DNA of 37,000 nucleotides from an uncultured Muribaculaceae bacterium. GTDB lineage: Bacteria > Bacteroidota > Bacteroidia > Bacteroidales > Muribaculaceae. The notes under the pieces are model-generated. The model searched no databases and was not told the DNA's origin. It was given only the letters and a program-made list of their open reading frames with translations. A program made the position numbers and the translations under genes. Below are positions 1 through 37,000 of the stretch, piece by piece (the first letter of the stretch is position 1; every line of letters begins with the position of its first letter). The stretch lies in assembly GCA_947525975.1 (NCBI GenBank), contig CANNVE010000025.1, positions 1-37,000 on the forward strand, in the 5' to 3' direction.

Positions 1-17
1 GGGTTTACTTCTTTCAT
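1..17 (-). CDS. possible 5' end of a gene leaving the window
   Basis: An ATG on the minus strand at 17 is followed by only five complete codons (MKEVN) before the window ends, so nothing can be said about its product. It is listed only because a TAACTTTG -7 element lies just upstream (27-34 on the complementary strand), which would put transcription start almost at the ATG. It may equally be chance. Confidence 0.2.
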
Positions 18-26
18 TTTTTACGG

Positions 27-34
27 CAAAGTTA
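27..34 (-). promoter_or_regulatory. Bacteroidota -7 promoter element TAACTTTG
   Basis: Reads TAACTTTG on the minus strand, matching the TAnnTTTG -7 consensus of Bacteroidota housekeeping promoters. The same octamer recurs upstream of several genes in this window. It would fire leftward, out of the window. No clear TTTG -33 element is seen at the usual distance. Confidence 0.4.
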
Positions 35-72
35 GCGCATTGCCGTTGCCTCCGATAGAAGAAAAGGGACAT

Positions 73-876
73 TCAGAATGGCGAGGCAAACAAATCGGAA
101 TAAACCGTCTGTGTTTTCAGCAATTCAGCCGGGGTGACTCCTGAATAGCGGCGGCATTCACGGATGAAATGTGACTGGTCGGCGTATCCGCAAGTGTAGG
201 CTATGTCGACAAAATCGCGGTTGCCGTTCTGCATGAGCCACAGCGATTTCTGAAAACGTGCCACGGAGGAATATTCCTTTGGCTTCATGCCGACGGCATT
301 GAAAAACACCCGCTCGAACTGCTTCCGGCTCAAACAAGCGAGTTGCGCCATATTCTCCACGCTGATGGCATTGTCAAGGAATAAATGTCTAAGCGAAGCA
401 CCCACTCTTTTGAAATTATGAAACGCTGATTCTTCCAATCTTGACAATAGCCATTCTTCAATCTTCCGGATGGCTTCTGTAGAGTCATCGGCATTAAGCA
501 CCTCATCGGCAAGGGCATTCAGCCTTTTGTCGCCAAGGGAATAGCCGTCAATCTCCCGGTTGTAGAATGATGACACCGGGATATTGAACATCGTACCGAT
601 GGCATGGGGACAGAACACCACGACAATGGTTTCGACCTCACCCGATGATTGCATCCTTGCAGGAAAATTGACCTGTCCGCTAATTGAAAATCTTGCTTGC
701 TCAGCCGTCAATTCCGGAATATAGAACTGACTGCGACGATGAAAAATCAGTTGCGGACATCCGATTGGAAAGGTGAGGGCTTCAAGATCTTCACGCCCCC
801 TCAATATCCAGTAGTAGCGCACATATGGTTGAAGCCACACTGTTGGTCGGATAAACTGAACACAAGCATTATCCAT
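73..876 (-). CDS. AraC-family transcriptional regulator with DUF6597-like N-terminal domain
   Basis: Cytoplasmic one-component regulator of about 267 residues. The N-terminal half (VRYYWILRG, then FPIGCPQLIFH) resembles the DUF6597 sensor-like domain often found before AraC DNA-binding domains. The C-terminal ~100 residues hold two helix-turn-helix units: the first around MAQLACLSRKQFERVF, the second around DIAYTCGYADQSHFIRECRRY, ending in the usual GVTPAELL. I start at ATG 876 because the slightly longer frame begins with TTG. This ATG lies 2 nt after the stop of the upstream small gene (879-1223), so the two are probably co-transcribed. The ligand and targets are unknown. It is not obviously tied to the PUL, since it is the last gene of a separate small group. 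Confidence 0.85.
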   Translation of the reverse strand: MDNACVQFIRPTVWLQPYVRYYWILRGREDLEALTFPIGCPQLIFHRRSQFYIPELTAEQARFSISGQVNFPARMQSSGEVETIVVVFCPHAIGTMFNIPVSSFYNREIDGYSLGDKRLNALADEVLNADDSTEAIRKIEEWLLSRLEESAFHNFKRVGASLRHLFLDNAISVENMAQLACLSRKQFERVFFNAVGMKPKEYSSVARFQKSLWLMQNGNRDFVDIAYTCGYADQSHFIRECRRYSGVTPAELLKTQTVYSDLFASPF

Positions 877-878
877 AA

Positions 879-1223
879 TCAAGGGATTGTTATAGTGAAA
901 TCCTCGTTGTACTTGTCATCACGTACATCTTCATAAAAAATGCGGAAGCTCTCTTCCGAAAGCCATTCCACTCCGAAATGCACGGTTTCCATAAACCCAC
1001 TGCCGGGATATGACCACAATTCGTTGTCCCACAGCCAATGCTTTTTGTAAACCGTGGGGCGCGACATGAAGTCATATTGTACGATTATCGTGTTTGTTTT
1101 CTGTGGCGAAGTGTATTCCTCATGCTCGCAGTTGACAAAGATATTGTAGCAGCCACGAAACAGACAGACCATCGTAATGGCCATGATAGCCAAAACAATG
1201 TGTTTTACTCGTATATGCTTCAT
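879..1223 (-). CDS. small membrane-anchored or lipoprotein-like hypothetical protein
   Basis: A 114-residue protein with a basic N-terminus (MKHIRVKH) followed by one hydrophobic segment, about residues 9-22, ending LFRGC. That could be a lipobox with Cys as the acylation site or simply a transmembrane anchor. The rest is polar and rich in aromatic and acidic residues (WLWDNELWSY, FRIFYEDVRDDKY), so it probably faces the periplasm. No family was recognised. It sits 19 nt downstream of the 1243-1734 gene and 2 nt upstream of the AraC regulator, suggesting one transcript of three genes. Confidence 0.6.
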   Translation of the reverse strand: MKHIRVKHIVLAIMAITMVCLFRGCYNIFVNCEHEEYTSPQKTNTIIVQYDFMSRPTVYKKHWLWDNELWSYPGSGFMETVHFGVEWLSEESFRIFYEDVRDDKYNEDFTITIP

Positions 1224-1242
1224 AATCAGCGATTATAAGTAG

Positions 1243-1734
1243 TCAGCAGATACCGGCCCCCATTTCTTCAATCATCGTACTCCACATTCCCTCGGGATCT
1301 GCAATGGCGGTGGAATCTATTTCTTCAACTTTCCGATGGAGTTCGGTTGCCACCTCTTCACATTCTTTCTCAAACACTTCTGTATCTACAGTAGGTTCAA
1401 GATCGGCAAGACATCTTTCAGCAACTATGTACAGATTCATGATTTCCATGAAAGCGGGAAAGTTGGCGGCACAGTATCCTATAACATGGTCTTCGGCAAG
1501 ATTCGACATGTCATAGCGTTTCCTTTCGCCAGGCAATTCCATCAGATGAACCGAACCGTCATCCATTACGACAATGTATATTCCGAGGTCAGCATCTTCC
1601 GCTACAGAGACAAAAGAACGTTGCGATTTCAGTTTACCAAGCCAAATGGCATCCGGGGCTAAAAAAGTGTATATCCCTAACTCCGTTCCTGCTTGTGGTA
1701 GATGTCCTTTCACAATTTGGAAAATATTATCCAT
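1243..1734 (-). CDS. hypothetical protein, possibly SUKH-like
   Basis: A soluble acidic protein of 163 residues without signal peptide or membrane segment. The middle (LGIYIVVMDDGSVHLMELPG, then FPAFMEIMNLYIVAERCL) has the layout of SUKH/SMI1-type proteins: a beta hairpin reading a status value followed by a helix beginning F-x-x-F. SUKH proteins are commonly immunity proteins of contact-dependent toxins. This match is by eye and weak, and no toxin gene is visible nearby. It would be the first gene of the three-gene minus-strand group ending with the AraC regulator. No -7 element was found directly upstream. Confidence 0.5.
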   Translation of the reverse strand: MDNIFQIVKGHLPQAGTELGIYTFLAPDAIWLGKLKSQRSFVSVAEDADLGIYIVVMDDGSVHLMELPGERKRYDMSNLAEDHVIGYCAANFPAFMEIMNLYIVAERCLADLEPTVDTEVFEKECEEVATELHRKVEEIDSTAIADPEGMWSTMIEEMGAGIC

Positions 1735-1743
1735 ACCTATATA

Positions 1744-2016
1744 TCATGTGGCAGATAGTTTCACTGTTATTGCATCAAATGGCTCAGGCTTGCCGAGGCT
1801 CACGCGAAATGTGTCTCCGTCCCAAACGGCCCGGTTGATGGCCGACTTGCGGCTGTCGGCGCAACGGGGCAAATCTTCATCCCATTTCGATGCGACTATT
1901 TCGCCGGTGGCTGTGCTGACGATCTCCACTTTCAGAGCATCGCCCACTTTTTGGCTGAAGCAGTCATAGACCGGGGCTCGGTGTTTTCGGTCACGGAGTT
2001 CCTTGGAGCGCGTCAA
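1744..2016 (-). pseudogene. orphan C-terminal-like fragment downstream of the GH2 gene
   Basis: An open frame of 90 codons that starts only with TTG, overlapping the GH2 stop codon region (2013-2016), in a different frame. The frame remains open upstream inside the GH2 gene as far as about 2205, with no ATG found in the part I read. The peptide (VEIVSTATGEIVASKWDED, then WDGDTFRVSLGKPEPFDAIT) looks like the final beta-sandwich strands of a secreted carbohydrate-active or cell-surface protein, but I could not name the family. Lack of an ATG, a signal peptide or its own upstream region suggests the remnant of a deleted gene fused behind GH2. Translation by re-initiation at the TTG is possible. 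Confidence 0.4.
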
Positions 2017-4433
2017 TGGGTGCGGAATGTGACTTTTGCGGGCTTGCCGCTGTCGGGGGTTATGGTCAGGGTGACTTGGCCGGGCGATTTTGTGGAGCGG
2101 AGTATCACTGATGCGCGCCCGTTGTGGAGGCTGCGGGTGTTGCCGGTCATCGGCTCATCGCTCGAAAGGTCGCCGTTGGCCACGCCGGCTATCACCGCCG
2201 GGCCGTCAACTTCGAAAGTCAGCCTTGTCGATTGGCCCGGCACGGTGCGCCCCTTGCTGTCTACGGCCTCGATGCTGACATATTGCAGATCCATGCCGTC
2301 GGCTTTCCATGCCCGGTTGTCGCCTTCGGCTTTCAGGCGCGCGGTCTTTCCGGCGGTCTCGATGCGGTGGCGGCTTATCGGGGCTTTCCGGCCGTCGCGG
2401 TATGCCACGGCTTCGAGCGAGCCTTCGCGGTAGGGGATGCCCTCCCAGAGTATGCGGTTGCGCGTTTTGGGGTTGGCTGTGTCGTTGCGGCGGCGTCCGA
2501 GGCTCTTGCCGTTGAGCAGGAGGTCCACTTCGTCGCAGTTGGTGTAGGTGTATAGGTCTACGGTGCAGCCAGGGGTGCGGTTCCAATGCTCCGACATGCG
2601 CTTGGTGCCCACCTTCATGTCGTTCCATACGGTGTTGTCGTCGCTGTCGATGATGCCGATGCGCACTATCGGCTCATCGGGGCGGAAGATGCTGCGCAGG
2701 AACCACGCTATCGGCTTCGGCTGCAGCGATATGTCGAAAATGCCTTCGGTCCATCCCTTCGATGGCCATCCTTTCGATTCGCCCAGATAGTCGATCATGC
2801 CCCAATAAGCCAGGCCTACGACCTTGTCGAGGTCCATCTCGTAGAAATTCGGGCCCATGCCTGATGTGTTGGCTTCGCTCTGGTAGAATATAAGGTTGGG
2901 GAAGCGGCGTCCATCGCCGGGGAAGTACATGTAGCGGTAGTTGTAGGCGGCGATGTCGGTCTCATGCACGAGCGGAGCCGGCAGTGAGTCGGTGGCGAGC
3001 GAGCGTCCGCGCGGGTGCATGGCCACGGTCACCGGTCGGGTGGTGTCATATCTCTGCAGCAGGGCTTTCTGCATGCGGTAGGGTGTCACGCCCCAGTCGG
3101 CGTATGGGAGTTCCCATAGCAGCTGCAGCTCGTTGCCGAGGCTCCACATCACCACCGACGGATGGTTGCGGTCGCGCTTCACCCATTCGGGCACGTCCTT
3201 GGGCCAGAGCTCCATCCAATCCTTTCGTCCGCCGGCGTATTGTGTGAGCCACTTGTCGTAGAGCTCGTCGACCACAAGGATGCCGTGACGGTCGCAGATA
3301 CGCATGAATTCCTTGCTGTAGGGATTGTGCGATGTGCGTATGTGGTTGAATCCGAAATCCTTCAGCATCTTCACCCTCTTTTCGATGGCGGCCGGGAATG
3401 CCGCGGCTCCGAGCGAGCCGAGAGTGTGGTGGTTGGCTATGCCTTTGAGCAGCACTTTCTTGCCGTTGAGCTTGAGGCCGAATTCAGGCGAATATTCGAT
3501 AGAGCGTATGCCGAATTGGTCAGAGACGCGGTCGATGACCTCACCGTCATCTCCGATGATCGACACCTCGATGTCATAGAGGTGGGGCGTGTCGCAGTCC
3601 CAAAGGCGCGGATTGGGTATCGATGCGGTGTCGATGGCGTATTCGTTGATTCTCTGCTTGCGGCTGAATGGCAGCGACGTGGTGCGGTCATAGACCTTGT
3701 TGCCGTCTGCGTCAGTGATTGCGGCATTCACTTTCAGCGCCTTGCCGTCAAACTTGTGAGCGGCTATCTCGGCCTGAATGCACACAGTGGCCATAGAGTC
3801 AGACACCGATGGAGTGGTGACATAGATCGGGTGTCGGGTGAAGTGGGTGTCGGGGTCGGTGACCACCACGTTGACATCGCGGTAGAGGCCGCCGCCGGTG
3901 TACCATCGCGAATTTTCAGGCTCTCCGGTGTCAGCTCTCACGGCGAGCGTGTTGGGGGCGTCATAGTCGAGAAGGTCGGTCACGTCTACTTCGAAACCGA
4001 GGTATCCGTAGTCGGTGCCTCCCACGCGGTGACCGTTGAGGTATACGTCGCCCACAAGCATTATGCCTTCGAAATCGAGCAGCACTCGCTGCCCTTTCCA
4101 CGCCGGGTCGGCCACGAGGCTGCGGCGGTACCATCCGGTGCCCATCTCCTTGAATCCTCTCGAGCTGAGCCTTGAGCTGATATTGGCCACGGCGTTCTCC
4201 TTGTCGGGCTTTTCATCGGGCGAGGGCTCAACCCAAGGCTGCGATATCTGGAAATCGTGGGGAAGATCGACCTCGGCCCATGCGCTGTCGTCAAAGCCGG
4301 CTGCTTCAGCGCCCTTGATGTCGCCCGGCGCGAACCGCCATCCGCTGTTGAGGTTAGTCTGGGTGCGCTCTGCGGCTTGAGCGAAGAAAACGATCAGGGA
4401 AAGGACCAGGAGGGAGGATAGTTTCTGTATCAT
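2013..4433 (-). CDS. GH2 family glycoside hydrolase (beta-galactosidase/beta-glucuronidase type)
   Basis: Secreted 806-residue enzyme, predicted to hydrolyse beta-linked galactosides, glucuronides or similar terminal sugars in the periplasm or at the cell surface. A signal peptide covers about residues 1-20 (ends FFAQA). The sugar-binding jelly-roll domain follows (WYRRSL, YLNGHRVGGTDYGY), then an Ig-like domain, then the TIM barrel from about residue 320. The acid/base is Glu435 in WSLGNE and the probable nucleophile Glu520 in FYQSEANTSG. After the barrel come a DUF4982-like segment (VDLYTYTNCDEVDLLLNGKS) and an Ig-like C-terminal domain (FEVDGPAVIAGVANGD), the usual Bacteroides GH2 layout. 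It has its own promoter and is divergent from the GH43 gene. The exact substrate cannot be read from the sequence. Confidence 0.92.
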   Translation of the reverse strand: MIQKLSSLLVLSLIVFFAQAAERTQTNLNSGWRFAPGDIKGAEAAGFDDSAWAEVDLPHDFQISQPWVEPSPDEKPDKENAVANISSRLSSRGFKEMGTGWYRRSLVADPAWKGQRVLLDFEGIMLVGDVYLNGHRVGGTDYGYLGFEVDVTDLLDYDAPNTLAVRADTGEPENSRWYTGGGLYRDVNVVVTDPDTHFTRHPIYVTTPSVSDSMATVCIQAEIAAHKFDGKALKVNAAITDADGNKVYDRTTSLPFSRKQRINEYAIDTASIPNPRLWDCDTPHLYDIEVSIIGDDGEVIDRVSDQFGIRSIEYSPEFGLKLNGKKVLLKGIANHHTLGSLGAAAFPAAIEKRVKMLKDFGFNHIRTSHNPYSKEFMRICDRHGILVVDELYDKWLTQYAGGRKDWMELWPKDVPEWVKRDRNHPSVVMWSLGNELQLLWELPYADWGVTPYRMQKALLQRYDTTRPVTVAMHPRGRSLATDSLPAPLVHETDIAAYNYRYMYFPGDGRRFPNLIFYQSEANTSGMGPNFYEMDLDKVVGLAYWGMIDYLGESKGWPSKGWTEGIFDISLQPKPIAWFLRSIFRPDEPIVRIGIIDSDDNTVWNDMKVGTKRMSEHWNRTPGCTVDLYTYTNCDEVDLLLNGKSLGRRRNDTANPKTRNRILWEGIPYREGSLEAVAYRDGRKAPISRHRIETAGKTARLKAEGDNRAWKADGMDLQYVSIEAVDSKGRTVPGQSTRLTFEVDGPAVIAGVANGDLSSDEPMTGNTRSLHNGRASVILRSTKSPGQVTLTITPDSGKPAKVTFRTH

Positions 4434-4482
4434 GATGGAAGATTATCGGTAGGTATGTGAGAAATGTAACATGACGATATTG

Positions 4483-4490
4483 CAAAGTTA
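4483..4490 (-). promoter_or_regulatory. -7 promoter element for the GH2 gene
   Basis: TAACTTTG on the minus strand, ending about 50 nt before the GH2 ATG. It matches the Bacteroidota TAnnTTTG -7 consensus. Together with the plus-strand element at 4523-4530 it forms a back-to-back divergent promoter pair between GH2 and GH43. Confidence 0.6.
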
Positions 4491-4522
4491 CAAAATTAAT
4501 TCCATCACGCATCCCTTTTTTT

Positions 4523-4530
4523 TACCTTTG
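4523..4530 (+). promoter_or_regulatory. -7 promoter element for the GH43 gene
   Basis: TACCTTTG on the plus strand, 35 nt before the ATG at 4566. The same TACCTTTG precedes tRNA-Ala in this window. Its position overlaps the GTG at 4530 that would give a 12-residue longer GH43, which argues that translation starts at 4566 instead. Confidence 0.6.
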
Positions 4531-4565
4531 TGGCCGGAAAAATCAATCTTGATAAATGCTTCGAC

Positions 4566-6272
4566 ATGAAAAAACTAATCGTAATGTTGCTGGCGTGGCT
4601 GCCTGTGTTGGCATGGGCCGGCGACACATTCAGAAATCCTGTGATCAACGCCGACGCGCCTGATGTGAGCGTGTGCAAGGTGGCCGACACTTATTATATG
4701 ATCAGCACCACCATGCACCTGATGCCCGGAGGCCCTATCATGAAATCAAGCGATATGGTCAACTGGGAGACTATCGGATACGTATTCGACCGCATCGACG
4801 ACGGCGACCGCTATGACCTGATCGACGGAAAGACGGTCTACGGCCAGGGGCAGTGGGCTTCGAGCATACGCTACCATATGGGTAAATTCTACGTCTGGTT
4901 CACCGCGAACGGCGCTCCCGGCAAAGGCTTTGTCTTCGCCGCCGACAAGCCCGAGGGGCCGTGGAGCCTTGTGGCGCGTCCGCCTCACATGCATGATTCA
5001 TCGCTTTTCTTTGATGAGGACGGCAAGCGTTATTTCTTCACGGGCGGAGGCTATGTGGTGGAGCTTGGCGATGATTTCATGCCCAAAGAGGGAGGGCTCA
5101 ACGTGCGCGTGATCGACGGCTCGGCTGATCCGGAGGAAAAGGGCGCTCTGCTTGAGGGCGCAAGCGCATTCAAGCACAATGGCCGATACTACATCTGCAT
5201 GATATCGATGAAGTGGGGCGTGGAGGGCCGTGTACGCCGCGAGGTGTGCTACCGCGCCGACAAGATTGAAGGCCCTTACGAGAAGAAAGTGATACTGGAG
5301 ACTCAGTTTGAGACATACGGCGGCGTGGGCCAGGGATGCCTCGTGGGCGACGACCAGAGCGATCTGGACTGGATGGCGCTCATATTCCAGGACCGAGGCG
5401 GCATTGGCCGCGTGCCTTGTGCCCTGCCTGTCACTTGGGTGGAAGGCTGGCCCATGGTGGGCGAATACACCGGACAGGTCAATACCGCCATCAACGAAAG
5501 CCCGGGCGACAATCCCACTGGCAATCCTCGCCTCGACAAGCGCGCCTATCGCACTCCGTCTGACCTGACTAAGAAGCATCCCTCGCTCGCCGGCATCATC
5601 GGCAGCGACGAGTTTGATCCTCTTCCCGTAGACTCCGCCGGCGCTTATCACGCCCGCAAAGGCATGAAGCTCTATTGGCAGTGGAACCACAATCCCGTCG
5701 ATGAGGCCTGGAGCCTGGCCGAGCGCCCCGGCTATCTGAGACTGAAGACAGCCCGCGTGGTCGACAATCTGCAGGTGGCTCCCAACACGCTCACACAGCG
5801 CATGGCCGGCCCTGAATGCTGCGGGGAAGTGAAGATAGATTTATCCGGCATGAAAGACGGCGACGTGTGCGGCCTCGCGGCATACAACGGTGACAGCGGC
5901 GTGCTGCGCGTGGTGAAGAAAGGGGGCAAATATCTGCTTCAGCTTGCCGAGGAAAAGGCTGTGTTCAAGCAGCCTCGCGACATCGAGCGTGTCGATGTGG
6001 ATGTGATAGAGCAGGTGGCTCTGAAATTCAAGAATAAGAAGGATAAGGCTGTCTACCTTCGCGTCAGCGGTGACTTCAATCCCGGAAGAGACATGGCATC
6101 GTTCGCCTACAGTCTCGACGGCGAAGACTGGCATGGCATTGGCCGTGAGATTCCGATGCGATTCGACTATATGCGCCATTTCATGGGCACGAAATTCGCC
6201 ATCTTCAACTACACCACTCGCCAGACCGGCGGCCACGTCGATGTCGACTGGTTCCGCTTCACCCAAAAGTGA
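4566..6272 (+). CDS. GH43 family glycoside hydrolase (beta-xylosidase / alpha-L-arabinofuranosidase type)
   Basis: Secreted enzyme of 568 residues from the ATG at 4566, which directly precedes a signal peptide (MKKLIVMLLA through LAWAG). The five-bladed propeller shows GH43 catalytic residues: general base Asp33 in ADAPDVSV, pKa-modulating Asp144 in HDSSLFFDEDG, and general acid Glu197 in LLEGASAFK. The MISTTMHLMPGGPIMKS stretch resembles subfamily GH43_12-type proteins. The C-terminal ~200 residues form a beta-sandwich of the xylosidase C2/DUF1349 type (FAYSLDGEDWHGIG, DVDWFRF). The likely role is removal of terminal xylose, arabinose or galactose from side chains. It is the only PUL enzyme gene on the plus strand, divergent from GH2 and ending at a strong terminator. 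Confidence 0.9.
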   Translation: MKKLIVMLLAWLPVLAWAGDTFRNPVINADAPDVSVCKVADTYYMISTTMHLMPGGPIMKSSDMVNWETIGYVFDRIDDGDRYDLIDGKTVYGQGQWASSIRYHMGKFYVWFTANGAPGKGFVFAADKPEGPWSLVARPPHMHDSSLFFDEDGKRYFFTGGGYVVELGDDFMPKEGGLNVRVIDGSADPEEKGALLEGASAFKHNGRYYICMISMKWGVEGRVRREVCYRADKIEGPYEKKVILETQFETYGGVGQGCLVGDDQSDLDWMALIFQDRGGIGRVPCALPVTWVEGWPMVGEYTGQVNTAINESPGDNPTGNPRLDKRAYRTPSDLTKKHPSLAGIIGSDEFDPLPVDSAGAYHARKGMKLYWQWNHNPVDEAWSLAERPGYLRLKTARVVDNLQVAPNTLTQRMAGPECCGEVKIDLSGMKDGDVCGLAAYNGDSGVLRVVKKGGKYLLQLAEEKAVFKQPRDIERVDVDVIEQVALKFKNKKDKAVYLRVSGDFNPGRDMASFAYSLDGEDWHGIGREIPMRFDYMRHFMGTKFAIFNYTTRQTGGHVDVDWFRFTQK

Positions 6273-6283
6273 TTTGTAAAACG

Positions 6284-6325
6284 CAAAGAGACGCGCGTTC
6301 CACAAAAAGGAGCGCGCGTCTTTTT
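6284..6325. terminator. bidirectional rho-independent terminator
   Basis: A 12-bp stem (6290-6301 with 6309-6320, one G-T pair) around a 7-nt loop, flanked by an A-rich left side and TTTTT on the right. It lies between the converging GH43 and manA genes and should stop transcription from GH43; with the A-rich side it may also serve manA. Confidence 0.8.
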
Positions 6326-6383
6326 ACGTTTAGTATCAATCTTTTGTGCCGTGCGTTTCCGGGAAGCGCACCTTCCTCAGCCA

Positions 6384-7406
6384 TCAGCTCACTGTGGCGT
6401 AGATGAGGGTGGCGTGGCCTGAAATGGTGGCGCTTTCCACGCATGATGCCGGAATGAGCACGCTCTCGCCTTGCTTGATGGTGGTGGTGAATGCTGACTC
6501 GCAGGCTTCGTCGTCGGCTATTTCGGCTGACCTCGAGCGCACGCAGGCTGTGCCTTCGATGCTGGTAAGGCTCACGAATGAGTTTGACGGCTCTACGGCC
6601 ACAGGCGCTTTCGAGTCGAGGGCTATCTTTTTCACGATGAAGAATGGCGATGCCACAAGCAGAGACGCCGAGCAGCCGGGAGCCAATCGCTCGGGCTCGC
6701 CGGGGGCGGTGCGGTATTCGTCATATACCTTGAAGTCGATGGCGTCGAGCGCCTGCTCGGTGTGCAGCTCGCGGGTGTTTCCGTTTGCGTCGCGGCGGTT
6801 GTAGTCAAAAATGCGGTAGGTGATGTCTGACGATTGCTGCACCTCTATGAGCAGGTTGCCGGCTCCGATGCCGTGCACACGGCCTGCGGGGATGTAGAAT
6901 GTGTCGCCGGGGTGGGAGTCATGGCAGGCCACATAGTCGAGGATATCGCCGCTGGCCACCAGGTCGGCATATTCCGCCTTGTTCACCTCGCGCTGCATTC
7001 CTGCCAGAATCTTTGCGTCGGGCTTTGTGCTGATGATGTGCCACATCTCGTTTTTTCCGAAGCAATTGTGGCGTTCGCGTGCCAGAGCGTCGTCGGGATG
7101 CACCTGCAGAGATAGATTCTGCTGCGCGTCGATGAGTTTTATGAGCAGCGGAAATTCCGGCTTTTCCGCCGAGCCCAATTTCTGTCCGAGCATCTCTGCG
7201 GGGTATTCTGCGGTGAGGGCGCGCAGGTTGCTGCCGGCCAGAGGGCCGTTGGCCACCACTGATTCGTGGCCCGGAACAGCCGATACTTCCCAGCTTTCGC
7301 CCACAAGATCGTCAGACGCGGGCATGCCCTTGAAGGGGCGTATGTCATGCCCTCCCCAAATCACTGTCTTCAGGATGGGCTGGAATTTAAGAGGATAGAG
7401 ATTCAT
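6384..7406 (-). CDS. manA: mannose-6-phosphate isomerase, class I
   Basis: Cytosolic zinc enzyme of 340 residues that interconverts mannose 6-phosphate and fructose 6-phosphate. The N-terminus (LKFQPILKTVIWGGHDI, then GESWEVSAVPGHES) is typical of type I isomerases of about 320 residues found in Bacteroidota. Metal-binding motifs are visible: LQVHPDD with Gln and His ligands, the Glu of FGKNEMWHI, and the His of AGRVHGIGAG. It lies 13 nt downstream of the ROK kinase gene and is surely co-transcribed with it, so kinase and isomerase would channel released hexose into glycolysis or nucleotide-sugar synthesis. The gene ends just before the terminator shared with GH43. Confidence 0.92.
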   Translation of the reverse strand: MNLYPLKFQPILKTVIWGGHDIRPFKGMPASDDLVGESWEVSAVPGHESVVANGPLAGSNLRALTAEYPAEMLGQKLGSAEKPEFPLLIKLIDAQQNLSLQVHPDDALARERHNCFGKNEMWHIISTKPDAKILAGMQREVNKAEYADLVASGDILDYVACHDSHPGDTFYIPAGRVHGIGAGNLLIEVQQSSDITYRIFDYNRRDANGNTRELHTEQALDAIDFKVYDEYRTAPGEPERLAPGCSASLLVASPFFIVKKIALDSKAPVAVEPSNSFVSLTSIEGTACVRSRSAEIADDEACESAFTTTIKQGESVLIPASCVESATISGHATLIYATVS

Positions 7407-7419
7407 CTTATGCTTGATG

Positions 7420-8529
7420 TCAATTATCTGATTTTGAATCGAGTTGAGAGAGCGCGAATGAGTAGGCTCCGATTGATATCGCCTTGCTGGCGCCGAGCAC
7501 TGACTTGATGATGCCGGTGGATTTCTGCGGGTCGTAGATCACAGTCTCTTCCGACCCGTAGATCTTGAGCGGACGGGCGGCTCCGGCGGCGAACTGCGCG
7601 AACTGGTCGGCATCGTCGAGGTCAAACACCTTCAGGGGTATGCGGTCTACCTGCTCGCCGCTGATGGTGTGCATGATGCCGCGCATCTGGCCCAGCAGGG
7701 CAGGCTTGTAGTATTCGGCTGCGCCGGTGAGGCCGCCGCCAATCACCACTATTGAGTCTGTGAGGGTCACAGCCGAAGCCATGGCGTCGCCCGCCACCTC
7801 GCCGAAAGCGTGGAAAGCTTTCTTCGCGGCTTCCATGTCGCCCTGTCGCTTGCCGGCGGCTATGTCGCAGATGTCTTTTGGCTCAAGACTGCTGTCGTTT
7901 ATGCCCGAGAATTCGGCGTAGAGGCGCTTCACGGCATTGACCGAGACTCCTGCCTCTACGATAAGGTCGGGATCATATTTGTGGCGGAGGCAGAATGTCT
8001 CTACGCAGGAGTTGTTGCCGAGGTTGAGCTTTCCGTCAATGACCATGCCGATGCCGAATCCCGTGCCGAATGTGTATCCGAGCATGTTGCGGTAGCGCCG
8101 GGGGCTGCCCAGCTGCTCGAGGCGCCTGTTGATTTCGGGGAGGGCGCCGGCCATGGCCTCGCCGTAGGCGAATAGGTCGCCGTCATTGTTGATGAAGACC
8201 GGGATGCCGAATTTCTGCTGCAGGTAGGGGCCGAGGGCCACGCCGCTGCGGAAAGAGGGGAAATTTGGCAGATAGCCGCCGATGATGCCGTTGGGATAGT
8301 CGGCCGGGCCGGGAAAGGCGAAGCTGATGGCCACGGGCTTGACGTCGAGCTTGGCTATGACCTCTTCAAAGCCCTTGACCATGGTGGCGATGCAAAGGTC
8401 GAGGTCGGTGGAGTTTGACGGATAGGTGATCGGGTCGACCACAAATTCGTTTCCGCGCATGGCTCCGAAAACGAGGTTGGTGCCACCGGCGTCGAGAGTG
8501 AGCACGGTGCGATTGTCAAAACGATACAT
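7420..8529 (-). CDS. ROK family sugar kinase
   Basis: Cytosolic protein of 369 residues. The phosphate-binding loop is at the N-terminus (VLTLDAGGTNLVFGA), and a second ATP-site glycine motif is IVVIGGGLTGA. The sugar-site region contains VFINNDGDLFAYGEA (catalytic Asp of the NNDGD motif) and GYTFGTGFGIG. The zinc motif CxCGxxGC of classical ROK repressors and kinases is absent; the equivalent stretch reads GNNSCVETFCLRHK. There is no helix-turn-helix, so this is an enzyme and not a repressor. Substrate could be glucose, mannose or fructose; pairing with manA favours mannose or fructose. It is the first gene of the ROK-manA operon and has its own -7 element 61 nt upstream. Confidence 0.85.
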   Translation of the reverse strand: MYRFDNRTVLTLDAGGTNLVFGAMRGNEFVVDPITYPSNSTDLDLCIATMVKGFEEVIAKLDVKPVAISFAFPGPADYPNGIIGGYLPNFPSFRSGVALGPYLQQKFGIPVFINNDGDLFAYGEAMAGALPEINRRLEQLGSPRRYRNMLGYTFGTGFGIGMVIDGKLNLGNNSCVETFCLRHKYDPDLIVEAGVSVNAVKRLYAEFSGINDSSLEPKDICDIAAGKRQGDMEAAKKAFHAFGEVAGDAMASAVTLTDSIVVIGGGLTGAAEYYKPALLGQMRGIMHTISGEQVDRIPLKVFDLDDADQFAQFAAGAARPLKIYGSEETVIYDPQKSTGIIKSVLGASKAISIGAYSFALSQLDSKSDN

Positions 8530-8589
8530 AGATATGTCGGATTATTAGGATTTTACGGTTTGCGAGGCCGTCTTTGGCCTGCTGTGACA

Positions 8590-8597
8590 CAAAGTTA
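8590..8597 (-). promoter_or_regulatory. -7 promoter element for the ROK-manA operon
   Basis: TAACTTTG on the minus strand, about 60 nt upstream of the ROK start. It is back to back with the tRNA-Arg promoter at 8643-8650. No convincing -33 element was seen. Confidence 0.6.
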
Positions 8598-8642
8598 CGA
8601 AAAAAATGCCACCCAAGAGATGGATATTACAAAAAAAATTCC

Positions 8643-8650
8643 TAACTTTG
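8643..8650 (+). promoter_or_regulatory. -7 promoter element for tRNA-Arg
   Basis: TAACTTTG on the plus strand, ending 10 nt before the first base of the tRNA, the spacing expected for transcription starting a few bases upstream of the mature 5' end. Confidence 0.65.
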
Positions 8651-8660
8651 CAAAACAAAC

Positions 8661-8732
8661 GCCTCGATAGTTCAACGGATAGAATAGAAGTTTCCTAAAC
8701 TTTAGATTGGAGTTCGATTCTCCATCGAGGTA
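8661..8732 (+). tRNA. tRNA-Arg (anticodon CCU)
   Basis: Complete cloverleaf folded by hand. The acceptor stem pairs GCCTCGA (8661-8667) with TCGAGGT (8725-8731), with a G-T first pair. The D stem pairs GTTC with GAAT, the anticodon stem GAAGT with ACTTT around loop TTCCTAA (anticodon CCT at 8694-8696), and the T stem TGGAG with CTCCA around TTCGATT. The 3' CCA is not encoded. It reads AGG codons. Confidence 0.93.
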
Positions 8733-8737
8733 CTTTT

Positions 8738-8767
8738 CGGGCCTCCCGGCAGGGAGGCCCGTTTTTT
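8738..8767 (+). terminator. rho-independent terminator after tRNA-Arg
   Basis: A perfect 10-bp GC-rich stem (8738-8747 with 8752-8761), GGCA loop and six T residues, starting 6 nt after the tRNA. Confidence 0.9.
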
Positions 8768-8800
8768 CGTTATAACGTAATACGTTATAACGAAATTGAG

Positions 8801-11545
8801 TTATTGCGAGGTGTTGCGGCGGCGTATGTATTCGCCGGGCGATATGCCCATCACCTTGCCGAATGAGCGGAAAAACGACGCCCTTGAGCTGAATCCGCAT
8901 TTTTCGCTCATGGCGGTGAGCGTGTATCGGCTGTCGCCTCCTTCGGCCACCATCTTGCAGAAATGCTTTACGCGAAATGTGTTGACGTAGTCGTAGTAGT
9001 TGGTGTCGAGATGCTTGTTGAAGAGATGCGACATCGACATGGTGGTGACTCCGAGCTCATCGGCAAGTTGGCTTATCTTCAGGTGAGGGTCAAGGTATGG
9101 CTGCTTCTCGGCCATCAGTTTTTCGAGTTTGCGGTGCAGTCGCTTGCAGTTGTCGGGGTTGACGAGGGCTGTCTTGTATTTGTCGTCGTCAGGCTTGACG
9201 ACTGCCTTCGCGCTGAGCGCGGCCATGCGCCTGTGGCACACGGCCAGCCACGCGGCGAGCGCGAGGACTATGATGAAAAGGATGACCACAGGGGCCGACA
9301 GCAGATGTCCGTAGCCTGACACTCTGATAGGGAGGGCGGCCTCGGAGGCCGGGTCGCCGAGATGCCTGATGTGGAGGGTGTAGTCGCCGTTATCGAGATC
9401 GTAGAGATGCACCTCCGACTCTCCGTGCACCCGCGCCCATTCGTCGGCGTCCATCTTCGGGCTGAGCCTGTATTCGAAGCTCTGGTATTCGGGCGATGTG
9501 AAGCTGAAGTCAGAAAACATCACCTGCAGTGAGCGTTGACCGCCGGGGAGTTCCACGCCTTCAATAGGCTTGCCGCCGTTGACCACGATCTCGCCGTTTG
9601 AGCGCACCTCGGTGATCATTACGGGGTTGAGCCCTTGCGTGGTCGACTTTGACTTCTCGCGGTCAAGCATCACAAGGCCTCGGGTATTGCCGAACCAAAG
9701 ATTCCCGTCATCGTCGCGCATAGGCTTGCACAGGGTGAACGATAGGCTCGGCAGGCCGTCGAAGCGCGTGAAATGTATGTAGCGGTCATGCAGGTCGGTG
9801 CATATCAGGCCGTCTGACGACCCTATCCACAGCATGCTGTCGGCATCCTCAAGCACGAATGTAGGGTTGATCGACGACGGCAGCGGCCCTGTGACTCCGG
9901 CGCTCTTCACATATTCATACTCGGTGAGCTGCAGGTTGGTGCGCACCGGGATGCCTCTGTCGGGAATGAAAAAAAGGTTGTGGCGGGAATCTTCATATAC
10001 AGATCGTATCTTTTCGTGGTTGAAGTGGCCGCCGGCTATCTTGAATCCGGTGGAGTGCACGTTTTTGCCGTCGAAAATGGCCACGCCCTGCTCTGTGCAT
10101 ATCCATCCCGTGCCCGCCGAGTCAAAAAACACCTCATACACGCTGCGGTTGGGCATCTGTGAGTTGTTGTCGGTGAATATGTGCGCCACTTTGCCTCCGT
10201 CGATGCAAACGAGGCCGTGGGAGGTGCCCACCCACAGGCGGTTGAGGGCGTCTGTGGCGAAGGACAGTATCGAGTGCCTGAGCTGCTGGCATTCGGCCTG
10301 GAATGGGCGGATGCTGCCCTTGTCATGGCTGTAGACATAGAGGCCCCCTCCCGTACCTATGAAGTATTCGCCGTTGTATTTCTTTATCGCGAATACCATG
10401 CCCGAGGCTATCTGCGGCTTTGTGAATCGGGTGCATCGGCCGCGCTTCTCGTCGACCACGTAAAGCCCTTCGCGCGTGCCGAGCAATTTCAGGCTGTCTT
10501 CGATGGCGAATGACCTCACCGTGAGGTCGGCGGTATCGATCACCCCGGGCACCGCGTATATGTCAAACAGCGACCGCGACCTCACCGTGTAGTCTACGCC
10601 TGCCTGATAATATCCCACCCACATCTGCCCCGAGTCCTCCACGAGGAGCGAATACACGGAGTTTGACCTCAAGGCTCCGGCATCACCCGCCGAGAATACG
10701 TATGAGGCTGTCTCCAGACCGGTGGCTGTGTCGATGAATCGCACGCCCTCGCCGTTTACGCCGACGTAAATGTAGCGGTCGTCGTCGCTCGACAGTGCCG
10801 GCACGTCGTAGTTGCCCCAGTCGAGGTATGGACTGAATGCGGCTGTGGCGGGATCAAACTTCAGTATGCCCACGCCCAAGGCTGTGACGTAGAGGTAGTC
10901 GCCGCATTTCACTATGCGGTGGAATGTGCGCCCCGGGTGGCCGATGTCGGGTATCTTCGTCACTTTGCATGACGGCAGGTCAATTGACAGGAGGCCGCCG
11001 ATGGTGGTGGCCCACAATGTGCGTTTGTCGGCCGACAGGCACAGCCCGCGTATGCGGTTGGAGTTTGACACCACTGACGTGGCGCCGGGCAATATGTGGC
11101 GAAACCTGCCCGAGTGCATGATGTAAAGGCCGTTGTTGGTGGCTATGAACATCGAGTCGCCCTCGGTCAGCAGGTCGTTGACCATCGACTGCACCACGTT
11201 TTCGGCTATGCGCGCGAAGCCATCCTCCACAAATCTCCACAGGCCGTCGCCGTTGCCGGCATAGAGCGCGCCGTCAGGCCCGGTGGCTATGGTGCGCACC
11301 CGTCGGGCCAGCTCGTTGCTGCCCGGGATGGGAAACCTGCGTATGCGCTCGCCGTCGAACCGATCGACCGATATGTCGGTGCAGAAATACACATAGCCCT
11401 GGGCATCCTTGTAGATGTCGTTGATCGTGAGGTCAGTGAGGCCGTCGCGCATGGTCAGCTCACGCATATTGTGGGCCTTGACGGCCCACAATTGCGCGGC
11501 TGCGAACAGCAGGGTTATTATCGTCGCTATCGCTCTTGGCATCAT
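8801..11545 (-). CDS. membrane-tethered AraC regulator with two-component-style propeller sensor, no kinase
   Basis: A 914-residue protein built like a hybrid two-component PUL regulator but lacking histidine kinase and receiver domains. A signal peptide or anchor at the N-terminus (to about residue 24) is followed by a long periplasmic part with repeated propeller blades (GYVYFCTD, GTSHGLVCIDGGKVAHI, LWIGSSDGL, LWFGNTRGL). A Y_Y_Y domain follows (FSFTSPEYQSFEYRLSP to GDYTLHIRHLGD), then one membrane helix at about 748-770. After a short linker comes an AraC helix-turn-helix domain (about 810-910: ISQLADELGVTTMSMSHLFN and AMSEKCGFSSRASFFRSFGK). It would bind a glycan fragment in the periplasm and act directly on DNA at the membrane. 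It lies beside the PUL enzymes and is the likely PUL activator. It has its own -7 element. Confidence 0.85.
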   Translation of the reverse strand: MMPRAIATIITLLFAAAQLWAVKAHNMRELTMRDGLTDLTINDIYKDAQGYVYFCTDISVDRFDGERIRRFPIPGSNELARRVRTIATGPDGALYAGNGDGLWRFVEDGFARIAENVVQSMVNDLLTEGDSMFIATNNGLYIMHSGRFRHILPGATSVVSNSNRIRGLCLSADKRTLWATTIGGLLSIDLPSCKVTKIPDIGHPGRTFHRIVKCGDYLYVTALGVGILKFDPATAAFSPYLDWGNYDVPALSSDDDRYIYVGVNGEGVRFIDTATGLETASYVFSAGDAGALRSNSVYSLLVEDSGQMWVGYYQAGVDYTVRSRSLFDIYAVPGVIDTADLTVRSFAIEDSLKLLGTREGLYVVDEKRGRCTRFTKPQIASGMVFAIKKYNGEYFIGTGGGLYVYSHDKGSIRPFQAECQQLRHSILSFATDALNRLWVGTSHGLVCIDGGKVAHIFTDNNSQMPNRSVYEVFFDSAGTGWICTEQGVAIFDGKNVHSTGFKIAGGHFNHEKIRSVYEDSRHNLFFIPDRGIPVRTNLQLTEYEYVKSAGVTGPLPSSINPTFVLEDADSMLWIGSSDGLICTDLHDRYIHFTRFDGLPSLSFTLCKPMRDDDGNLWFGNTRGLVMLDREKSKSTTQGLNPVMITEVRSNGEIVVNGGKPIEGVELPGGQRSLQVMFSDFSFTSPEYQSFEYRLSPKMDADEWARVHGESEVHLYDLDNGDYTLHIRHLGDPASEAALPIRVSGYGHLLSAPVVILFIIVLALAAWLAVCHRRMAALSAKAVVKPDDDKYKTALVNPDNCKRLHRKLEKLMAEKQPYLDPHLKISQLADELGVTTMSMSHLFNKHLDTNYYDYVNTFRVKHFCKMVAEGGDSRYTLTAMSEKCGFSSRASFFRSFGKVMGISPGEYIRRRNTSQ

Positions 11546-11568
11546 GATGGCTGTAGGTTTTACAGACG

Positions 11569-11576
11569 CAAAGATA
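11569..11576 (-). promoter_or_regulatory. -7 promoter element for the PUL regulator gene
   Basis: TATCTTTG on the minus strand, 23 nt before the regulator ATG (11545), inside the 41-nt gap after the lyase-GH88 gene. It would allow the regulator to be made independently of the enzyme operon. Confidence 0.5.
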
Positions 11577-11586
11577 ATGATTTTTT

Positions 11587-13863
11587 TTATTCGGGAATAG
11601 CTTTAGTGAGGGCCTTGAGGCGCAGCAGGGCTTCGAGGTAATAGTAGTCGGCGTAGGTGAGCGATGAGTCGATTTCTTTGCCTGCAGGGTGGTGGCCGGT
11701 GGAGTGGAGGAGGAATGCGTCGTTGGCATCGCCGCTGCGGTAGGCCGGCGAGCTCAGCGATGCGAGCATGCCGGTGGCCGAGCTGATGTATTGGTCTGCG
11801 GCTTCTGGCTCTACGTATCCGGCGAGTTCAAGCAGAGCCGATGCGGTGACGGCTGCCGCCGATGCGTCGCGCGGGGCGTCGGGTATGCGCGGGTCGTCAA
11901 AATCCCAGTAAGGCACGAGGTCTTCGGGCAGGCGGTCGAGGTAAATCTTGGCTGATCTGCGGGCCTGGTCGAGAAAGCGTTTGTCGCCGGTCTCACGGTA
12001 GGCCATCGTGAATCCGTAGATGGCCCACGACTGGCCTCTGGCCCACATCGATTCGTCGGCGTATCCCTGATGGGTGGCCTTGCGCAGCGGCTGGCCGGTG
12101 GCTTTGTCGTAGACCACCACTTGATAGGCTGATGCGTCGGGGCGGAAATGATTGGCCATTGTGGTGGCGGCGTGTCGCGCGGCCATGCCCGTGAGTTTGC
12201 GGTCGCGGCGCATTTTTCCGGCGCGGAATAGCAGTTCGAGATTCATCATGTTGTCGATGATGGTGTTGTGCCCGGCAAATTGCCTGTTGTGTGGCCATGA
12301 CACGGTGGTGCCCACGTTGTCGTTGAATAGGGTGGCGAGGGTGTCGGCTGTGTCCATTATCACCTTGCGGCAATGCTTCTCGCGCGCAGCCGACGGGTTT
12401 CCGCATTCCAGCTCTTTTCCGTAGGCGCAGTATACGAGGAATCCAAGGTCATGGCCTCCGGCCTTGCGCTTTGAGAGGAATTCGAGCGCATCGGTGCTTT
12501 TCTCTGCCTGAAGGGCCACGGAGCGGTCGCCCGATGCCATATAGTCCATCCACAGGATTCCAGGCCAGAATCCCAGGCGCCAATCGTGGGGCGAGCCGCA
12601 GCGCCAGGCGGTGTCGCCGTTCTCCGCGATCACGGGGATGTGCTTGTTGTCGACCGGAGCGCCGGCCATTTTTCCGATGGCTTGCTTCACCTTTCCATGG
12701 CAGTACCCTATGGCTTCGTCGACATCGAATGCGCTGTCGGTCTTCGACCAGTCGTTGAAGAGTAGCGAGCCGAATGCGGGCTGGTCGCGGTCATATCCTT
12801 CCGGCCTCACGATGGCCAGCACGCGCTCGGTGTAGGGCATGGGCAGGCCCTTGCGCACCGCATAGTGGTTCCACACCATGTCATAGACGGGCTTGAACGC
12901 GCCGCGGCTCTCCTCCGAGAGCATGGGCCATGTGCAGTATTTGCCTGTGACGTCGGTCCATGTCTTGAAAGGCACGTTCTCGCCGAGGTTGTATTTGGCC
13001 GTGTATTCAAATCCTTTCAGCAGGCGGTTGTCGAGAGCCGAATATAGGTCGTCGCCCTGTTTCCAGGCCATTTCGCAAATGGTGGCCATGGCGGCGATGC
13101 CGAGCTGGGCATGGCCTTGGTCGCGTCCGCTTTCCTGTATCTGGCCGGTGGAGCCGTCGATGTAGTTGCGGATAGTGCCGTTGTCGTTGGCATTGAGATA
13201 GAAGTCTACGGCGCGGTCATACATCTCAGTGTCGTCCCAGAGTATGGCGAAAGCCATGTAAGCCTTGGTGACGATAGGTCCCCAGTTGCCGTTGGTGTAG
13301 GCGGGGGTGGCGTAGAACCGATCCATCACCGGCAGGAATTTGGCTCGCACCATCTTGTCGATCTTCTGCATGTCTTTTTTCGACATGGCCGGATAGGTGT
13401 GGCGCAGCATTTCTGCCGCATAGGCTATCTTGAGGCCTTCGAGGCCCACGAGCAGGGGGGCGTCGTTTGTCTGCGGAATGGTCTCAAGGGTGGAGGCATA
13501 GGCGAGGAGCACGTCGAGAGCCTTGCGGGCGTGGCGCTCATCGCCGGTGATGGCCCACATGAGCGAATTCTGGTAGGCGGCCGAGAAGTCATGCTCCATC
13601 TTGGTCTTTGTCCATGCGTATTCGCCATCGCGCGATATGACCTTGAAGGGGCCGTACATCTTATAGTCATGCTGCGAGCATTCGTGCTCGCGGAGCTGGC
13701 GGTATGAGCCATAGGCGGGCTCCACCTTGGCTTCCACGAGCGATTTCATCCGCTCGATGGAAGCGTCGGTGTGGAGGACTCCAGGGTGAACAAACACTCT
13801 TGCCTGCGCCGCCACGGAGAGCATGAGCAGGGCTATGGTTAACAAACATTTCCAGTATATCAT
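11587..13863 (-). CDS. polysaccharide lyase (alginate-lyase fold) fused to GH88 unsaturated glucuronyl hydrolase
   Basis: Secreted two-enzyme protein of 758 residues, starting at the ATG at 13863, followed by a signal peptide (LLTIALLMLSVAAQA). The N-terminal half (about 20-370) is an alpha/alpha barrel of the alginate-lyase type with NGNWG at 191-195 and QESGRDQGHAQLG at 243-255. The C-terminal half (about 415-755) is GH88: catalytic Asp472 in GHDLGFLVY, Asp537 in IIDNMMNLELL, and WARGQSWAIYGF near 607. A lyase would leave an unsaturated uronate at the new end and GH88 would remove it, so both steps are in one chain. Substrate is probably a glucuronate-containing glycan. The longer TTG-initiated frame is rejected because a -7 element overlaps it. 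Confidence 0.85.
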   Translation of the reverse strand: MIYWKCLLTIALLMLSVAAQARVFVHPGVLHTDASIERMKSLVEAKVEPAYGSYRQLREHECSQHDYKMYGPFKVISRDGEYAWTKTKMEHDFSAAYQNSLMWAITGDERHARKALDVLLAYASTLETIPQTNDAPLLVGLEGLKIAYAAEMLRHTYPAMSKKDMQKIDKMVRAKFLPVMDRFYATPAYTNGNWGPIVTKAYMAFAILWDDTEMYDRAVDFYLNANDNGTIRNYIDGSTGQIQESGRDQGHAQLGIAAMATICEMAWKQGDDLYSALDNRLLKGFEYTAKYNLGENVPFKTWTDVTGKYCTWPMLSEESRGAFKPVYDMVWNHYAVRKGLPMPYTERVLAIVRPEGYDRDQPAFGSLLFNDWSKTDSAFDVDEAIGYCHGKVKQAIGKMAGAPVDNKHIPVIAENGDTAWRCGSPHDWRLGFWPGILWMDYMASGDRSVALQAEKSTDALEFLSKRKAGGHDLGFLVYCAYGKELECGNPSAAREKHCRKVIMDTADTLATLFNDNVGTTVSWPHNRQFAGHNTIIDNMMNLELLFRAGKMRRDRKLTGMAARHAATTMANHFRPDASAYQVVVYDKATGQPLRKATHQGYADESMWARGQSWAIYGFTMAYRETGDKRFLDQARRSAKIYLDRLPEDLVPYWDFDDPRIPDAPRDASAAAVTASALLELAGYVEPEAADQYISSATGMLASLSSPAYRSGDANDAFLLHSTGHHPAGKEIDSSLTYADYYYLEALLRLKALTKAIPE

Positions 13864-13879
13864 GTTACAGTCTTTTTTG

Positions 13880-13904
13880 GGCGCCGGCGCCGAGAGAGGC
13901 GCCG
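13880..13904 (-). promoter_or_regulatory. GC-rich hairpin in the leader of the lyase-GH88 gene
   Basis: Three copies of the self-complementary GGCGCC (13880, 13886, 13898); the last two pair as a 7-bp stem (13885-13891 with 13898-13904) around GAGAGA. No T-run follows on either strand, so it is not a plain terminator. It lies between the -7 element and the ATG and could influence translation or mRNA stability. Confidence 0.35.
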
Positions 13905-13911
13905 CCGTTGG

Positions 13912-13919
13912 CAAAATTA
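13912..13919 (-). promoter_or_regulatory. -7 promoter element for the lyase-GH88 gene
   Basis: TAATTTTG on the minus strand, the same octamer as upstream of susC in this window. It lies 18 nt after the GH97 stop and 48 nt before the ATG at 13863, so the lyase-GH88 gene may be transcribed both from here and by read-through from GH97. Confidence 0.45.
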
Positions 13920-13937
13920 ATCAGTTTTTTCGTTTTA

Positions 13938-15872
13938 TCATAGTTTTCGCAGTCTGATGGCCACGCCGCCCGAGGGGCGCATCTTGAATTTGAGCGTGTC
14001 GCCCTTCTTCACCTTCTTTTCCTTGACGGTGACTTTGGTGCGGGTGGGCACCTTGGGAGAGCCGTCCTCATAGATCTCAGCCACGTATCTGCCATCGCCG
14101 TCGATGAAGTCAAGCGCGATTTCGGCCTGGCGCGGGGCGTCGGTGGCACCATTTATCGATCCCACAAACCAGTCGTCGCCCTTTTGCCGGGCCACGGTGA
14201 CGTATTCTCCCGGGCGGCCTTCGAGCACACGGGTTGAGTCCCACACGGTGGGCACATCGTCAAAGAATTTGAGCTCGGGCTCTTCGCGGCTGTCCGAAGG
14301 CTTGTCATACCAGTATATCACCTGCATCGGGCTGTAGTACACCACCGCAAGGGCCAGCTGATGGGCAGGAGTGTTCTGTATGCTTTTGGCGCGCGCTTTT
14401 CCGTGCTCCTCGGTGGCGAGTCGATCCCAATCCTGGCGGTAGTAGCATATGGTGTAGTCGGCGGGGCCGCATACGTATCGGGTGAAGAGGAGTATGGCAT
14501 TCTGCGTGGCGTCGGGGAATTCCTCGTTGCCGCGAATGCCTTCCTGTGTCAGGAGGTTGGGGTAGGTGCGGCTCACGCCCGTAGGGCGGTATTCGTCGTG
14601 GATGTCGACGAGCAGGCCGGCTTCGCCGCATTTGCGCACGGCGTCGTGCATCCAGCGGGTCCAAGTCTGTGAGCCTACCCTGACGAATCCGAATTTGATG
14701 CCCGCGATGCCCCAGCGCTTGAATGTGGGGATGATGCTGTCAAGCTGCTGTTGCAGGGCACGCTGGTTGACGTAGAGCACCACGCCTATTCCGGCCGAGT
14801 CGGCCTTCGCCACCACTTTCTTAAGGTCGAGGCAGTTTGGGTCGGGATTGCGCTTCGGATCCACAGACACCCTTGTGGCGTCAGACTCTTTTGAAGATTC
14901 AGGGCCGTACCATCCGGTGTCGAACAGCATATAGCTGATGCCATGACGCTTGGCGAAGTCGATGCAGCTGAGTGCGCCTTCGGTGGTGAGGGTGGTCTCG
15001 CGCATCATCTTTCCGGGGCGTATCCACGATGTGTCGATGGCAGCCGGGGCATTGAGGTTATAGTAGATATGGTTGTTCTCCAAGATCTCCCCGGCGCTGT
15101 TTCCACACATCACCAGGCGCCACGGGGTGGAGTAGGGGGCTATGTCCTCTGCCTCGCCATACATGGCTGTGGTCACTGTGTTGGGCTTTGAGGGCGAAAG
15201 GGCGAATTTCGTGCGCACATAGTCTACAACTCCGGCTTCGCCGAGGCAAGCGTATGCGCCTGAAGGCAATTCCACCAGCAGGGGGCGTTCGCATTCGCCC
15301 GGCCAGTCGGCGAGCGGAAGGCGCGTGTAGACGGTCTGCGCCCTTGGCGTGAACCATGCCTCCGAGCCTTCGGGCAGGGTGAATTCAGTGCCTTCGTCAA
15401 GGATGCGGAGGTAGTTTCCGCCGGTGAAGGCGTACCTCAGCACCACGCCCTCGTCGTAGGCCCTGACGTCGATGGCAATGGGAGCCTTTTTGCTTCCGTC
15501 GGCGGATAGGGCTATGCGGGCGCCGTTGTATCTGTCTGGTATCGAGGCGCGCTCTCCGTAGACAGGTGTCCACGCAGTGTCGCGGCTCTCTGTGGTAGAG
15601 CCGGATATTTTCATGCCTTCGAGGCAGTCAACGCGCATCGGGTCGCGGCGGGTGGGGCCCTCGCCGTTCCATCTGATGTCGAGGCGCGAGGGGGCTATTA
15701 CCTGATGCCCGTCGAAGCTGACGCTGTATCGAGGGTATTGCCCGGAGTCGTCTATGGTGACGCAGTATCGTCCGTCGGGCGAATTGACGCTGACTTCAGC
15801 CGCCCGCATCGTCAGGATTGCTGCAGGTGCGCATAGGCATAGTAGGAGTCTTCTTAACATAAGTTTTTTCAA
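13938..15872 (-). CDS. GH97 family glycoside hydrolase (alpha-glucosidase/alpha-galactosidase family)
   Basis: Secreted enzyme of 644 residues with a signal peptide to about residue 24 (ends LTMRAA). The N-terminal beta-sandwich (EVSVNSPDGRYCVTIDDSG, then EGVVLRYAFTG), the TIM barrel (HGISYMLFDTGWYGP) and the short C-terminal beta domain are the three GH97 domains. The family hydrolyses alpha-linked glucose or galactose, in inverting (SusB) or retaining subgroups. At the strand-end where retaining members carry the Asp nucleophile, this protein has Gly395 in GIKFGFV. Acidic residues in DIHDEYRPTG (Asp426, Glu427) and LLTQEGIRGNEE (Glu444, Glu450) lie where inverting members have theirs, so a retaining mechanism is unlikely. 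The gene follows susD after a stable hairpin. Confidence 0.9.
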   Translation of the reverse strand: MKKLMLRRLLLCLCAPAAILTMRAAEVSVNSPDGRYCVTIDDSGQYPRYSVSFDGHQVIAPSRLDIRWNGEGPTRRDPMRVDCLEGMKISGSTTESRDTAWTPVYGERASIPDRYNGARIALSADGSKKAPIAIDVRAYDEGVVLRYAFTGGNYLRILDEGTEFTLPEGSEAWFTPRAQTVYTRLPLADWPGECERPLLVELPSGAYACLGEAGVVDYVRTKFALSPSKPNTVTTAMYGEAEDIAPYSTPWRLVMCGNSAGEILENNHIYYNLNAPAAIDTSWIRPGKMMRETTLTTEGALSCIDFAKRHGISYMLFDTGWYGPESSKESDATRVSVDPKRNPDPNCLDLKKVVAKADSAGIGVVLYVNQRALQQQLDSIIPTFKRWGIAGIKFGFVRVGSQTWTRWMHDAVRKCGEAGLLVDIHDEYRPTGVSRTYPNLLTQEGIRGNEEFPDATQNAILLFTRYVCGPADYTICYYRQDWDRLATEEHGKARAKSIQNTPAHQLALAVVYYSPMQVIYWYDKPSDSREEPELKFFDDVPTVWDSTRVLEGRPGEYVTVARQKGDDWFVGSINGATDAPRQAEIALDFIDGDGRYVAEIYEDGSPKVPTRTKVTVKEKKVKKGDTLKFKMRPSGGVAIRLRKL

Positions 15873-15885
15873 GTAGGATAATCCA

Positions 15886-15916
15886 GGGGCTGCCGCTTCT
15901 GAACGCAGGCAGCCCC
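15886..15916 (-). promoter_or_regulatory. intergenic hairpin between susD and GH97
   Basis: A perfect 9-bp stem (15886-15894 with 15908-15916, GGGGCTGCC arms) around a 13-nt loop, with no T-run. It begins 14 nt upstream of the GH97 ATG. It may be an attenuator or RNA-processing/stability element that keeps susCD mRNA more abundant than the downstream enzyme genes, as is often seen in PULs. Confidence 0.5.
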
Positions 15917-15961
15917 GATCGCTAAATAATTATACCAAAACCAAAACCTTATTCGTAGTTG

Positions 15962-17785
15962 TTACCATCCGGGGTTGTTGCCGAGTTCGGCGCCGTTGCT
16001 CAGGGTGTTGAGCCAAGAGGTGGGAATGGGACGGTATTTGTATTTGCCTTCAAAAGAGCTCTGGCTGAGCTGTGTCTTTATGAGGCCTCCGGTGATGTTG
16101 TTGACATCCCAGTTGTATTTGAGCACTCGCTCGGCGAGTTTGCCTGTGCGCTGCAGGTCGTTCCAGCGGGGAGCTTCACCGAAGAGTTCGAGACCGCGCT
16201 CGTCGAGCACGTCGTCGAGGGTGACAGTGCCGGTGTATTCCGCCAGGCCGCTTTCCGGAGCATGGTTTGCGGCGCGCCGGCGCACAGCGTTGATGTATTT
16301 AAGCGCATTGGCGTTGTCTCCGGCCTTGACGGCGGCCTCGGCAGCTATGAGGTATGTCTCGGCGAGGCGGAAGAGGTAGATGTCGCGTGTGCCGTTCTCT
16401 ACGGTGCCTGATGAATTGTAGCGTGTGTTGCAGTCCTTGAATTTCCATACGGGAAGCCATGTGCGGCAGGCGGCGTTGTAGCTCTGATACCCCATCTTGT
16501 AGTAGTCATCAGCCGAGCAGTCGGCGTATGATCCCGTGGGATAGTTGAATACGTAGAGGCCATTTGAGGCTGACGCGCTCTTCTCGGCGTCGGTGTATTG
16601 CTTGTAGTTGCTTTCCACGGGCTCGGGGAAGTAGATCACGGGCTCGCCCTTGGGCACCTTGATGCCTTCGGTGCTGATGAACCAGTTCTGGCCGTATTCC
16701 CTGCCGTCGACCGATGTGGCCGGGTTGCCGTTGTAGGGGCTCATGAATGTTACTTCGGTGCGGTGGTCTTTTTTCCAGTCAAAAGCCAGATAGGTGTATT
16801 TCGTGGGCATCACGGTGGCCCAGTCGCAGCAATATATGCCCGAGAAGCTCAGATCTTCCCATCCTTCGCGGTATACGAAGAGGTAGAATTCTGTCCAGAT
16901 GTTGGTGTTGGCTCCTACTCCGGCCGAGAAGCTGATGGGGAAGATGATTTCGTCGTTCTGTTCGTTGCTCTGGCGGTGGACCATGGCATAGTCATCGAGC
17001 AGGCGGTGGCCTGAATTGTCGATTACGTCTACGGCGTCGGCGTATGCTTTCTTGAAGTCGTCAGAAGTGCCGAATGACTGATATCCGCGTGTAAGATACA
17101 CGAGCGAGCGCAGGTGCATGGCGGCAGCCTTCGAGACTCTGCCATATTCGGTGGCCGGGCGCCTCCACGGGATCTCCGAGCCGATCACATCTTTGAGGTC
17201 GCTCAATATCTGGTCATAGAATTCGGCAGGGGTGTTGAGCTGCGAAGTTGTCGACGCCGAGGTGGGCTCCTCCACGATGAGCGGCGCCTGGTTCCAGTTC
17301 TTGACTATTTCGAAGAGGTATAGCGCGCGCAGGAATTTCGCCTCAGCCACGCGCTGCTCGAGCAGGCTCTCGTCCATGCCGTTGAGCAGGTCTTGCTTCT
17401 TTGTGGTCACCTTCGATGCGCGGTTGATGGCCGCGTTTGCGTTTTTCAGGGCCTCGTATAGGGTCTTCCACTGATTGTAGACAGTGCCGTTGTCAGCCAT
17501 ATAGTCTACGGTGTATTGATTGAGCGCGTTGGTGGCGTTGGCGTTGCTGTGGGTGCTCATGTCGGTGCCCAGCTGCGTCAGGCTGTAGTAGTTTGTGCTG
17601 TTGTATACGCTCTTGAGGGTGCTGTATGCGCCGTTGACGAGTGATTCGTATCCGACGGCGGTCTGGTAGTATTCCTCGGCCGACTGGCTGTGGTAGTTTT
17701 TTTCGTCGAGGAAGTCGCTGCAAGCGGTGGATGCGACGAGCGCTGATGCGAGCGCGGCTTTGGTGAGTATGTTAAGGGTTTTCAT
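15962..17785 (-). CDS. SusD-like outer-membrane glycan-binding lipoprotein
   Basis: Surface lipoprotein of about 607 residues that captures oligosaccharide over its SusC partner. The start at 17785 (MKTLNILTKAA) gives a normal lipoprotein signal with lipobox STAC and Cys22; the longer frame would begin inside the end of susC. The SusD N-terminal motif follows (DFLDEKNYHSQSAEEYYQT). The TPR-like core and the C-terminal RagB/SusD motif (YLFRLAETYLIAAEAAVKAGD, then INAVRRRA) are intact, as is the ERGLELFGEAPRWNDLQRTG signature near the end. It begins 13 nt after the susC stop and is followed by GH97. No separate SusE/F-type surface glycan-binding gene is seen. Confidence 0.95.
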   Translation of the reverse strand: MKTLNILTKAALASALVASTACSDFLDEKNYHSQSAEEYYQTAVGYESLVNGAYSTLKSVYNSTNYYSLTQLGTDMSTHSNANATNALNQYTVDYMADNGTVYNQWKTLYEALKNANAAINRASKVTTKKQDLLNGMDESLLEQRVAEAKFLRALYLFEIVKNWNQAPLIVEEPTSASTTSQLNTPAEFYDQILSDLKDVIGSEIPWRRPATEYGRVSKAAAMHLRSLVYLTRGYQSFGTSDDFKKAYADAVDVIDNSGHRLLDDYAMVHRQSNEQNDEIIFPISFSAGVGANTNIWTEFYLFVYREGWEDLSFSGIYCCDWATVMPTKYTYLAFDWKKDHRTEVTFMSPYNGNPATSVDGREYGQNWFISTEGIKVPKGEPVIYFPEPVESNYKQYTDAEKSASASNGLYVFNYPTGSYADCSADDYYKMGYQSYNAACRTWLPVWKFKDCNTRYNSSGTVENGTRDIYLFRLAETYLIAAEAAVKAGDNANALKYINAVRRRAANHAPESGLAEYTGTVTLDDVLDERGLELFGEAPRWNDLQRTGKLAERVLKYNWDVNNITGGLIKTQLSQSSFEGKYKYRPIPTSWLNTLSNGAELGNNPGW

Positions 17786-17798
17786 TGTCAGGCATGGA

Positions 17799-20700
17799 TT
17801 AGAATGAAACATTGAGGCCGAAGAGCCAGTTGCGTGTCATGAAGTCGGTGGTGTTGATGCTGGTGTTGGTCTGCTCGGGATCGAACACATATTTGTCGCA
17901 CCAGATAAACGGATTCTGCACAGTGGCGTACAGGCGCAGTTTCGAGATTCCGGCCTTGCCTATCCATTTTGATGGCAGAGAGTATCCGAGGGTGATGTAT
18001 CCTATCTTCAGATAGTCGGTGCTTGTGAACCTGAGCGTGGTTTCAGACTTTGCGTTGCCCCAAGGGCCAGCCTTGCCTACGTAGCTGCCTTGGTTCGACG
18101 GCTGGGAGTAGGCGTTTGTGGGATTTTCCGGGGTCCAGTAATCGCGTCGGAGATTATTGAAGTTAAGGGCGTTGCCTTCCGAGGCGTATGACACGAAGAA
18201 TTGATTGCGCATGCGGGCGCCGGTCTGGAAGTTCATGGCGAATGCCAGATCGAAGTCTTTGTAGGTGAGTGTGTTGGTCATGCCTCCGATCCAGTCGGGT
18301 GTGCGCTTGCCGTCGATCTGTCGGTCAGCGTCGGTGTATGCGCCGTCGCCGTTGACGTCGAGGAATTTGTATTGGCCGGGCTTGCAGCCGTATTTGGCGG
18401 CTTCCTCTGCCTCGTCGAGCTGCCAGATGCCTGTCTTCACGAGGTTGTAGTTGATATCGATGGGCTGGCCTATCACCCAAAGGTTGCTGTAGTCGCCGGT
18501 CATGCCTTCAAGGGCTTTTCCTCTTGACGAAAGGTCTTCTTTGTATTGCAGGTCTACGATTTGGTTTTTGTTGTATGAGAGGCTCAGGGTGGTGTGCCAT
18601 GAGAAGTCGGTGGTGTGGATATTCTCAGTGCTGATGCTGAATTCGAAGCCTTCGTTGCGCACGGTGCCCACGTTTGCCTTCACTGATGAGTATCCGGTGG
18701 TTACGGGCACGGTCTTGTTCATGATGAGGTCAGATGTGGTGCGTCGGTAATAGTCGATGCTTCCGGAAATGCGTCCGTTGAGGAATCCGTAGTCGATGCC
18801 GAAGTTCCACTCCTTTGTGCGCTCCCATCCGAGGTCAAGGTTGCGGAGATTGTTGGGCAGGTATCCGATCACGTCAGAGTTGCCGATAGTGTAGTATTGC
18901 GCTCCGCCGATAGATCCGGCTGTGCCGTAGGGGTTGGTGTTGTCATTGCCAGTCTGGCCGTAGCTCACGCGCAGCTTCAGGTTGTTGAGCCATTGCAGAT
19001 CGCGCAGGAATGCTTCGTTTGAAGCGCGCCAAGCCACTGCCACAGAGGGGAAGCTGGCCCACTTGTGCCCGTCGGCCAATTTCGATGATCCGTCAAAGCG
19101 GATGCTGGCGGTGAGGATATATCTGTCGTCGAATGTATATTGCACGCGTCCGAGGTATGACATCAGGTTGCTGCGTGTGTAGTCAGACTGTGAGGCGTTT
19201 TTGGCTGAGCCGCCTTGGAGGTTGAACCAAAGGGAGTTGAACGACAATCCGTTGCCCTGGCCGTAAAGGCGCTCATATTGATTCTGCAGCATGGAGAATA
19301 CGCCGGTGAGTTCGATGCGGTGCTTGTCTTGAAGATTTAGCGAGTAGTTGGCCACGTTGTCCCATACCCAGTTGGTGTATGAATTCTTGGCGTAGTTGCT
19401 CGTGGCTTCGTTCTGCCCCTTGTTGGCCTTCGTGTATTTGCCTCGGTATTGCCCGATCTCGTTGATGGTGATGTTGGGCGAGAACATTGTCTTCAGCGTG
19501 AGGCCCTTCACGGGGGTGAGTGAGAGGTAGATATTGCCAAGCAGGTTGTATTGCTTGGTCTTGTTGTATTCGTTCTGCATGGCTATCAACGGATTGTATT
19601 GTCCGTTGGAGTAAGCCCAGCATTCTTCGCCGCTCACCAGGTCGTTGGGGTGGTAGGTGGGACGCATGCGCAGCAGGTCCTGCAGCACGTCAGAGTTGCC
19701 GGTGTCGCGCACGGTGTGGGTGCCGTAGAGGTTGACTCCGAAACTGAATTTCTCCGACATGCGCACGTCGACCACCGAGCGTATGTTGTATCGGGTATAG
19801 GTCTGCGGCTTTACCAGGCCGTCGTCGTATGCCACGCCGCCCGACAGGGCATAGGTGACGTATTGGTTGCCGCCGCTGGCCTGGATGGTGTGGTTGGTGG
19901 TGAATGCGGTCTTTGAGCCTGCGTCGACCCAGTCATAGTAATTGCCGTCGGCAATGGCGGCGAGCTCCGAGGCTGTGAAGATGTTGGCGTCATCCTTGTA
20001 TTGGTTGCCGTTGCCTGCGCGGGCCGCTTCGCGGGCGAGCTGCACGTATTCTGCGCCGCTCATGAATTCCGGTATGTTGGTGTATTGGCGGAAGCCCGCG
20101 TAGCCGCTGTAGCTGATTGTGGGCTTGCCTTCCTTTCCGCGCTTGGTGCTGACGATGACCACGCCGTTGGTGGCACGCGAGCCGTAGATGGCGGTCGATG
20201 ATGCGTCCTTGAGGATGTCGATCTGCTCGATGTCGTCAGGGTTGATGTTGGCAAGCGATGCGCCGGGCACTCCGTCTACTACCACGAGAGGGGCTGTCGA
20301 GCCGCTGATGGTGTTGAGGCCGCGTATGAGTATGTTGTAGTCGCCGCCGGGCTTGTTGTTTGATTTCTGTATGGTGACGCCCGGTATCTTTCCCTGCATT
20401 GAGCCGGCTGCGTTGGTGAGGCCTCCTCTGACGAGGTCGGCGTTAGCCATCGACGACACAGAGCCTGTCAGGTCAGACTTCTTCACGGTGTTGTATCCCA
20501 AGACCACTACTTCGCCGAGCACCTGAGAGTCTTCGGCCAAAGTGACTTTCATGCCCGATGATGCCGCCACTGTCATTGGCTTGCATCCTACGTAGGCGAA
20601 TTCCAGAGGTTGTCCGGCTGAAGCGTTGATGCGGAAATTACCGTTGATGTCCGTGGTCACCGCTTCCTTGCCTCCTTTTACGCGCACGGAGGCGCCGATC

Positions 20701-20873
20701 AGGGGCTCGCCGCTATCGTCGACCACTGTGCCTGTGATCGTGGCTGCACTCTGGGCTGACGCCAGAGGTTGGCTGTTGGCATAGATGGCGGTGGGGCATC
20801 CCATGGCCAGGAGGGCCATGGCGGCTATAGACTTTAGCGCCCTCCGCGATGATGATGAACTGCACTGTTTCAT
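17799..20873 (-). CDS. SusC-like TonB-dependent outer-membrane glycan importer
   Basis: A 1024-residue outer-membrane transporter from the ATG at 20873. The signal peptide has a serine/arginine-rich N-region (MKQCSSSSSRRALK) and ends near AIYA. Then come a carboxypeptidase-regulatory-like domain (ITGTVVDDSGEPLIGASVRVKG), a TonB-contact region (EVVVLGYNTVKKSDLTGSV), the plug (GSMQGKIPGVTIQ, NILIRGLNTISG, IEQIDILKDASSTAIYGSRA) and the beta barrel, which ends in NWLFGLNVSF with the terminal Phe of outer-membrane proteins. It forms the pair with SusD and is the first gene of the PUL operon (susC-susD-GH97-lyase/GH88). The longer frame starting near 21011 is rejected because the -7 element lies within it. 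Confidence 0.95.
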   Translation of the reverse strand: MKQCSSSSSRRALKSIAAMALLAMGCPTAIYANSQPLASAQSAATITGTVVDDSGEPLIGASVRVKGGKEAVTTDINGNFRINASAGQPLEFAYVGCKPMTVAASSGMKVTLAEDSQVLGEVVVLGYNTVKKSDLTGSVSSMANADLVRGGLTNAAGSMQGKIPGVTIQKSNNKPGGDYNILIRGLNTISGSTAPLVVVDGVPGASLANINPDDIEQIDILKDASSTAIYGSRATNGVVIVSTKRGKEGKPTISYSGYAGFRQYTNIPEFMSGAEYVQLAREAARAGNGNQYKDDANIFTASELAAIADGNYYDWVDAGSKTAFTTNHTIQASGGNQYVTYALSGGVAYDDGLVKPQTYTRYNIRSVVDVRMSEKFSFGVNLYGTHTVRDTGNSDVLQDLLRMRPTYHPNDLVSGEECWAYSNGQYNPLIAMQNEYNKTKQYNLLGNIYLSLTPVKGLTLKTMFSPNITINEIGQYRGKYTKANKGQNEATSNYAKNSYTNWVWDNVANYSLNLQDKHRIELTGVFSMLQNQYERLYGQGNGLSFNSLWFNLQGGSAKNASQSDYTRSNLMSYLGRVQYTFDDRYILTASIRFDGSSKLADGHKWASFPSVAVAWRASNEAFLRDLQWLNNLKLRVSYGQTGNDNTNPYGTAGSIGGAQYYTIGNSDVIGYLPNNLRNLDLGWERTKEWNFGIDYGFLNGRISGSIDYYRRTTSDLIMNKTVPVTTGYSSVKANVGTVRNEGFEFSISTENIHTTDFSWHTTLSLSYNKNQIVDLQYKEDLSSRGKALEGMTGDYSNLWVIGQPIDINYNLVKTGIWQLDEAEEAAKYGCKPGQYKFLDVNGDGAYTDADRQIDGKRTPDWIGGMTNTLTYKDFDLAFAMNFQTGARMRNQFFVSYASEGNALNFNNLRRDYWTPENPTNAYSQPSNQGSYVGKAGPWGNAKSETTLRFTSTDYLKIGYITLGYSLPSKWIGKAGISKLRLYATVQNPFIWCDKYVFDPEQTNTSINTTDFMTRNWLFGLNVSF

Positions 20874-20954
20874 GGTTGATGATTGTTGGTAGTTATTACA
20901 GAGTTTTTGTTGATTGGTGTCTGTATCTGCCGGTTTTTTGATACCGGTGTGTTG

Positions 20955-20962
20955 CAAAATTA
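20955..20962 (-). promoter_or_regulatory. -7 promoter element for the susCD operon
   Basis: TAATTTTG on the minus strand, giving a leader of roughly 75 nt before the susC ATG. The -33 region has no good TTTG at the expected spacing, consistent with a promoter that needs an activator. Confidence 0.5.
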
Positions 20963-21008
20963 CAATCAAACGTCCCTGAATAAAACTTTTGGAAGACCTT
21001 ATTTGTCT

Positions 21009-21032
21009 CATGTGTTATGATGACACAACATG
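21009..21032 (-). promoter_or_regulatory. candidate activator site upstream of susC
   Basis: Imperfect inverted repeat: CATGTGT (21009-21015) faces ACACAACATG (21023-21032) across TATGATG. It sits about 50-70 nt upstream of the expected susC transcription start, the usual place for an AraC-type activator to bind. No second copy was found upstream of the other PUL genes, so this is a suggestion only. Confidence 0.3.
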
Positions 21033-21075
21033 AGCGTTAAATGACTGGTACATAAGGCGGTATATCAAATGAAAC

Positions 21076-21104
21076 AGTGAGTCTCGATAAAATCGAGACT
21101 CACT
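21076..21104 (-). terminator. terminator hairpin after the WYL regulator gene
   Basis: A perfect 13-bp stem (21076-21088 with 21092-21104; arms AGTGAGTCTCGAT) with a 3-nt loop, 43 nt after the WYL stop codon. On the minus strand it is followed by GTTTCATTT, a weak U-tract. It separates the NamZ operon from the susC promoter. Confidence 0.7.
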
Positions 21105-21146
21105 TTGGGGCTGTCCGGGCGCGTGAGAGCCGCGACTCGGGCGTCA

Positions 21147-22043
21147 TCACGCCTCATAGTTTGACAGCGAGCGGCGAAGCTCGGTGGTGATGGCGGCCTT
21201 CAGCTCGGCGGGCGATAGCACGGTGATGCGGGAGCCGTATGAGAGCAGTTCGTTCACCAGGTCGGGCGTGATGCGCATGCGGTATTCAAATATCGAATAC
21301 AGGTCATGGGCGTATTCCTGCTGCGAGGGATGCAGTGGCAGCGCGCGGAAATATTTTGCCTGCGTGGCGCCTGCCTGTATGCGTATCGTCTTCACCTCGC
21401 CTTGGTCCACTATGATGCCGAATGCGTCTTTAAAGTATTCGGCGGCGTTGAAATCATCAGGCACCGCGAATGTGCGGCCCGATAGCCTGACGTCGGTCAT
21501 GCGGTCGAGGGCGTATGTCTTGATCTTGTCGTCCTTTACATTTCTTCCGACCACATACCACCTCTGCTTGAAGATTTTGGTGAAATACGGCTCAAGCTCC
21601 ACGCCCTTTGTGGCGCGGCTGCGCGTATAGGGATGGTAGTCGAGGGTAAGGGCTATGTTGCCGCGCAGCGACTCCATCACAATGGGCAGAAATCCTCGGG
21701 CCGAAGGCACATTCTCCAGAAACACCTTGTCGGCGATGTCGCGCGATGCGGTGATCATGTTGTTGGTGGCAGTGGAGTCGAGAAGCCATGCCGTCACGTT
21801 TTCCTGCTGGGCGCTTCCCTCGTCGATGTAGTATTCGTAGGTCGATGTGTCGCAGAGTATCTCTATGTCGAATAGCTGGGCTATGGCCTCGCGGTAGTTG
21901 TAGAATGTGCGCCGGGGCATATCCTGGCCATTGCCGAGGTGCGATTTGCGCCAGTGCTCGTTGATGACGGAGCGGCTCACCTTGCCGTATCTCTTGATGA
22001 GGTCGATGAGCCAAAGATAGCGTGAGAGTAAGTCGCGGGCCAT
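21147..22043 (-). CDS. WYL-domain transcriptional regulator
   Basis: Cytosolic regulator of 298 residues. The N-terminal ~70 residues form a winged helix (RYLWLIDLIKRYGKVSRSVI, then GQDMPRRTFYNYREAIAQLF). The central WYL domain carries its name motif in IFKQRWYVVGRN, followed by TYALDRMTDVRLSGRTF. A C-terminal WCX-like extension ends the protein (LLSYGSRITVLSPAELK). WYL domains are thought to sense small nucleic acids or metabolites. It is the last gene of the NamZ-symporter-WYL group, 31 nt after the symporter stop, and may regulate that group. Confidence 0.85.
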   Translation of the reverse strand: MARDLLSRYLWLIDLIKRYGKVSRSVINEHWRKSHLGNGQDMPRRTFYNYREAIAQLFDIEILCDTSTYEYYIDEGSAQQENVTAWLLDSTATNNMITASRDIADKVFLENVPSARGFLPIVMESLRGNIALTLDYHPYTRSRATKGVELEPYFTKIFKQRWYVVGRNVKDDKIKTYALDRMTDVRLSGRTFAVPDDFNAAEYFKDAFGIIVDQGEVKTIRIQAGATQAKYFRALPLHPSQQEYAHDLYSIFEYRMRITPDLVNELLSYGSRITVLSPAELKAAITTELRRSLSNYEA

Positions 22044-22049
22044 TTTTTA

Positions 22050-22074
22050 ATGCTGAATGCAGAATGCAGAATGA
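22050..22074. repeat. 7-bp tandem repeat between the symporter and WYL genes
   Basis: Units ATGCTGA, ATGCAGA, ATGCAGA and partial ATGA fill almost the whole gap between the symporter stop and the WYL start codon. It resembles short heptamer arrays I recall from intergenic regions of Bacteroidota. Confidence 0.75.
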
Positions 22075-23520
22075 TTAATTCTTTCTCAGCAGCCACAGGC
22101 CGGCCATCGTGAAGAGGGCGTTGATCAGCAGGAGCTCGAAGCTGGTGTGGTAGCCGCAGTATTTCTCCAGCGCCCACTGCAGGCACCAGCTCAGTATCGG
22201 GGCCATGATGCAGGCCACCGGCACCATGTGGTCGCGCACCTGGCGCTTGCTGATCATGCCGAAGGCGAAGAGGCCGAGAATCGGACCGTAGGTGTAGGAT
22301 GCGAATGTGTACACAGCCGAGATCGCGTCTTGCTCGCTGATGTAGTAGAAGGCTATGATGATGAGGCCCATGATCACCGACATGGCCACATGCACGCCTT
22401 TGCGCGTGCGTGTCAGACGGCTGTCATCGCCCTTCTTGTGGGCCTGGAGCACATCCACCGTAAACGACGTGGTGAGCGACGTAAGCGCCGAGCCGGCAGC
22501 GGAGTAGGCCGCAGCCACGAGGCCGAGGATGAACAGCACCGTCACTATCACGGGCATGGAACTGTGTGTGGCCACCAGGCCGAATATGTCATCGCTCTTC
22601 TCCGGCCTTTCAACGCCATTGCTGTCGAGAAACATCACCAGCAGGGTGCCCAGAAGCAGGAACAGGGCTATCACGAAAAACTGCACTATGCTGCTGACTA
22701 TGATATTCTTCTGCGAATTTTTTGAATTGGCGCACGCAAGATTCCTCTGCATCATGTCCTGGTCAAGGCCCGTCATGGCCACCACCATGAAGATGCCCGC
22801 GATGAATTGCTTCCAGAAATACAGCGGTGAGGCCGGATCGTCGAAATAGAACATGCGGCTTGTGGGATGGCTGAATATTGACCCGATGGCTTCGCCGCCT
22901 TTGAGTTCGAGATTCTCGGCCACAAAGTAGATGCAGAGCACCACTGAGGCCACGAGGCAGAAACTCTTGATGGAGTCGGTCCACAGCACCGTCTTCACGC
23001 CTCCCTGCATCGTATAGAGCCAGATCAGGGCGATGGTGACGATCACGTTGAGCTCAAACGGTATGTGCAGCGGCCCGAACACAAGCAGCTGCAGCACGGC
23101 ACACACCACGAAGAAGCGCACCGCAGCCCCGAGCATCTTGGAGATGAAGAATATCCATGCGCCTGATTTGTAGGCCTTGGGGCCATAGCGCTGCTCCAGG
23201 TATCCGTAGATCGATATGAGATTGTGCTTGTAGAACATGGGCACGAGCACAAAAGCCACCACCATGTAGCCTACGATGAAGCCGAGCATCATCTGCAGGT
23301 AGCTGTATCCCTTGGCCGCCACCATGCCCGGCACCGATATGAACGTCACGCCCGATATGGCCGCGCCGATCGTGGCCAATGCCACCAGGGGCCACGGAGC
23401 CTTGCGGTTGCCGGTGAAGAATGTGGAGTTGTCGCTGCCGCGCCCGGCGCGCCACGACACAAACATCAGCAGCGCGAAGTACGCCGCTATCGTCAGTATT
23501 ACAATTATGGGAGTAGACAC
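22075..23520 (-). CDS. sodium:solute symporter family transporter
   Basis: Inner-membrane transporter of 481 residues with about 12-13 hydrophobic segments in the SSS (PF00474) pattern. Landmarks are the N-terminal STFFTGNRKAPWPLVALATIGAA-type region, GVTFISVPGMV in the sodium-site area, the IWLYTMQGGVKTVLWTDSIK motif in the middle of the protein, and TGLDQDMMQRNLAC. It lies 37 nt downstream of the NamZ-like gene. In that context the transported solute is probably a cell-wall sugar such as N-acetylmuramic acid or a disaccharide, but the sequence alone does not give the substrate. Confidence 0.9.
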   Translation of the reverse strand: MSTPIIVILTIAAYFALLMFVSWRAGRGSDNSTFFTGNRKAPWPLVALATIGAAISGVTFISVPGMVAAKGYSYLQMMLGFIVGYMVVAFVLVPMFYKHNLISIYGYLEQRYGPKAYKSGAWIFFISKMLGAAVRFFVVCAVLQLLVFGPLHIPFELNVIVTIALIWLYTMQGGVKTVLWTDSIKSFCLVASVVLCIYFVAENLELKGGEAIGSIFSHPTSRMFYFDDPASPLYFWKQFIAGIFMVVAMTGLDQDMMQRNLACANSKNSQKNIIVSSIVQFFVIALFLLLGTLLVMFLDSNGVERPEKSDDIFGLVATHSSMPVIVTVLFILGLVAAAYSAAGSALTSLTTSFTVDVLQAHKKGDDSRLTRTRKGVHVAMSVIMGLIIIAFYYISEQDAISAVYTFASYTYGPILGLFAFGMISKRQVRDHMVPVACIMAPILSWCLQWALEKYCGYHTSFELLLINALFTMAGLWLLRKN

Positions 23521-23557
23521 CGTATTGTCAATTATTGGGGTTGGGTAATGCGGAGAG

Positions 23558-24784
23558 TCATTCCGCGTAGAGTAGGTATTTGGCGCGCTGGCGCTTGAAG
23601 CGCTTTACGTCGTCGGACCATGTGGCCTTGATTTCGTCGGCGCTCTTGCCATTGGCTATCATGTCGCGGATGTCACCGCGCCCGATCAGTTTTTCGAAGA
23701 ACGACCTGAAAAACTCATCCTTCGGCATGCCGAGGTCCCGGTAAGCGTCGATCACATATTCAAGGTTGATGCCCTTGGCTATGATCTCTTCGTCGTCGAG
23801 GCCGCTGAGGTCTACGCCATGGCACAGAGCGTTGAGCTGCGGCGGATTTTTGGCTCCGGCCACGCTGCGCGGAGTGAACTCAAAGTCGCGCCCCTTCATG
23901 CCGGGATGGCCGTATATCTGGAACGGCTTGTCGGTGCCGCGGCCAAGGCTCACGGGCGTGGCCTCGAAATAGCAAAGCGACGGATAGAGGTAGATCGACT
24001 TCATGTTGGGCAGGTTGGGCGACGGGGCCACGGGCAGCCTGTAGCGCGTGGCATGGGTGTATCCCGTGACCGGCACCACCTTCAGATTGGCCTGCTTCCC
24101 GCTTTTGAGCCAGCCCTCGCCGTTGGCCATCAGCGCCATCTCGCCAAGAGTCAGGCCGTGGACCACGGGGATAGGCAGGCGCCCCACTCCTGATTCATAT
24201 TTCATGTCGAGCACAGGCCCGTCGACATACATGCCGTTGGGGTTGGGGCGGTCGAGCACCACAAAGTCGAGGCCTCGGCGCGCGCAGGCGTCCATCAGCT
24301 CAAGCATGGTGCAATAATATGTGTAATAGCGCAGGCCCACATCCTGGATGTCGACCACCACCGCATCGACCGAGTCAAGGGCAGCCTCCATGGCCTTGTC
24401 ATGCCCGCGGCCATAGAGCGACACCACCTCCACGCCGGTCTGCTCGTCGACGCCGCTGCTCACCTGCTCGCCGGCATCGGCAGTGCCCCTGAAGCCGTGC
24501 TCGGGCGAGAACACACACTTCACATTCACGCCGCTGTCGATGAGCACATCGAGGGTGTGCTTGCCTGAAGGCAAGATGCCGGTATGGTTGGAATACAGAG
24601 CCACGCGCTTGCCCTCAAGCGCCGGCAGATACTCGCCGGTGCGCTCGGCGCCGAGCACCAGAGTGTCGGCCGGGGCATCAGTGTGGACCGGGGCATGCGG
24701 GGCATCCATGTGCGCCGCCTTTTGCTTGCCGCATGCGCTCAGGCAGAAAAGCATCGCCACGGCCAAAGACAAAATCTTAGTCAT
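23558..24784 (-). CDS. namZ: DUF1343 / NamZ-like exo-beta-N-acetylmuramidase lipoprotein (GH171)
   Basis: Lipoprotein of 408 residues from ATG 24784, with lipobox LSAC soon after MTKILSLAVAMLFC. DUF1343 proteins include NamZ, which removes N-acetylmuramic acid from non-reducing ends of peptidoglycan fragments. Conserved stretches are visible: RVALYSNHTGIL, VKCVFSPEHGFRGTADAGE, DAVVVDIQDVGLRYYTYYCTM, LDRPNPNGMYVDGPV, IPVVHGLTLGEMA and YLYPSLCYFEATPVSLGRGTD. The longer frame is rejected because the lipoprotein signal begins at 24784 and the -7 element precedes it. It is the first gene of an operon with the symporter and WYL regulator, pointing to peptidoglycan sugar salvage in the periplasm. 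Confidence 0.88.
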   Translation of the reverse strand: MTKILSLAVAMLFCLSACGKQKAAHMDAPHAPVHTDAPADTLVLGAERTGEYLPALEGKRVALYSNHTGILPSGKHTLDVLIDSGVNVKCVFSPEHGFRGTADAGEQVSSGVDEQTGVEVVSLYGRGHDKAMEAALDSVDAVVVDIQDVGLRYYTYYCTMLELMDACARRGLDFVVLDRPNPNGMYVDGPVLDMKYESGVGRLPIPVVHGLTLGEMALMANGEGWLKSGKQANLKVVPVTGYTHATRYRLPVAPSPNLPNMKSIYLYPSLCYFEATPVSLGRGTDKPFQIYGHPGMKGRDFEFTPRSVAGAKNPPQLNALCHGVDLSGLDDEEIIAKGINLEYVIDAYRDLGMPKDEFFRSFFEKLIGRGDIRDMIANGKSADEIKATWSDDVKRFKRQRAKYLLYAE

Positions 24785-24841
24785 ATACTTGAAATAACTG
24801 TTAAGGCAAAAAAATCGGCAAGGAATATCCTCCCGATAGTG

Positions 24842-24849
24842 CAAAGATA
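24842..24849 (-). promoter_or_regulatory. -7 promoter element for the NamZ operon
   Basis: TATCTTTG on the minus strand, 57 nt upstream of the NamZ ATG; the same octamer precedes the PUL regulator and the toxin-antitoxin-like pair. Confidence 0.55.
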
Positions 24850-24910
24850 ACTCTTAAAAACGGATAATAACGTTAAAATATGCATAAATCAAACAAAAAA
24901 CGTCCAAAAA

Positions 24911-24942
24911 TTTGTGTACCCCAAAAAAAACGCCTACCTTTG
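24911..24942 (+). promoter_or_regulatory. complete Bacteroidota promoter for tRNA-Ala
   Basis: TTTG (24911-24914) as -33 element, a 20-nt spacer, then TACCTTTG (24935-24942) as -7 element. This is the best full match to the TTTG/TAnnTTTG consensus in the window. The tRNA starts 12 nt after the -7 element. Confidence 0.75.
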
Positions 24943-24954
24943 CATCATCAAAAC

Positions 24955-25028
24955 GGGGTATTAGCTCATCTGGCTAGAGCGCGACACTGGCAGTGTCGAG
25001 GTGAGCGGTTCGAGTCCGCTATACTCCA
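24955..25028 (+). tRNA. tRNA-Ala (anticodon GGC)
   Basis: Cloverleaf folded by hand. The acceptor pairs GGGGTAT (24955-24961) with ATACTCC (25021-25027), the D stem GCTC with GAGC, and the anticodon stem CGACA with TGTCG around CTGGCAG (anticodon GGC). The T stem AGCGG pairs with CCGCT around TTCGAGT. The discriminator is A and no CCA is encoded. The gene marks a change from PUL/housekeeping content on its left to accessory genes on its right. Confidence 0.95.
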
Positions 25029-25034
25029 CAATCC

Positions 25035-25069
25035 AAGCGAGTTCAGAATCAATTCCGAACTCGCTTTTG
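25035..25069 (+). terminator. terminator after tRNA-Ala
   Basis: A perfect 10-bp stem (25035-25044 with 25057-25066; arms AAGCGAGTTC) with a 12-nt loop, ending in TTTTGTTTAATT. Confidence 0.75.
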
Positions 25070-25093
25070 TTTAATTATATAAATTTCAGTATA

Positions 25094-25348
25094 ATGCCAA
25101 CACTCTTCATTCTCTTTGGCTATAGATTCTTCTTCTGGTCAAATGAACATGATCCCATACATGTGCATATATCCAAAGGTGACGCTGAAGCAAAGTACAA
25201 TGTCGTTACTCTTGGACTTGTCGAGAACCATGGATTCAAGAGAAATGAGTTGCGTATGATTGAATCCATAATTGAGGAGAACAAAGAAATTATCATTGGA
25301 CGTTGGAATGAATATTTTAAGAAAGGAGGTAACAATGAACAGAAATGA
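25094..25348 (+). CDS. DUF4160 domain protein
   Basis: A small protein of 84 residues of the DUF4160 family, recognised by the YRFFFWSNEHDPIHVHI stretch (family pattern: EH.PIHVHV) followed by G-D-A-E-A-K-Y. The function is not established. The family is usually encoded next to DUF2442, and such pairs have been proposed as toxin-antitoxin modules. I start at ATG 25094; a longer frame would run back through the tRNA terminator. The 3' end overlaps the start of the DUF2442 gene by 14 nt. No clean promoter is visible, only the weak TAAATTTC at 25078-25085. Confidence 0.85.
   Translation: MPTLFILFGYRFFFWSNEHDPIHVHISKGDAEAKYNVVTLGLVENHGFKRNELRMIESIIEENKEIIIGRWNEYFKKGGNNEQK
25322..25330 (+). promoter_or_regulatory. 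strong Shine-Dalgarno sequence before DUF2442
   Basis: AAAGGAGGT ends 4 nt before the ATG at 25335, inside the 3' end of DUF4160. A near-perfect anti-16S match is unusual here, since most genes in the window have none. It fixes the DUF2442 start and suggests that this gene must be made efficiently relative to DUF4160. Confidence 0.8.
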
Positions 25349-25565
25349 CGTGGCAAAAATATGGCTAACAGAGGATTCCATATACGTGGAGTTGAATGAT
25401 GGTCAGGTTGGGCGTGAATTGTTCAGTGATTACCGCCGTCTCGCCGGTGCTTCAGAAAGTGAACGCAACGATTACCGACTCTCTTATTTTGGCATCCATT
25501 GGCCTGCTATTGACGAGGATTTATCATTCCAGGGCTTTTTCAATAAGTCATCGCGGGAGTCGTAA
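25335..25565 (+). CDS. DUF2442 domain protein
   Basis: A 76-residue protein of the DUF2442 type. The N-terminal half is a small beta fold (IWLTEDSIYVELNDGQ) and the rest includes the family stretch FSDYRRLAGASESERNDYRL followed by GIHWPAIDEDLS. DUF2442 proteins are compact and thought to bind nucleic acid or a partner protein; the activity is unknown. It overlaps DUF4160 by 14 nt and has the strong ribosome-binding site described at 25322-25330, so the two are a translationally linked pair. If it is a toxin-antitoxin module, this better-translated member is the likelier antitoxin (inference). Confidence 0.85.
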   Translation: MNRNDVAKIWLTEDSIYVELNDGQVGRELFSDYRRLAGASESERNDYRLSYFGIHWPAIDEDLSFQGFFNKSSRES

Positions 25566-25606
25566 AAAGTATTGTATTCTTTCATGTCCATTTGTAGATT
25601 TTGTGG

Positions 25607-25999
25607 TCAAGTGGTATACCAATCGTTGTGGTCATCGTATAGGTCACGCTCGAATTCGAGGTCGTCCAATTCGTCGCGCAGGTCATCAAGTTCATCTTGT
25701 ATGTCCTCCCATTCTTCCAAGCAATCAATTCTGTCTTGAAGCTCGTCAATACGGTCTTGTAGTTCATAGTAGTGGTCAGACATCACATCTGTGTCATCTA
25801 ACCGTAACTGCAATTCATCTACACGATTTTGCAAGGCATCTATGTCGGATTCATCCGTACCTAAGCCCAGATAATCTTCGTGGTCATAGTCATGATAAAG
25901 TTGTTGCGGAGGAATATAAGTCCGCTTCGGTTTGCTTGAAAACATATCGCAAACCGCATTGAATAGGGCGAAGCCACCAAGAAAATTCCAGAAACTCAT
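25607..25999 (-). CDS. acidic coiled-coil protein, hypothetical
   Basis: A 130-residue protein. A hydrophobic N-terminus (MSFWNFLGGFALFNAVCDMF) could be a membrane or amphipathic anchor, followed by a basic patch (SKPKRTYIPP). From about residue 50 it is a continuous heptad coiled coil built from D/E-L-x-D-R-I repeats (DALQNRVDELQLRLDD, ELQDRIDELQDRIDCLEEW), strongly acidic. No family or enzyme motif was recognised. It converges with DUF2442 and lies 95 nt downstream of the Res gene on the same strand, so it could be the last gene of the defence transcript. An inverted repeat separates the two. Confidence 0.6.
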   Translation of the reverse strand: MSFWNFLGGFALFNAVCDMFSSKPKRTYIPPQQLYHDYDHEDYLGLGTDESDIDALQNRVDELQLRLDDTDVMSDHYYELQDRIDELQDRIDCLEEWEDIQDELDDLRDELDDLEFERDLYDDHNDWYTT

Positions 26000-26034
26000 A
26001 AATTTAATATCAATAAATTAGGAAAGCCACCATG

Positions 26035-26088
26035 ACTTTCATGTGTAAAATTAAAGCGCAAGCGGGCAATAATCCTGCACATGAAAGT
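26035..26088. repeat. long inverted repeat between Res and the coiled-coil gene
   Basis: Perfect 11-bp arms ACTTTCATGTG (26035-26045) and CACATGAAAGT (26078-26088) separated by 32 nt. It lies 6 nt after the Res stop codon. It could form a terminator-like hairpin in the Res mRNA, but no U-tract follows on the minus strand. Confidence 0.55.
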
Positions 26089-26094
26089 TAAATT

Positions 26095-29000
26095 TTATTT
26101 AATGGAGGTCATTGCGTCAATTAGATCTTGGTAACAAGTAACCTTATGATATTTGATGTGGTCGGTTGAGATTTCGTTGAACAACTGAGTGCAGCAGTCA
26201 ATCTTGGCATTTTCTATTGCGTTGATCTGCATGGATTGGAGCGAGCCTTTTGTCTCGGCAATGAAGAAAATGTGTTTGACGCCACCCTTTTGCATGGCTA
26301 TCGCCCAGTCGGGGGCATGGTTGCCTACGGGCGTGGGAATTTGGAATGTGCGAGGCAGTTTGGCATACACTACCACTTCTTTTGCTTCGTCGAGGTCATG
26401 GGCGAAGTCGCGCTCACCCTTGCTGTCTGATACAACATAGTCCGTGATATGCTTCGAGGTCTCGACTGCCTTGTCGAAATCGGCACGGCTCGCGGCGGTG
26501 AATATGTTAGAGTCATATTTGCCGTCGGTCAGATGATAGTGTATGTGGTCAACTATCATCGTGGCTTTCTGCTCGCGGATAATCTGCACGACCTTACGGA
26601 TAAATTCTTCGGGGTTGTTGCGGAACAGAGCGAGTTTCGCCGGGCGCAACCCTTGAAGAATTTTTGCGGCTGTGCGTCGGGTGATGTTGGCTCCTTTCGC
26701 AACCTGCCCGATAAGGTCATACCTGACAGATGACGTGGAGACATCGGTCAGTTCGTTGGAGGTGGACTTGGTGTTGCCAAACTCCGTCACCTCCTGCGCG
26801 TCCTGTTGCCCCTCAATCTTGATGTAGCGGAGTGTGCGCACCTGTAGCTCATCGGTGTTGAGATGCAAGATTGCGTTCTTGACAAGTTCGGCGGTGTCGT
26901 AACTTACCGTATAGACATATTGATGGTTGATGGCGTTCCAGAGAGCCTGAAACTCCGGCTTGGCAAAATTGGCGTTGAGTCTTGGCTCCGGCAATTTTGT
27001 CTTGCTGCCGTCAGCGGTCATATCTTTCAACAGGTTCGGGTCGAAAATAGAGTTGATAAGCAGTGTCAAGCCTTCAGCCATCGGTGCGAGTTGATTTCCG
27101 TAGGGAGCAAGGGCCTCGGCTGCGACATCTGCATGATATTTAGGAGTGATGTTACCCGCGTCATCAATATACTCGTTGTCTTCAAGCCATACCATAATTC
27201 GGCTTGCCTCGCGGTCGGTGACGACATGAGGCTGACCATCGACGGTGATTGTCTTGCCCTCGAAGTAACTTGGCGTGGCTTTGGTGGCACGTTCACGCAG
27301 CGCTTCGCGTGTTTCGCGTTGCAGAGCACTGGTGAAGTCCGAGTAACTTTCATTGGCAATGACGGTGAGGACGTTGATATTGTGAACTTCGTCGCCGAGC
27401 AGTTCCTTATCCTGACGGACGCCGTTGCGGTCAACGGCGATTCGCAGACCGCGCCCCACTTCCTGACGCTTGGCGGTCGTAGAGTCGCTATGCCTGAGCG
27501 TGCAAATCTGGAATACGTTGGGATTATCCCAGCCCTCGCGTAGGGCAGAGTGTGAGAAGATAAAGCGTGTCGGTTCATCGAAACTCAGCAGACGCTCTTT
27601 GTCGCGGAGGATAAGGTCGTAGTCAGACGCCTCCTCACTGACATCGCTGCCGCGCTTGGTCTTGGTCTCAATCATTTTACCTTTCTTGTCGATTGAGAAG
27701 TAGCCGCGGTGTGTCTGATAGGGCGCGAAGCGGCGCAGATATTCATTGTAGTCTTCATCAAAGATGTGGAACTCCTCATTGACCAGTCGGGCATATTCTT
27801 CCTCAAATATCTGTTGAAACACACCTTTTACAGGTTGATTGCCATCATCATACTGACGATACTTTGCCACTTCGTCAATGAAGAAAAGCGACAGACACTT
27901 GATTCCTTTCTTAAACAGCTGACGCTCTTTCTCGAAGTGAGCCTTTATCGTCTCGCGTATCTGTACGCGCTGAAGATGCAGCAGATTTGAGTCACCGACG
28001 ACGTCTCCTTTGCGGAGCGTAACGCCGTTGGTAAAAGTGACATAAGCCGTGGGTTGTGTAGCTGAGCCGGGGAAAATCTCAGCAATGTCGAAGCCACGGT
28101 ATTGTTCCAACTCTTTTGACTCGACAAATAGAGAATCACCCACACCGAGAGTCTTGAAATGGCGGCGAGGCTCACCGGACGAGTTTTTTACCTCGATAGA
28201 AATACGCGCCATCGGTGGCTTCTTGGGCGACAGGATTATATTGTCAAGATACATATAGCCGTTGGTGCCGCGCAGGTTCTTCATCTCGAAGCCGATAACC
28301 TTGATGCGCTTTACAAGTCGCTCGCGGTAAGCGTCGAGAGCGTCAAGAGCATATACAGTATCGTGTTTGGTGCGGTGAGTCGCGGAGTAGTTCAACACAA
28401 ACAGAGGGTTGAACTTCTTGAGGGCTGCTTGGGTAGCGGCTCCCTCCATCTTCTGCGGCTCGTCCATAATGATAATTGGGCGGTTGGCGGCAATCACGTC
28501 GATAGGACGGCGTGAGGCAAACTCATCGCGCTTGGAGTAGATGATGCGGCTCTCCTTTGAGCGTCCACCCTCTTTGAGGGAAGCGGCAAAAGCCTGGGTG
28601 TTTATAATCATCACGTTCAGTCCGGCGTCCTGCGAGAACTGGTCGAGCTGATTGAGGTTAGAGCTGTTATATACAAACCAACGCGCTTTCTTTCCGTACT
28701 GCTCCATGAAGTGTTCTTCGAGCATACGGAACGACTTGGCTACACCCTCACGGATAGCGATGCTTGGCACGACGATGATGAACTTCGACCAACCGTAGAG
28801 TTTGTTTAGTTCAAACATCGTCTTGATATAAACGTAAGTCTTACCCGTGCCGGTCTCCATCTCGACATCAAGGTTGACAGCACCGAGTCCGTCGATCTTG
28901 CTGAGCGACTTTGAAAGCGGCACTCCGGCTACCGTTTGAACCGAGTGGAGATTTTCAAGCAACTGCACTGAATTAAGTTCAACGTCGGCATTACGATAGC

Positions 29001-29157
29001 CGTCGTCGTCAATCATTTCGTGCATTGTGTCATCTGGAAGCTTACCCAAGTCGCGGCGATATTTCGAGGGGTCGCGGTTGGGTTGGCCGATGAAGATCTT
29101 GGTAGTGTTTTCTACCGCCTCAGTCTGATAGCCCTGTATCTTAAATTGAAATTTCAT
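26095..29157 (-). CDS. res: type III restriction enzyme Res subunit (DEAD/DEAH helicase plus PD-(D/E)XK nuclease)
   Basis: A 1020-residue restriction subunit from ATG 29157. Superfamily 2 helicase motifs are in order: ETGTGKT (101-107), IIIMDEPQ (DEPQ at 232-235, in place of DEAH), VLNYSATHRTKHD (motif III-like), REGWDNPNVFQICTL (motif V) and QEVGRGLRIAVD (motif VI). The C-terminus carries a nuclease site: PD at 949-950 in NHAPDWAIAM and E-T-K near 968-970 in FFIAETKGS. This matches type III Res proteins, which pair with Mod, translocate or diffuse along DNA and cut it. Unusually, res is separated from mod by a toxin-antitoxin-like pair, and its start overlaps the kinase gene by 17 nt. Confidence 0.92.
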   Translation of the reverse strand: MKFQFKIQGYQTEAVENTTKIFIGQPNRDPSKYRRDLGKLPDDTMHEMIDDDGYRNADVELNSVQLLENLHSVQTVAGVPLSKSLSKIDGLGAVNLDVEMETGTGKTYVYIKTMFELNKLYGWSKFIIVVPSIAIREGVAKSFRMLEEHFMEQYGKKARWFVYNSSNLNQLDQFSQDAGLNVMIINTQAFAASLKEGGRSKESRIIYSKRDEFASRRPIDVIAANRPIIIMDEPQKMEGAATQAALKKFNPLFVLNYSATHRTKHDTVYALDALDAYRERLVKRIKVIGFEMKNLRGTNGYMYLDNIILSPKKPPMARISIEVKNSSGEPRRHFKTLGVGDSLFVESKELEQYRGFDIAEIFPGSATQPTAYVTFTNGVTLRKGDVVGDSNLLHLQRVQIRETIKAHFEKERQLFKKGIKCLSLFFIDEVAKYRQYDDGNQPVKGVFQQIFEEEYARLVNEEFHIFDEDYNEYLRRFAPYQTHRGYFSIDKKGKMIETKTKRGSDVSEEASDYDLILRDKERLLSFDEPTRFIFSHSALREGWDNPNVFQICTLRHSDSTTAKRQEVGRGLRIAVDRNGVRQDKELLGDEVHNINVLTVIANESYSDFTSALQRETREALRERATKATPSYFEGKTITVDGQPHVVTDREASRIMVWLEDNEYIDDAGNITPKYHADVAAEALAPYGNQLAPMAEGLTLLINSIFDPNLLKDMTADGSKTKLPEPRLNANFAKPEFQALWNAINHQYVYTVSYDTAELVKNAILHLNTDELQVRTLRYIKIEGQQDAQEVTEFGNTKSTSNELTDVSTSSVRYDLIGQVAKGANITRRTAAKILQGLRPAKLALFRNNPEEFIRKVVQIIREQKATMIVDHIHYHLTDGKYDSNIFTAASRADFDKAVETSKHITDYVVSDSKGERDFAHDLDEAKEVVVYAKLPRTFQIPTPVGNHAPDWAIAMQKGGVKHIFFIAETKGSLQSMQINAIENAKIDCCTQLFNEISTDHIKYHKVTCYQDLIDAMTSIK

Positions 29158-29758
29158 TATCCGGTAAAATGTTTTTCGCCCACTCGGGCAGCGTTTCCAC
29201 ATACATTTTACCTAAAACACCATTAGAAAGTCTGAAAAGGGGCTTGGCTTCAATCCCATCAATGGAATTGTCGTAAACATATAGTCTGTCGACAAGCCGC
29301 GCTACTACTTCACAATTAAGAATAGATTTATAATATCTGTCGATAATCTTCTTAATGGGCACATCATGACCTCCCTCCATCACCCTTTGAGTTATTCGGG
29401 AGGCGTTTATTGATGGGTGTGCGGTAGCGATAAAAAATAGACGAATGAAATATCCGTTTTCCTTTGCCCTTATGAGAAAGTCTATTTTGTCTTCTGCTGA
29501 AAATACAGTTTCAAAAACGAAACTGACTTTTTTCAATAAGTATTTTTCTCGTAGAATCGAACAATGTTTCGCCGCTTTCATGACGGCTTCAGCTGAATTC
29601 CAATCTCCAAATAAATCCCTTGCGATTTCATCAGGATTTATGTATACGGTCCCTTCCGCCCATTCATGGTGTAGGAACTTTTGGGTCACAGTTGTCTTGC
29701 CGGATCCATTTGGCCCGGCGATAACCACTAATTCAGGCTTATGTTTGTAATCATCCAT
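29141..29758 (-). CDS. zeta-toxin-like P-loop kinase
   Basis: A 205-residue protein from ATG 29758. It starts with a Walker A loop (LVVIAGPNGSGKTTVTQKF), followed by INPDEIAR, the zeta-family substrate region, and FVFETVFS, where zeta toxins carry a catalytic acidic residue. A lid segment with arginines follows (NASRITQRVMEGGHDVPIKKIIDRYYKSI). Zeta/PezT kinases phosphorylate UDP-activated amino sugars and block wall synthesis; some Bacteroidota relatives may act on other targets. The gene overlaps the upstream 69-codon gene by 8 nt and res by 17 nt, so the three are translated together. The substrate is unknown. Confidence 0.8.
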   Translation of the reverse strand: MDDYKHKPELVVIAGPNGSGKTTVTQKFLHHEWAEGTVYINPDEIARDLFGDWNSAEAVMKAAKHCSILREKYLLKKVSFVFETVFSAEDKIDFLIRAKENGYFIRLFFIATAHPSINASRITQRVMEGGHDVPIKKIIDRYYKSILNCEVVARLVDRLYVYDNSIDGIEAKPLFRLSNGVLGKMYVETLPEWAKNILPDNEISI

Positions 29759-29960
29759 TGATGACCGCGTTAATTCGTCCGTTCCATTTGTCACGCAGTG
29801 ACTTCCTGCTCATCGAAACACGCATCCGTATTTGACGCTCCGCCCTTTCATGACGCAATATAGCTTCTGTGGAAGCCTCGATCATAATTTGTCGAAGACG
29901 TTCATCTCCGGGTTCTTGCCCCGATGTGAAACGGTATTTGTTCATTTCTTGTTCCGACAT
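29751..29960 (-). CDS. small antitoxin-like partner of the zeta-type kinase
   Basis: A protein of 69 residues, or 64 if started at the internal Met at 29945 (MNKYRFTSGQEPGDERLRQ). It is helical and charged (EASTEAILRHERAERQIRMR), without a recognised DNA-binding motif. Its stop lies inside the start of the kinase gene (8-nt overlap), the usual antitoxin-before-toxin order. A -7 element lies 25 nt upstream, so it is the first gene of a unit of three: this gene, the kinase, then res. Confidence 0.7.
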   Translation of the reverse strand: MSEQEMNKYRFTSGQEPGDERLRQIMIEASTEAILRHERAERQIRMRVSMSRKSLRDKWNGRINAVING

Positions 29961-29984
29961 ACATTCTCTTTCTTATTGATATCG

Positions 29985-29992
29985 CAAAGATA
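29985..29992 (-). promoter_or_regulatory. -7 promoter element for the antitoxin-kinase-res unit
   Basis: TATCTTTG on the minus strand, 25 nt before the 69-codon gene, in the 104-nt AT-rich gap after mod. It implies that restriction (res) can be transcribed separately from modification (mod). Confidence 0.55.
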
Positions 29993-30064
29993 TAACAATT
30001 ATTTCGTATATGGTGTTTTAGGTTGTTAAAAATTGTGTTATATGAAGTTCTGGTTTATTAATCC

Positions 30065-31993
30065 TTATAGTATTTTGCGGATGGTGTCAGGCGAGTAATG
30101 ACGGAAGATTTGCTCGAAGTTGTCAAGGACGTTGTCGTTTGCAATCGATGAGTCGCGCATAACGAAGTATTGCGGGTGCAACTTGGCTATCTCGGTAACG
30201 GTGGACTCGTTGACCTCGGTGTCGAAAGTGGCGATGAGATAGGTGTCGTCCACGAAGAACACCTTTTTACCATTGACTTCCTTTTCCTCAATCTTAGCGG
30301 AAAGCTCTATGTCGAGTTCCGGCATTACTTGGAAAAGGAGGTCAAGCGGAGTGCGGTCGCTCTTGACGTTGTCAACGGTGTTGAACAAGTGAGCCTCCTT
30401 GAAGTCTTCGGGAGTGTAGAACACATCCTCCATATTCGACGAGTCGAGTTTGAGCACACGGAAGCCGATGTCCGGTAGGGGCGCGATACATCGCGCCCCT
30501 ACAAGTTCGTCCAAAATTTTCTTTCCTGCGCGGCGTATGCGTTCCTCTCCGATTTGGCAGATGGTTTCGTAGCCGGCTTTGCGAGCCTCACTCTTTTCAT
30601 CAGTCACTTCGGGAAGTTGAATCATGATGAACTTGCGCTGTCCGCCGTCCTCTGCATTGAGTTTCATTACAGCATGAGCGGTGGTGGCGCTTCCGCTAAA
30701 GAAATCGAGAATATATTGATCTGTTGTAAAATTTGATTTTATAAGATTAAAAATCAGTGCGACTGGCTTTGTATAATCAAAATACTTTTTATCAAATAAT
30801 TCTAAGAATTCTTTGTCGCTTTCTTGATTGTCTCCATAATCAGAAAGAAGTAAGTCTGTAATTGACTTTCGATTATTCTTTTCTTCTTCTGACACATCCC
30901 TTCGAAGTCCATAGTTGGCTGTAATAAAAAGTAAATCCTCATCTATAAACTTGTCTATATTATCTTGTCCAACTGAGAATCGAGCTATAACATCCACAGA
31001 TTTTGTTGTATATCCATTTTCATACGGTACATCTTCTGCGTATTCCACATCCATGGTCTTAATTCTATATCGACCTTTGGATATGCATCCATTGTTTCCA
31101 AGCTTTACTCTAACACCTCGTTTAAAGTGACGAGAACATTCAGGGTTAGAGATATTTATAACTTTCTTTGTTGAATCAGAAAGAGTCTCAATAGACAATT
31201 TTTCCAAATTCCGTTTGCATTTAGAACATATAACAACATACTCCATCATTTTAGCAGTATGTTTTGCCAGGAATGAAGGCTGTTTCTTTTTCTTCCAATG
31301 AAGAGTGTCGATGAAATTTTGAGAACTAAAAATTTCATCACAAATCTTACGTAAGTTCTCTATTTCATTTTCATCTATTGAAATGAAGATAACGCCATCT
31401 TCGGTGAGAAGATCGCGGGCGACTTTCAAGCGAGGATATATCATATTAAGCCAGTCGGTGTGAAAGCGACCGTTGCTTTCAGTGTTTCGCTGCATAGGGT
31501 CGAGGACTTGGTTGCCGTCTTCATCAAAAGCACCACTTTGCCCATCCCACTCCTCACTACTCACTGCAAACTTATCACTATACACGAAGTCGTTGCCGGT
31601 GTTATAGGGCGGGTCAATGTAAATCATCTTGACCTTGCCGAGATAGTTTTCACGTAATACTTTCAACACGTCAAGGTTGTCACCCTCAATGTAAAGGTTC
31701 TTGGTGTTCCAAAAATCTACCGATGCATCCACATCCGGGCGCAGAGTCTTGTCGGTCGGAGTATTGGCAAGACGTGAGGCGGCTCGCTTGTCGGGCCACG
31801 TGAACTGATACCGCTCCTCGCCGGTGTCAAGAGCATCCGCCGACAACTCAGCCCGCAGCTTGTCGAAGTCGATAGCAAGTTCCGGCTTACCATCTTTATT
31901 TAGTCGCTCAGTAACGCAATGAGGAAACAACGCAGCGATCTTCGCCACATTACCCTCCACCGCATCAAGGCTTTTCATTCTCAGTTTATCCAT
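30065..31993 (-). CDS. mod: type III DNA methyltransferase Mod (beta-class adenine methylase)
   Basis: A 642-residue site-specific methyltransferase. The catalytic motif DPPY is at 127-130 (KMIYIDPPYNTGNDF) and the S-adenosylmethionine motif comes later (YILDFFSGSATTAHAV), the beta-class order of type III Mod proteins; TESNGRFHTDWLNMIYPRLK is also typical. The region between them (about residues 230-400) is the target-recognition part, and its DNA (about 30700-31370) is visibly AT-rich compared with both ends. The start overlaps the HEPN-like gene by 8 nt. The coding region carries a palindromic repeat at 30475-30502 and a half-repeat at 31541-31590. It would mark self DNA for Res and gives specificity to the complex. 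Confidence 0.93.
   Translation of the reverse strand: MDKLRMKSLDAVEGNVAKIAALFPHCVTERLNKDGKPELAIDFDKLRAELSADALDTGEERYQFTWPDKRAASRLANTPTDKTLRPDVDASVDFWNTKNLYIEGDNLDVLKVLRENYLGKVKMIYIDPPYNTGNDFVYSDKFAVSSEEWDGQSGAFDEDGNQVLDPMQRNTESNGRFHTDWLNMIYPRLKVARDLLTEDGVIFISIDENEIENLRKICDEIFSSQNFIDTLHWKKKKQPSFLAKHTAKMMEYVVICSKCKRNLEKLSIETLSDSTKKVINISNPECSRHFKRGVRVKLGNNGCISKGRYRIKTMDVEYAEDVPYENGYTTKSVDVIARFSVGQDNIDKFIDEDLLFITANYGLRRDVSEEEKNNRKSITDLLLSDYGDNQESDKEFLELFDKKYFDYTKPVALIFNLIKSNFTTDQYILDFFSGSATTAHAVMKLNAEDGGQRKFIMIQLPEVTDEKSEARKAGYETICQIGEERIRRAGKKILDELVGARCIAPLPDIGFRVLKLDSSNMEDVFYTPEDFKEAHLFNTVDNVKSDRTPLDLLFQVMPELDIELSAKIEEKEVNGKKVFFVDDTYLIATFDTEVNESTVTEIAKLHPQYFVMRDSSIANDNVLDNFEQIFRHYSPDTIRKIL
30475..30502. 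repeat. perfect palindromic element inside mod (family A, copy 1)
   Basis: Thirteen-bp arms (GTAGGGGCGCGAT and its complement) separated by 2 nt, completely symmetric. It is read in frame within LVGARCIAPLPDIG near the Mod C-terminus. The core resembles the palindrome at 34590-34609 in the helicase gene. Confidence 0.9.
31541..31590. repeat. family B half-repeat inside mod
   Basis: On the minus strand the sequence reads as GCAGTGAGTAGTGAGGAGTG within KFAVSSEEW, and is closely related to the arms of the repeats at 33843-33899 and 32910-32959. It occupies the loop after NDFVYSDKF, where other type III Mods have a different acidic loop. Only one arm is evident here. Confidence 0.55.
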
Positions 31994-32747
31994 TATATGT
32001 GTATCTATTACTAATTATTACATTAAGTGATTCTTGTTCTAATTTAGGAAATATCCTTTGTTGTTCTCTCCCAAATAAAGGGTCTGACAATATCCTAAAT
32101 AAAACATACCTTACTATAGCATACTCCTTATGTGAGAAACTATGATAATCTGATGTCCAAGCATCTTGTTGTAGATGTAGATGAACACGTTTTCGAAGTT
32201 CCTTACAATATGATATATATGAACGTGCTACTTTTGAATCGACAATATTAAGATAATTTCCATTTAACACGGATATGATAAGAAAGTGGAAATCTTGAAT
32301 TGCTTCTTTGGGGACATCAAATTTTTCTTTAGTTCCTTCAACTTTGACTAAAGTCTTATTTCCGTCCTTATATGTTTTAACATCGCGGAGAATCGGCTTA
32401 TAATAATGTTGATATTTTAACTTTTTATGGTATGAAAGAATATGATAAAAAACAGATTCTATAATTGCTGCGGCAGAAATGATATAATTCTTATATAGCA
32501 TACAGTATAGACTATCCGAAAATTGCATTTCTGTTAGTTGTAAATCAATGTATTCCAAATACTGCAAACTGTAAGCTATATTTTTTTTGATTGTCGCATT
32601 AAGAGACTCAAAAATACCATACGATAAATCCGCTTCATATTCTGAAACTAAAGATGGATACCAACGATATTTAGTGGGTATTTCATTCTTTCGTAGAAGT
32701 GATTCTATATCAGTAGTAGTTTTGCGTATGTTTGAAAATCTATGCAT
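31986..32747 (-). CDS. HEPN-like protein inserted between DUF4391 and mod
   Basis: A 253-residue, largely helical protein with lysine- and tyrosine-rich, AT-rich coding sequence. The region YISYCKELRKRVHLHLQQD (Arg185, Arg187, His189, His191) fits the R-x(4-6)-H signature of HEPN ribonucleases, and the central helix KNYIISAAAIIESVFYHIL could be the hydrophobic helix of such a bundle. HEPN proteins often cleave RNA in defence systems; activity here is an inference. Both ends are exact 8-nt overlaps, with the DUF4391 stop (ATGCATAG) and the mod start (ATGGATAA), so it is translationally coupled on both sides. Base composition differs from its flanking genes, suggesting transfer. Confidence 0.7.
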   Translation of the reverse strand: MHRFSNIRKTTTDIESLLRKNEIPTKYRWYPSLVSEYEADLSYGIFESLNATIKKNIAYSLQYLEYIDLQLTEMQFSDSLYCMLYKNYIISAAAIIESVFYHILSYHKKLKYQHYYKPILRDVKTYKDGNKTLVKVEGTKEKFDVPKEAIQDFHFLIISVLNGNYLNIVDSKVARSYISYCKELRKRVHLHLQQDAWTSDYHSFSHKEYAIVRYVLFRILSDPLFGREQQRIFPKLEQESLNVIISNRYTYNG

Positions 32748-33384
32748 TATTTTTTTCTTTCAATTTTTGGAGTTTGACGAATAATTCGCGCTTACGGCGC
32801 GGCTGTTTAGTGGCGTTCATCTGACGTTCCAACGCAGTGATTTGGCGTTCAAGTTTGGCGCGCTCTTCGTCAACCTTGATTTGCTCGGTTAGATCAGTGA
32901 GTGGTGAGGAATTAGTAGTGAGTTGTGATGCGTTTACTTCTAACTGCTCACTTCTAATTGAGTTCACTATATTAACCCAAACGGCATCAAGATTGAGACC
33001 TTGGATAGTGAGGAGTTGGAAGTTAGGAGTGAGGAGTTGCCAGTTGGTTGTGAACAGTTTTGTATGGTACACGGCAAGCATTGCTTCTTCCTCGAAGCGC
33101 AGCAGATATACGATGCGCTGAGGGATATATTTGGCGAGGAGGGATATTGCCTTAGTGTCGAAGTCGCGAGATTTGAGCGACACTTCGACAACGAATATTT
33201 CTTTGACCTCGTTGCCGACGGCGATAGCCGGAACGGTTCGAGGCGAAATCCAATTAACGAAGTCAAGACGCGACACATCGGCATCGAAACGCTCTCGTTG
33301 CGATGGAGTCCAGTCGAACCGCTTAAAAAGCTGCGCCTTGGGCAGCGGTCGTTTGACTTCGGTGGGTGGTGGCAGTCCTAACAT
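32740..33384 (-). CDS. DUF4391 domain protein of an expanded type III R-M locus
   Basis: A protein of 214 residues if started at ATG 33384, 1 nt after the microprotein stop, with GGAGG 11 nt before it. A GTG at 33402 would add six residues but overlaps the microprotein. The N-terminal ~130 residues are the DUF4391 fold (KAQLFKRFDWTPSQRERFDADVSRLDF, then EIFVVEVSLKSRDFD, then YIPQRIVYLLRFEEEAMLAVYHTKL). The C-terminus is a coiled coil (ERAKLERQITALERQMNAT). DUF4391 commonly accompanies SNF2 helicases and type III Mod/Res genes; its role is unknown. Two repeat-derived insertions (32910-32959, 33007-33039) separate the domain from the coiled coil. Confidence 0.85.
   Translation of the reverse strand: MLGLPPPTEVKRPLPKAQLFKRFDWTPSQRERFDADVSRLDFVNWISPRTVPAIAVGNEVKEIFVVEVSLKSRDFDTKAISLLAKYIPQRIVYLLRFEEEAMLAVYHTKLFTTNWQLLTPNFQLLTIQGLNLDAVWVNIVNSIRSEQLEVNASQLTTNSSPLTDLTEQIKVDEERAKLERQITALERQMNATKQPRRKRELFVKLQKLKEKNNA
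32910..32959. repeat. family B imperfect palindrome inside the DUF4391 gene
   Basis: Arms 32910-32926 and 32943-32959 pair at 14 of 17 positions (AATTAGTAGTGAGTTGT against AATTAGAAGTGAGCAGT) with a 16-nt centre. It is translated in frame as part of RSEQLEVNASQLTTNSS. It is related to the element at 33843-33899. Confidence 0.7.
33007..33039. repeat. 21-bp period direct repeat inside the DUF4391 gene
   Basis: AGTGAGGAGTTG occurs at 33007-33018 and again at 33028-33039, with a degenerate third unit following. In protein this gives seven-residue units TTNWQLL and TPNFQLL. It resembles the family B arms without the palindrome. Confidence 0.75.
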
Positions 33385-33385
33385 T

Positions 33386-33538
33386 TTAAAATTTGCCTCC
33401 ACATATCTCTTTTAGGGCAGCTAAGCCAAATGTCATAAAGACTAAGATAGGGAAAAAATATTCAAATAAGGCAATAATTAGTACTATAGCGACAATAGAC
33501 AAAATAATAAATAAAATAATTTTAATTGTGGTATCCAT
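33386..33538 (-). CDS. 50-residue membrane microprotein in the defence operon
   Basis: A short gene fitted exactly between its neighbours: the ATG begins 1 nt after the helicase stop (TAA, T, ATG) and the stop TAA ends 1 nt before the DUF4391 ATG. After MDTTIK the peptide is almost entirely hydrophobic, with two stretches (IILFIILSIVAIVLIIALF and FFPILVFMTFGLAAL) separated by EY, then a hydrophilic tail KEICGGKF. This fits two membrane helices or one hairpin. No family was recognised. The coding sequence is very AT-rich. The tight spacing on both sides argues for a real gene; a purely chance hydrophobic frame remains possible. Confidence 0.6.
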   Translation of the reverse strand: MDTTIKIILFIILSIVAIVLIIALFEYFFPILVFMTFGLAALKEICGGKF

Positions 33539-33539
33539 A

Positions 33540-36500
33540 TTATTTTATGATTAAAAAACATATTAACTCAAAGTCGTCGAGCCCGCGGACTTCGTTGCCG
33601 AAAAGCGAGCCGCTGTCGCCGTCGAGGAACGAGAAAAGGTCGGTGGTCTCCTTGACTTTTATAAGCGAGGAGATGGCGTCGCCGAGCAACTTGGAGTAAG
33701 TGCCCATACGTTGACCGTCGCGTGTCTCGGCGTTGAACTTATGGCAAAGGTCGAGCAGCGGTGTTGCATTGCCCCGACACAAATGGCGCATTGTGTCAAG
33801 CAAAGATTTCGGGTCGAGGTGGTCTATGAATACTGAGTTATCAGTGAGCAGAGAGGAGTTAGTAGTGCATTTCTCACTACTAACTGCTACCTTTTCACTT
33901 TTGATATAGACCATATAGAACGGATGAAGCCTGTTCTTACGGTCGATATTGATTGAGTTGTTGCGATTTTTGAGAACGAAAATCACGCCCGGAGGCGCGT
34001 CTTGTGACGAAGGCACAATGGCATGAAGTCCGAAAGGCGTATGCTCGATGTCGTGCCCCTCTTTTATATAGTCAAGCAGGTCGAGGCGAAATTCGTTCAA
34101 GCCCAAATCCATAATGGAAACACCTGTGTTCATCTCCTCAATATCCACGACTTCCTCTTTGAGGCGTTCCAACTGGTCTCGACGATATTTGAGGTCGCCT
34201 TGCTCGGCATCGGTGAGCGGGTTATCATCGCCGGTGGCTGTGAGTACTGACACTTTCATGCGGGCTTCGACACGACCTTTGAGGTCGATGTATTCATCCA
34301 AGTCCATATCGGGCCAGTAGTTGACGAGCTGAATGACCGCATTACGCGAGCCAATACGGTCGATACGCCCGAAACGTTGGATGATGCGCACCGGATTCCA
34401 ATGTATATCATAATTGATGAGATAGTCGCAGTCTTGTAGGTTCTGCCCCTCCGAGATGCAGTCTGTGGCGATAAGTACATCAATTTCCTCATGAAGATTG
34501 GGATAGACAGCAGCCTTTTCTTTCGAGATTGGCGAAAAAAGAGTGAGGACTTTATTGAAGTCCATTTTGCCAATTGTCGATCCCGATGCGGACGCGACAT
34601 GTCGCGTCCCTGCAATTGTGCATCGCGCTTCGACATCGCCGGAGATAAGGGCCGTGTTAAGCCCGGTGCGTTCCTTGATGAGAGGCGCAATATTCTCATA
34701 GAGATATTGAGCCGTGTCGGAAAATGCTGTGAAGATTATGATTTTCTTGTTGCCGGGATTGATAGGGTTGGCGAACTTCGAGCGGATGTCTTCTATGAGC
34801 AACTGAAGTTTGCTGTCATGCTCAGGTGTAATGTCTTCGAGCATGAAGAGCAGTGTGCGGAGATTATCAAGGTCTTTGGCGAGATATTCGCGCCACTGCA
34901 CATAGTCCATGTCGGCAAGGTCAATCTTTGTTTTCTTTCCTCCGATGAACACTGAATCCTCGCGTTCGTCGAAGTCGAGACCTTCGCCAAACTCATAGTC
35001 ATTGACTGAGGTATGGGTACCGGAGGCTGCAACCGAGTCAATGGCGTTGATGGTGTCCTCGATATAGTTTTTGATGCGAGAGAGCGTAAGGCGGAAGGAG
35101 TTGACCGAACTTTCGAGACGTTTGAGCAAGTTGATGCTCATGAGTTGGCGAATGCCGCGCTCACGGCCGCTGCGCGAAAGATTGCTGAAACGTCCGTCCT
35201 CACGCACTTCGGCATACTTCTCCAACTTGCTCGGCAAGATGAAGTCGGAGGGTGTGTAGATAGCCAGGTTGAGTTCGCTGACGCTTTGGAAAATGTCGTT
35301 GAAATTGACCGCCGTTGAGAGGTCGGTCAGTTTCGGGGAGCGAGAGATGGGTTTCAGTCGCTCCGGAAATTTTCCGATGTCGGTAGTGTCGTAATATTGC
35401 TCGATGTGTTTTCGGCTTCGGGCAATGGTGACGCTGTCGAGCACTTCAAAGAAGTCGAAACTGAGCGTTTCAAGCAGCGCTTTGGTGGTACGATCTTCCG
35501 GCGGAAGTTTGGACCAACGATTGAAAGCAGTCTGCGCCTGACGAAAAATATCGTCAAGCGAACTTGTGGTTTTTAACTGCGCGTCCATCCGCGACGAGTC
35601 GCCCTCATAGGCGAGCGCGAGTTGGTTGCGCAAGTCATTGAAACGATTATTGACAGGCGTAGCCGACAACATCAGAACCTTAGTCTTGACCCCTGCGCGG
35701 ATAACCTTGTTCATCAGTTGGAGATAGCGGTTCTCGCGCGAGTTCTCGTCATTCTCGTCGGTAGTCACTTTGCCTCCGTTGCGGAAGTTGTGGCTTTCGT
35801 CTATAACGACAAGGTCGTAGTTGCCCCAGTTGATATGTTCGAGGTCGAGACCGTTGCTTTGCCCGGACTGACGCGAAAGGTCGGTATGATAGAGAACATC
35901 ATAACGCAAACGGTCGTCAACAAGGGGATTGTTGACGTAGTTGCTGCGGTATGTCATCCAGTTGTCGTGAAGCTTCTTCGGGCAGAGAACAAGGACTGAC
36001 TTGTTGCGGTTTTCGTAATATTTGATTACGGAAAGCGCGGTGAACGTCTTGCCGAGACCCACGGAGTCGGCAAGTATGCAGCCGTTATACTTTTCGAGCT
36101 TGTTGATGATAGCGAGAGCCGCATCACGCTGAAAGTTGTAGAGTTTGTTCCAGATTACGCTCGACTTGAAGCCGGTGGCTTCGTTGGGCAAAACGTCCTC
36201 TGAAATATCTTCAAGAAACTCATTGAAGATATTGTAGAGCGTAACGAAGTAGATAAACTCCGGCGCGTTCTCCTTGTAGGCGTTTGTGATGTTGTCGAGC
36301 ACCTGTTCGGTGACGACTTGCAGTTTTTCTCCGTCGTGCCACACTTGATTGAAAAGATTCAGGTAGAACTGCGACATCGGAGCATCTGTACGCTGAACGA
36401 ACTGATAGGCATTATTGCCTCGTTCACAACCGAGATCAACAGTTGTAAATCCTGTGACGGGCATATAATTGACATCATCGACATTGATGAAGCCCATCAT

Positions 36501-36866
36501 ATTTTCATTGGTGCGGTTCGACTTGAAACATACCTTTTGCCTGATCCATTCGGCACACTCCTTTGCGACGGCTTTAAGCGACAGCTCATTGCGGAGTTTT
36601 ATCTCAAATTCCGAACCAAACAGGTCGCGCTCACGGTTAAGACGCGGTATGTAAAATTCCCGACGTTGCTTATCCGCTTTCTCGGTGGTAAACGATGGGG
36701 AAGTAAAGATAAAACGCAACTCATCTATATCTTTCAGTTGCTCTTTGAGCTCCTGAAAGGCATAAATCGAAAAACTTGCTGCCGCTATCGACACACGACT
36801 GCCTGATTTGATGGTAGTCACCAAGTCATCGCGCAGGGTTTGATTTATGTTGTCAATGAGTTGCAC
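33540..36866 (-). CDS. SNF2/HepA-type helicase with PLD-like N-terminal domain
   Basis: A 1108-residue protein. The N-terminal ~170 residues resemble the phospholipase-D-like domain of this helicase family (SRVSIAAASFSIYAFQELK, DELRFIFTSPSFT), but no HxK(x4)D motif is visible, so nuclease activity may be lost. The helicase part has motif I LADSVGLGKTFTAL (VGLGKT 269-274), DEAH-type DESH (356-359), motif III MLSATPVNNR, motif V ATDCISEGQNLQDCDYLINYD and motif VI IQRFGRIDRIGSRN. Start is GTG 36866; an in-frame stop lies 3 codons upstream. It begins the operon microprotein-DUF4391-HEPN-mod. Palindromic repeats at 33843-33899 and 34590-34609 are read through in frame, adding peptides such as ARCTIAGTRHVASASG. 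Confidence 0.9.
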   Translation of the reverse strand: MQLIDNINQTLRDDLVTTIKSGSRVSIAAASFSIYAFQELKEQLKDIDELRFIFTSPSFTTEKADKQRREFYIPRLNRERDLFGSEFEIKLRNELSLKAVAKECAEWIRQKVCFKSNRTNENMMGFINVDDVNYMPVTGFTTVDLGCERGNNAYQFVQRTDAPMSQFYLNLFNQVWHDGEKLQVVTEQVLDNITNAYKENAPEFIYFVTLYNIFNEFLEDISEDVLPNEATGFKSSVIWNKLYNFQRDAALAIINKLEKYNGCILADSVGLGKTFTALSVIKYYENRNKSVLVLCPKKLHDNWMTYRSNYVNNPLVDDRLRYDVLYHTDLSRQSGQSNGLDLEHINWGNYDLVVIDESHNFRNGGKVTTDENDENSRENRYLQLMNKVIRAGVKTKVLMLSATPVNNRFNDLRNQLALAYEGDSSRMDAQLKTTSSLDDIFRQAQTAFNRWSKLPPEDRTTKALLETLSFDFFEVLDSVTIARSRKHIEQYYDTTDIGKFPERLKPISRSPKLTDLSTAVNFNDIFQSVSELNLAIYTPSDFILPSKLEKYAEVREDGRFSNLSRSGRERGIRQLMSINLLKRLESSVNSFRLTLSRIKNYIEDTINAIDSVAASGTHTSVNDYEFGEGLDFDEREDSVFIGGKKTKIDLADMDYVQWREYLAKDLDNLRTLLFMLEDITPEHDSKLQLLIEDIRSKFANPINPGNKKIIIFTAFSDTAQYLYENIAPLIKERTGLNTALISGDVEARCTIAGTRHVASASGSTIGKMDFNKVLTLFSPISKEKAAVYPNLHEEIDVLIATDCISEGQNLQDCDYLINYDIHWNPVRIIQRFGRIDRIGSRNAVIQLVNYWPDMDLDEYIDLKGRVEARMKVSVLTATGDDNPLTDAEQGDLKYRRDQLERLKEEVVDIEEMNTGVSIMDLGLNEFRLDLLDYIKEGHDIEHTPFGLHAIVPSSQDAPPGVIFVLKNRNNSINIDRKNRLHPFYMVYIKSEKVAVSSEKCTTNSSLLTDNSVFIDHLDPKSLLDTMRHLCRGNATPLLDLCHKFNAETRDGQRMGTYSKLLGDAISSLIKVKETTDLFSFLDGDSGSLFGNEVRGLDDFELICFLIIK
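33843..33899. repeat. family B palindrome inside the helicase gene
   Basis: Twenty-five-bp arms (33843-33867 and 33875-33899) pair at 20 positions; the inner 11 bp (AGTTAGTAGTG, 33857-33867, with 33875-33885) are perfect around the loop CATTTCT. It is translated as VAVSSEKCTTNSSLLTDN, a hydrophilic insertion near the C-terminus of the helicase. Confidence 0.9.
34590..34609. repeat. perfect palindrome inside the helicase gene (family A, copy 2)
   Basis: GGACGCGACATGTCGCGTCC, perfectly self-complementary over 20 bp, with CAATTG on both sides (34571-34576 and 34613-34618). It sits in frame between motifs IV and V of the helicase, giving the local peptide TIAGTRHVASASG. It is similar to the element at 30475-30502. 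Confidence 0.9.
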
Positions 36867-36927
36867 TTCGGGTCACTCGCTTTCTCAGCCATTGACTCCG
36901 ACATGGCACAATTAGATAGGTTTGGGC

Positions 36928-36965
36928 AAAAAGAAAAGCGGGAGTCTTATCATTACTCGTCCCGC
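36928..36965 (-). terminator. possible terminator of a gene beyond the right edge
   Basis: On the minus strand GCGGGA (36965-36960) pairs with TCCCGC (36943-36938), with a 16-nt loop, followed by TTTTCTTTTT. It would end a transcript entering from beyond 37000 and isolate the defence operon. The 134 bases from 36867 to 37000 hold no recognisable gene; an 18-codon frame (MSESMAEK...) runs over the helicase start but looks incidental. Confidence 0.55.
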
Positions 36966-37000
36966 AACTCGTAGCCTTCGAACTTGCTTTAATCGCCAGA

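Follow-up and report, generated by a model that had tools for sequence, protein, structure and literature searches.

The window (the whole 37,000-nt stretch of DNA analysed here, from an uncultured Muribaculaceae bacterium) carries on its minus strand an extended type III restriction-modification (R-M) locus, in which genes for an SNF2-family helicase (HEL) and a DUF4391 protein precede those for Mod and Res (Table 1). We refer to three intervals of the operon as slots: slot A lies between HEL and DUF4391, slot B between DUF4391 and Mod, and slot C between Mod and Res. The coordinates confirm the gene content, gene order and junctions (1-nt gaps, 8-nt overlaps) reported in a first-pass annotation, and with them the packing of additional genes into the type III operon. 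That annotation had also placed a second promoter before Res; no sigma-70-like site is listed in the 104-nt gap behind Mod, Bacteroidales promoters being outside the scope of the scan used. Immediately 5' of the operon is the 3' end of a covarying leader of ~225 nt, whose 5' part is absent because the contig ends at 37000, 134 nt upstream of the helicase. The coiled-coil protein 3' of Res was found in 7 of 198 family genomes, adjoining Res or a Res remnant in five of the seven.

Table 1 Features of the extended type III R-M locus in the window.
Feature	Position	Strand	Evidence or junction
Leader element, 3' part, 134 nt	37000-36867	minus	matches to other copies by nhmmer and covariance model
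HEL, SNF2-family helicase, N-terminal PLD-fold domain without conserved His, GTG start	36866-33540	minus	profile matches
Slot-A microprotein, 50 aa, one TM, GC 0.275	33538-33386	minus	1-nt gap after HEL
DUF4391 protein, from ATG	33384-32740	minus	Pfam PF14335; 1-nt gap after microprotein
HEPN-like slot-B cargo gene, 253 aa, GC 0.299	32747-31986	minus	8-nt overlap with DUF4391
Mod, type III N6-adenine methyltransferase	31993-30065	minus	8-nt overlap with HEPN-like gene
Slot-C 69-aa ORF, putative zeta antitoxin	29960-29751	minus	104-nt gap after Mod
Slot-C zeta-toxin-family kinase, 205 aa from ATG	29758-29141	minus	8-nt overlap with 69-aa ORF
Res, type III restriction ATPase/endonuclease, 1020 aa from ATG	29157-26095	minus	17-nt overlap with zeta
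Coiled-coil protein, 130 aa, 3' of Res	25999-25607	minus	neighbour, outside chassis

The two R-M proteins have the features expected of type III: Mod bears SAM and DPPY motifs, and Res bears helicase motifs and a PD-(D/E)xK nuclease. Mod matches the N6_N4_Mtase profile (5e-34) and PADLOC MTase_III (7e-201), and its motifs D127-P-P-Y and F432-x-G-S are kept at ≥95% in 89 Mod sequences, while the target-recognition segment (~31329-30710) is swapped out in relatives. Res matches the ResIII and RE_endonuc profiles (4e-29) and PADLOC REase_III (7e-282), with G118-x-G-K-T, D247-E, D965 and E983-x-K985 kept at ≥95% in 80 Res sequences. Both proteins are homologous to EcoP15I (PDB code 4zcf; E 1e-59 for Mod, 5e-68 for Res), catalytic motifs included; unlike EcoP15I-type systems, the present locus has a helicase and DUF4391 before Mod, cargo slots and a leader.

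Profile searches identify SNF2 and Helicase_C domains in the helicase, which also matches PADLOC C3a139 'HKD+Snf2' (E 1e-117). Its N-terminus has the PLD fold of SauUSI-like HKD/PLD nucleases, but the HxK(x4)D catalytic triad is missing: no position between 1 and 240 holds a His in more than half of 104 sequences, and the place expected for HxK from strand 112-117 has C/R/K/T/Q/S at 113. The PLD-fold domain is thus apparently non-catalytic, and Res is the likely nuclease of the system; in this the locus differs from SauUSI (PDB code 7clg), the nuclease here presumably being supplied by Res. DISARM was considered as an assignment and rejected, since the helicase scores 148 bits against a DrmD equivalog cut-off of 610; no DrmA or DrmB is among the matches listed for the other locus proteins up to the contig end. 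The DUF4391 protein (PF14335, 2e-28) is predicted by AlphaFold2 to form an alpha/beta domain with a C-terminal helical arm (mean pLDDT 91).

The first-pass annotation had named the helicase and DUF4391 as partners of the type III genes, and a neighbourhood search agrees. Among the best 80 of 579 confirmed helicase relatives, DUF4391 follows the helicase in 78, sometimes after slot-A cargo and in one (L103) as a fragment; the two remaining contigs stop 2 nt past HEL. Ten loci have DUF4391 without Mod, with at most 1882 nt of contig left, and four have Mod without Res, with at most 801 nt left. All four core genes are complete in 89 of 114 distinct loci; 16 of the 25 without all four, from a second set, are contig ends, and the other nine come from the first set. 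In the relatives examined, helicase, DUF4391, Mod and Res are one conserved chassis; as only the best 80 of 579 helicase relatives were kept, more distant helicases may belong to other systems.

It could be argued that helicase and DUF4391 form a separate two-gene defence system merely adjoining type III R-M, given that Mod-Res loci without the pair occur in the same family and that in L204 the leader stands immediately upstream of Mod, as though helicase and DUF4391 formed a removable block. However, the pair was met without Mod-Res in none of these 80 of 579 loci where the contig was long enough, and in 40 of 98 loci a gap of ≤120 nt between DUF4391 and Mod leaves slot B closed. We consider such a separate system quite improbable. 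The pair is nonetheless an add-on, because type III loci lacking it bear the same kinds of cargo: the Mod/Res interval is occupied in 10 of 17 Mod-Res loci from genomes without an intact DUF4391. A fail-safe role of the cargo thus need not involve helicase or DUF4391.

The slots are commonly filled, with gaps >300 nt in 23 of 111 loci for slot A, 51 of 98 for slot B and 48 of 90 for slot C. One slot-B value of -613 nt (L094) probably reflects an over-long Mod ORF. The upstream core gene directly adjoins 92 of the 137 cargo ORFs, and the downstream one adjoins 90; cargo is undercounted because some small genes, among them the 69-aa ORF of the window, escaped the ORF picker. Contents are exchanged rapidly, a shared cargo family being seen in 14 of 258 slot comparisons between loci whose helicases are ≥80% identical. 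Families found in relatives include YhcG, RhuM, Fic, TIR, SIR2, Schlafen, AbiGi and YoeB, and a single family may occupy several slots (YhcG in A and C, 23S-IVP in A, B and C, AbiGi-like in A and B). No annotated domain was detected in 8 of 30 cargo genes at E 0.05. At the slot C boundary of the window, BLASTN homology resumes at 29157 in five of seven relatives and at 29158 in a sixth, and runs through in L070.

With regard to the cargo of this strain, no relative of the 50-aa microprotein was detected among the loci examined, where a protein this small is easily missed. The HEPN-like protein has no Pfam, NCBIfam, PADLOC (PADLOC-DB 2.0.0) or PDB sequence match. Its earlier label of HEPN finds no support in these libraries, and the conserved motif is R-x3-H: R185-x3-H189 is invariant in all four sequences, while R185-x5-H191, which would fit Rx4-6H, is present in three. 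The kinase matches Pfam Zeta_toxin (PF06414; 2.7e-14, 53.5 bits against a cut-off of 22.3); in PADLOC-DB it gives only weak P-loop matches. A layered system with microprotein, HEPN and zeta kinase as fixed parts, as first proposed, is not borne out: HEPN-like and zeta genes occur together only in the window and L070 among the loci examined. Nor are the extras peculiar to this strain, the outcome named as counting against that proposal, as at least one slot gap >300 nt occurs in 70 of 89 complete loci (none in the other 19), with interchangeable contents. The microprotein, the HEPN-like protein and the antitoxin/zeta pair are exchangeable slot contents.

We favour, with moderate confidence, the view that the type III chassis (Mod, Res) and its helicase/DUF4391 add-on are a carrier of exchangeable second-line defence genes. 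Alternatively, the cargo genes could be selfish: addiction modules or orphan nucleases that hitchhike on the R-M operon, to which they would owe their expression and stability, while playing no part in its defence. The very fast turnover would fit this, as would decayed-looking copies (zeta in L213, RhuM pieces in L216) and the wide distribution of zeta with its upstream ORF: zeta matches occur in 108 of 247 family genomes at E 1e-15, a relative of the 69-aa ORF lies upstream in all 20 fetched zeta loci (window included), and in 17 of these 20, neither Mod nor Res is seen within the flanking sequence fetched (at most 1.5 kb on either side). Against it, most annotated cargo falls into families of defence, abortive-infection or toxin genes, and part of it matches defence candidates in PADLOC; cargo is tightly packed in fixed slots; and the HEPN-like gene was met in slot B only (2 of 247 genomes; also L073 and L119). 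On balance we regard hitchhiking as unlikely.

Embedded defence genes are already known for type I R-M. In the excerpted accounts, PrrC is a second-line effector gene within the type Ic EcoprrI locus (PMC3710099, PMC12707154); the present locus shares this principle, but has a type III host, three slots, many exchangeable families and no PrrC in the strain. DarTG2 is embedded in a type I R-M system of EPEC (excerpt of PMC12255303), and 'guilt-by-embedding' is cited to a 2024 preprint of Payne et al. The likeness extends to a toxin-antitoxin pair between R-M genes, and the present cargo includes matches to PADLOC PDC families, whereas the type III chassis with its add-on pair differs. BREX-related Type-2 systems, as excerpted from PMC12839542, combine an HKD domain, described as the primary nuclease effector, and a Swi2/Snf2 helicase with an N6-MTase and auxiliary effectors. 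All of these have counterparts here, the first as a PLD fold, but the excerpt does not mention Res, and DUF499 and DUF3780 are not among our Pfam matches. A type III carrier of exchangeable defence genes was not found in the literature searched.

The leader, which has no Rfam match, can adopt mutually exclusive terminator and antiterminator pairings. Of 33 chassis loci from the same family, window included, 13 have it upstream of HEL; it lies before DUF4391 in L066 and before Mod in L204, L211 and L214, and it also precedes other, non-chassis genes. Rather than a switch, the leader could be a MITE-like palindrome that has spread to sites upstream of genes, which the long hairpin would also fit. 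At E 0.01, 1-9 matches per genome were found in 23 of 37 same-genus genomes, its own included, and in 2 of 24 genomes of other families (the sample held no other genus of Muribaculaceae); the weaker of these could have arisen by chance. Compensatory changes in 14 of 17 pairs (pair counts, 30 full-length relatives) argue against a mobile palindrome, as does the second, exclusive pairing, also kept with weaker covariation. Furthermore, 16 of 21 model-found copies have an ATG ORF of ≥100 aa 37-138 nt past the T-run; on the divergent side this holds for 0 of 19, and at random places for 408 of 1680. We judge the MITE origin to have a minor share of the probability. The covariation suggests conditional transcription termination. 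More tentatively, and with slightly less than even confidence, we propose a new class of conditional-terminator leader RNA that controls other genes of the family as well as the type III carrier operons, in which a long upstream OFF hairpin and an ON antiterminator would compete for the strand GTTGCTC, so that some signal would gate defence expression, swappable toxin cargo included, at transcription.

As a carrier, the locus would work as follows. Mod would methylate the host DNA and Res would cleave unmodified DNA in an ATP-dependent manner, as EcoP15I homology and conserved motifs imply. Judging by their strict co-occurrence, helicase and DUF4391 are probably additional members of the Mod-Res complex, contributing a further DNA motor and an adaptor. 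Genes packed into slots A, B and C with rapid turnover, in this strain the microprotein, HEPN-like protein and antitoxin/zeta pair, would most likely be PrrC-like fail-safes for when restriction fails or is inhibited, and the upstream leader would terminate transcription conditionally.

Descriptions of type III R-M usually count two genes. Should a large type III branch instead be a four-gene system with an effector loading-dock operon, this would explain the location of many single-gene defence candidates; DUF4391 would gain a testable role, and inhibition of R-M would be predicted to trigger the cargo. The leader, if it is a switch, would open a route to understanding how costly defences are gated in gut Bacteroidales.

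The first-pass annotation had described an enlarged type III restriction-modification (R-M) locus, and the gene set, order, 1-nt gaps and 8-nt overlaps claimed for it were confirmed from the window sequence. Pfam matches in the locus were SNF2/Helicase_C, DUF4391, N6_N4_Mtase, Zeta_toxin, ResIII and RE_endonuc, with nothing convincing for the microprotein, 253-aa protein or 69-aa ORF of the window. PADLOC identified the helicase as C3a139 'HKD+Snf2' (E 1e-117), Mod as MTase_III and Res as REase_III. The window spans the whole contig, whose end lies 134 nt before the helicase gene begins. A tRNA-Ala gene and, behind it, a DUF4160-DUF2442 pair coincide with a GC drop from ~0.58 to 0.42, a possible island border.

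Features of the window and of fetched relatives (L-numbers)
Feature	Location	Strand	Remark
Helicase	36866-33540	minus	Pfam SNF2/Helicase_C
Following genes, in order: microprotein, DUF4391, 253-aa protein, Mod, 69-aa ORF, zeta-type kinase, Res	Res to 26095	minus	
Leader part in window	36867-37000	minus	Found in this family at R-M operons, LRR-gene operons and others
Full-length leader copy (example)	L070:13469-13692	minus	
Full-length leader copy (example)	L204:7119-7342	plus	
Unmatched Mod segment (target-recognition region)	start ~31329-31314, end 30713-30546		
Palindrome, helicase gene	34610-34590		In frame
Palindrome, Mod gene	30499-30478		In frame
Short repeats, helicase and DUF4391 genes	~33885-33835, 33050-33000, 32955-32895		In-frame insertions
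tRNA-Ala gene, then DUF4160-DUF2442 pair	24955-25565	plus	Possible island border
Antitoxin/zeta pair	L105:8645-9455	plus	Upstream of helicase
SNF2-Mod-Res variant	L244:1448-10755	minus	Behind leader

A DUF4391 profile search matched 39/397 same-family genomes and 27/395 drawn from the phylum, our own genome being counted in both. For a first locus set, larger stretches were fetched for the window itself, for 32 of 38 further family genomes and for 6 of 26 further phylum genomes; six family genomes with partial or weak DUF4391 matches were omitted. The second set, from a helicase alignment searched against an 84,980-species collection, was the best 80 of 579 confirmed relatives, with core genes identified by profiles built from the first set. 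Among these best 80, DUF4391 lies downstream of the helicase in 78 (after intervening cargo in some, as a fragment only in L103), and in the other two the contig stops 2 nt past the helicase. In ten further loci Mod is missing and no more than 1882 nt of contig remain; in four, Res is missing and no more than 801 nt remain. All four genes occur in 64/80. The helicase relatives, many of whose records are MAGs, we take to belong to Bacteroidota, Bacillota, Verrucomicrobiota, Planctomycetota, Spirochaetota, Fibrobacterota, Pseudomonadota and others. Within these 80 relatives, the co-occurrence argues that the four genes, here termed the chassis, form a single unit across phyla. Two Mod genes precede Res in L118 and L136, with a 100-aa Res-like piece between those of L118.

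Dropping five contigs common to both sets left 114 loci, 89 with all four core genes. Gaps >300 nt were present in slot A (helicase to DUF4391) in 23/111 cases, slot B (DUF4391 to Mod) in 51/98 and slot C (Mod to Res) in 48/90; 70/89 complete loci have at least one, and 19/89 none. The slots hold 137 same-strand cargo ORFs (at least 60 aa), lying within -60 to +30 nt of a core gene upstream (92/137) and downstream (90/137). Pfam matches to 30 first-set cargo proteins include YhcG/DUF1016 nuclease, 23S-IVP, AbiGi, Schlafen AlbA_2, TIR, SIR2, Fic, RhuM, ORF6N, GmrSD_N, YoeB, DUF4238, DUF4276 and, weakly, DUF4365, with 8/30 unmatched at E 0.05. For the second set, 77/89 proteins were analysed (12 from duplicate contigs being omitted), and the matches listed include RhuM (5), Fic (5), Abi_C (4), Schlafen (4), YhcG (3), 23S-IVP (3), DUF2971 (3) and single matches, for example AAA_13, AbiU2 and HEPN. 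Of the PADLOC 'PDC' candidate models, presumably products of embedding-based discovery, PDC-S05 and PDC-S23 each matched 6/77 among the matches listed, and PDC-S66 and PDC-S46 matched two other cargo proteins.

Cargo families turn up again in different slots. A shared family was seen in 14/258 slot comparisons when the two helicases had 80% identity or higher, and in 1/34 when they had 90% or higher. In BLASTN alignments between the window and seven relatives, matches break mainly at gene borders or in-frame repeats, and the target-recognition region of Mod is unmatched in 7/7; this includes L070, even though it shares the HEPN-like, antitoxin and zeta genes with the window. Mod protein identity to eight relatives is 4-25% over residues 241-400 versus 67-100% over residues 1-200. 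GC is 0.275 for the microprotein, 0.299 for the HEPN-like gene and 0.335 for the Mod recognition segment; it is 0.491 for the helicase and 0.508 for Res. The palindromes inside the helicase and Mod genes (GGGRCGCGA-N4-TCGCGYCC) have 27 hits genome-wide, at 25 places with two on both strands, and a reversed-pattern control gave 0; the helicase insertion is almost missing from 104 aligned helicases. Short TCACTCCTAACT-like repeats form the remaining insertions, with similar ones at one DUF4391 place in same-family L060, L066 and L082.

Zeta relatives occur in 108/247 family genomes (E 1e-15), with a small-ORF relative ahead of zeta in 20/20 fetched copies. Only 3/20 fetched copies lie between Mod and Res; the pair is a widespread module that the operon has picked up. 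In L105 an antitoxin/zeta pair lies outside slot C. The 253-aa protein is found in 2/247 family genomes and in L073 and L119, always in slot B. It carries an invariant R-x3-H, extended by a second His to R-x5-H in 3/4 sequences; the R-x3-H differs from the HEPN motif Rx4-6H as given in an excerpt of PMC3710099, and we label the protein putatively HEPN-like. The microprotein had no relative among the loci examined.

A 2013 paper proposed a multi-pronged defence by HEPN and toxin genes that lie within R-M operons (PMC3710099, excerpt). In passages of the respective papers, carried defence genes have precedents in PrrC (PMC12707154), DarTG2 in type I R-M (PMC12255303), Pseudomonas islands with defence genes inside type I R-M (PMC12629846) and BREX auxiliary effectors (PMC12839542), and type III-like helicases with HKD domains are mentioned (PMC2292703). 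No account of helicase-DUF4391-type III carriers was found in the literature searched.

The helicase is preceded by a leader, a dispersed structured 5' element of ~225 nt with a terminator-like end and two mutually exclusive covarying pairings, whose conservation extends at least 150 nt further upstream, past the window end (39 copies). In 30 full-length copies a long hairpin and terminator helix are paired in 92.3% of cells and covary at 0.573 versus 0.243 in shuffles (0/500) and at most 0.153 when slid, scores favoured by deriving the structure from the same alignment. An alternative helix, using the same hairpin strand and covering the terminator 5' arm, is paired in 91.6% of cells (covariation 0.290 versus 0.240 in shuffles, 1/500; slid at most 0.120) and is less well supported. 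Two copies gave folding z of -6.6 and -5.9. Rfam had no match to the leader, which may be a new RNA class.

The 134-nt pre-helicase sequence was matched in 13/32 other family chassis loci, ahead of the helicase in 12 and of DUF4391 in L066, with a weak extra match in L082 and no match in loci of other families (E 0.1). It overlaps an over-long predicted gene start in some loci. Matches also precede Mod in L204, L211 and L214, more weakly in L209; in L204 the leader ends 28 nt ahead of Mod, which would fit insertion or loss of the helicase-DUF4391 block at this place. The leader profile further found a copy ahead of an SNF2-Mod-Res variant in L244, of an incomplete chassis-type helicase in L245, of an acyltransferase in L247, and of gene pairs with a BspA-type LRR as second gene in L246 and L248. 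L244, with a different SNF2 (DrmD-like) helicase and with long type III Mod and Res genes, is a second SNF2-type III arrangement. A covariance model (E 0.01) matched 25/61 genomes, 1-9 times each: 23/37 of the same genus (own included) and 2/24 of other families, in a sample holding no other genus of the family. Of 29 loci found with it (L251-L279), nhmmer (E 0.001) recovered 21 that had 400 nt downstream; one was discarded for being too short, and seven were not recovered. Among these 21 copies, of which one (L252) is the L214 copy that went into building the model, 16 have an ATG-initiated ORF (at least 100 aa) 37-138 nt downstream, compared with 0/19 on the divergent side and 408/1680 random places.

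Res relatives occur in 47/247 family genomes (E 1e-30). As a control, 20 stretches were taken from genomes or contigs without intact DUF4391, of which 17 were used (L221 was partial; L222 and L223 have Res ahead of Mod). Several end at a contig end upstream of Mod, and L207 and L215 retain DUF4391 or helicase fragments. ORFs lie between Mod and Res in 10/17, including antitoxin/zeta (L210, L212), YhcG (L206) and YoeB (L209). This argues that cargo belongs to Mod-Res loci as such, with helicase-DUF4391 an add-on needing Mod-Res in these data.
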